The position numbers and the translations under genes were made by a program. This document shows, piece after piece, positions 1 to 31,451 of a stretch of DNA of 31,451 bases; position 1 is the first letter of the stretch, and each line of letters begins with the position of its first letter. A model generated the notes under the pieces. That model was given only the letters and a program-made list of their open reading frames with translations, did no database searches and was not told the DNA's origin. Location: positions 1-31,451 of IMG/VR virus record IMGVR_UViG_3300048823_000083. The stretch is one strand, 5' to 3'. This DNA is from a virus.

Positions 1-183
1 TTGGATCACGCTATGAAGATGTCGGACGGCACATGGGATCGTGCAGATGAGAAGTACGCCGACCTGCCTCACGTGTGGTTTGAGGGCACCGTCTACAACC
101 TGCACGTGCTGTCTGATGATCCAGCGGATAAACATTACATTCTGTTCAACGGCGACGTGGCGCACAACGTCAAGATCGTCTAA
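1..183 (+). CDS. 3' end of a gene of unknown function (truncated by window edge)
   Basis: An open frame runs from the first base to a TAA and encodes at least 60 residues. A TTG at base 1 is probably an internal Leu codon, not a start. The C-terminal sequence (HVWFEGTVYNLHVLSDD...) looks like a soluble beta-rich tail end, but I recognise no family. It lies 8 nt upstream of the lysozyme gene and is probably in the same virion-structure operon. Confidence 0.6.
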   Translation: MDHAMKMSDGTWDRADEKYADLPHVWFEGTVYNLHVLSDDPADKHYILFNGDVAHNVKIV

Positions 184-191
184 GGGGAGAC

Positions 192-1499
192 ATGGCGACC
201 ACGAATCCGTATAAGTACGCCTACCCGGGTCCACCGTTCAATTGGCTCGGGCATGTCTCCGAAACTCAGTTCAAAGCCTTTCAAAGTTGGTACACAGCTT
301 TGAATATCAGTGCGCCCGCGTCTTCCGCCGCCACGTCTCCCGGAAGCACGAGCACAAATCCCGCCGCCCCGCCGGGCGCGGGAACCACCACTCCCATAAC
401 CCCACAGTCGAATTCGTCAACCACCAATGCAGCGGCTCTGGCTGCGACCATCGTCAAGAATTTCGAAGGATTCAGTGCAACAGCATATCCCGATCCTGCG
501 GGACAGACGAAAACGTATTCCATTGGGTATGGGCATCAGATTGTTCCGGGTGATGGGCTTTCTACGTCATCGGTAGTGACGATGGATCAAGCGAATACGC
601 TTTTGATGTCCGACCTGTCGGCGTCGATCAATACCGTCAACAATTCCGTAATGTCGCCGACACCCTTGGAGCCCACTCAGACGGCGGCTTTAGTCTCGCT
701 GGCGTACAACATCGGCGGCACTGCTTTTAAGAATTCTACACTGGTTTCTGATCTCAACAGCGGCAATACGGCTGCGGCAGCGGCTCAATTTAACAACTGG
801 GTGTACGCTGGCGGGACTGTAAATTCGTCGTTGGTTGCTCGGCGTACACAGGAGCAAGCACTTTTCAGCACGGGCGTCATCCTAAGCAACTCGGGCAACC
901 CGACCGTCAACGCCGCCAATGCCGCCAACAGCGGTGGGTCGATGACCACCCAGCTTCATTACCAGATTCGTGCTCAGCAGTTACGGAAGACCGCAGGAGC
1001 TTTGGAACAGTACTACCAAACGGTGAATGAAATCTCGCTAGGCGTGCTGACTCCATCGTTTGCAAAAGCCGCATGGCAACCACCTACGGGCGGGTACTTC
1101 CAGTACGCTCATCGGGACGATCACCTACCGATGGTTGCAATGGGGCAGGTCAAGACCTACCTGAAGGATCGGCTCCAACGTCAGGATGAAGCGGTTTTTC
1201 ACATGAATCATGCTCGCAATATCATTGAAAAGATTGAAGATAAGGCACAATATCAAGCGGATGCTAAGACCCAAATCCCCAACTTAATCGCTCAAATCAA
1301 CGGCTATTTTGCTCTCCCGCAGTATGCTCCCGTGCTGGTTAAAGATCAAACTGATGTATACCCAACGGATAGCACAACACCCAGATATCGAGTTCACGAA
1401 CTCGATAATCCGACCATTTTCGAACTCGAACAACACGGTCGTGCTCTCCCGGGAGGTCCAGTTGATCTGAAGGAAACACCACAACCCGCTACTGGCTAG
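192..1499 (+). CDS. Virion-associated lysozyme (GH24, T4-lysozyme/endolysin superfamily) fused to a structural C-terminus
   Basis: This 435-aa protein has a Pro/Thr/Ser-rich linker (about residues 40-80) followed by a GH24 lysozyme domain (about 82-230). The catalytic Glu is E92 in NFEGF and the Asp is D101 in YPDPAG. The GYGH signature is present, but the usual catalytic Thr position holds S110 (TYSIGYGH). GH24 enzymes cut the MurNAc-GlcNAc bond of peptidoglycan. About 200 further residues (240-435), helical and unlike any lysozyme, follow. This, plus the baseplate genes directly downstream, suggests a tail or baseplate lysozyme that drills the wall at infection, analogous to T4 gp5, rather than a free endolysin. 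The start ATG follows GGGGAGA. The gene ends in two consecutive TAG codons. The lysozyme call is firm; virion location is inferred. Confidence 0.85.
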   Translation: MATTNPYKYAYPGPPFNWLGHVSETQFKAFQSWYTALNISAPASSAATSPGSTSTNPAAPPGAGTTTPITPQSNSSTTNAAALAATIVKNFEGFSATAYPDPAGQTKTYSIGYGHQIVPGDGLSTSSVVTMDQANTLLMSDLSASINTVNNSVMSPTPLEPTQTAALVSLAYNIGGTAFKNSTLVSDLNSGNTAAAAAQFNNWVYAGGTVNSSLVARRTQEQALFSTGVILSNSGNPTVNAANAANSGGSMTTQLHYQIRAQQLRKTAGALEQYYQTVNEISLGVLTPSFAKAAWQPPTGGYFQYAHRDDHLPMVAMGQVKTYLKDRLQRQDEAVFHMNHARNIIEKIEDKAQYQADAKTQIPNLIAQINGYFALPQYAPVLVKDQTDVYPTDSTTPRYRVHELDNPTIFELEQHGRALPGGPVDLKETPQPATG

Positions 1500-1550
1500 T
1501 AGCGAATTTGGATATTAAAACTGTGAAACTATTTGAATGAGGAATAATTT

Positions 1551-1679
1551 GTGAGGAAATTGAGAAAAGACCTTACGGGTCAACGGTTTGGTAGGTGGAC
1601 AGTTGAGAGACTTCAGAGTCGTCAACCCACAATCTGGAAGTGTCGATGCGATTGCGGGACTGTAGGGGCGGCGGTCTAA
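1551..1679 (+). CDS. Short protein with the N-terminal motif of HNH/AP2 homing endonucleases (probable remnant)
   Basis: A GTG-started 42-aa frame (preceded by GAGGAATAATTT) reads VRKLRKDLTGQRFGRWTVERL...TIWKCRCDCGTV. The DLTGQRFGR-TV and W-C-CDCG motifs are the hallmark N-terminal zinc-binding segment of many phage HNH/AP2 endonucleases. The HNH catalytic part is absent and the frame stops at TAA, overlapping the next ATG (TAATG). It is either a stand-alone zinc-ribbon peptide or the 5' relic of a homing endonuclease. The coupling to the next start means its translation could feed the baseplate gene. Confidence 0.55.
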   Translation: MRKLRKDLTGQRFGRWTVERLQSRQPTIWKCRCDCGTVGAAV

Positions 1680-2473
1680 TGTCATTCGACTACAACGTTT
1701 TGGTAATCGATCCAACCACACAGCAACCCATTGGCGCGTGCGATCACCAACAGAGTTTTGAAAGATACGTTTGCGACTTTAATGATTTTAAGACGTTGCA
1801 CTACGCCGGGAATACCGCGTTGAATATGCGGGCTCCAATCAACGGCACGGATATGGTTCGGATGTGGATTTCCGAGGAAGAGGTCCGGCAAAATGATCCT
1901 ACGTATGGGTGGACAATCGTGCGTGACCCAGCCCGACTGGATGCCGTTAACGCAACCGATCAGTTTTACAAGGTCATGTTTGTGAAGCCTGTCCGCCTCG
2001 TGGTGCCGTTGATCGAGGTGTCGTACTTAACCTCACAGGGGTACTGCCTGAAGTGTAGTGCCATAGGCTTTCTAAACGATTTTAAGAATGCGTCCTCAGG
2101 AAGTTTCGTACGAGTCACCCAGCAGGTAAAACTGGCCCAAAAGGGGTTGAAATGGGTTTTGACATCTCAGTGCGCTTTCTACCCGACATTTGTTTGTCCT
2201 CTTAAGAGTTATGTTGGCAAGAAATTGGGTATTCAACTAACAGACACCGACATTCAGAATGCCGTACAAACCGCTCTGAGCACAATGCAGCGAGTGCAAC
2301 AGGCTCAAAATACGGTCCAAGTGCTCGACCCGTTGGAAATGATTAAAGATATCCAGTACGTAACGGCGCAGGTCGCCGCTGATGATCCGACAACCATACA
2401 GGTCGGGGCTATGATTACGACATTCAGCGGCACGTCAGTTCCTCTGTCGTTTCAGATGATGGTGAATAACTAA
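1679..2473 (+). CDS. Baseplate-region structural protein, possibly wedge (gp25/GPW-like role)
   Basis: The protein is 264 aa. ATG 1679 is chosen over an in-frame ATG at 1640 because it follows AGGGGCGG and overlaps the upstream stop (TAATG). Its central part (FVRVTQQVKLAQKGLKWVLT...) and C-terminal beta-rich part (VLDPLEMIKDIQYV...IQVGAMITTFSG) resemble in layout small baseplate wedge proteins that precede the J-like gene in myovirus clusters. I do not see a diagnostic motif, so the role rests mainly on position. Its stop overlaps the start of the giant J-like gene (TAATG), which implies coupled translation and stoichiometric assembly. Confidence 0.7.
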   Translation: MSFDYNVLVIDPTTQQPIGACDHQQSFERYVCDFNDFKTLHYAGNTALNMRAPINGTDMVRMWISEEEVRQNDPTYGWTIVRDPARLDAVNATDQFYKVMFVKPVRLVVPLIEVSYLTSQGYCLKCSAIGFLNDFKNASSGSFVRVTQQVKLAQKGLKWVLTSQCAFYPTFVCPLKSYVGKKLGIQLTDTDIQNAVQTALSTMQRVQQAQNTVQVLDPLEMIKDIQYVTAQVAADDPTTIQVGAMITTFSGTSVPLSFQMMVNN

Positions 2474-5400
2474 TGCCGACTCCCGTGACATCGCTTACCG
2501 CGCTTCAGTTGGTGACGCCGATATTACCGAATAATGTCCAGACGATCTCCGTAGATTCATCCGTACTTCCCGTCGTGATCGTCGCTGACGCGAATACAAC
2601 TCGCATCGAGGTGTCGATCTACAACACAACTTACGTGGCGACAACGTTCACTACCGCAACAGTCAATGGGGTGACTCAAAACACATTTTCTATCAGCGTT
2701 CCCTTGATTCCTACGGTTCTGGAAGCCACAGTTCAAATCCTTGGGCGAAACTATAACCCCTTCGGTGCTTGGGCACCACTCACCACGTTCCCGACTGGCT
2801 ACACTTTCGTTGATCCTAATGGAAACGTGCAAGTCGCCACAGTCGGCGGCGTTTCGGGCAGTTATGGGTTGGTTGGCAGCCCACCCACCATCCCAGTGCA
2901 ACCCCCGTGGAGTGCACAGAAGGGTGGAGTCACATTAGATGGCAGCGGTGCTACGATAATCACGTGGACGAATGTTGGCGTCCTCGCTGTTTCTCCGACC
3001 ATCAAGTTTTCGCTGATCTTTTTCCAGAGCAACCTCGCCGTCCAGTTCGGCCCGCCATCGGGTATTCAGGCATTCAAGGATCAGACAGATTGCACCCTTC
3101 AGTGGGTCACTCCGTCGTTTACAACCCCGAACATCAGCCTTGTCGGGGTGCGAGTCCTGCTTTCGACGGACCCCGCAGGCATCAATCCGCCGTTCGTTCA
3201 ATTCGGCGATCTGGTGCAGGACATTTCAAGCTCCGTCAACACGGTGATTGATTCTGAAACGACTACATCCACGGTCGGCAACACGACCGTTACCACCACC
3301 TCTTCGACGACGATGCCGACGAACTATAGTACAGTGGACGTACCCTCGTCGTTCTTTGGCGCTGCCCCAGAGTTTTACGCGATGTTCTCCACGGTCATTC
3401 AGGAGACCAACCCCAACTCAACCACCATCTATGAATCTCAGCAGAACGGTCCTCTGACTTGCGGATTCGTGAACCTCAAAGTGGTCAGTCCAACTGATTT
3501 CCCAGTGCTCCAACGTCAACAGGATATCGCTGGGCGCATTATAAGTCAGATCATGCGGCAGCAACCGAATCTTGATCTTTCACCACGCTCGGAAATTCGC
3601 GATGTGGTCGTCGATCCGATTGCCGTGGAATTATCAAGCATGAGTGTCCGCGAGTGGTTTGCTCGTTGCTCCGCATCTATCTCGGCTATCAGTCAAGTTG
3701 ATAACGCGAGTGGCAACGGGATATCCGATCCTTTCAATAGCAGCCCCTACAAACCCCAGATAGCCCGCGCATACGGCCTTAACGCCTCCAACACTCAAAG
3801 TTTAATCGACACTCAGTTCAACATTCTCGGCGAACAGGCGGGACTGACCCGAGGTGGGACAACTTCGGCCACTACAATTTTGACGTTCTTCACGTACACG
3901 CAGCCCACGCAAAGCATTACAATTCCCGAGAACGCTACGGTCGCGACCATCGCCGACGCCAACACCCCAGCCTTGAATTTCATCACCCGAGGTTCGGCGG
4001 TGCTCGATGTAAACAACCTGAACTCTTACTACAACGCGGTACAAGGCTGGTGGGCGGTCACCGTACCTGCGGAATGCACGGTCGCGGGCTCCGTAGGAAA
4101 CGTCGGTGCGGGTACGATCCGTTCCGTCGTGAATGGGTTGCCATCGGGTATCAACGTTACAAACCTTGTGGCGGCTCAGTATGGCTCCGACCAGCAATCC
4201 AACTCTCAGTTTGCGGCTTTAATTCAAGCACGTCTCGTCACGGGCGTGGATACGGGCACGCGGCACGGCTACCGTGTAACTGCCTTGCAGACTCCGGGCA
4301 TCATATCGGCTGTAATCGTGGCGGCTGGTGACATAGATATGCTTCGAGATTGGGACCCAATTCGTCAGAAGCACGTCTTCGGTTGCGTGGATATTTACAC
4401 TCGCGGTACGACACTTACCCAGCAGGACGAAAGCGTTACGTTTACATACGGAACCACAGGAACTTACGGCAACTTGCTAACGTATCTACCTCTCGTACTA
4501 TCCGATTCGCAGTTGATCCGTTTCAACATTCCGACATTCAACACGTTGACCTCCCCAATATACACGGCTGTGGAACTCGTCGTGACTCGCGGGTCGAGCA
4601 ATTTCTACCTCGGCATTGAACGCGCCCAAATCGATAATGTGGGCGGTAATATTTTCATCAATCCGAACGACCCATGCTATCAGTACGTTGGATCGGGAGC
4701 TACTACGGCCAAGATTCCGTTGCTTATTAACGGCAACCCAGCTACCAACCAAACAGCGGTTGCCGCCCTCGCTAGTGCTTCGGGTTCCTACACTTTTGGA
4801 TTGTTTGCACGTCTTCAATCATCGTTGCTTCATACCCCAATTCTTCAACCCGTCATCGATGTAGATTCGGTTACAGGCGAAACGGGGGAAACGGGGTCTG
4901 TTAGCAGTCCCCTGATCGAACTCATTCACACCTCGGATTTTCTATTGTACGGCGGCTCCAACAAGGCGGGTGATGAGGTTAACGTATCGACAACCACGAG
5001 TGCCCCCGTCACCAAGACAATCACGGCGAGCACCGCCACTCCCGCCATTATCGATATTGCAATGGATGTGCCGCTCAGCGCGACTGGTGTGCCACAAGAC
5101 ATCATATCGGTGTTGAGTACGGACCTTTCAACCAAATACATTTGGGGTGTCGATTACACCGTCGTCGCATTGGATACCTACCACACTTATGGGCTGAATC
5201 TGCTGACCTCCACGGTTCCGATCACCAACATCGAGATTTCAGGCGATGTACTGACGGTCACAGGTCCCAATAACTTTGGTGCGGGGGCAGTTGTCGCTCT
5301 TAGCCAACTCGGAGTCGCCCAATTCTTAAGCGGACAGAACGTCACCGTCGCCACGGCCTCACCTTCGCAGTTTACGGCAACCTATTCTCACGCTGATTAT

Positions 5401-6744
5401 GCATCGGCCACAGATTCAGGGCTCGCTACGGGATCAGCAATTCAAAACTTCGAGCAGGTGGTGGTCACGTACAACCAGTTCACGGTGTACGAGCGTCCGT
5501 CGCTCATTACGGGCGAGCAGCACATCCTCACGGGAGTGATTCCCACGCCGCTGAACAATGCCTTCAGCTTCGTAGATGATGTTTGGTTACCCGAAAGTTA
5601 TGCCCCGGGTGTACCCGTTTATCCGCCCGATCTGTACCACACCCTCACGCTCGATGGTTGGGACGGCTCGTACAATACCACGGATGGCGGACTGGATGTG
5701 GTTGGCTCCACTGGACTCGTCGGGGCTCAAGTTCCATACCTTAATCGTTACATCAAGGTCACGTATAACGGTGCAGTTATGCGCGAAAACATCGACTTTA
5801 CCCTTAACCAAGACCCGAATACGGAAGCATGGCAATTAACTCGTATCGGAACTGGCAGCATTCCAGACGGGCAGACCGTCGTGGTTTCGTACTTCGCTAC
5901 GGAGACGTTCACGGTCAGCACCGAATACCCAGCTTTCGTGCAGATTCTTGCAAACCAGATTGCAATCACCAAATCTGCGGCTGCGGACGTGCTTATTAAG
6001 GCGATGGTCGCAAGCCCAGTAGACATTACGATGACCGTTACGCTTCAAGCAAATGCGTCACCCGAGGTGGTCGATTCTCAAATCCGTACGGCGATTAGCA
6101 TCGTGCTCGACAACGCGCAGGGTACACTCTACCAGTCGGAGTTGGTTGGTCAGGTTCAGGCGATCACGGGCGTCACCAGCGTCAACTTACCGTTGCTTCG
6201 TTGTGCAAAAGCCGATGGTTCGTATGATATTGGAGTCGTTGTCCCTACGCAAACCCCGTGGATTCCTCTGGTCCAAGACCCACTTTTCGCTCCGCTGGGG
6301 GCGACGGCATTGCCGACAAACAGCTTTATCACAACGTCAAAAGTTTTAGCCGACAGCACCATCCCATCGGGGGGATTGGCGGACGCTGTTGTTGATATGC
6401 TGTATCAAGGGCAGCTATTCCGCCGAGCATCATCGGTCGCAGATTTCCTAGCCAATAGTCCAGCAGCGGTGACTATTGCCAGCACAGCCGTGCCGGGGTC
6501 ATTCTACATCTTCGGTGAAAATGATAACGTGAATGGCACGCCGACTTCAGCATACGACGGGAGGATTGCAATCGTGGTGCCGCAAGATGTCGCCAACCCC
6601 GGTTTGTACAGCTACTTCGTGACCTATCAGGTTTACGATGAGACGGGTGCAAGCGACATCACCGTATCGTCCACCGAATACCTGACGACTGGCAATATCG
6701 TCATCAACTATGTGACGCCCCCAGCTACGACGACGGGACAATAA
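2473..6744 (+). CDS. Giant baseplate J-like protein (T4 gp6 / P2 gpJ family) with inserted beta modules
   Basis: This 1423-aa protein has a baseplate-J-like core around residues 440-640. The run AVTVPAECTVAGSVGNVGAGTI followed by VNGLPSGINVTNL and a charged YGSDQQSNSQF...R segment matches the conserved 'GNV-aG-I...V-N...G-D-E...R' signature. J-family proteins form the baseplate wedges joining hub to periphery. The protein is several times longer than P2 gpJ. N-terminal Thr/Ser-rich beta domains contain a 'GG-T-DG...TWTN-G' motif. Around residues 914-990 lies a beta module shared with the next protein. A second J-like C-terminal region is at about 1155-1250. No premature stops or codon shifts are visible. 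The family call is good; exact wedge position is unknown. Confidence 0.85.
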   Translation: MPTPVTSLTALQLVTPILPNNVQTISVDSSVLPVVIVADANTTRIEVSIYNTTYVATTFTTATVNGVTQNTFSISVPLIPTVLEATVQILGRNYNPFGAWAPLTTFPTGYTFVDPNGNVQVATVGGVSGSYGLVGSPPTIPVQPPWSAQKGGVTLDGSGATIITWTNVGVLAVSPTIKFSLIFFQSNLAVQFGPPSGIQAFKDQTDCTLQWVTPSFTTPNISLVGVRVLLSTDPAGINPPFVQFGDLVQDISSSVNTVIDSETTTSTVGNTTVTTTSSTTMPTNYSTVDVPSSFFGAAPEFYAMFSTVIQETNPNSTTIYESQQNGPLTCGFVNLKVVSPTDFPVLQRQQDIAGRIISQIMRQQPNLDLSPRSEIRDVVVDPIAVELSSMSVREWFARCSASISAISQVDNASGNGISDPFNSSPYKPQIARAYGLNASNTQSLIDTQFNILGEQAGLTRGGTTSATTILTFFTYTQPTQSITIPENATVATIADANTPALNFITRGSAVLDVNNLNSYYNAVQGWWAVTVPAECTVAGSVGNVGAGTIRSVVNGLPSGINVTNLVAAQYGSDQQSNSQFAALIQARLVTGVDTGTRHGYRVTALQTPGIISAVIVAAGDIDMLRDWDPIRQKHVFGCVDIYTRGTTLTQQDESVTFTYGTTGTYGNLLTYLPLVLSDSQLIRFNIPTFNTLTSPIYTAVELVVTRGSSNFYLGIERAQIDNVGGNIFINPNDPCYQYVGSGATTAKIPLLINGNPATNQTAVAALASASGSYTFGLFARLQSSLLHTPILQPVIDVDSVTGETGETGSVSSPLIELIHTSDFLLYGGSNKAGDEVNVSTTTSAPVTKTITASTATPAIIDIAMDVPLSATGVPQDIISVLSTDLSTKYIWGVDYTVVALDTYHTYGLNLLTSTVPITNIEISGDVLTVTGPNNFGAGAVVALSQLGVAQFLSGQNVTVATASPSQFTATYSHADYASATDSGLATGSAIQNFEQVVVTYNQFTVYERPSLITGEQHILTGVIPTPLNNAFSFVDDVWLPESYAPGVPVYPPDLYHTLTLDGWDGSYNTTDGGLDVVGSTGLVGAQVPYLNRYIKVTYNGAVMRENIDFTLNQDPNTEAWQLTRIGTGSIPDGQTVVVSYFATETFTVSTEYPAFVQILANQIAITKSAAADVLIKAMVASPVDITMTVTLQANASPEVVDSQIRTAISIVLDNAQGTLYQSELVGQVQAITGVTSVNLPLLRCAKADGSYDIGVVVPTQTPWIPLVQDPLFAPLGATALPTNSFITTSKVLADSTIPSGGLADAVVDMLYQGQLFRRASSVADFLANSPAAVTIASTAVPGSFYIFGENDNVNGTPTSAYDGRIAIVVPQDVANPGLYSYFVTYQVYDETGASDITVSSTEYLTTGNIVINYVTPPATTTGQ

Positions 6745-9443
6745 TGGCGACAATAACCAACATTGTCGAGACAGCGGGTAGCGTCGTCACACTCACCGTC
6801 AACAGTGGGTACACGTTCGCAGTGGGTAGTATCGTCCAGATGTGGGGATTGACCACGGGCTGGTGGTTGAATGGGCGAATTGTCACCCTTTTAACGGGTA
6901 CGACCAACACGTCACTGGTATTCGCCGATCCGACGCAAAACGGTCCTCAACCCTCAGTTGAGGAAACGGGTCAAGTAGCGATATTCATACCCCAAAACGT
7001 GCTGCCTGACGAGTTGTATCTCCAGCCAAGAGAAAATCTACTTCCTTATGAAGACGCACGTTTCAACTCTTTGATTCAATCCGTTGCAAACTTCTACATG
7101 ACTCGCAACGACCAGAGCACATGGGGCAACTGTCTTCGCGCTGTTGCCATGGAGTTGTCAAGACTGGAATATTACTACGCCTACGACCTTATCAACAAAG
7201 TTCCGTCCTATTTGACGCCGCCAGATATCCGCCGACGTTGGGCTGATCCGTGCTATGTGAGTTCCTATTGGCCGAGTCCCACACAGTTTGATCTCGATTT
7301 CAAAACGATGCTCGTGGATTTGATCGCCGCCTACCGTCTGGGCTCCACTGTGGTCAGTATCCAAGACGTGATCTTTGCCTACACGGGCATCAACATTGTG
7401 GTGGAAGAACTTTACAAATTCATTGGTGATGGTTTCTACGATCAATCCGACCGTAACGCAATCAAAGTCAGCGTCAATGTCGGCAATGTCGGCGGTCTTA
7501 ATTCGTTACAGGACATTACCAATCTGGTTCAATTACAGAGCATCGTTCAAAGTCTTTATGGGGCTATCGACCTTGCAAAAGCCGCCCACGTGGGGCTTGA
7601 ATTCACTACGGTTTTTGGTGAAGGCGAAGATTTGGACTGTTTAATAAGCCCAAGGTACGTGACTCAACAGATGTACGATACGCTTTCCGCTGCGATGCAA
7701 GGGTACTATCATCTGGATTCTTATGTAACGGTCAACCCAGTCCTGTTCTGGAAGCCCCTCACATCATTTGTCAACCCCAATCAAACGAATGGACTGGGGC
7801 TTGTCATTACGGATTCAAACGGCAACCTCCAGATGGTCACCGCGATCACGACGGGTCAGACTGGTTCATCGCAGCCCGTGTGGAATCTCGCCGCTGGGGG
7901 CGTCACCGTTGACGGCAACGTGACGTGGACGAACATTTCTGCCACAGTGACGGATGTCCAGATCGTGAATAACCTGCTGACAGCAACCGTGAGCAATACA
8001 TTTCTGCCAGTCACACCCACCCCCGCGACGATCAAGTTCGTGGGTCTGGGCAATGCTCAATTCCTTAATGGGCAGCAGGTGACGGTGCTTACGTCGAGCC
8101 CAACGGGATTCACCGCGACCTACGTGAGCAACGCTTACGTCACCAACGTTCAGATCGTGGGGACAACGCTCACGGTGTTGTACGCGAACAATTTTCAGCC
8201 CAATATGACCGTTGAATTTTCTGGGCTGCTCGATGCAACCTTTTTGAACGGGCAGCAGGTGGTAGTGGACACCATCATATACGGCGGTTCGCCAACTGTC
8301 GCTATTGGATTCACGGCGACGTTCTCGTTTGGTTCCCCACCAGCCGACTATCCATCCACGGCTGACTCAGGTACGGCTGCCGTGATTAGCTACCCGCTTA
8401 CGCCAGAAACATTCGGCACCATCGCGTACTTCCCAGCCACACCGATACCCATTGCTCAGTATCAGGCGTTGACACCTCAGTTCCAGACCTTGTATCAGGC
8501 TCAGTACCTCAACTACTGTTGCCCCAACTATTTGCCTAATCAGTCCTGCGCGGATGTTCCGCCCGATGAACAACCGGGCATCACCGATACGCTCCGCATC
8601 ATCATTCGTGAATTCGAACAACCACCATTCGCTCCGATGCTTATTCAGGCCCCAGTTCTGGGCAGACCGTCTTTGGAAAATGGCGTCCTCACACCCGCCG
8701 AACTTATTGAATGGGATAATGAGGTAGCGAACACGTTGTTTGGGCATGAGCCCACGACAACCCTCGCGGCTTGGGGCTACAGGGTATCCGCAACTCCCGA
8801 TCCGAACCTCTCAGTTATTACGACAGGTCAAAAATTGACGCCCGCGCAGTGGGCAGCTTTGCCACAGATTACTTTCACAATTACGAACGTGGTTTCGGAC
8901 GGCAAGAATGCGACATACACTTACACCGCATTGGCGAGTACCCCCGCCGCCGCGACTCCCATTGTCCCGCCGTACTTGCAATTACACGAAGGAGAACTCG
9001 TCACCATTGGGGGTTGCACAAACGGTCTTCTAAACGGTACAGCGAAGATCAAGGATGTAACGGCAACCACATTCCAAATCCCGAACCCTAACGTGGTCGT
9101 GTCGGCTCCACAGACCGCTTCAGGCAACGTCGCTCCGCTGCTTCAGTCAGCATACACGCTTCAGTACGGAAGCTACCAGTTGCTTATATCGCCGCCCGCA
9201 CCGCTTGCGCCGTACCTCGGAGTTACGCCCATCCTCAGTGCCCCGACAAACTGGGTGGAGATTGTACTCAACGTCCCGTTTGTCTTCGGTGTCCCATTGG
9301 CTCCGAATGAATACAACTTAGAAATCACGGGTGAAGTCGCGAACTGGGATCAGACGCACCAGATGGGACTTTTGGCCCCTAGATTATCGCAAGTCTGGGA
9401 AATTTCTGGTGGAGATCAGTATTACATCTTTGAAGAAACGTAA
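6744..9443 (+). CDS. Large tail/baseplate protein with repeated beta modules (gpI-like position)
   Basis: The 899-aa product starts at the TAATG overlap with the J-like gene. Residues about 85-300 (NLLPYEDARFNSLI...TWGNCLRAVAMELSRLEYYY) form a helical region like P2 gpI/T4 gp7-type proteins that link the baseplate to fibres. The remainder is beta-rich and contains tandem copies of a module with the core F-x-G-x-x-V-x-F-x-G-L-x-x-A-x-F-L-N-G-Q-x-V-x-V. A 'W...GG-T-DG-VTWTN' motif, common in phage adhesins, is also present. The order wedge, J, I supports a baseplate-to-fibre connector. The family assignment is by position and composition only. Confidence 0.75.
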   Translation: MATITNIVETAGSVVTLTVNSGYTFAVGSIVQMWGLTTGWWLNGRIVTLLTGTTNTSLVFADPTQNGPQPSVEETGQVAIFIPQNVLPDELYLQPRENLLPYEDARFNSLIQSVANFYMTRNDQSTWGNCLRAVAMELSRLEYYYAYDLINKVPSYLTPPDIRRRWADPCYVSSYWPSPTQFDLDFKTMLVDLIAAYRLGSTVVSIQDVIFAYTGINIVVEELYKFIGDGFYDQSDRNAIKVSVNVGNVGGLNSLQDITNLVQLQSIVQSLYGAIDLAKAAHVGLEFTTVFGEGEDLDCLISPRYVTQQMYDTLSAAMQGYYHLDSYVTVNPVLFWKPLTSFVNPNQTNGLGLVITDSNGNLQMVTAITTGQTGSSQPVWNLAAGGVTVDGNVTWTNISATVTDVQIVNNLLTATVSNTFLPVTPTPATIKFVGLGNAQFLNGQQVTVLTSSPTGFTATYVSNAYVTNVQIVGTTLTVLYANNFQPNMTVEFSGLLDATFLNGQQVVVDTIIYGGSPTVAIGFTATFSFGSPPADYPSTADSGTAAVISYPLTPETFGTIAYFPATPIPIAQYQALTPQFQTLYQAQYLNYCCPNYLPNQSCADVPPDEQPGITDTLRIIIREFEQPPFAPMLIQAPVLGRPSLENGVLTPAELIEWDNEVANTLFGHEPTTTLAAWGYRVSATPDPNLSVITTGQKLTPAQWAALPQITFTITNVVSDGKNATYTYTALASTPAAATPIVPPYLQLHEGELVTIGGCTNGLLNGTAKIKDVTATTFQIPNPNVVVSAPQTASGNVAPLLQSAYTLQYGSYQLLISPPAPLAPYLGVTPILSAPTNWVEIVLNVPFVFGVPLAPNEYNLEITGEVANWDQTHQMGLLAPRLSQVWEISGGDQYYIFEET
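7946..8370 (+). repeat. Two tandem copies of an Ig-like/beta module inside the 899-aa tail protein
   Basis: In translation, two adjacent blocks of about 65-75 residues begin VTDVQIVNNLLTATV and VTNVQIVGTTLTVLY and share the core AQFLNGQQVTV / ATFLNGQQVVV, then FTATY / FTATF. A third copy lies in the J-like protein (about 5211-5433, core AQFLSGQNVTV, ending ATDSGLA). More distant copies sit at the N-terminus of this protein (WLNGRIVT) and near its C-terminus (LLNGTAKI). DNA identity between copies is low, so these are old protein-level duplications. Confidence 0.7.
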
Positions 9444-9447
9444 ACCC

Positions 9448-10143
9448 ATGAATTACTTAGACTTACAATACGGTGTTTGTGGCGTTTACGCAATTATGAA
9501 TTGTGTCAATGGGCAGGTTTACATCGGTTCGGCGATGGACATCAAACGTCGTTGGGTCGTTCATGTTAACCGACTACGAGCGGAAACTTATACTACCCAC
9601 ACCAGTCCCATTCTTTGGTCGGCGTGGAAGAAGTACGGTGAATCCAGCTTCGATTTTTTCGTTCTTGAAGAAGTGCCTGACCGCCTCTGGTTGATGGTTC
9701 GAGAGCAACTTTGGCTCAACGATGTTCAACCGTGGAAGCGGGAAAATGGCTATAACATTCTTCCTACCGCTGAGAGTAGGCTAGGGCACATAGCATCCGA
9801 GGAAACGCGACGTAAATCATCTGTCGCTACAACGCGAGCTAAACTCGGGAAACCGCTCTCACAAGAACACTGTGAGGCTATTTCTAGAGGACATATCGGT
9901 AAACCTTGGACTGATAAACAACGGGAGGCTGATAGAAGTAGGGCTTACATAACGGAAGATTGGCGAGCCGCCAATTCTGTCCGTACTTCTGGCGAAACCA
10001 ATCCATTCTTCGGTAAGACTCACCCATCCGAACTCTTACCGACTCTTCAACAAGCCGCTGTATTGGGTCGCCATACTCGCTGGCACGTAAACCGTGGCAT
10101 CGTCAATCCCGCTTGTGGACTTTGTGAAATAGGGGTTTCATAG
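9448..10143 (+). CDS. GIY-YIG homing endonuclease (Seg-like, free-standing)
   Basis: The 231-aa protein begins GVCGVYAIMNCVNGQVYIGSAMDIKRRW, a textbook GIY-YIG nuclease core (G-x-Y...YIG, catalytic Arg in KRRW, Glu in VREQLWL). Its C-terminus has NUMOD-like DNA-binding repeats (LSQEHCEAISRGHIGKPWTDKQREA, NPFFGKTH). ATG 9448 is chosen because the nuclease motif starts right after it. The frame is open further upstream to 9331, but that part overlaps the tail gene. It sits between structural genes with no interrupted reading frame around it, so it is an intergenic homing gene rather than an intron or intein. It cuts DNA to spread itself between related phages. The start lacks a strong ribosome binding site. 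Confidence 0.9.
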   Translation: MNYLDLQYGVCGVYAIMNCVNGQVYIGSAMDIKRRWVVHVNRLRAETYTTHTSPILWSAWKKYGESSFDFFVLEEVPDRLWLMVREQLWLNDVQPWKRENGYNILPTAESRLGHIASEETRRKSSVATTRAKLGKPLSQEHCEAISRGHIGKPWTDKQREADRSRAYITEDWRAANSVRTSGETNPFFGKTHPSELLPTLQQAAVLGRHTRWHVNRGIVNPACGLCEIGVS

Positions 10144-10147
10144 GTAT

Positions 10148-11515
10148 ATGCTTGAACACCCGCCTATCATGTACCACGGGACGAGCCATGAGAATCGTCA
10201 AAGTATTTTGGAACATGGTTTGTTGCGATCCAAGGGCGAAGCTGCACAGATGGGCGGCTATGGTGGAATCTTTCTCTCCTCAAAATACACGCCTCAAGGC
10301 GGTGGAATTGATGAATGGGAAGTAGACGTGAGGGGCCTTGATCTTGAAGAGGACGATACAACTATCCCCGAAGATGAAGAAGACACATGGTGGGTTACCT
10401 ACGATGTGGACATACCACCAGAACGGTTAAAATTGATGTCAAAAGAAAAACAGGCATCTTCTAAGCTCTCATACATCTCGTCGCCGCAAGGCATTCTGGA
10501 ACTTAACGTCATCCGTGACGCAAACCCCCGCGTGACTTTGGTGTTAGACCTCGGAATTCCCAATTTTACCGTGTTTTCCATGACCTTACCGCTGGTGGAA
10601 AACCAGCCCCAAGCCATGTCCGAACTCTTGGCGGAAGCTATTCATGTCCTCTGCGATGAGGTCGCGAACTTCATGCTCGTGATGGACTATCAGCAGGAAA
10701 TAATAGTGCAAATTTATAGTACCGTGCTCAATTGCTACAAAGGAATGAGTAAGGAGACGGACTCAGACAAAACCACGGGCGACTTGACGGAGGACGATTT
10801 TGTTAAGACGTACGCGGGCACTTTCAACCTGCCTCAATCATTCGTGAATGAAACGCAAAACCGCGTAGTCACCGCAGCCAAAGTTATCAAGCGCCCACCG
10901 AAGTGCCGTAGGATTGAATTCTCGACGGAGAAGCCCGCAAAACCCACGACAAGCGATGTGGCTCGGGTGATCCGTCAGTACCGAGGACGTTCGCTTAGGA
11001 CACAGCCAAAGCCGCTGTTTGTTGTGGTATACGATCAAGTTGGTCGTCCTTCGGGCACGCTCCCGCTCGGCCCGCAGTTTAAGAACAAGTTGCTCAATTT
11101 GGTCAATAAGAGGGGCTCCGCAGAATTCACTAACGCCGTCACGCTGGACAACGAACATGAGATGCGTTATCTTGCGGTGGACGGTATCCCCGGCACAATC
11201 ACAATCGACGGTCGCATCTACAGACCAACAGCCACGGCGGGGCTCGATACGGCACTTTACTCGGGGGATGAGGGCGACTGGTTGGTAAAGCTTATGGATG
11301 GGCGGATTGTAGGACCCTTCCCCGGGCGTCCATGCTTTATTGACTTACGGCGTCTGAACTACCCCATTCCGAAGAATCGTAACCGCTGGCATCTTTTGAG
11401 TGAGGGGGATATTCCCGATCCTGAACCTGAAGAGCCCGAGGAAAGCGACGAAAATGGCGTATTAGAACCTGAGGGCGGTAGTCAGGACGAAAACGCGGGG
11501 AAAATTACCCTTTAG
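10148..11515 (+). CDS. Protein with N-terminal ADP-ribosyltransferase/RNA 2'-phosphotransferase (KptA)-like domain
   Basis: This 455-aa protein has an N-terminal domain (about residues 8-98) reading MYHGTSHENRQSILEHGLL...GGIFLSS...WEVDVRGLDLEED...DIPPERL. The YHGTS...IL-HGL motif, the GGIF-S strand and the D-IPPE-L end match the KptA/ART-like fold that binds NAD+. Such enzymes transfer ADP-ribose to proteins or remove 2'-phosphates from RNA. The remaining 350 residues are unrecognised, end in an acidic Pro/Glu-rich tail, and lie in a run of virion genes. A virion-delivered ART (compare T4 Alt) is therefore possible but unproven. ATG 10148 follows AGGGGTTTCATAGGTAT. Confidence 0.7.
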   Translation: MLEHPPIMYHGTSHENRQSILEHGLLRSKGEAAQMGGYGGIFLSSKYTPQGGGIDEWEVDVRGLDLEEDDTTIPEDEEDTWWVTYDVDIPPERLKLMSKEKQASSKLSYISSPQGILELNVIRDANPRVTLVLDLGIPNFTVFSMTLPLVENQPQAMSELLAEAIHVLCDEVANFMLVMDYQQEIIVQIYSTVLNCYKGMSKETDSDKTTGDLTEDDFVKTYAGTFNLPQSFVNETQNRVVTAAKVIKRPPKCRRIEFSTEKPAKPTTSDVARVIRQYRGRSLRTQPKPLFVVVYDQVGRPSGTLPLGPQFKNKLLNLVNKRGSAEFTNAVTLDNEHEMRYLAVDGIPGTITIDGRIYRPTATAGLDTALYSGDEGDWLVKLMDGRIVGPFPGRPCFIDLRRLNYPIPKNRNRWHLLSEGDIPDPEPEEPEESDENGVLEPEGGSQDENAGKITL

Positions 11516-11543
11516 GACTATCCCCCGCTATAACGAGGACATC

Positions 11544-12173
11544 ATGCGTAATTTTGACCAATTCGGTAGCGTTGTGTCGGACGTGAACGTCAGCATCAAG
11601 CGACAGGACACGGGCGAGACCCTGTATCAAGCTCACAACGTCATTGTAAACACTTCAAAATTTTTGTTCGCTCGTCTTATGGCGAACGTATTCCCCAATG
11701 ACCCGAATCCTCCGTACCAGCAAGGGCACGAACCCCTGTACGGCGTGTGGGGCTTGGCTCTCGGCGCAGGTTCCGCACAGTGGGCTCCAGAGACACAGCC
11801 CGATCCGACGCCCGTGCAGACGGCACTCGTCGCCGAGTTTCTCCGTAAAAAGTTGTCCAAAGTCAACTTCGTGGACAGCAATCAAAACCCTCTGAGTACG
11901 TTGAGTACCGTGGTTGATTTCCAAACCACGATCAATGCGACCACGGACAACATCACGCAAGGCATCCGTGAGATGGGCTTGATCGGCGGCGGCACTTTCG
12001 GTACAAATCCACCAAGCACACAGACACTCATGGAGACGGCTCCGTATTTCAATCCGAGCGCCATTCCTCCGGGTCCTGCGAACAGTGTCATATTGGTAAA
12101 TTATCTTACCCTACCGCCGCTCGTTCTCCCACCCGGCGTGAATGTAATCATCAGTTGGATTTTACAATTTTAG
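11544..12173 (+). CDS. Tail-tip/tail-fibre-like structural protein
   Basis: The protein is 209 aa, with ATG preceded by ACGAGGACATC. It is rich in Asn/Pro/Thr and beta-like, with the segment YGVWGLALGAGSAQWAPETQPDPT, a layout typical of phage tail proteins that present a 'LALG-G' strand-loop. No catalytic motifs are visible. The C-terminus is very hydrophobic (VILVNYLTLPPLVLPPGVNVIISWILQF), as in buried beta-trimerisation ends. It closes the structural block. Its exact role is unknown. Confidence 0.65.
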   Translation: MRNFDQFGSVVSDVNVSIKRQDTGETLYQAHNVIVNTSKFLFARLMANVFPNDPNPPYQQGHEPLYGVWGLALGAGSAQWAPETQPDPTPVQTALVAEFLRKKLSKVNFVDSNQNPLSTLSTVVDFQTTINATTDNITQGIREMGLIGGGTFGTNPPSTQTLMETAPYFNPSAIPPGPANSVILVNYLTLPPLVLPPGVNVIISWILQF

Positions 12174-12221
12174 CGACTGAAAAAATCTGACTTCCTCAGT
12201 GTAGTTGTAGTGACTGAAAAC

Positions 12222-12491
12222 ATGCTTTCCTTTTGGCCCCACATTCCGTTCGCACACATAGCCAGTGCCGTCGCCGGCGGAATTCTGGGCTATCCGTTCA
12301 AGGCAGCTTGGGACTGGTGGATCGAGACGTTCTGGATCGGCTTCAAGCTGGGTATCAAAGAATCGGAAGGCGGCAGGCGACTCATAGCGGCTTTTAATCA
12401 AGGCAAAGCCGAGGCGGAAGCGAGGACTCTGGCGAAGCATCCCGAACTCAAGTCTGCACTCGACGAAATACACGCGAAAGAGGCCCAGTAA
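12222..12491 (+). CDS. Small amphipathic/membrane-associated protein, function unknown
   Basis: The protein is 89 aa from ATG 12222; an in-frame GTG at 12210 is an alternative and neither has a clear Shine-Dalgarno. The N-terminus (FWPHIPFAHIASAVAGGILGYPF) is one hydrophobic segment, followed by a Trp-rich patch (AAWDWWIETFWIGF). A charged Ala/Glu/Lys helix ends in DEIHAKEAQ. One membrane-facing helix plus a charged tail would fit a holin/spanin-like or membrane-tethered protein, but I have no family match. Its stop overlaps the next start (TAATG). Confidence 0.6.
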   Translation: MLSFWPHIPFAHIASAVAGGILGYPFKAAWDWWIETFWIGFKLGIKESEGGRRLIAAFNQGKAEAEARTLAKHPELKSALDEIHAKEAQ

Positions 12492-12637
12492 TGGCATTTT
12501 TCAAACGGTTCGCAGCGAAGGTCAACGAAGAGGATAACGTCGTCTGCACTGCGGAAGAAGTTGACGAAGTGGTGAAAGACCGCAAGAAGCGGAAGAAGAA
12601 AAAGAAGGAAGACGATTCCTCGGACACCGATTCCTAA
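12491..12637 (+). CDS. 48-aa highly charged protein, function unknown
   Basis: This frame starts on the TAATG overlap and encodes MAFFKRFAAKVNEED... followed by an unbroken basic run (KDRKKRKKKKKE) and an acidic DDSSDTDS end. A hydrophobic start, polylysine middle and acidic tail suggest a nucleic-acid or membrane-surface binder. It is coupled to the gene before it, and promoter-like sequence begins at its stop. Confidence 0.6.
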   Translation: MAFFKRFAAKVNEEDNVVCTAEEVDEVVKDRKKRKKKKKEDDSSDTDS

Positions 12638-12660
12638 AATCGCTCCCGCCGCAGTATTAG
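12636..12660 (+). promoter_or_regulatory. Phage promoter of the CTAAAATC...TATTA type
   Basis: The -10-like box TATTAG (12655-12660) lies 13 nt after CTAAAATC. The same element at the same spacing occurs before the ParB-like gene (13565). Transcription would start about 12667, just upstream of the tRNA-like gene. Confidence 0.5.
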
Positions 12661-12681
12661 ACCCTATGGACAATGTAGAAT

Positions 12682-12754
12682 GCGGGGATAGTTTAGCGGT
12701 AAAACAGCCGACCCAATCGGAAATCGGGGGTTCAAATCCAGCCTCTCCGCTCCA
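12682..12754 (+). tRNA. Degenerate tRNA-like gene, possibly tRNA-Trp(CCA)
   Basis: A GCGGGGA/TCTCCGC acceptor stem with U73 and an encoded CCA, a good D arm (GTTT...AAAC with AGCGGT) and a TTCAAAT T-loop are visible. The T stem is poorly paired (GGGGG against CCAGC). The anticodon region CCGA-CCCAA-TCGG folds tightly. Read as a 7-nt loop (ACCCAAT), the anticodon would be CCA (Trp), but position 33 is C, not U. A reading frame (GDSLAVKQPTQ...) through it is a tRNA shadow. It may be a decaying or unconventional tRNA. Confidence 0.5.
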
Positions 12755-12800
12755 ATCTGCACGCCAACTTGCCGAGCAACGATTCAAGACCAATCCAGTA

Positions 12801-13538
12801 ATGTGTTTCCAGCGACATCTAATTGAAGCTTCCGCCGAGCTTAATCCTCGGGAAAAATACCCTAAAGAATTCCTGCTTCACGAAGGTGTGCGGGAGATCA
12901 CTCGTGCTGAGTGTGCGACATTCATTGAGCAGTATGAATACCTCGGCACCCTCGGTCGCGGTAGCGTGTACTACGGGTTGTTCATGCCGAATGGCGAGAT
13001 GGTTGGGGCCAACTGCTTCTGCACAAGTGGCGGCGGGATTGGGAACATTTGTGGGCCTGAGTACGCGGGTAAGACCGCTAACCTAGCCCGTGGGTGTTGT
13101 GTCCTCCACGCCCCCGTCAACGCGGGCTCGTTCTTTACTGCTCGTTCAATCAAGATGGCGTATGCGAAATACGGATGGCAAGTGTACTTTGCTTACAGTG
13201 ACCCCAACGCCAGTGAGAACGGCAAGCTTTACAAAATCCTGAACTGGTACTATCTTGGCGCGGGCCTCAACCATAGTGGCGGGCATAGTGACTGGTATAA
13301 GGACGGCAACAGGATCAAAAGCTACGCCGTGTTCCGCGATGGCGGCAAGGCCCTAGTGAAGTACGGCTATGAGCCGGGCACAGGCGGGCAATGGGCGTGG
13401 CTGCGAGCTAATGGTTGGGAGCAGAGAATTGATCCCGACAAAGGGAAATTCTGCTGGTTTGAGGGCAACAAACGCGAAGTACGAGCCGCAAAAGCGGCGT
13501 GTCGCTACCCCCTTGATCTACCATTCCCAGAAAAATAA
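12801..13538 (+). CDS. Mom-like GNAT-fold protein (DNA modification family)
   Basis: About 245 aa from ATG 12801. The frame is open back to ATG 12666 but that part is the tRNA-like gene. Signature pieces are FIEQYEYLGTLGRGSVYYGLFMPNG, LARGCCVLHAPVNAGSFFTARSIKMAY, YFAYSDPNASENGKLYKILNWYYLGAG. Known of the family: Mu Mom and relatives share the 'YHYLG...YYG', 'SR-V-D-AP-NS-S' and 'S-AD...G-IYQA-N-Y-G' motifs and convert adenine to N6-carbamoylmethyladenine, protecting phage DNA from restriction. The SADP-like 'YSDPNASENGKLYKILNWYYLG' is the best match. The 'SR' Arg is LARG here. Assignment as a DNA-modifying GNAT is inference, strengthened by the thymine-pyrophosphorylase gene 1.4 kb away. Confidence 0.7.
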   Translation: MCFQRHLIEASAELNPREKYPKEFLLHEGVREITRAECATFIEQYEYLGTLGRGSVYYGLFMPNGEMVGANCFCTSGGGIGNICGPEYAGKTANLARGCCVLHAPVNAGSFFTARSIKMAYAKYGWQVYFAYSDPNASENGKLYKILNWYYLGAGLNHSGGHSDWYKDGNRIKSYAVFRDGGKALVKYGYEPGTGGQWAWLRANGWEQRIDPDKGKFCWFEGNKREVRAAKAACRYPLDLPFPEK

Positions 13539-13543
13539 ATCAA

Positions 13544-13570
13544 CTAAAATCTTCGAACTTGTGGTATTAT
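13544..13570 (+). promoter_or_regulatory. Promoter with extended -10 (TGGTATTAT)
   Basis: CTAAAATC is followed by 13 nt and TATTAT (13565-13570), preceded by TGG. It matches the window's recurring promoter family. Transcription would begin near 13577, at the base of a hairpin. Confidence 0.65.
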
Positions 13571-13576
13571 GTAAAT

Positions 13577-13681
13577 GCGGGATGATATCCCGCTAGTACG
13601 AGGGTCAGGGCGCAATGACCATCACAACAGACGCGCCCCTTGGGTTTCAAAGAAACTCATTGTACAAACGAGGAGGGTCAA
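13577..13681 (+). promoter_or_regulatory. Structured 5' leader with an H-type pseudoknot
   Basis: From the predicted start the leader forms three elements. First is a hairpin GCGGGAT/ATCCCGC (13577-13593). Second is an H-type pseudoknot: GGTCA (13603-13607) pairs with TGACC (13616-13620), while GGGCGC (13608-13613) in its loop pairs with GCGCCC (13633-13638), across an A-rich 12-nt loop. Third is a GTTTC/GAAAC hairpin just before the AGGAGGG ribosome binding site. This is compact enough to be a ligand- or protein-responsive leader, or an RNA-stabilising cap. No known riboswitch class was recognised. Confidence 0.55.
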
Positions 13682-14668
13682 ATGACCATTACTCAGAGCA
13701 CGATCTCTAAATCCACCCAGACTGTCGAAAAGCCGACATCGGCTTTCATTTATGACAGCGAAGGAAATCGTTATCAGGTTTCCTTTGAAATTGTTACACC
13801 TGATGCATCCCGAGCATACCGCTCAAAACGGGTTGGGAATCGCAAAGAAACTAACATCGACAAATATGGTGCGGACATGGTGAACGGTCGGTGGACCGTC
13901 ACAGGTCAGCCCATCATTTTCGATGAAAATGACGAGTTGAACGACGGCAACAACCGCACGGGGGCATCCGACAAGTTCAATGTCTCCTTCGAGACTCTCG
14001 TTGTTCGCGGAGTTCAGACCGCCGCACACCTGAACATCGACACGGGCGCATCTCGTACCCTTCTCAACGCCCTCCAGTTCATCAATCACAATCTTTCCGA
14101 AAGTGAGAAGATGGACTACATCGGCACGGTCGGATACATGTTGAAACGTATCGTGCAGGTAGATATGGGACGCGCCGTCGCTTCAAACTCCTTCACCACT
14201 CGCTCCGAAGAACTCGAAGCATTGAAAACGTACAAGTCGGGTACGCCCGAATGTGCCGCTGGCGTGGAAGACATCGTGGCCTTAGTACAACATTTCAAGG
14301 TCGGGCGTGAGTTGCTCGGTTTCTTGACATGGCTGTACTCCCGTAAGGCTTACGGTTATAAGGGGAAGATGAAAGAGTTCCTCGAAGCCTACCAGCCCAA
14401 GGACCCAAGTGCATCGACGAAGTGGAACCATCCTGCTCAGGTGCTCTACCGCAAGTTGAGCAAGTCGAATCTGAACAAGAGTGAGCGTCTTGGTGTGGCG
14501 ATGGCCGCTATCAATTCGTACATCTTGGACAACCCGCTGCCCAAAACTGCCACTGGCGATTCTTACCTTAAGGTGCCTCGGCTGTTTGAGGTTGGCGACA
14601 CGGGTGAAATTATTCGCACGAGCAATCCGAAGCCCCCAAAGACGAAAAGGGCTGTAGCGGGCAACTAA
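13682..14668 (+). CDS. ParB-like (ParB/sulfiredoxin fold) phage protein
   Basis: 328 aa from ATG 13682, chosen for the AGGAGGG 6 nt upstream. The segment NIDKYGADMVNGRWTVTGQPIIFDENDELNDGNNRTGASDKFNVSFETLVVRGV matches phage ParB-N-like proteins ('...DM--G-W--TG-PI-FD--G-L-DG-HR--A------ETLVVRG'). The usual GQHR is GNNR here, so the catalytic/nucleotide-binding His is replaced by Asn. A helical C-terminal half (to about residue 300) follows. The host ParB fold binds CTP and DNA; the phage family's job is not established. A strong terminator follows, so this is a monocistronic unit with its own promoter and leader, probably highly expressed. Confidence 0.75.
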   Translation: MTITQSTISKSTQTVEKPTSAFIYDSEGNRYQVSFEIVTPDASRAYRSKRVGNRKETNIDKYGADMVNGRWTVTGQPIIFDENDELNDGNNRTGASDKFNVSFETLVVRGVQTAAHLNIDTGASRTLLNALQFINHNLSESEKMDYIGTVGYMLKRIVQVDMGRAVASNSFTTRSEELEALKTYKSGTPECAAGVEDIVALVQHFKVGRELLGFLTWLYSRKAYGYKGKMKEFLEAYQPKDPSASTKWNHPAQVLYRKLSKSNLNKSERLGVAMAAINSYILDNPLPKTATGDSYLKVPRLFEVGDTGEIIRTSNPKPPKTKRAVAGN

Positions 14669-14689
14669 ACTACTGTACCCTATTCCCAC

Positions 14690-14718
14690 CCCCCGCCTTT
14701 TGGCGGGGGTTTTCTTTT
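14690..14718 (+). terminator. Rho-independent terminator
   Basis: An 8-bp GC stem CCCCCGCC/GGCGGGGG with a TTTT loop is followed by TTTTCTTTT. It ends the ParB-like transcript. Confidence 0.9.
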
Positions 14719-14729
14719 GTGGTGTTATT

Positions 14730-14750
14730 TCATTCGTCTCGGCGTATTAT
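14730..14750 (+). promoter_or_regulatory. Promoter-like -10 (CGTATTATG)
   Basis: TATTAT (14745-14750) lies 11 nt before the GGAAGGAG ribosome binding site of the next gene. The upstream CNAAARTS element seen at other sites is not obvious here, so it is a weaker family member. Confidence 0.4.
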
Positions 14751-14766
14751 GTAGGAAGGAGATTTT

Positions 14767-14985
14767 ATGCAGCGGCATCGACGGTGTGGAGAGCACAGGA
14801 AATTTGCCTCACAAAAAGAGGCTGATGAAGAGTTAGGCAAGGTTGCGTTGTGGGGAATGAGACGCGGGGGCGACACGTGGCGGTTGCTCAAGGTGTTCCC
14901 CTGCGGGGATCATTGGCACATCGGCAGGGATTGGGCGTCGAAGTTTATGCTTCCCGAAGACAAATCTGTTGGAAAGTCAGTTTAG
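14767..14985 (+). CDS. Small Cys/His protein, function unknown
   Basis: 72 aa with GGAAGGAG just upstream. The sequence MQRHRRCGEHRKFASQKEADEEL...LKVFPCGDHWHIGR follows the layout of small phage proteins in which 'F-S-EA--AL' is followed by 'C----WH(I)G'. These Cys/His residues suggest a small zinc knuckle. It converges on the minus-strand pyrophosphorylase, overlapping its stop by 4 nt. Confidence 0.65.
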   Translation: MQRHRRCGEHRKFASQKEADEELGKVALWGMRRGGDTWRLLKVFPCGDHWHIGRDWASKFMLPEDKSVGKSV

Positions 14986-15815
14986 GGTCGTCCCGGATAG
15001 CCGTTACGCGGTTTGCCCTCACCTAACCGCACCCGCTCATACTTATCGAACTCACAAAGGCAATTCTGGAGGTCCTGCATGTGGATTTCCGGCATACCCA
15101 CGTTGGCGACCAATGGTTTGATCTGCCGCCGCAGGTCGAGCATGGTGTCTAACCACATTGACTCTTGCCAGCTTTGATCCACGGGGTAATTCATGACGCG
15201 ATTCAACCCGCGTTTACTGCCCGGTCCGCTGCACGCCCAGTCCGACCAATCCACACAGTTTTCAAGTAGGTAGGTGTATTTCGTGTCGCACACGATTTGT
15301 CCCCCGAGAAAGCTGCCCAAGCCGTTAAACTCGGTCAGACGTTTGTGGAAGGTCGCAAGGCTCCACGCTTCTTCGGTGATGTAGTCGCGTTGACACCAAA
15401 GAGGGTTGAGAACTTCGCTGGCGAGATACCTCGCCTTGGATGCAAATCCTGCCTTTGCGGGTACGATGTAGACGCCCGTGAAGACTTTCTCTTTCGCCTG
15501 CTTGCGGCGTTCGAGCACTTCGACGAAATGCATCGGGTCAAACGGGACGGGGTAGCCAAGCTCTTCGAGCGTGTCGGGCCAATTTACGAGACGGGCGACT
15601 GCCATCGCAAACCATACCTCAGGTTCATCAACGTGTGGTTGACGCCAGTTCTTGGCAATCCACTGCGTCACCTTGTCAAGTTCACGATACACGTTGCAGA
15701 AACGATAGGCTTGCAGGATGGGGTCTTCTGTCCAAGGTTTCGGGTACCCAGCGGTTTTGGCTTCGTAGATCGCGTGCCGTTCGGTGATCCATGCAAAAAG
15801 GGCTTCAATTCTCAT
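14982..15815 (-). CDS. Alpha-glutamyl/putrescinyl-thymine pyrophosphorylase-like enzyme (hypermodified DNA)
   Basis: 277 aa on the minus strand. The frame is open further to 16169, but the start at 15815 is chosen because the conserved N-terminus begins there (MRIEALFAWITERHAIYEAKTAG) and a TATTAT promoter lies 8 nt upstream. Residues 25-50 (PKPWTEDPILQAY, RFCNVYRELDKVT) are the family hallmark; other conserved stretches follow. Known of the family: these glycosylase-fold enzymes act on pyrophosphorylated 5-hydroxymethyl-uracil in DNA to install alpha-glutamyl or alpha-putrescinyl thymine, making phage DNA resistant to host nucleases. No hmU kinase or dUMP hydroxymethylase is in this window and these would have to be elsewhere. 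It is one of only two convincing minus-strand genes. Confidence 0.85.
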   Translation of the reverse strand: MRIEALFAWITERHAIYEAKTAGYPKPWTEDPILQAYRFCNVYRELDKVTQWIAKNWRQPHVDEPEVWFAMAVARLVNWPDTLEELGYPVPFDPMHFVEVLERRKQAKEKVFTGVYIVPAKAGFASKARYLASEVLNPLWCQRDYITEEAWSLATFHKRLTEFNGLGSFLGGQIVCDTKYTYLLENCVDWSDWACSGPGSKRGLNRVMNYPVDQSWQESMWLDTMLDLRRQIKPLVANVGMPEIHMQDLQNCLCEFDKYERVRLGEGKPRNGYPGRP

Positions 15816-15875
15816 CTTTTCAATAATACCACAATTCTCTTCACTTTCGACTATATTACTGAGGACCTTTTCCTG
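15816..15875. promoter_or_regulatory. Divergent promoter region
   Basis: On the minus strand, TGGTATTAT (-10 at 15823-15828) is preceded at the family spacing by CGAAAGTG and lies 7-8 nt upstream of the pyrophosphorylase ATG, implying a very short or absent leader. On the plus strand, ACTATATTACTGAGGACC precedes the next gene and supplies a weak -10 and a GAGG ribosome binding site. About 60 nt serve both directions. Confidence 0.5.
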
Positions 15876-17594
15876 ATGAACCCGCTTTTCCAGAAAAAGA
15901 CAAACGACGAACAAGACCCCATCATCCTGCCGCAAGATGATAACCAGCAAGGGGATATGCTCGATCCAGCTACCCAACAAGTTGTCGCTCCACCGCCCGT
16001 AGCTCCCGCCGAGGATGAGAAAGTCGTCGAACAGAGTCGGATGGCAGCCCAGAAAAGCGCGGCTGCTCATACCCCATGGGATGTCTACCTTCGAGGGAAA
16101 TGGGTCAATCGTGTTTTTACGGTGCCGAACATGACTGCCGACGACGTGAAGCGTGGTCTGGTAGATCATGATGGTCTCAACCCAGCCATTGAAGTGCGGT
16201 CTGGACAGGGGCGAAACGTCCCGGGTAGTGTCCCACTCAATCGGATAGGCTCCAACCCCCTACTTCAAAAAAGGGGTGCGGGTGCACCTATTGGCATGGA
16301 TCAGGATCAGCAGACCTGTCGCAGATGCAAACAGCCGATTCAACAGGGCCAAATGGTTTCGTGGGAAAGTGGTAGTGAGACTCACGCGGGCGTCTGTCCA
16401 CCTCCACCCCCAACCGCCGTAAAGGAGCAGAGCCGTCTCATGTTTCCTAAGGGGTATGAGCCAAAGCAACCGCCAACGGCCCCCCAGCGGCCCCAGAAGC
16501 CCCCTACGCAGCCCCAGTACGCTTCGGCTGAGAAAGTAGCCACACGACGTAAGATCAGCGGCTACGTGCCCGCCACAAGCTGGGGCGTACCGCAGGAATG
16601 CGCTCATCAAGTTGCCCATGCCCTTGCCAACGCGGGTGTGCGTGATTTTGACGTGGCGACGGACGAAAAACTGCATGTGGCATACTTTTCATTCGGCAAC
16701 GAGGTCGAGATGGAGGTCAGCGCAGATATTGTTTGTGAATACTTTGGTCCTCAGATCGCCGCATCCAAGGGCAAATGGATTGGTTGGCAGTGCCGTCCCG
16801 AGCGCCAACCGAGAGTGCCTGACGTGAACATGCCACTGAGCAAGATGAATAGCAAGCGGGCTGGCAGCCAAGGCACCCGTGAAGCCGTCGCCAAGTTGCA
16901 AAGACTCGGCATCAAGACTACGGCGGACCTCGACAAATGGATCAAGGAGCACCCGAAGACTGAGACCAAGGGACCCTACGCGGGCTCGCGGTCGCTCATG
17001 AGCCGTTACGACGCCCTGAACGAGCTTGTGGGCACCTTCGCCGCCACGTGGATTCTACACGATTTGGCGACCGACGCCGCTGTTAGGGAAGGGCTCCCCA
17101 AGAGAGGATTCTTCTCCCCCGAGGATGCCAAGCGGTTCCGCGACGACAATCAGGGCAGCAACGTCGCTTTGAATCAGGATGAAGAGGGCAGCCAACTGTG
17201 GGAGAAAGTGCCCGATAACGAGTTACTTAGGAAGAAAGAGGGGGCGGTTCCGCCTCCCCCACCTCAGCCGCCAGCTTCGCATGTCAGGGAAGCACCAGCA
17301 CCTCGCAAACCCGCCCCGCCGCAGGGTTCGCCGAATGTCACCTTTCCATCGGACATGCCTGACATTTATATTGGAGGTGAGCCGCCACGAGGCGCACCAG
17401 CGGATTTCGGTGGGGCTGTCTTCCCCAATCCAAAGGGGTTAGCGCCAACGCTGGATACAGCCCCGCCTCCACCTCGGCCTGAGCTTAATGCAACCCATGA
17501 AATGGGCGTATATAAGGGCGATATGAAAATGGACATGACCAATGCAGACGTGTCGGACGTGGTGCCAAACCCATTGCAGCCCCGTGAACAGTAA
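15876..17594 (+). CDS. Large Pro-rich multidomain protein, function unknown
   Basis: 572 aa from ATG 15876; the frame upstream of this to 15297 only mirrors the minus-strand gene. The protein alternates low-complexity Pro/Gln linkers (poly-Pro near residues 180-230 and 455-470) with compact parts. One is CRRCKQPIQQGQMV...HAGVC, a likely zinc ribbon near residue 150. Another is a mixed alpha/beta block (WGVPQECAHQVAHALANAGVRDFDV...) near 230-300. A third (KLQRLGIKTTADLDKWIKEHP) looks like a helix-hairpin-helix-type DNA/RNA-binding segment. No enzyme family is recognised. A ribosome binding site GAGGACC lies 13 nt upstream. The promoter of the tmRNA follows immediately. Confidence 0.75.
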   Translation: MNPLFQKKTNDEQDPIILPQDDNQQGDMLDPATQQVVAPPPVAPAEDEKVVEQSRMAAQKSAAAHTPWDVYLRGKWVNRVFTVPNMTADDVKRGLVDHDGLNPAIEVRSGQGRNVPGSVPLNRIGSNPLLQKRGAGAPIGMDQDQQTCRRCKQPIQQGQMVSWESGSETHAGVCPPPPPTAVKEQSRLMFPKGYEPKQPPTAPQRPQKPPTQPQYASAEKVATRRKISGYVPATSWGVPQECAHQVAHALANAGVRDFDVATDEKLHVAYFSFGNEVEMEVSADIVCEYFGPQIAASKGKWIGWQCRPERQPRVPDVNMPLSKMNSKRAGSQGTREAVAKLQRLGIKTTADLDKWIKEHPKTETKGPYAGSRSLMSRYDALNELVGTFAATWILHDLATDAAVREGLPKRGFFSPEDAKRFRDDNQGSNVALNQDEEGSQLWEKVPDNELLRKKEGAVPPPPPQPPASHVREAPAPRKPAPPQGSPNVTFPSDMPDIYIGGEPPRGAPADFGGAVFPNPKGLAPTLDTAPPPPRPELNATHEMGVYKGDMKMDMTNADVSDVVPNPLQPREQ

Positions 17595-17604
17595 GAAGTT
17601 AAAT

Positions 17605-17639
17605 ATTCCTAGCCAAAATCCTCAGACTTCTGGTATCAT
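17605..17639 (+). promoter_or_regulatory. tmRNA promoter (ATTCCTAGC-N20-TATCAT)
   Basis: ATTCCTAGC (17605-17613), then 20 nt including CCAAAATC, then TGG-TATCAT (17634-17639). The same elements and spacing recur at 25172, 26148 and 28718. Predicted start is near G17646. Confidence 0.7.
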
Positions 17640-17645
17640 GTAATA

Positions 17646-17946
17646 GATGGTCGTAAGCCCCGCAAGGGGTAAAAGGCACTGGTACTGATTTTCAGACAGG
17701 GGTTCGACTCCCCTCAGGTCCACCATAAATTTTTGCACCACCTTATGGGCCTGCCCCGGTTTCGATGGAGACGGTATGGGATGGCAGCCAGCGACCCGAG
17801 CGCAAGGGTGTACCCTCGTTAAACAGGCATTCAAAAAAGTAAACGCTGAAGCTCCAAAGGCTTTCGCTGCTCATGCTTAATGAGCCAGACCCCGTGGGTC
17901 TGTTCCTCAACACGGCAAGAACGCCCGCGCAAGCGGGCATTTTTGT
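17646..17946 (+). ncRNA. ssrA: Circularly permuted (two-piece) tmRNA
   Basis: The mature ends are swapped in the gene. The acceptor piece comes first: T arm AGGGG-TTCGACT-CCCCT and acceptor 3' strand CAGGTCC-A-CCA (17715-17725). A 21-nt spacer (17726-17746) follows. The coding piece begins GGGCCTG (17747-17753), which pairs with CAGGTCC over 7 bp including G3-U70, the alanine identity pair. Next are GGTTTCGATGG (the conserved tmRNA 5' motif), a PK1-like CCGAG...CCTCGTTAAA segment and the tag frame (17839-17880). Read from GTA, the tag is VNAEAPKAFAAHA, then TAA TGA. The CAGACCC/GGGTCTG hairpin and terminator follow. tmRNA rescues stalled ribosomes with SmpB; the tag lacks the usual LAA end, so degradation may differ. 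Resume codon is uncertain (GTA or AAC). Confidence 0.9.
17922..17946 (+). terminator. Rho-independent terminator of the tmRNA
   Basis: GCCCGC/GCGGGC stem with a GCAA tetraloop, followed by ATTTTTG. Confidence 0.85.
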
Positions 17947-17952
17947 TTCTGG

Positions 17953-17981
17953 TTGACAATCTGAATTCCAAAGGCTAGTAT
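17953..17981 (+). promoter_or_regulatory. Canonical sigma70-type promoter
   Basis: TTGACA (17953-17958), a 17-nt spacer and TAGTAT (17976-17981). It drives the following 353-aa gene whose ATG lies 11 nt downstream, leaving almost no leader. It is the only textbook -35/-10 pair in the window. Confidence 0.7.
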
Positions 17982-17992
17982 AGGGGCACATT

Positions 17993-19054
17993 ATGGCAAA
18001 CGACAAGGTTAGGGAAGCACTCAAAGCCGCCGCGAGCTTCAAGGCACGCGGCATCAAGAAAGCCGCTCTGGGCGTAGTTGCGGAGTACGAAGCGAAGAAA
18101 GCCAAGGACTACGACGACATCAACGGCTCCAAAGACAAGTGTGCCGACTGCGGTGTCAAATCCGGCAAGCCCCACAAAGAATCCTGCAATGGTGGACTGC
18201 ACGATATAAAGTCCAAGAAGGCCGCTCCCGGCGATCCGATCCAACGTGACCAACCCGCCGCCCAAGCCGACCCCGCCATCCCCGATCCGACTGCTCAACC
18301 TGCCGCTCCCGTTGCCCCACCCGTGGAAGAGGTCGAAGAGGCAGAGGAGACTCCCGAAGCTAAAGCCGCTCGCGTGCGTGAAGCACTTGAGACCGAGTTA
18401 GGCGACGACGATCTGGTGACGGCTGTCCTCGAATTTCTGGAAGCCGAAAAATTCGACTACGACGATTACAGCGTCGATGTCACGGATAACAGCGACGGCA
18501 CAGCCACGGTCGCTGGCTACATCATTGCCCCCAACGACGACATTCCAGAAAGCATCGCTCTGGCACAGGTCCGTAGCGATTTGGAAAGCGAGCCTGAGCT
18601 TTTCAATCAGGATTGGCTCCAAGGACACATCGACGAGGTGCGCCTCCGTGACCATCTGTACTCAGACACGGAGGAAATGATCCGTGATTCCCCCGACTCT
18701 TATGGGTGGGTGCCCGGAGGCGGCGAAGAACTCGTCCGCTTTAACGCCGAGGGTGAAGAAGAGGATGACGGCGAGTACGATTCGGCTGGTGAGCCCATTG
18801 TAGAGGAGACCGAACCCTCCGACGACTGGCTTGAAGAGAAGACCAATGAACTCCTCCGCTATCCCGTGCAATACCTGACGGACATGTTAGGCGAAGAGGA
18901 CGGCATCAAACAGGCGATATCGATTGCTGGGATCGACATTAACGCAGCGGCAGAAGAAGCGGTTGCAGCCGATGGCTGGCAGCACTTCCTGTCCCGTTAT
19001 GACGGAAACTCGTACGATCTCGCTTCTGGCGGGGTTTATTGGCGAGAAAATTAA
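17993..19054 (+). CDS. Acidic multidomain protein, function unknown
   Basis: 353 aa. Residues 1-40 are a basic Ala/Lys helix (KVREALKAAASFKARGIKKAALG). CADCGVKSGKPHKESC (about 48-63) is a probable zinc knuckle. A Pro/Ala linker runs to about residue 110 and is followed by two very acidic stretches. The central part (DDLVTAVLEFLEAEKFDYDDYSVDVTDNSDGTATVAGYI) is a compact alpha/beta unit. The high negative charge suggests a DNA-mimic or scaffold-like protein, but no family is recognised. The promoter TTGACA-N17-TAGTAT lies immediately upstream. Confidence 0.75.
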   Translation: MANDKVREALKAAASFKARGIKKAALGVVAEYEAKKAKDYDDINGSKDKCADCGVKSGKPHKESCNGGLHDIKSKKAAPGDPIQRDQPAAQADPAIPDPTAQPAAPVAPPVEEVEEAEETPEAKAARVREALETELGDDDLVTAVLEFLEAEKFDYDDYSVDVTDNSDGTATVAGYIIAPNDDIPESIALAQVRSDLESEPELFNQDWLQGHIDEVRLRDHLYSDTEEMIRDSPDSYGWVPGGGEELVRFNAEGEEEDDGEYDSAGEPIVEETEPSDDWLEEKTNELLRYPVQYLTDMLGEEDGIKQAISIAGIDINAAAEEAVAADGWQHFLSRYDGNSYDLASGGVYWREN

Positions 19055-19055
19055 C

Positions 19056-19262
19056 ATGAGCCAAATCAGTCCCGTCTACCACGTAAATCGTCATGGTGGT
19101 GCGGCCTGTGAGCACTGTTTGGGTATTGTCCGCTGCGCCTCGTGGTGCCTCACCAAGAACACTGAAATTTTCTACGCCTACGACATCCTTGTCCATCCAG
19201 AAACCCTGACCGAACAAGATAGAATTACTCTTCACGCTCTCGGCGTGCTTTGGACTAACTAA
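19056..19262 (+). CDS. 68-aa Cys-rich protein, function unknown
   Basis: ATG 19056 is chosen because upstream sequence in this frame overlaps the preceding gene, which ends at 19054. HGGAACEHCLGIVRCASWC gives four Cys and a His for a zinc site, followed by YAYDILVHPETLTEQDRITLHALGVLW, a small alpha/beta end. I have an impression of similar short proteins in Acidobacteria, which hints at a host, but this is not verifiable here. Confidence 0.65.
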   Translation: MSQISPVYHVNRHGGAACEHCLGIVRCASWCLTKNTEIFYAYDILVHPETLTEQDRITLHALGVLWTN

Positions 19263-19284
19263 AATCCTCAAAAAGCGGTATTAT
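19258..19284 (+). promoter_or_regulatory. Promoter of the structured RNA (CTAAAATC...GGTATTAT)
   Basis: CTAAAATC followed 12 nt later by TATTAT (19279-19284). The predicted first base, near G19291, coincides with the first strand of the RNA's closing helix, which supports both calls. Confidence 0.65.
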
Positions 19285-19288
19285 CTAA

Positions 19289-19534
19289 TAGCTCCGGTGA
19301 CCGTGGGCAGCAGCCGTTTCTGATTCCGAAAGTATTCCCACGGGTGTATCTGACTTTGCCATGGGCAAAAGGGTTGCTGGTGCCCTCCGTGGTCGGTTCG
19401 CAAACACACCGTAAGCACCGCGATGGGTCGAAAGCGAACTAGGCCCTCCTTGGTTTCAGGAATAGGCTGAGGCGTCGGCGGTGGTCAGGCGGTTGAGCCA
19501 TGGTGACCGAGACGGAACTCCATGGCCGGAGCTA
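19289..19534 (+). ncRNA. Strongly structured RNA of about 245 nt with a pseudoknot; class unknown
   Basis: TAGCTCCGG (19289-19297) pairs perfectly with CCGGAGCTA (19526-19534), closing the whole segment. Inside, CCGTGGG (19301-19307) pairs with CCCACGG (19337-19343). Its loop sequence CAGCAGCC (19308-19315) pairs with GGTTGCTG (19372-19379), forming a pseudoknot that encloses a TTTGCC-ATG-GGCAAA hairpin. GTTCGC (19396-19401) pairs with GCGAAC (19434-19439). GCCATGG and CCATGGC close a hairpin at about 19497-19526. No reading frame of note lies within. It is either a free phage RNA or a 5' leader riboregulator of the next gene, whose ribosome binding site begins 4 nt after the closing helix. 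I do not recognise RNase P, group I, GOLLD or another class. Confidence 0.7.
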
Positions 19535-19549
19535 ATTTTAGGAGAAAGC

Positions 19550-20326
19550 ATGAATCTCAAGTTTTGGGAGTGGTTTAAGAAAAAACAGGAGACCGATCCA
19601 ACTCTCCTCGATCCTTTCGAAGGCAGCGTACTCAAAGAGTATCAGGATGCCGTAGGAATACGGCGTATCCCGATGCAGGTCACTGATCGCCACGATCTCA
19701 CCACGAGTGAAGTCGCCAACCCCGACCTCGGTAAAGATGATGCCGAGACTCTCAAGAAGAAACTCAAGTCCGGCATCCACCAGTCTGTTATGACTGGTCC
19801 CGATACGCACAGAGTCAGCGGCGTGCGAGTAATATCGGAAGAGGGCGGCACTGTCGAGGTCATCAAAAAGATCGACAAGTCCAAGCTGTACGAACTTGGC
19901 TATGACATTACGGAAGAAAATGAAACTTTCGTGAAGAACCTTGGATTAGAGCCTGAACCTTCGCTTTTCCTCGGACTCTCTCAAATACGGAAAAACGTGG
20001 AAGGTACGTCAGAGGAAGAGCGACTTCATTCAGAAGGCGTTGACTTCCATCACTACTCAGGTAAGCCTGCAAATCGTCCTTCGGAAATGCAGCCCAATGA
20101 ACTAATGGGGGGTTCGGAGCCAGCCGAATCGTATCCGACTGCCGTGGCTGAACTTGTTGTGCCTGAACTGGAAGAAAGCATCAAGGCCAGAATTGAGGCA
20201 TTCCACGCTGGAGCCAAGAATCATGACCCCTCGTGCCCATGCTACGAGCATTGCATGGAGCATATCGACAAGTTGGGTCAGGAGTACGACTGCTTCCACG
20301 TCTGTAACTGCAAAGGGAAACAATGA
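19550..20326 (+). CDS. Protein of unknown function with C-terminal Cys cluster
   Basis: 258 aa from ATG 19550, chosen for the AGGAG ribosome binding site right after the structured RNA. The N-terminus is basic and aromatic (MNLKFWEWFKKKQ). A charged middle (HDLTTSEVANPDL..., VIKKIDKSKLYELGYDI) follows. The C-terminus has many Cys/His (DPSCPCYEHCMEHIDKLGQEYDCFHVCNCKGKQ), a likely zinc or redox cluster. No family is recognised. If the upstream RNA is a regulator, this is the gene it controls. Its TGA overlaps the next ATG. Confidence 0.7.
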   Translation: MNLKFWEWFKKKQETDPTLLDPFEGSVLKEYQDAVGIRRIPMQVTDRHDLTTSEVANPDLGKDDAETLKKKLKSGIHQSVMTGPDTHRVSGVRVISEEGGTVEVIKKIDKSKLYELGYDITEENETFVKNLGLEPEPSLFLGLSQIRKNVEGTSEEERLHSEGVDFHHYSGKPANRPSEMQPNELMGGSEPAESYPTAVAELVVPELEESIKARIEAFHAGAKNHDPSCPCYEHCMEHIDKLGQEYDCFHVCNCKGKQ

Positions 20327-20700
20327 CGATCAAGGGGACCTTGCACTTGTATAGCGAGACGGGAACCGAAGGCGGCTATTGGGCGATTCAGGATGAGCGG
20401 TTCATTCAACCGCCGACCGAGGAATGGCCGCATGAGCGGTGGTCCTACGACGGTCTACATGCTCTCAACGACGGCGACCACCTGAAAATTTTCCATCCTG
20501 ACGGCACGCTCCTGTGGGAAGGTGAAATCAAACTGAAAAAGTATCCCGCCTTTACGGAAGCGGTAGATATCCACGATGAAAGCGCGAACGTAAACCTCGG
20601 GCTGTGGATTCACGCCGATCAAATTGGAATGAGCCGCCACGATTGGGCGTATCCATTCTTGAAGCAGTATCAAGGGGAGTTAACGGAACATGGAAAATGA
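20323..20700 (+). CDS. 125-aa protein, function unknown
   Basis: ATGA overlap with the preceding stop. A beta-rich sequence starts MTIKGTLHLYSETGTEGGYWAIQDERFIQ, with W/Y/G patterning and the turn FHPDGTLLWEGEI. It resembles small single-domain phage accessory proteins, with no known motif. Confidence 0.65.
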   Translation: MTIKGTLHLYSETGTEGGYWAIQDERFIQPPTEEWPHERWSYDGLHALNDGDHLKIFHPDGTLLWEGEIKLKKYPAFTEAVDIHDESANVNLGLWIHADQIGMSRHDWAYPFLKQYQGELTEHGK

Positions 20701-20839
20701 CGGCTACGATCCGATGGGTTCTTGTTTCCTGTTCGACTACGATCCCGTTGCCGCAGGATTGAACGTGGTGCCCTACGTCGAGAAGCCCGCAGAATTTACT
20801 GAGAAGGACAAGCAATGGCTCAACGACACGCTGAAGTGA
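20690..20839 (+). CDS. 49-aa acidic protein, function unknown
   Basis: Starts 11 nt inside the previous gene, preceded by AAGGGGAGT. Encodes MENDGYDPMGSCFLFDYDPVAAGL...KQWLNDTLK. The acidic and aromatic composition suggests a small inhibitor or adaptor, but nothing is known. Confidence 0.55.
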   Translation: MENDGYDPMGSCFLFDYDPVAAGLNVVPYVEKPAEFTEKDKQWLNDTLK

Positions 20840-21093
20840 AAAAACAAAAACTGGTCACTGTAGAGCAATACGTCACTCATCATCTGGGGCGTCCCAGCAT
20901 GACATACGACCGTCCGAAGACGTATGCCCAAGTCCGCAAGATGAGGCGGGAGCTTGCCAAACATAACATAGCGGTTAGCTGCGGGCGACGTTATGTCTAC
21001 GTCAGTCCGCTGGACTGGGAGGGCCTCATTCCCCGTAATTTTACTAGCGTTGCCGATCAGATCGTGTTCGATAATGGTGGAGGTTGTCAGTGA
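20815..21093 (+). CDS. 92-aa basic protein, possible DNA-binding, function unknown
   Basis: Overlaps the previous gene by 25 nt. Contains TYAQVRKMRRELAKHNIAVSCGRRYVYVSPLDWEGL, a basic helix followed by a beta turn, which resembles a small winged-helix/HTH nucleic-acid binder. Not assignable further. Stop and next start overlap (TGATG). Confidence 0.6.
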   Translation: MAQRHAEVKKQKLVTVEQYVTHHLGRPSMTYDRPKTYAQVRKMRRELAKHNIAVSCGRRYVYVSPLDWEGLIPRNFTSVADQIVFDNGGGCQ

Positions 21094-21350
21094 TGCACGC
21101 ATGGCTGGTAATTCGACACAACGAGTCCGAGTACATCGAGAAGTTCAGACTGTTTTCGGACAGCAAGACCGCGTATGCATTCGCACGTTTCTGGGGATAC
21201 GAAGACCCGTTTGGAATGGGCGATGATGATCGCCCGGGAATGATGAACACTTATCAGGCGGGCGACGTACACATCGGCGTCATCCATTTGGAGACCACGC
21301 CACGCCATATTCCTGCGGAGGAACGGCATGAAAAATTCTGGGCTAAGTAG
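21093..21350 (+). CDS. 85-aa protein, function unknown
   Basis: TGATG coupling to the preceding gene. MHAWLVIRHNESEYIEKFRLFSDSKTAYAFARFWGYED... is a compact alpha/beta sequence. Ends at TAG; read-through would add only about nine residues before TGA. Confidence 0.6.
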   Translation: MHAWLVIRHNESEYIEKFRLFSDSKTAYAFARFWGYEDPFGMGDDDRPGMMNTYQAGDVHIGVIHLETTPRHIPAEERHEKFWAK

Positions 21351-21471
21351 AGCATTGTGGTTGGCGTGGCACCCGCTTGAGCTTCTGCATCTCATCCTCG
21401 GCTCGATTATCATTCTCTTGATGATTGTGATTTCCTATGTGAGAGAGGCCATCGACGAGGCTAAGAAATGA
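21328..21471 (+). CDS. 47-aa single-pass membrane protein
   Basis: ATG follows GCGGAGGAACGGC. A hydrophobic segment (ELLHLILGSIIILLMIVISYV) is followed by a short charged cytoplasmic-type tail (REAIDEAKK). This is a typical phage membrane micro-protein. It overlaps the previous gene by 23 nt. Confidence 0.65.
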   Translation: MKNSGLSRALWLAWHPLELLHLILGSIIILLMIVISYVREAIDEAKK

Positions 21472-21566
21472 CTTTCTGTTGCAGCGGTTTCGAGTACCCC
21501 GATACGTGCATTGACTGCGGCAACCCCGGCGGCAACCAAAGGTCGAAACCGCCGCAAAATAATTAG
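21468..21566 (+). CDS. 32-aa Cys-rich micro-protein
   Basis: ATGA coupling. MTFCCSGFEYPDTCIDCGNPGGNQRSK has CC, C and CxxC-type cysteines consistent with one zinc. Short enough to be doubtful, but the coupling supports it. Confidence 0.45.
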   Translation: MTFCCSGFEYPDTCIDCGNPGGNQRSKPPQNN

Positions 21567-21573
21567 AAAAATA

Positions 21574-21605
21574 GTTGTTGCAAATTTCTCAACTACTGGT
21601 ATTAT
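21574..21605 (+). promoter_or_regulatory. Promoter with extended -10 (TGGTATTAT)
   Basis: TATTAT (21600-21605) with TGG in front and a CAAATTTC element upstream. It drives the amber-interrupted Pth2-like gene, whose AGGAG and ATG follow within 20 nt. Confidence 0.6.
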
Positions 21606-21624
21606 GTCTTTAGGAGCTACTCAA

Positions 21625-22065
21625 ATGCGTAAGATCGATGAAGGCAACATCACGGGTCTCTAGGTTTCACAGCAGCAACCAGCGTACTTCTTCCTTTTCG
21701 TCCGTCAAGACATCTCCCTAGCACAGCAATTAGTCCAAAGCAACCACGCCACGTTTGAAATGGCGAAGCGTTTGCCGTCCGATTACGATCAAACCCCAAA
21801 TCTCATCCTTGTCGGCGTGCCCGATAAGTCAGCTTTATTCCGTGTTATCAACAAGTTAAATGACAATGCCATCGGCCATGAAGTGTTCTATGAGCCCGAT
21901 GACAACCTCGGGTTGACCGCAGTCGCGACCTACCCGCTCACGCAGGAGCAGCGTCGTGCGCTTTCCAACTATCGGTTGTGGAAGTCCGACGTTGCCCCTG
22001 CACCACAAACCATCGTGCCGCAATTCAAAGAACAATTCAAGGAGGCATCAGCCTGTGAAATCTAA
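21625..22065 (+). CDS. Pth2-like peptidyl-tRNA hydrolase interrupted by in-frame amber codon 13
   Basis: ATG 21625 follows TAGGAGCTACTCAA and opens 12 codons (MRKIDEGNITGL), then TAG at 21661-21663. The same frame then runs without another stop to TAA 22065. The conserved domain starts only after the TAG: PAYFFLFVRQDISL, QLVQSNHATFEMA, NLILVGV, FYEPDDNLGLTAVATYPL. These match the Pth2/phage Pth2-like family (VR-D, Q-A-HA, EPD...TA). Members hydrolyse peptidyl-tRNA. An internal ATG at 21760 would drop the N-terminal strand and HA motif, so it is not a useful start. Thus full-length protein needs UAG read-through, which the CUA tRNA at 23910 could supply. Coding 146 residues including the amber position. 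Pth2 activity is inferred. Confidence 0.8.
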
Positions 22066-22699
22066 AGAACTAATTCGGCTTTTGCAAGAGGAAGACCCGA
22101 CTGGCGAAACAGAAGTCAGCGTCGGCAACCACGATATTTTCGAGCTTCGCACGGAGCCCGCATACTGGGACGGCAAGCTGCAACTTTTGATTCGTGATCC
22201 AGCGAAAGCTCCGTATTACGACATAGTGGGCGGCAAGTATTGCACGGCAGGCAGCAAGATCGTCATCAACGCCATGAGCATCAGCGATGTGCTGTGGCAG
22301 GACCCTGACGCCACTGTGGACTACTCGGAACTTGGGCAGTACGCCGACAAGTACCGCGAGGCCGATGAGAAGACACGGCGGGCATCCCGTGACGTGACGC
22401 TCAAGGTAGGGATGGACGCCTTCTATCGTTGGGTAAAGTCGAAGGCGGAAGCGATTCGCCCGGGTGACACGGATTGCCGCAGCGGAGCGGATTACTTCTT
22501 CGAAAAGCATTTGCATGTGGACGACCCATTGAAGGAATTGCCGAAACAGAAGCACGTAGATTCGACTGGCAAGGAATACGAATGTTGGCCGAGCGTTAAC
22601 GACCGCCGTGAGTCAGGTTGGGATGATCGCATCGAGGTCTACTGGCGTGGCGGCTGGGGTATCAAGATGAAAGACGGCTCCGCTGTCGAAGGGGAATAA
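22055..22699 (+). CDS. 214-aa protein, function unknown
   Basis: GTG 22055 is chosen because AAGGAGG lies about 9 nt upstream; it overlaps the previous gene by 11 nt. Two regions are visible: an N-terminal alpha/beta part (IRLLQEEDPTGETEVSVGNHDIFELRTEPAYWDGKLQLLI) and a C-terminal part rich in aromatic and charged residues (FYRWVKSKAEAIRP..., YWRGGWGIKMKDG). No family is recognised. It precedes the tRNA-like cluster, whose first element starts about 100 nt downstream. Confidence 0.65.
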   Translation: MKSKELIRLLQEEDPTGETEVSVGNHDIFELRTEPAYWDGKLQLLIRDPAKAPYYDIVGGKYCTAGSKIVINAMSISDVLWQDPDATVDYSELGQYADKYREADEKTRRASRDVTLKVGMDAFYRWVKSKAEAIRPGDTDCRSGADYFFEKHLHVDDPLKELPKQKHVDSTGKEYECWPSVNDRRESGWDDRIEVYWRGGWGIKMKDGSAVEGE

Positions 22700-22796
22700 G
22701 TTTGCGGGCGATAAAAGGCGTCGAGATCGTGCTTGCTGGATTGCTACGGCGAGCGTGATTGAAGTGCTGGGTGCTGAAAGGTGCCACGCCCACCAT

Positions 22797-22878
22797 ACGC
22801 GGGTAGCTCAGGTGGAGTTTCAGAGCGTCGGGACGCAAGTCTCGAAGGTCGGTGGTTCGAGTCCGCCCCCGCGTACCA
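22797..22878 (+). tRNA. tRNA-like RNA with a GCAA tetraloop in place of the anticodon loop
   Basis: A 7-bp acceptor (ACGCGGG/CCCGCGT) with A73 and encoded CCA, D arm GCTC/GAGC and a T-loop TTCGAGT are present. The anticodon arm is TCGGGAC-GCAA-GTCTCGA, a perfect 7-bp stem closed by a GNRA tetraloop. Forced into a 7- or 8-nt loop it could be called tRNA-Cys(GCA) with C33, but the extended pairing is better. As drawn it could not decode. A GNRA loop usually docks to an RNA receptor or stabilises a fold. Confidence 0.65.
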
Positions 22879-22919
22879 AGTTTGCTCTTGAGAGCACTAG
22901 CGTTTGAGTATTAGATTGT

Positions 22920-23558
22920 ATGACAAGAAATTTACTGATTACTGCACCGCCGTTCAAAGTGGAAGCATCAATGAAACAACTGGGTTCCAACTTACGTACA
23001 GCACGAATTCGACGCGAACTGACGATAAAGCAGGTCGCTGAAAGTATAGGGACAGGACCACGCGCCGTCATGGATGCCGAAAAAGGAAAATCCACCACGG
23101 GATTAGTTGTTTACACCGCACTTCTTTGGAAGTATCTACTATTGGATAAAATGCACGAATTAGCCGATCCCCTTCGAGATGAAATCGGGCTTATCTGTGC
23201 CTCTAAGCGGGAACCAAAGCGTGCAACACGTGCACGTGGAGTTGAAGAGGTGGGTGTCCCGAGCGTGTATTTTATAGGCGACACAAAGCGAGGCATTGTT
23301 AAAATTGGAAAATCCAATAAGCCCGTCAACCGTTTTGAAAGTCTTCAAGCGGCCAATGCGGGGCCGTTGCAACTATTGGCTGAGCTACCCTTTGAAACGG
23401 ATCATGCCGCTTGGACCGCCGAAAGCGAACTGCACGCCAAATACAAATACCTCAATACCCACGGTGAGTGGTTTCGATTGGATTCGAGCCTGAACGAGGA
23501 AATTCTGGGTATTCGAGCGCGGAGTTTAAGGAGAGCAGATTTTGTAAGGCCCGAGTAG
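22920..23558 (+). CDS. HTH (XRE-like) plus T5orf172/GIY-YIG-type nuclease domain
   Basis: 212 aa. Residues about 17-75 (MKQLGSNLRTARIRRELTIKQVAESIGTGPRAVMDAEKGKSTT) are an XRE-type helix-turn-helix. Residues about 115-205 (VYFIGDTKRGIVKIGKSNKPVNRFESLQAANAGPLQLLAEL...AESELHAKYKYLNTHGEWFRL) match the T5orf172/MUG113 branch of GIY-YIG nucleases ('KIGkS-np--R---Lq-an...AE--lH-----GEWF'). ATG 22920 lies about 6 nt after a TATTAG box and may be leaderless. An in-frame ATG at 22971 is an alternative. The gene sits between two tRNA-like genes, and its TAG stop is exactly positions 8-10 of the downstream one. A homing or mobile nuclease using tRNA-like genes is inferred. Confidence 0.8.
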   Translation: MTRNLLITAPPFKVEASMKQLGSNLRTARIRRELTIKQVAESIGTGPRAVMDAEKGKSTTGLVVYTALLWKYLLLDKMHELADPLRDEIGLICASKREPKRATRARGVEEVGVPSVYFIGDTKRGIVKIGKSNKPVNRFESLQAANAGPLQLLAELPFETDHAAWTAESELHAKYKYLNTHGEWFRLDSSLNEEILGIRARSLRRADFVRPE

Positions 23559-23639
23559 CTCAGTGTTAGAGCGCCTGTGCAACGCCCGCAAGGGCTACGC
23601 CACAGGAGGTCGGTGGTTCGATTCCATCCTCGGGTACCA
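23549..23639 (+). tRNA. tRNA-like RNA with a nested hairpin in the anticodon arm
   Basis: Acceptor GCCCGAG/CTCGGGT (G1-U72), A73 and encoded CCA, D arm GCTC/GAGC with a loop lacking the usual GG, T arm GGTGG-TTCGATT-CCATC. The anticodon stem CCTGTG/CACAGG encloses not 7 but over 20 nt containing a second hairpin, GCCC-GCAA-GGGC. No normal anticodon loop is readable. The body and T arm closely resemble the RNA at 22797. Either a structured insert sits in a tRNA anticodon loop or it is a non-decoding tRNA-like RNA. Confidence 0.6.
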
Positions 23640-23682
23640 AGTTTGTATGGCGTAGAAGACGAATGTCTTTTATAAAATACAC

Positions 23683-23732
23683 GGGCGGTAGAGCAGCGCA
23701 AGCTGGGTGCCGCAAGGCATCACCGCCCACCA
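23683..23732 (+). ncRNA. 50-nt mini tRNA-like RNA: acceptor stem, two GCAA hairpins, CCA end
   Basis: GGGCGGT pairs perfectly with ACCGCCC, followed by A-CCA. Between them lie only two hairpins: CAGC-GCAA-GCTG and GGTGCC-GCAA-GGCATC. Just four unpaired bases (AGAG) join them, so nearly every nucleotide is in a helix or a GNRA loop. There is no T-loop TTC and no anticodon. A TATAAA box at 23671-23676 would start transcription at about G23683, the first base. Looks like a purpose-built or highly reduced tRNA-like three-way junction; function unknown. Confidence 0.55.
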
Positions 23733-23737
23733 AGTTT

Positions 23738-23886
23738 GGGGAGTTCGCTAGGCGAAAACTTAGTAGGTGATATCGCCGAACGGTCAGTAACCGATAGGTG
23801 TGAGGCCAGCGGCGTAGTCGCCTTTAGCGAGGCTTGGCTGAAAAGCGACGAGACTGCGAGGGGTTCGAATCCTCTACTCCCCACCA
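23738..23886 (+). tRNA. 149-nt tRNA-like RNA with expanded core
   Basis: Perfect acceptor GGGGAGT/ACTCCCC with A73-CCA and a good T arm (AGGGG-TTCGAAT-CCTCT). Between them lie about 115 nt instead of about 45. Visible helices are TTCGC-TAG-GCGAA near the 5' end, a CGGT-CAGTA-ACCG hairpin inside TATCG...CGATA, and GCCAGC...GCTTGGC enclosing GGCG-TAGT-CGCC. No standard anticodon arm can be placed. It could be a tRNA carrying an insertion, or an RNA using a tRNA mimic for processing or stability. Confidence 0.55.
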
Positions 23887-23909
23887 ATTTTTGTGGTAGA
23901 ATACATTAT

Positions 23910-23985
23910 GCGCCCGTAGCTTAGCGGTTAAAAGCAGTCGTCTCTAAAACGATGATCGTCGGTTCGAATCCGACTGGGCGCACCA
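23910..23985 (+). tRNA. Amber suppressor tRNA, anticodon CUA
   Basis: Fully canonical 76-nt tRNA: acceptor GCGCCCG/TGGGCGC, A73, encoded CCA; U8-A9; D arm GCTT/AAGC with GG; anticodon stem GTCGT/ACGAT; loop CTCTAAA with U33 and anticodon CUA; T arm GTCGG-TTCGAAT-CCGAC. It pairs with UAG. A -10-like TAGAAT (23897-23902) lies just upstream. The amino acid cannot be deduced here. Its plausible client in this window is the Pth2-like gene with amber codon 13. Most other genes simply use TAG as a stop, so suppression is likely partial. Confidence 0.93.
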
Positions 23986-23988
23986 AAT

Positions 23989-24068
23989 GGGCGAGTAGCT
24001 CAGTGAAAGAGCGGCTTCCGTTCTAGAACGGAAGAGGGTCGGTGGTTTAAGTCCATCCTCGCCCACCA
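23989..24068 (+). tRNA. tRNA-like RNA with palindromic anticodon arm (CTAG loop)
   Basis: Acceptor GGGCGAG/CTCGCCC is perfect, with A73-CCA; D arm GCTC/GAGC has a short loop lacking GG; T-loop TTTAAGT is altered from TTCRANT. The anticodon arm is CTTCCGTT-CTAG-AACGGAAG, an 8-bp perfect inverted repeat with a 4-nt loop. Opening two pairs gives TTCTAGAA, where CTA (amber) or TCT (Arg) could be read, but the register is ambiguous. It begins 4 nt after the suppressor tRNA, so it is probably processed from the same transcript. Confidence 0.55.
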
Positions 24069-24069
24069 A

Positions 24070-24091
24070 TTTCCCCAAACCTCAGTATTAG
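24070..24091 (+). promoter_or_regulatory. Weak promoter-like -10 (CAGTATTAGG)
   Basis: TATTAG (24086-24091) follows a CCAATTTC element at roughly the family spacing. CCTCAG at 24080 can pair with CTGAGG at 24133 near the ribosome binding site. It precedes the 192-aa gene. Confidence 0.35.
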
Positions 24092-24147
24092 GTAAGAGCG
24101 ACCCTAACGGGCGTGTATCAATTTTCAAGAAACTGAGGAAACGTTCC

Positions 24148-24726
24148 ATGAAAATCCTAAGCTGTGCCCAAGGCTGTCTTAATGGCCTCGACAGACTTGC
24201 TCTCGCCTTTGGCTATCTAGCCGAACCACCAACCAACAACTCAATTCAAAGCCAGACTGTTTATGAAGTTCATCGCCTCTCCTGTGATGAGTGTGATTCA
24301 ATTGAACGTAACGTGGGGGGCAACTGTGAACGCTGCGAAGAAGGTAAAATCCTTGTTCGTCAAGCAGATAACTCGGCTAAGAAAGATCGAGTCAAATATC
24401 CGCACTCCGACGAACCTTCAGTGCGCGGCGAAGTCTGTCAATACGTACTTTTCAATCCGCAAGATTTCTACTACTATCTGTACAACTATGGCAAAGGCTT
24501 CTTAAATCATTTTGATCGGGAGACTCAACAAAAACTTGTTCGTCGGGGCGTCGTCGGATACTTGTGGGGAGCGACCGTGCTGCTGGATCGTGGTGTTCCT
24601 CGGGGGTACATCTGCCTCTCACCGGACATCCGCGAGAAAGCCCTAACCTCGAAGCAGTCGATCCTGATTGACGGCGGCTTCATAGAACTGAAAAGCATGA
24701 AATATACGCTTGAAGATTATGCCTAA
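24148..24726 (+). CDS. 192-aa protein with zinc ribbon, function unknown
   Basis: ATG preceded by GAGGAAACGTTCC. The N-terminal third contains CDECDSIERNVGGNCERC, a four-Cys zinc ribbon near residues 49-66. The rest is mixed, with aromatic-rich FNPQDFYYYLYNYGKGFLNHFDRETQQKLVRRGV and a hydrophobic strand GYLWGATVLLDRGVPRGYICL. No family is recognised. The next gene overlaps its stop by 8 nt. Confidence 0.7.
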   Translation: MKILSCAQGCLNGLDRLALAFGYLAEPPTNNSIQSQTVYEVHRLSCDECDSIERNVGGNCERCEEGKILVRQADNSAKKDRVKYPHSDEPSVRGEVCQYVLFNPQDFYYYLYNYGKGFLNHFDRETQQKLVRRGVVGYLWGATVLLDRGVPRGYICLSPDIREKALTSKQSILIDGGFIELKSMKYTLEDYA

Positions 24727-24883
24727 GAAGCCGACATTCGGACAGCAGATGGAAGCGATGCTCGTGCTGGGCTGCGTGGTCTGGCTCGTCATCGGGATCG
24801 CCAGTGACGTTTTGAATTTCATCATGCGTCACTGGACGATTTTCTCGCCTCTTTCCATTCTCCTTGATTTGGTGGTATATTAA
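24719..24883 (+). CDS. 54-aa membrane micro-protein
   Basis: Overlaps the previous stop. The segment AMLVLGCVVWLVIGIASDVLNFI is a transmembrane helix, with a second hydrophobic stretch at the C-terminus (FSPLSILLDLVVY). Its 3' end also contains the -10 box of the next gene. Function unknown. Confidence 0.6.
   Translation: MPKKPTFGQQMEAMLVLGCVVWLVIGIASDVLNFIMRHWTIFSPLSILLDLVVY
24855..24881 (+). promoter_or_regulatory. Promoter inside a gene, giving a leaderless downstream mRNA
   Basis: TGG-TATATT (24876-24881) lies with CCATTCTC at the family distance. The next ATG is 8 nt after the -10, where transcription should start. Confidence 0.45.
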
Positions 24884-24888
24884 ACGAG

Positions 24889-25146
24889 ATGGCAAAAATC
24901 AATAAGAAGACCAAGACCTGCGGTAGCACCACCTGCGTCGGCTGCCTGCCGCCGAAGAAGTTCGTATTCAAGATTGAGGGGAGCTTTGAGCTTCCAGCTT
25001 TCTGGACTGCGGACGCCGCCGAAGTGATACTGACAAAGGCTCTCGATCAGGGGTTGAACCTCATCGTCGAGGGGCGTTGCAGTAATAGCATCGAATACGC
25101 CGCTTACGTTTTCGAGGACAAAGATGCCGACTCCAGCTTCCGTTGA
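24889..25146 (+). CDS. 85-aa Cys-containing protein, function unknown
   Basis: ATG 24889 lies at the expected transcription start, so it is probably leaderless; no Shine-Dalgarno is visible. KTKTCGSTTCVGCLPPKK contains a CxxC-like pair with a third Cys. The remainder (FVFKIEGSFELPAFWTADAAEVILTKALDQGLNLIVEG) is alpha/beta and compact. No family assigned. Confidence 0.65.
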   Translation: MAKINKKTKTCGSTTCVGCLPPKKFVFKIEGSFELPAFWTADAAEVILTKALDQGLNLIVEGRCSNSIEYAAYVFEDKDADSSFR

Positions 25147-25171
25147 GATAATGCAGTACGCATAGTCCAAA

Positions 25172-25206
25172 ATTCCTATCGATTCTGATCCATTTTTGGG
25201 TATAAT
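25172..25206 (+). promoter_or_regulatory. Promoter (ATTCCTATC-N20-TATAAT)
   Basis: ATTCCTATC (25172-25180), exactly 20 nt, then TATAAT (25201-25206). One of the four best copies of the phage promoter family. Confidence 0.7.
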
Positions 25207-25238
25207 AGTCTTTCAGGCTCTTCTATAGGGGATACCTT

Positions 25239-25634
25239 ATGCATGGAACTGGCGATGTCTTAGGCGATCTGCTCAAGATCGCGGCAATGAACAAGGCGCA
25301 GATCGAGAAGCTCCTTGAACATTGGCAGATGGTGCAGCAAAAGAACCCCCCATCATCTGGGGAATGGCAAGACGCCTCAAAGCGAATCCACGAATTGGCC
25401 GAAATTCAACGACTCGTCACCGATGCGCTCAAGAACCCTTTTGGGAAGCCCGACTACAAGTTCGTCAACCTCGAAGAGGTCTCCGCTCTTTTCAAGCGTC
25501 AGATCGAGCGGCTGGGTTGCACCGATGTCAAAATAGCGGCCACTTTGAATCACGACGCTATTGACATCGAAGCTCGCTTTACACCCCCGCCATCCCCAAT
25601 TGTTATCAGTTTCACGGTTGAACCGAAGGAGTAA
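25239..25634 (+). CDS. 131-aa protein, function unknown
   Basis: ATG follows AGGGGATACCTT. The helical N-terminal half has heptad-like spacing (LLKIAAMNKAQIEKLLEHWQMVQQ..., RIHELAEIQRLVTDAL), suggesting a coiled coil. The C-terminal half is beta-like (LGCTDVKIAATLNHDAIDIEARF). It heads a three-gene operon of tiny proteins. Confidence 0.65.
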   Translation: MHGTGDVLGDLLKIAAMNKAQIEKLLEHWQMVQQKNPPSSGEWQDASKRIHELAEIQRLVTDALKNPFGKPDYKFVNLEEVSALFKRQIERLGCTDVKIAATLNHDAIDIEARFTPPPSPIVISFTVEPKE

Positions 25635-25637
25635 CCC

Positions 25638-25850
25638 TTGGTTGAACACCACCACGAACGTTGCCACAGTTGCCATAAGCCGTTCGATCATGAATTGCTG
25701 GATTTCTTGTCCTGCGAATTGAATGAGTGCTACCGCTGCACTATGATCGACGAAAAAGACGCCTTCCGCCGTCTGCGGGAGTTGCGGCGTCGGATAATCG
25801 TCGGCAACCTGATGGATAGCGTGCCGATGGCGACGAAAGCGATCCAATGA
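25638..25850 (+). CDS. 70-aa zinc-knuckle protein, function unknown
   Basis: TTG start, preceded by AAGGAG. HHHERCHSCHKPFDHEL...CELNECYRC has paired CxxC motifs and His residues forming a probable zinc finger. A basic helix (FRRLRELRRRI) follows. Likely nucleic-acid binding. Its stop overlaps the next start. Confidence 0.6.
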   Translation: MVEHHHERCHSCHKPFDHELLDFLSCELNECYRCTMIDEKDAFRRLRELRRRIIVGNLMDSVPMATKAIQ

Positions 25851-26140
25851 AACCCGATTGGACTCAAATCACCTTCGGCCCGCGTGCTCGCTGGGAACGC
25901 CGCGATGGGGCGATTGTGAGATACGATGAGTCATCGCCATATCCCAACCCAGCCGTGTCCTCGGCAAAGATGTTCACGGCATGGGAGCCCGATCCTTCCG
26001 AGCGGGCGTTATCGATGGAGCGAGGCCACTGGCGAGTAGCTCAGGACGGGCACAGATTCAAGTTTTCGTTTCCTCGGCGATGGAAGACGGCAGAAGCAGC
26101 GATGCGGGCGGTGAACAAAGAATTCCCCTTTCAAAAATAA
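25847..26140 (+). CDS. 97-aa basic protein, function unknown
   Basis: ATGA overlap with the previous gene. Aromatic/basic sequence (MKPDWTQITFGPRARWERRDG..., HRFKFSFPRRWKTAEAAMRAVNKEFPFQK). The C-terminal helix with Arg/Lys resembles small phage nucleic-acid-binding proteins. No family is known. Confidence 0.65.
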   Translation: MKPDWTQITFGPRARWERRDGAIVRYDESSPYPNPAVSSAKMFTAWEPDPSERALSMERGHWRVAQDGHRFKFSFPRRWKTAEAAMRAVNKEFPFQK

Positions 26141-26147
26141 TTTTCAA

Positions 26148-26182
26148 ATTTCTATCGAAAATCTCGACTTCCATGGTATTAT
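26148..26182 (+). promoter_or_regulatory. Promoter (ATTTCTATC-N20-TATTAT)
   Basis: ATTTCTATC (26148-26156), 20 nt containing CGAAAATC, then TGG-TATTAT (26177-26182). Predicted start is about 26189. Confidence 0.7.
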
Positions 26183-26189
26183 AGTAGAC

Positions 26190-26279
26190 ATGAAGCAGAC
26201 ACTCCAAACTCGAACTACAACGCAACAAATTACAATTACGTGCGTGCGGGTCGGCGTGTCTGGTACTCAGGGTGAGTAA
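26190..26279 (+). CDS. Possible leaderless 29-aa ORF (or small RNA) ahead of a terminator
   Basis: The ATG coincides with the predicted transcription start. The frame encodes MKQTLQTRTTTQQITITCVRVGVSG and ends at TAA. A terminator follows about 25 nt later, so the transcript is about 135 nt. A strong promoter and terminator around such a short frame could equally mark a small RNA, or a leader for the tRNA-Ile that follows. No function can be assigned. Confidence 0.35.
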   Translation: MKQTLQTRTTTQQITITCVRVGVSGTQGE

Positions 26280-26303
26280 CCCCTAGAAAAATCAGAGACT
26301 TCC

Positions 26304-26326
26304 GAGCCGCCCACGGGCGGCTTTTG
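26304..26326 (+). terminator. Rho-independent terminator
   Basis: AGCCGCC/GGCGGCT 7-bp stem with loop CACG, followed by TTTTG. It separates the short transcript from the tRNA-Ile gene, whose first base is 6 nt downstream. Confidence 0.8.
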
Positions 26327-26331
26327 TATTT

Positions 26332-26408
26332 TGGCGGGTAGCTCAACTGGCTAGAGCACTGAACTGATAATTCAGAGGTTGGGGGTTCAAGTCCCTCTCC
26401 GCCAACCA
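26332..26408 (+). tRNA. tRNA-Ile, anticodon GAU
   Basis: Canonical 77-nt tRNA: acceptor TGGCGGG/TCCGCCA, A73, encoded CCA; D arm GCTC/GAGC with GG; anticodon stem CTGAA/TTCAG with loop CTGATAA; T-loop TTCAAGT. Decodes AUC/AUU. It heads a run of tRNAs interleaved with small proteins. Confidence 0.9.
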
Positions 26409-26427
26409 AATTTTAGAGGAGGTAGTC

Positions 26428-26565
26428 ATGGCTGAGACCTTGGAACAAGAGGATTACTCGACGTGGACTTCGTGCCAGATGTACGGGCACAATTACGTGA
26501 CTGATGAAGATCAGCCGAACTATCACTTCTGTACCGACTGTGACGAAGCTTACTTTGACGAGTGA
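26428..26565 (+). CDS. 45-aa zinc-binding-type protein, function unknown
   Basis: ATG preceded by AGAGGAGG, a very strong ribosome binding site. Acidic MAETLEQEDYSTWTSCQMYGHNYV... has one Cys plus HFCTDCDEAYF, a C...H...CxxC zinc knuckle. Lies between two tRNAs. Confidence 0.65.
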   Translation: MAETLEQEDYSTWTSCQMYGHNYVTDEDQPNYHFCTDCDEAYFDE

Positions 26566-26575
26566 GTTTCGTTGT

Positions 26576-26649
26576 GGACCCGTCTTCCAATGGCAGGATC
26601 GGCGACCGATTATCGCTCAATGGTGGTTCGAATCCATCTGGGTCTACCA
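26576..26649 (+). tRNA. tRNA-like gene, anticodon reads GAU with C33 (amino acid uncertain)
   Basis: Acceptor GGACCCG/TGGGTCT with A73-CCA (GU pairs at both ends); T arm GGTGG-TTCGAAT-CCATC is good. The anticodon arm GGCGA-CCGATTA-TCGCT gives a 7-nt loop with C at position 33 and GAU at 34-36 (Ile). A competing fold ATCGG-CGA-CCGAT exists. The D stem is weak. Assignment is tentative. Confidence 0.6.
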
Positions 26650-26708
26650 AGTTCAATGTGGCATATCGTACCCATACAGGGGCCGATTAGGGGAGTATAA
26701 GCCGCCTT

Positions 26709-26882
26709 ATGGGTACAACGGACGAGCGACCATGCGAGGCGTGCGGAGTCAAGGCGGGTGGGAACCTGCGGATGCATGAGAAGGATTGTGCGTTGATCGC
26801 GAGTTATTGTGAAAGGTTTCCCGGGGGCAAGAACTCGCCGCAGTGGGAACGTAAAGGCCCTCGGATGAATGCGAAACACTAA
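26709..26882 (+). CDS. 57-aa zinc-finger-like protein, function unknown
   Basis: ATG follows AGGGGAG at about 13 nt. CEACGVKAGGNLRMHEKDC spells a CxxC...H...C finger (about residues 9-27). A basic tail (RKGPRMNAKH) suggests nucleic-acid binding. The stop lies 11 nt before the next tRNA. Confidence 0.6.
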   Translation: MGTTDERPCEACGVKAGGNLRMHEKDCALIASYCERFPGGKNSPQWERKGPRMNAKH

Positions 26883-26893
26883 AATTTAGAAAT

Positions 26894-26975
26894 GCTAGCG
26901 TGGCACAGTGGCGACTGCAATGGTTCCGTAAACCATCATACAACACCGGGGGTTCGAGTCCCTTCGCTAGCTCCA
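26894..26975 (+). tRNA. tRNA-Thr-like, anticodon CGU, with C33
   Basis: Perfect acceptor GCTAGCG/CGCTAGC with U73-CCA; anticodon stem ATGGT/ACCAT; loop TCCGTAA reads CGU (codon ACG) but has C, not U, at position 33. T arm GGGGG-TTCGAGT-CCCTT. The variable region is unusually long for this class (about 11 nt). Amino acid identity follows the anticodon only. Confidence 0.75.
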
Positions 26976-26980
26976 GATTT

Positions 26981-27056
26981 GCAGACGTAACACAATTGGC
27001 AGTGTACTTTCTTGGTAAGAAAGAGGTTGTGGGTTCGACTCCCATCGTCTGCTCCA
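26981..27056 (+). tRNA. tRNA-Thr, anticodon GGU
   Basis: Canonical 76-nt tRNA: acceptor GCAGACG/CGTCTGC with U73-CCA; D arm ACAC/GTGT with GG; anticodon stem CTTTC/GAAAG with loop TTGGTAA (U33, GGU); T-loop TTCGACT. Decodes ACC/ACU. With the CGU and UGU genes, all four Thr codons would be covered. Confidence 0.92.
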
Positions 27057-27072
27057 TTTTTAGGAGAACAGC

Positions 27073-27369
27073 ATGTACAACTGTGAGATGTGCAACACGT
27101 CGTTCGAGGAAAAGGCGGACTTTCTCGCCCATCCTCATATCATCCAGAAGAAGCTACCAGTCGGTAGGGTGGAAGTGATGCACAGTTGCGGACACGTGGA
27201 AGTAGTCCGCAGTTTCGACGACCCGATGTATTCGGAAGAGCGAATCGCAAAGCTCGGGAAGACGAAGGAACAGTTCGTAAAGGAACAGATTGAATGGTAC
27301 GCGAGCGTGCCCTGTCCCGGCTGCTACGTTCCTCGACACGGATATGCGATGAACGGGCCGTGTTGCTAG
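27073..27369 (+). CDS. 98-aa double zinc-finger-like protein, function unknown
   Basis: ATG preceded by TTAGGAGAACAGC. MYNCEMCNTSFEEKADFLAHPH is a clear C2H2-like finger (CxxC...H-H). CGH follows and a C-terminal CPGCYVPRHGYAMNGPCC gives a second Cys cluster. Possibly an RNA- or DNA-binding regulator. It lies between tRNAs. A hairpin (CGCCTAA/TTAGGCG) follows the stop. Confidence 0.7.
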   Translation: MYNCEMCNTSFEEKADFLAHPHIIQKKLPVGRVEVMHSCGHVEVVRSFDDPMYSEERIAKLGKTKEQFVKEQIEWYASVPCPGCYVPRHGYAMNGPCC

Positions 27370-27420
27370 GCGGGTAAGCGCCTAAGAAAAGTTTAGGCGG
27401 AAAGACGCCTACAAAAATTT

Positions 27421-27505
27421 GCTACTGTGGCTCAGCGGCGACAGCACCGCACCTGTAATGCGGCGGGGAAACCCCACGGGAGTTCGAGTCTCCCCGGTAG
27501 CTCCA
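27421..27505 (+). tRNA. tRNA-Thr-like, anticodon UGU, class II-like variable arm, C33
   Basis: Acceptor GCTACTG/CGGTAGC with U73-CCA; anticodon stem CCGCA/TGCGG and loop CCTGTAA reading UGU, with C33; T arm GGGAG-TTCGAGT-CTCCC. Between them is a 14-nt variable arm with a GGGG-AAA-CCCC stem, as in Ser/Leu tRNAs. Thr normally has a short variable loop, so the identity is uncertain. Confidence 0.75.
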
Positions 27506-27590
27506 AGTTCGATTGATTCGTATGCCAGAAAGTGACTTATACGTCGCTTTTCAGCTACGGATCGATCTAAAGTGACGTAGAAATCACATT

Positions 27591-27664
27591 TGGGAGATCG
27601 TTCAACGGCAGGACGACAGACTTTGAATCTGTCTATCTAGGTTCGAATCCTAGTCTCCCAGCCA
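27591..27664 (+). tRNA. tRNA-Gln, anticodon UUG
   Basis: Canonical 74-nt tRNA: acceptor TGGGAGA/TCTCCCA with G73-CCA and a U1-A72 pair (Gln identity); D arm GTTC/GGAC; anticodon stem ACAGA/TCTGT with loop CTTTGAA; T-loop TTCGAAT. Decodes CAA. It lies upstream of an HNH gene that is followed by another Gln tRNA. Confidence 0.92.
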
Positions 27665-27676
27665 GTATTAGCCCTT

Positions 27677-28009
27677 ATGGGCTACAAAAACAAAACGGAT
27701 CAACTAGCAAGCCAACGACGTTGGTACAGCAACCATAAAGTTGAAGAGGTCGAACGAGTTCTTCAACGCCGACGTGATTTATACGACTGGCTCCGCAAAT
27801 TAAAGAGAACTCTTAAGTGCAATCGGTGTCCCGAGAGTTTTTGGGTATGTTTGGATTTTCATCATACCGATCCAACTGAGAAGGACATGAGTGTGGCGCA
27901 GGCTGTTCGCAACGGTTGGAGCAAGAAACGCATCTTGGCTGAAATTGCCAAATGCGAGGTTCTTTGCAAGAACTGCCACGCGAAAGAGCACGCCAAAATT
28001 GGGAAGTAG
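27677..28009 (+). CDS. HNH homing endonuclease (phage type)
   Basis: 110 aa. A basic N-terminus (RRWYSNHKVEEVERVLQRRRD) precedes a zinc-braced HNH core: CNRC, LDFHHTDPTEKD, and EVLCKNCHAKEH. HH and the final CxxCH...H are the usual metal-binding residues. Free-standing nuclease that spreads by cutting DNA. ATG 27677 is 12 nt after the first Gln tRNA. Its TAG stop is bases 8-10 of the next Gln tRNA, so the gene is wedged between two tRNA-Gln copies. This position mirrors the HTH-GIY gene at 22920. Confidence 0.85.
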   Translation: MGYKNKTDQLASQRRWYSNHKVEEVERVLQRRRDLYDWLRKLKRTLKCNRCPESFWVCLDFHHTDPTEKDMSVAQAVRNGWSKKRILAEIAKCEVLCKNCHAKEHAKIGK

Positions 28010-28076
28010 CTCAATTGCGTAGAGCAACTGCCTTTGAAGCAGAAGGTTGGGGGTTCGAGTCCCTCCTTCCCAGCCA
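28000..28076 (+). tRNA. Second tRNA-Gln, anticodon UUG
   Basis: 77 nt: acceptor TGGGAAG/CTTCCCA with G73-CCA and U1-A72; D arm GCTC/GAGC; anticodon loop CTTTGAA (U33, UUG) with stem ACTGC/GCAGA (A27-A43 mismatch); T arm GGGGG-TTCGAGT-CCCTC. Distinct in sequence from the first Gln tRNA, so not a recent duplicate. Its first 10 bases are also the 3' end of the HNH gene. Confidence 0.9.
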
Positions 28077-28083
28077 AATTCTC

Positions 28084-28527
28084 ATGACTACCCATTTCAT
28101 GGGTATGGACATCCTTCACAAATTCATTCTGGGCGGTGAAATCTACCTCGCCGCCGCTTCAGGACTCGTTGTCGTTAGTGCGTTGTTCCGTAGCTGGCAT
28201 CACCTTCGCGGCACATCGAACACCATGCCAATGAACCCCGCGAACATCGCTATCGCTATGGCGAAGTCCAATAACGAAAGCCGCATCCACCGCTGGCTAG
28301 ACGCGTTCGATATTTTCTTGAATGTCAGTTTTATGAACGGGTCCAACGATGAAACGATGTCCGCGCACGCATGGCGAGCATCCGTCGAAGGTCATCTGTG
28401 GGGCAAGGCGATGAACTGGTGGTTAAGTGGCTTCCAGCCGAACCACGGGTATCAAGCCGCTTGCGGCGATCTCCAGCGGGCGCTGAATCGCATGGCTGTT
28501 GAGAAGAAGGCGCTCGGCCTTCAGTAG
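28084..28527 (+). CDS. 147-aa protein with N-terminal membrane segment, phage accessory family
   Basis: ATG 28084 is chosen; the upstream frame overlaps the HNH gene and tRNA. Residues 10-40 (LHKFILGGEIYLAAASGLVVVSALF) form one hydrophobic helix. The C-terminal part (LDAFDIFLNVSFMNGSNDETMSAHAWRASVEGHLWGKAMNWWLSGF) resembles a small phage protein with a 'DETIS-RA-R---G--WG' core that I recall in many phages without a known function. Not assignable further. Confidence 0.65.
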   Translation: MTTHFMGMDILHKFILGGEIYLAAASGLVVVSALFRSWHHLRGTSNTMPMNPANIAIAMAKSNNESRIHRWLDAFDIFLNVSFMNGSNDETMSAHAWRASVEGHLWGKAMNWWLSGFQPNHGYQAACGDLQRALNRMAVEKKALGLQ

Positions 28528-28655
28528 TTACGCCGTGCTGGTGCCTGTTCTTTGGTCCTTGCCTGTAAAAATTCCGCAGCTTTAATCAGCAATGCGGGGT
28601 CATCCGAGAAGCACCCCATACCCTTGTTGTGCCAAACCAGTGCAATTTTGAGCAT
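28521..28655 (-). CDS. Possible 44-aa minus-strand gene, function unknown
   Basis: On the minus strand an ATG frame reads MLKIALVWHNKGMGCFSDDP, then LLIKAAEFLQARTKEQAPARRNY. Composition is protein-like and it fills a 240-nt space with no + strand gene. It converges on the preceding gene by 7 nt. No Shine-Dalgarno or strong promoter is obvious, so it is uncertain. Confidence 0.4.
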   Translation of the reverse strand: MLKIALVWHNKGMGCFSDDPALLIKAAEFLQARTKEQAPARRNY

Positions 28656-28717
28656 TTTGTGATAGACTTTTGAATGTGACTGACACTACCATTTTCAGCC
28701 ATAAATCAAGTTTCAAA

Positions 28718-28752
28718 ATTCCTAGCCAAAGTGCAACCCCCTTCGGTATAAT
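28718..28752 (+). promoter_or_regulatory. Promoter (ATTCCTAGC-N20-TATAAT)
   Basis: ATTCCTAGC (28718-28726), 20 nt including CCAAAGTG, then TATAAT (28747-28752). It drives the GH16-GT2 operon. Confidence 0.7.
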
Positions 28753-28769
28753 GGGGACGAGGAGAATAC

Positions 28770-29093
28770 ATGGGAACAACTTGTCCATTGAATGATCTCG
28801 GGTTACATTTTTGTCAATGTAAGGATGAGCCAGTTCGGTCGATCAACTCGAAAGAAGAGTTTACCCGCGCACTGACTCGCCTTGTCCTCACGCTAGCCGC
28901 TAAACTCGATCTGACGCCAACCGATCTATATGGTGTGGTTGTTCGACTTCGTGACATCGATTCCGAGATCGTCACGAAATTCACCGAAGCACATGCGGGA
29001 CAGACTTTTGGTACCGCCGTTGAAGCGGGGCAGCGTAGCATGGAATTTCGCCGCGAATACCTCACCGCCCTTCTGGAAAAGGAATCACGATGA
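28770..29093 (+). CDS. 107-aa protein, function unknown
   Basis: ATG follows GACGAGGAGAATAC. The N-terminus has CPLNDLGLHFCQC (Cys/His). The rest is a helical bundle-like stretch (FTRALTRLVLTLAAKLDLTPTDLYGVVVRLRDIDSEIVTKF). First gene of the carbohydrate operon; its TGA overlaps the GH16 start. Role in the operon unknown. Confidence 0.65.
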   Translation: MGTTCPLNDLGLHFCQCKDEPVRSINSKEEFTRALTRLVLTLAAKLDLTPTDLYGVVVRLRDIDSEIVTKFTEAHAGQTFGTAVEAGQRSMEFRREYLTALLEKESR

Positions 29094-29920
29094 GGTTCGT
29101 CTTTCTACTCATAGGGATACTGAGTTCCGTTGTAAAATTGTTTGCTAGCGCTCCCGTAGTTCCACGTAAAGACGGTATCGTGGACACTGGAATTATATCT
29201 AGTGAACCGTTTTCCGACGATTTCAGCGGTGGAAAACTTGACCTTGAAAAATGGACGCCCGGCTGGTGGAAAGCGACAGACTCTAAGCATGGATTGAATC
29301 TCGGCAGTTATAAAGCAGAGAATTTGGATTTTTCTCATGGTATGTTGTCCATCAAGATCACGCAAACTCCCGACCGTGAGGAAGGCATTTTATCCTCGGG
29401 GGCGTTGATTTTCTCTAAACAACGGTTCGGGTTCGGAACTTACGAATTTGTAATGCGAATGACATCAACATCGTCCACACCAGATGGTCGTGGCGAGGTC
29501 CGCTCAGGAGCCATCTCCTCTGGTTTTATATATCGGCACACATCCGAGACCGAGATTGATCTTGAGTTTCAAGGTGGTAAGAATGCCATTTATATTTCAG
29601 TGTGGCACAACTTGAAGCCTGATGTCCCTCTGGACACGAACAGCGACAAGTGGCCTAAGCATACGCAAAGTGTAGAAAACAAATTGTTGAGCAACGGATT
29701 TCACAAGTACACGCTGATCTGGACTTCTAAGTCGGTTAGAGTTATCATCGATGGCAAATTGGCCGCCACTCAAACTAAAGACGTACCACAAATCCCAGCG
29801 AAAATCTTTATTCAACATCGTGGAACTAATAGCCGTAGTTGGGGCGGGGAAGCTACACCGAACGTAACTCGCTACTTTTATGTCAAGAGCGTCATCTTTA
29901 CACCTGAGGCCGTCAAATGA
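29090..29920 (+). CDS. Secreted GH16-family glycoside hydrolase (beta-glucanase-like)
   Basis: 276 aa. An N-terminal hydrophobic signal (MRFVFLLIGILSSVVKLFAS) is followed by a GH16 jelly-roll fold: FSDDFSGGKLDLEKWTPGWW, KAENLDFSHGMLSIKI, SSGALIFSKQRFGFGTYEF. The catalytic motif EIDLE at residues 155-159 fits the GH16 E-x-D-x-E signature (nucleophile E155, acid/base E159). GH16 enzymes cleave beta-1,3/1,4-glucans, laminarin, lichenan or carrageenan. Substrate cannot be told here. It is coupled (ATGA) to a micro-ORF and the GT2 synthase, so it may trim or release the polymer made by that enzyme, or digest host capsule. Confidence 0.88.
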   Translation: MRFVFLLIGILSSVVKLFASAPVVPRKDGIVDTGIISSEPFSDDFSGGKLDLEKWTPGWWKATDSKHGLNLGSYKAENLDFSHGMLSIKITQTPDREEGILSSGALIFSKQRFGFGTYEFVMRMTSTSSTPDGRGEVRSGAISSGFIYRHTSETEIDLEFQGGKNAIYISVWHNLKPDVPLDTNSDKWPKHTQSVENKLLSNGFHKYTLIWTSKSVRVIIDGKLAATQTKDVPQIPAKIFIQHRGTNSRSWGGEATPNVTRYFYVKSVIFTPEAVK

Positions 29921-30003
29921 TTAGTATCCTTTTTTACACGATCATTTTTGCCATAGCTGTGATAGGTATTCTTCGCCGCAGATGGCGGAAGGGGAAACAC
30001 TAA
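29917..30003 (+). CDS. 28-aa membrane micro-protein
   Basis: Starts at the ATGA overlap and ends at the TAATG overlap with the GT2 gene. MISILFYTIIFAIAVIGILRRRWRKGKH is one transmembrane helix with a strongly basic cytoplasmic-type end. Probably a small subunit or regulator of the synthase, or an unrelated micro-protein; the tight coupling on both sides argues it is translated. Confidence 0.55.
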   Translation: MISILFYTIIFAIAVIGILRRRWRKGKH

Positions 30004-31247
30004 TGTTGCTGTTCTTATTTTGTTTCATACTCATTATACCCCTGTTTGTGATTGCAACGCGATCCGTTTTTACATTTTTTCCAGAAAGTGTTCATCCGAA
30101 GACATTTCAGGTGAAGAAGGATTTCAATTACACACCGACCGTGGCGGTCATTATCCCTTGCTATAACGAAGGCGAGGCGGTCTACACCACCATCAAGGCA
30201 GTGTGGGATAGTGACTATCCGAAGGAAAACCTGAAAGTTTACCCACAGGACGACGGCTCCGTGGATGACAGCTATACTTGGATGCTCAAAGCTGCAACGG
30301 ACTTCGACCGTGTATATCCAGAGCGCAATCCGCAAAACCTGAGTAAAACACACACCTATCTAAGGGCTATGGATCGCTCAGAATCGGAGATCGTCATTAA
30401 CGTGGATTCAGACACAATTGTTGAGCCTCATACAATTCGGAACCTCATCGCGTGTCTTGCAGATGAGCGTCTCGGCGTCGTGGGTACGCCCGCAGGATTG
30501 GTCAATGGGAATGACAGCTTGTTGACTGGAATGCAAACCTTCAATTGGAGTCTATACAATCAATTCATCACAAACATGGAAAGCGCTTTTCGAGCCAATC
30601 AGGTTATCGGTGGATTCGGCCTTGCGGTTCGTCGCCATTTACTGGCAGGTATCGCCGATCAAATCCGCACACGAAACTGGTTTGGCTGTTCCACGAAGGA
30701 TGGCGAAGACCGCTATATAACCCACTTGATTCTCTTACAGGGATTAGGCAGTTACATCGAGCAGAGCGCGACCGTGCGGACATCCGCCATGCCCGACTAT
30801 CCTAAATTTTGGGGTCAACAGGTTCGGTGGCGTCGTAGTAGTTATCGCAGTTCGTTATGGGTTCTTAGAACACTGTGGTTTCACATCAACCACATGCCTA
30901 TGATGGCGATATGGGCAATTCTCGCTCAACTGTACTTGTCTTTCGCGGCATTCATCCTCGTGGTCTATTTTTTGTTCGCAGGGCCGTTAACACTGCTAAA
31001 TCCCATCAGGCTCATCACTTTCCTCGGCGTAGCGATTGCGCTCATTATTTTTTGGGATCGCGATATGAAATATCAAAAATTAAGAAACCCTTTCAAGATG
31101 TTGTTAGCCATACCGTGGGTCATCTTTAGTCAATTTTATCTGGCGGTGGTTTGTTTGCTTACTCTCGATCAAGACGCATGGGGAAATAGAGACAAAAAGC
31201 AAGATACCAAGTCAGAAAGAAACCAAACCAACAGGAGAACAAAATGA
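30003..31247 (+). CDS. Membrane glycosyltransferase family 2 (hyaluronan/cellulose/NodC-synthase-like)
   Basis: 414 aa from ATG 30003 (TAATG coupled). An N-terminal transmembrane helix (1-20) is followed by a GT-A domain: VAVIIPCYNEGEA, DDGSVDD (83-89), DSD (135-137, metal-binding DxD-type), GED (234-236, catalytic base) and QQVRW (272-276, the QxxRW motif of processive synthases). Several C-terminal membrane helices follow (about 297-335, 340-360, 375-398). This combination is characteristic of processive beta-glycan synthases that polymerise and export a polysaccharide. Product unknown. The basic tail (KKQDTKSERNQTNRRTK) is cytosolic. Carrying such a synthase is unusual for a phage; the paired GH16 suggests an exopolysaccharide module. 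Confidence 0.88.
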   Translation: MLLFLFCFILIIPLFVIATRSVFTFFPESVHPKTFQVKKDFNYTPTVAVIIPCYNEGEAVYTTIKAVWDSDYPKENLKVYPQDDGSVDDSYTWMLKAATDFDRVYPERNPQNLSKTHTYLRAMDRSESEIVINVDSDTIVEPHTIRNLIACLADERLGVVGTPAGLVNGNDSLLTGMQTFNWSLYNQFITNMESAFRANQVIGGFGLAVRRHLLAGIADQIRTRNWFGCSTKDGEDRYITHLILLQGLGSYIEQSATVRTSAMPDYPKFWGQQVRWRRSSYRSSLWVLRTLWFHINHMPMMAIWAILAQLYLSFAAFILVVYFLFAGPLTLLNPIRLITFLGVAIALIIFWDRDMKYQKLRNPFKMLLAIPWVIFSQFYLAVVCLLTLDQDAWGNRDKKQDTKSERNQTNRRTK

Positions 31248-31451
31248 AATTGCAAACGGTTAACAACCTCAGGGCCGTCATCCTTCCCGTCTATCGAGTG
31301 TTTTCGATGCTCACCCTATACGGTATCCTCTTTTGCATTTTGGCATATGCGGGCGCGATGTTGTTCTACGCTGGAAGTTCATCGTGGATTGTGCCTTTCG
31401 TAGTTTCGAATTCGGATACCACCGTCCTGACCATTACCAGTCAGCTAACCG
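31244..31451 (+). CDS. 5' end of a membrane protein, function unknown (truncated by window edge)
   Basis: ATGA overlap with the GT2 stop and AGGAG in the ribosome binding site. The 69 visible residues begin MKLQTVNNLRAVILPVYRVFSML, then a transmembrane helix (LTLYGILFCILAYAGAMLFYA), then a periplasmic-type stretch (SWIVPFVVSNSDTTVLTITSQ). A membrane-fusion (HlyD-like) topology would fit export of the GT2 polymer but too little is visible to tell. Confidence 0.7.
   Translation, partial: MKLQTVNNLRAVILPVYRVFSMLTLYGILFCILAYAGAMLFYAGSSSWIVPFVVSNSDTTVLTITSQLT

Follow-up and report, generated by a model that had tools for sequence, protein, structure and literature searches.

A candidate polysaccharide synthesis and export operon carried by large soil bacteriophages

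Bacteriophages are known for glycan-stripping enzymes and for small changes to the O-antigen. A stretch of DNA from a large soil bacteriophage, a relative of which infects Acidobacteriota, raises the question of whether a phage may also build a glycan on the bacterium that it infects. This stretch (31,451 nucleotides, the entire IMG/VR record IMGVR_UViG_3300048823_000083, referred to here as the window) ends at position 31451 within an operon, so the remaining genes of this operon were read in relatives. Based on these comparisons, the genes at the 3' end of the window probably form the 5' half of a synthase-dependent operon with which the phage would make a polysaccharide, and this glycan, once synthesised and exported, would recoat the infected cell.

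Table 1. Features at the 3' end of the window
Feature	Position	Strand	Basis
Sigma-70-like promoter, TAGCCA-18-TATAAT	28723..28752	+	consensus scan, 10/12; ahead of operon
107-aa protein, function unassigned	28770..29093	+	ORF; stop overlaps GH16 start
G005 identity breakpoint / start of diverged operon allele	29087..29088		blastn and sequence comparison
Exported GH16 glycoside hydrolase, 276 aa	29090..29920	+	PF00722, motif, hydropathy
28-aa single-span membrane peptide, basic tail	29917..30003	+	ORF, hydropathy, G005 counterpart
Processive-type GT2 synthase (hyaluronan/NodC/chitin-synthase-like), 421 aa	29982..31247	+	PF00535, PF13641, motifs
Inner-membrane-anchored periplasmic adaptor, first 69 aa, cut by contig end	31244..31451	+	G005 homology

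An earlier, sequence-only reading of this DNA described a GH16 enzyme, a 28-aa membrane peptide, a QxxRW GT2 synthase, and another membrane protein as coupled end to end. This arrangement was confirmed, as ATGA stop/start overlaps are found at the starts of the genes for GH16, the 28-aa peptide, and the membrane protein at 31244, and the peptide and GT2 genes overlap by 22 bases. A record from a sister phage (G005, 223.5 kb) has this gene order too, with a membrane peptide of 26 aa encoded between GH16 and GT2, and the window protein that starts at 31244 shares 65% identity across 63 aa with the N terminus of the 350-aa adaptor encoded in G005. The presence of this order in a second phage allele and the match to the adaptor N terminus indicate that the arrangement in the window is more than chance. 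The 107-aa protein encoded ahead of GH16 had no match in family searches; its gene is present in G005 and missing from the scar that replaces the operon in two other phage records (G002 and G004). When these sequences were compared, the stretch with the promoter-like site was found to be retained, up to the ribosome-binding site, in both G005 and the operon-less G002 and G004; over the entire consensus scan, sigma-70-like sites were no more numerous than in shuffles.

The window GH16 protein matched Pfam family PF00722 (E 4.3e-13, 49.5 bits), as did its relatives in G005 (73.5 bits) and in a 463-kb phage record, G011 (65 bits), against a cut-off of 22 bits. The protein has a hydrophobic N terminus and an intact TEIDLEF sequence at aa 154-160 that contains the catalytic EIDLE, and the E-x-D-x-E motif (as TEIDLEF or TEIDFEF) is present in all three phage GH16 proteins examined. 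The closest solved structures to the window GH16 are lichenases.

The window GT2 protein matched PF00535 (E 2.4e-17) and PF13641 (E 1e-15), and its DDGS, DSDT, GEDR, QQVRW, and WGNR motifs are all intact. The DD, DxD, (G)ED, and QxxRW motifs are those of processive GT2 synthases (hyaluronan synthase (HAS), NodC, and chitin synthase), and WGxR is the C-terminal gating-loop motif of processive synthases. All five motifs are present in the four phage GT2 proteins. The DD, DxD, (G)ED, and QxxRW motifs form invariant columns in a GT2 alignment, and the gating-loop motif is WGNR in three of the phage proteins and WVTR in the other. In a structure search, the window GT2 matched hyaluronan synthase structures, and its WGNR region aligned with WGTS of hyaluronan synthase 1. 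By score, the closest NCBIfam models were NodC (E 9.8e-33, yet 113.7 bits compared with an equivalog cut-off of 550) and PgaC (71.6 bits compared with a cut-off of 422.3), so both scores fall below the level for assignment to these families. The family matches, the hydrophobic GH16 N terminus, and the intact motifs support the earlier description of a phage operon with a secreted GH16 and a processive-type GT2; broken GT2 residues, which had been named as evidence against it, were looked for and not found.

In G005, the order of the operon is GH16, 26-aa membrane peptide, GT2, periplasmic adaptor, TolC-like channel, and UDP-glucose 6-dehydrogenase. The AlphaFold2 model of the adaptor (pTM 0.48) contains an N-terminal membrane helix, a coiled-coil hairpin, and a beta domain, and its top Foldseek match was EmrA (4tko, E 4.0e-6); structural matches other than EmrA were weak, and the VIA list, which was dominated by coiled coils, was left unused. 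The model of the channel contains two repeats of a beta hairpin plus long helices, features of a TolC outer-membrane factor, and 39 of 39 Foldseek matches with E <=0.001 were to TolC/OprM/CusC-type channels (best E 1.6e-10). In VIA, the channel model gave a Z of 16.6 over 332 residues, with a value of 9.6 for the best unrelated row. Neither the adaptor nor the channel matched Pfam export families. The G005 dehydrogenase is of the TuaD type and is split over two frames. The dehydrogenase N-domain family was found in one of the seven phage records searched, G005 alone, and this search gave no match beside the synthase in G011 or in G012, a phage of a different type. From this distribution, a uronate is not common to all of these operons, and the sugar could be another; the window ends before the place where this gene would lie. 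With an adaptor predicted to resemble EmrA and a channel whose predicted structure is plainly of the TolC family, the G005 genes appear to encode a full synthase-exporter that would take a polysaccharide across the envelope. The sequence-only reading had raised the idea that a glycan could be made; inspection of the downstream genes, with an adaptor, a channel, and a UDP-glucose 6-dehydrogenase found in G005, makes both synthesis and export much more likely.

Acidobacteriota and Burkholderiales have a bacterial kin system. Genes for GT2, adaptor, and channel are clustered at each of the 16 best genome loci (L038-L053) and at one plasmid locus, and GH16 is also present in 4 of these 17 loci (0 of 11 for L038-L048). 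The bacterial genome scan returned at least 586 stretches and at least 202 relatives, of which 80 were retained, and counts from it are lower bounds. At E 1e-8, no GH16 was detected in three bacterial genomes that have a kin operon, a blank that reflects a limit of this search, since L052 has a GH16 by phmmer. The bacterial sets of Acidobacteriaceae and Burkholderiales (L038-L053, L029) consist of adjacent genes from the same families as the phage operon but, unlike it, are chromosomal or plasmid-borne. The Burkholderiales sets add GH16 and/or a UDP-sugar dehydrogenase; in Paraburkholderia, the gene order is circularly shifted compared with that in the phage (adaptor-channel-dehydrogenase-GH16-GT2), and the dehydrogenase is TviB-type rather than TuaD-type. 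Because the Burkholderiales GH16 belongs to the same gene set and adjoins GT2, the phage GH16 is, from gene order, better read as a putative component of the synthesis machine. The earlier claim of a secreted GH16 in a phage operon stands, and a role for it as a separate degrader of host glycan is less favoured.

G005 is 99.97% identical to positions 1-29087 of the window. Within near-identical surroundings, the operon alleles of these two phages have diverged (41-43% amino acid identity for GH16 and 58-60% for GT2). In G002 and G004, which are identical to each other here, the operon has been lost, leaving a scar in which the start of GH16 is joined to the end of the dehydrogenase gene, the first and last genes of the operon. 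In G011, GH16-GT2-adaptor-channel genes are found at the same locus with flanks conserved on both sides, so the phage genes that border the operon are the same in the window/G005 and in G011, and these flanks also surround the scar. Host-derived prophage capsule genes, the other finding named as evidence against a phage operon, were not found, and a prophage or host contamination was rejected because phage genes flank the locus on either side in G005, in G011, and in G002 and G004 with their scar. G012 contains GT2-adaptor-channel genes; the Terminase_6N family had no match in G011 or G012.

The isolated relative Tunturi 5 has no GH16 and no GT2 of this type, and a PF13641 search of five phage records gave no match in two of them, including Tunturi 5, the one isolate. 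These absences, together with the loss in G002 and G004, indicate that the function is dispensable. Scans of viral contigs found no second contig with the operon allele of the window, and single-sequence scans with GT2 and with GH16 were unproductive; a set of 50,697 phage records contained no tblastn match to GH16, adaptor, or channel. In a distant blastn search with positions 25000-31451 of the window, the best 20 of 213 records contained pieces covering 1% of the query, mostly at annotated tRNAs. Matches to Acinetobacter 'phage MD-2021a' records were also seen, and host DNA is suspected in those records. A tentative reading of the divergent alleles, by analogy with serotype switching, is that jumbo phages of soil Acidobacteriota might keep a cassette for a complete polysaccharide extruder spanning the envelope and swap its alleles on otherwise identical genomes, a clone-specific coat then excluding rivals.

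An operon that can be deleted, as in G002 and G004, or be missing, as GH16 and this GT2 are in Tunturi 5, might be cargo of little or no use to the phage, that is, a bacterial exopolysaccharide operon acquired by transduction-like capture and now being lost. The kin operons in Acidobacteriota and Burkholderiales, the frame-split dehydrogenase of G005, and the base composition of the operon, which differs from that of phage genes in both alleles, are consistent with this possibility. However, the catalytic motifs are all intact in four phage records. In addition, phage and bacterial kin GT2 proteins form one clade (100/99) in which the four phage proteins are a moderately supported group of their own (84/88), apart from the bacterial ones and on long branches, and phages with baseplate proteins that are now 53-63% identical have an operon at this same locus. 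The separate GT2 group and the locus shared despite this divergence point to long residence rather than fresh capture, and we consider the cargo explanation unlikely.

It is also improbable that GH16 and GT2 act separately, with GH16 degrading host exopolysaccharide at entry or exit and GT2 modifying lipopolysaccharide or O-antigen. Gtr proteins of temperate phages modify host lipopolysaccharide via a lipid-linked sugar, and the best PHROG match of the window GT2 was to GtrB-like O-antigen conversion (phrog_841, E 9.4e-7, residues 53-167). In a tundra soil-virus study, GT2 and hydrolases of the xyloglucan type appear as AMGs listed separately from each other (PMC11924767). On the other side, end-to-end coupling links GH16 with GT2, and the pair is found together in G005, G011, and Burkholderiales. 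The GT2 carries QxxRW and WGxR, as processive synthases do, and its nearest NCBIfam models are NodC and PgaC. An adaptor and a channel follow the GT2, and to our knowledge Gtr systems are without either. No GtrA flippase or serotype-specific GtrC was found beside GT2, its neighbours being GH16, adaptor, and channel. The phage operon thus resembles GtrABC as a phage-borne GT2 predicted to alter the host surface, but differs in that its synthase is of the processive type and is paired with a dedicated export route; an independent depolymerase plus a Gtr protein was rejected based on gene coupling, motifs, and neighbours.

We regard as very improbable an assembly chimera in the last 2.4 kb of the window, with an allele from another genome misjoined at 29087, since, although near-identity to G005 stops at a single point, no second contig with this allele was found, and operon GC (0.46) departs from that of phage genes (0.52), the new allele continues at the right place and in the right order with the gene set and overlapping starts of G005, a misjoin would require some other phage in which this allele follows identical upstream sequence, and the operon as a phage trait is also supported by G005, G011, and G012.

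For the preferred reading, a phage-borne operon for polysaccharide synthesis and export, we infer that the phage of the window has the same downstream genes as G005 and that the encoded parts work together. The inner-membrane GT2 would use nucleotide sugars to polymerise a linear beta-glycan and would thread it through its own membrane part, and the EmrA-like adaptor and TolC-like outer-membrane channel would take the polymer across the envelope. The exported GH16 may trim, release, or control the length of the polymer in the periplasm. With the G005 allele, UDP-glucose 6-dehydrogenase would supply UDP-glucuronate, so that polymer would be acidic. The hosts, Gram-negative bacteria of soil that are probably Acidobacteriota, would upon infection gain a phage-specified coat, which could shield the cell from rival phages or from its surroundings.

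The operons for cellulose (Bcs), alginate (Alg), and PNAG (Pga) each combine a GT2 synthase, envelope-spanning partners, and a periplasmic glycan-cleaving enzyme. The phage operon is like these in having one GT2, envelope-spanning partners, and a putative periplasmic glycan-cleaving enzyme, but the outer-membrane part of the bacterial systems is a TPR plus beta-barrel protein, whereas that of the phage has a predicted TolC fold, and the phage partners have no Pfam match. Among viruses, chlorovirus PBCV-1 has genes for HAS (a098r), UDP-GlcDH (a609l), and GFAT (a100r) (PMC5408694), and a 2005 paper cited in that source reports, by its title, rearrangements that switch between hyaluronan and chitin synthesis. 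As in the phages studied here, chloroviruses encode a processive GT2, some with a viral UDP-glucose dehydrogenase, and its presence varies among related viruses (PMC5408694). Chloroviruses coat the infected algal cell with hyaluronan or chitin (PMC5408694), and the bacteria infected by these phages would likewise be recoated with a linear glycan. They also differ in their eukaryotic algal host, their scattered genes, and the lack of an outer membrane to cross (PMC5408694), and the phage operon, unlike theirs, has its own adaptor, outer-membrane channel, and hydrolase.

We found no title or abstract describing a bacteriophage polysaccharide synthesis-export operon in a search largely outside subscription journals and preprints. 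The results above suggest that, for some phages, infection includes recoating of the host bacterium. If so, a phage would make a polymer on its host and send it out of the cell by means of a synthase, an adaptor, an outer-membrane channel, and a precursor enzyme, a prokaryotic counterpart of the hyaluronan or chitin coat of chloroviruses. Because a phage and a bacterium of this group, Tunturi 5 and Tunturiibacter, have been cultured (PMC11924767), the question could be tested in bacteria, and this would provide a bacterial system for the long-open chlorovirus question of why a virus coats a cell that is about to be killed.

In a Pfam search of the window, the GH16 and GT2 genes were found where the sequence-only reading had placed them, and the end-to-end coupling it described is borne out by an overlap of reading frames at every junction. 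The GH16 protein keeps the motif TEIDLEF (residue 154), and the GT2 protein is unbroken at all five of its motifs, DDGS (residue 90), DSDT (142), GEDR (241), QQVRW (279), and WGNR (400). A promoter-like site precedes the operon and is one of 6 in the scan, for a chance expectation of 4.4. At 31,451 bases, the window comprises an entire IMG/VR record. Its 3' end falls within the adaptor gene, and half of the operon is visible in it.

The rest of the operon was read in the sister record G005 (223,506 bases), which is 99.97% identical to window positions 1-29087 (29,088 alignment columns). The near-identity ends at the start of the GH16 gene, and the gene order beyond this point is the same in G005. 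When aligned, the GH16 proteins of the two records are 41% identical (the search gave 43%) and the GT2 proteins 58-60%, with a 26-aa membrane peptide encoded between them in G005. Inspection of the downstream genes, a check suggested by the sequence-only reading, revealed proteins of 350 and 357 amino acids and then a UDP-sugar dehydrogenase that is split between two frames. The N terminus of the 350-aa protein is 65% identical to the protein cut at the window end, and we infer that the window phage carries G005-like downstream genes.

The 350-aa protein, modelled with a mean pLDDT of 80.5 and a pTM of 0.48, combines a membrane helix and a beta domain with a long coiled coil, and Foldseek ranks the adaptor EmrA first among its matches (E 4.0e-6). 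For the 357-aa protein (pLDDT 85.4), all 39 Foldseek rows with E <= 0.001 are TolC-type channels (best E 1.6e-10), and VIA gave a Z of 16.6 (top unrelated row, Z 9.6) with an rmsd of 8.7 over 332 residues; its predicted structure identifies it as a TolC-type channel. The Pfam search found no family for either protein, so the export part would escape annotation. The dehydrogenase pieces score best as the UDP-glucose 6-dehydrogenase TuaD, and the frameshift that separates them is either genuine or an artefact of sequencing or assembly.

Coordinates of features in the window and in related phage records
Feature	Location	Strand	Remarks
Mom-like DNA modification protein	window 12666-13538	+	phrog_1384, E 6.3e-17
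Permuted tmRNA	window 17629-17971	+	ARAGORN tag AEAPKAFAAHA; Rfam RF04321, 69.7 bits
tRNA, anticodon CTA (called Pyl)	window 23910-23985	+	adjoins tRNA with odd four-base anticodon
GH16	window 29090-29920		PF00722 E 4.3e-13
GT2	window 29982-31247		PF00535 E 2.4e-17; PF13641 E 1e-15
UDP-glucose 6-dehydrogenase (G005)	L023 13470-14844	+	split over two frames, both parts recognisable
Asn/Ser/Gly-rich repeat protein (G005)	L023 14922-16394	+
Asn/Ser/Gly-rich repeat protein (G002)	L118 6095-7636	+
Asn/Ser/Gly-rich repeat protein (G011)	L125 12357-13865	+
UvrD-like helicase (G004)	L119 6623-9604	-	intein-looking insert between GDMSQ and SIYGF
Additional GT2 (G005)	G005:C1:207545-208162
Additional GT2 (G002)	G002:C1:118932-119573

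The window also encodes an endolysin-like protein, homing endonucleases, and a 1423-aa protein that matches the baseplate wedge of Tunturi 5 (44.6% identity, 90% of length covered), and relatives of this protein are encoded at thirteen viral loci, including G005. Tunturi 5 has a genome of 308,711 bases; according to PMC11924767, it is a myovirus and infects Tunturiibacter psychrotolerans (Acidobacteriota). The RNA genes of the window are one permuted tmRNA and nine tRNAs (Rfam). Seven of the 26 main frames counted end in TAG, which makes wholesale amber recoding of the window unlikely.

Phage records G002 and G004, mutually identical over the compared 19.9 kb, match the window to 28776, retain the promoter-like stretch, and resume directly after the position of the G005 dehydrogenase. 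Between these break points lie ∼380 bases that hold a GH16 start (39% identity over 64 aa, one in-frame TAG) and then the tail of a dehydrogenase C-domain, which PF03720 matches with E 0.0002 but at 22.2 bits, below the cut-off of 30. We read this state as a deletion that began in the operon's first gene and reached into its last. PF00722 had no match in Tunturi 5, G002, G004, or G010 (0/4); PF13641 had none in Tunturi 5 or G010, two of the five phage records searched, and one match each in G002 and G004, away from the operon locus. Additional GT2 genes lie elsewhere in G005 and G002.

At the same locus, G011 (463,033 bases) encodes GH16, GT2, adaptor, channel, and a further small GT; no dehydrogenase was found in its operon. 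Its flanks are related to those of the window or G005 (upstream gene 80%, PP2C 43%, helicase 55% identity), as is its baseplate protein (53-63%). G012 (111,514 bases) encodes GT2, adaptor, and channel, and all eight of the surrounding genes tested have a PHROG match; its matches to that baseplate protein are faint. The five GT2 motifs are retained in 4/4 phage GT2s. In G002, G005, and G011, the next gene after the operon position encodes a secreted repeat protein very rich in Asn, Ser, and Gly. The UvrD-like helicase of G004 contains an intein-looking insert that is lacking in G005 and G011.

In principle, a misassembly at 29087 could account for the difference between the window and G005 alleles. 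GC content is 0.46-0.47 in the window allele, 0.54-0.58 in the G005 allele, and 0.52 in other phage genes, and this shift in opposite directions fits replacement of the operon through recombination with different donors. The case for the operon as a phage trait stands without the window.

A genome scan with the GT2 alignment was analyzed for the best 80 of 202 relatives, to which counts by locus refer. GT2, adaptor, and channel genes occur together in all 16 loci L038-L053, although L053 is weak, the L038 adaptor frame ends early, and the L043 channel is cut by a contig end. L054 has GT2 only, on a 3.1-kb contig, and an adaptor match was present in one (L056) of the 63 loci L055-L117. GH16 accompanies the set in three of the 16 (L049, L051, and L052) and dehydrogenase matches in five; both also occur in the Paraburkholderia megaplasmid locus L029. 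Among 200 genomes sampled from the same family as the Granulicella genome, 6 matched the adaptor profile, so the bacterial system is sporadic.

In a tree of 47 GT2s, built after exclusion of three distant phage fragments (L032, L033, and L037), the four phage proteins form one group (84/88; recovered in 82% of bootstrap trees), with the placement of L125 (G011) less sure on its long branch. The phage group adjoins a Burkholderiales group (6) and an Acidobacteriota-type group (12, including one contig labelled Betaproteobacteria), and the three are jointly well supported (100/99). The tree argues for long residence in phages over fresh capture but leaves the donor undecided.

Synthases of this GT2 type polymerise UDP-sugars into linear beta-glycans and translocate the product, and TolC channels with adaptors span the periplasm and outer membrane. 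The operon proteins may act jointly, with GH16 in a trimming role, and the G005 allele would yield an acidic polymer. The nearest precedent for the proposed coat is the hyaluronan or chitin of chlorovirus-infected algae. According to PMC5408694, the presence of these polymers differs among viruses and their benefit is unknown; attachment of other viruses was seen to be blocked, yet this was deemed an unlikely explanation. By the mechanism proposed for the phage operon, the infected cell would gain a coat.
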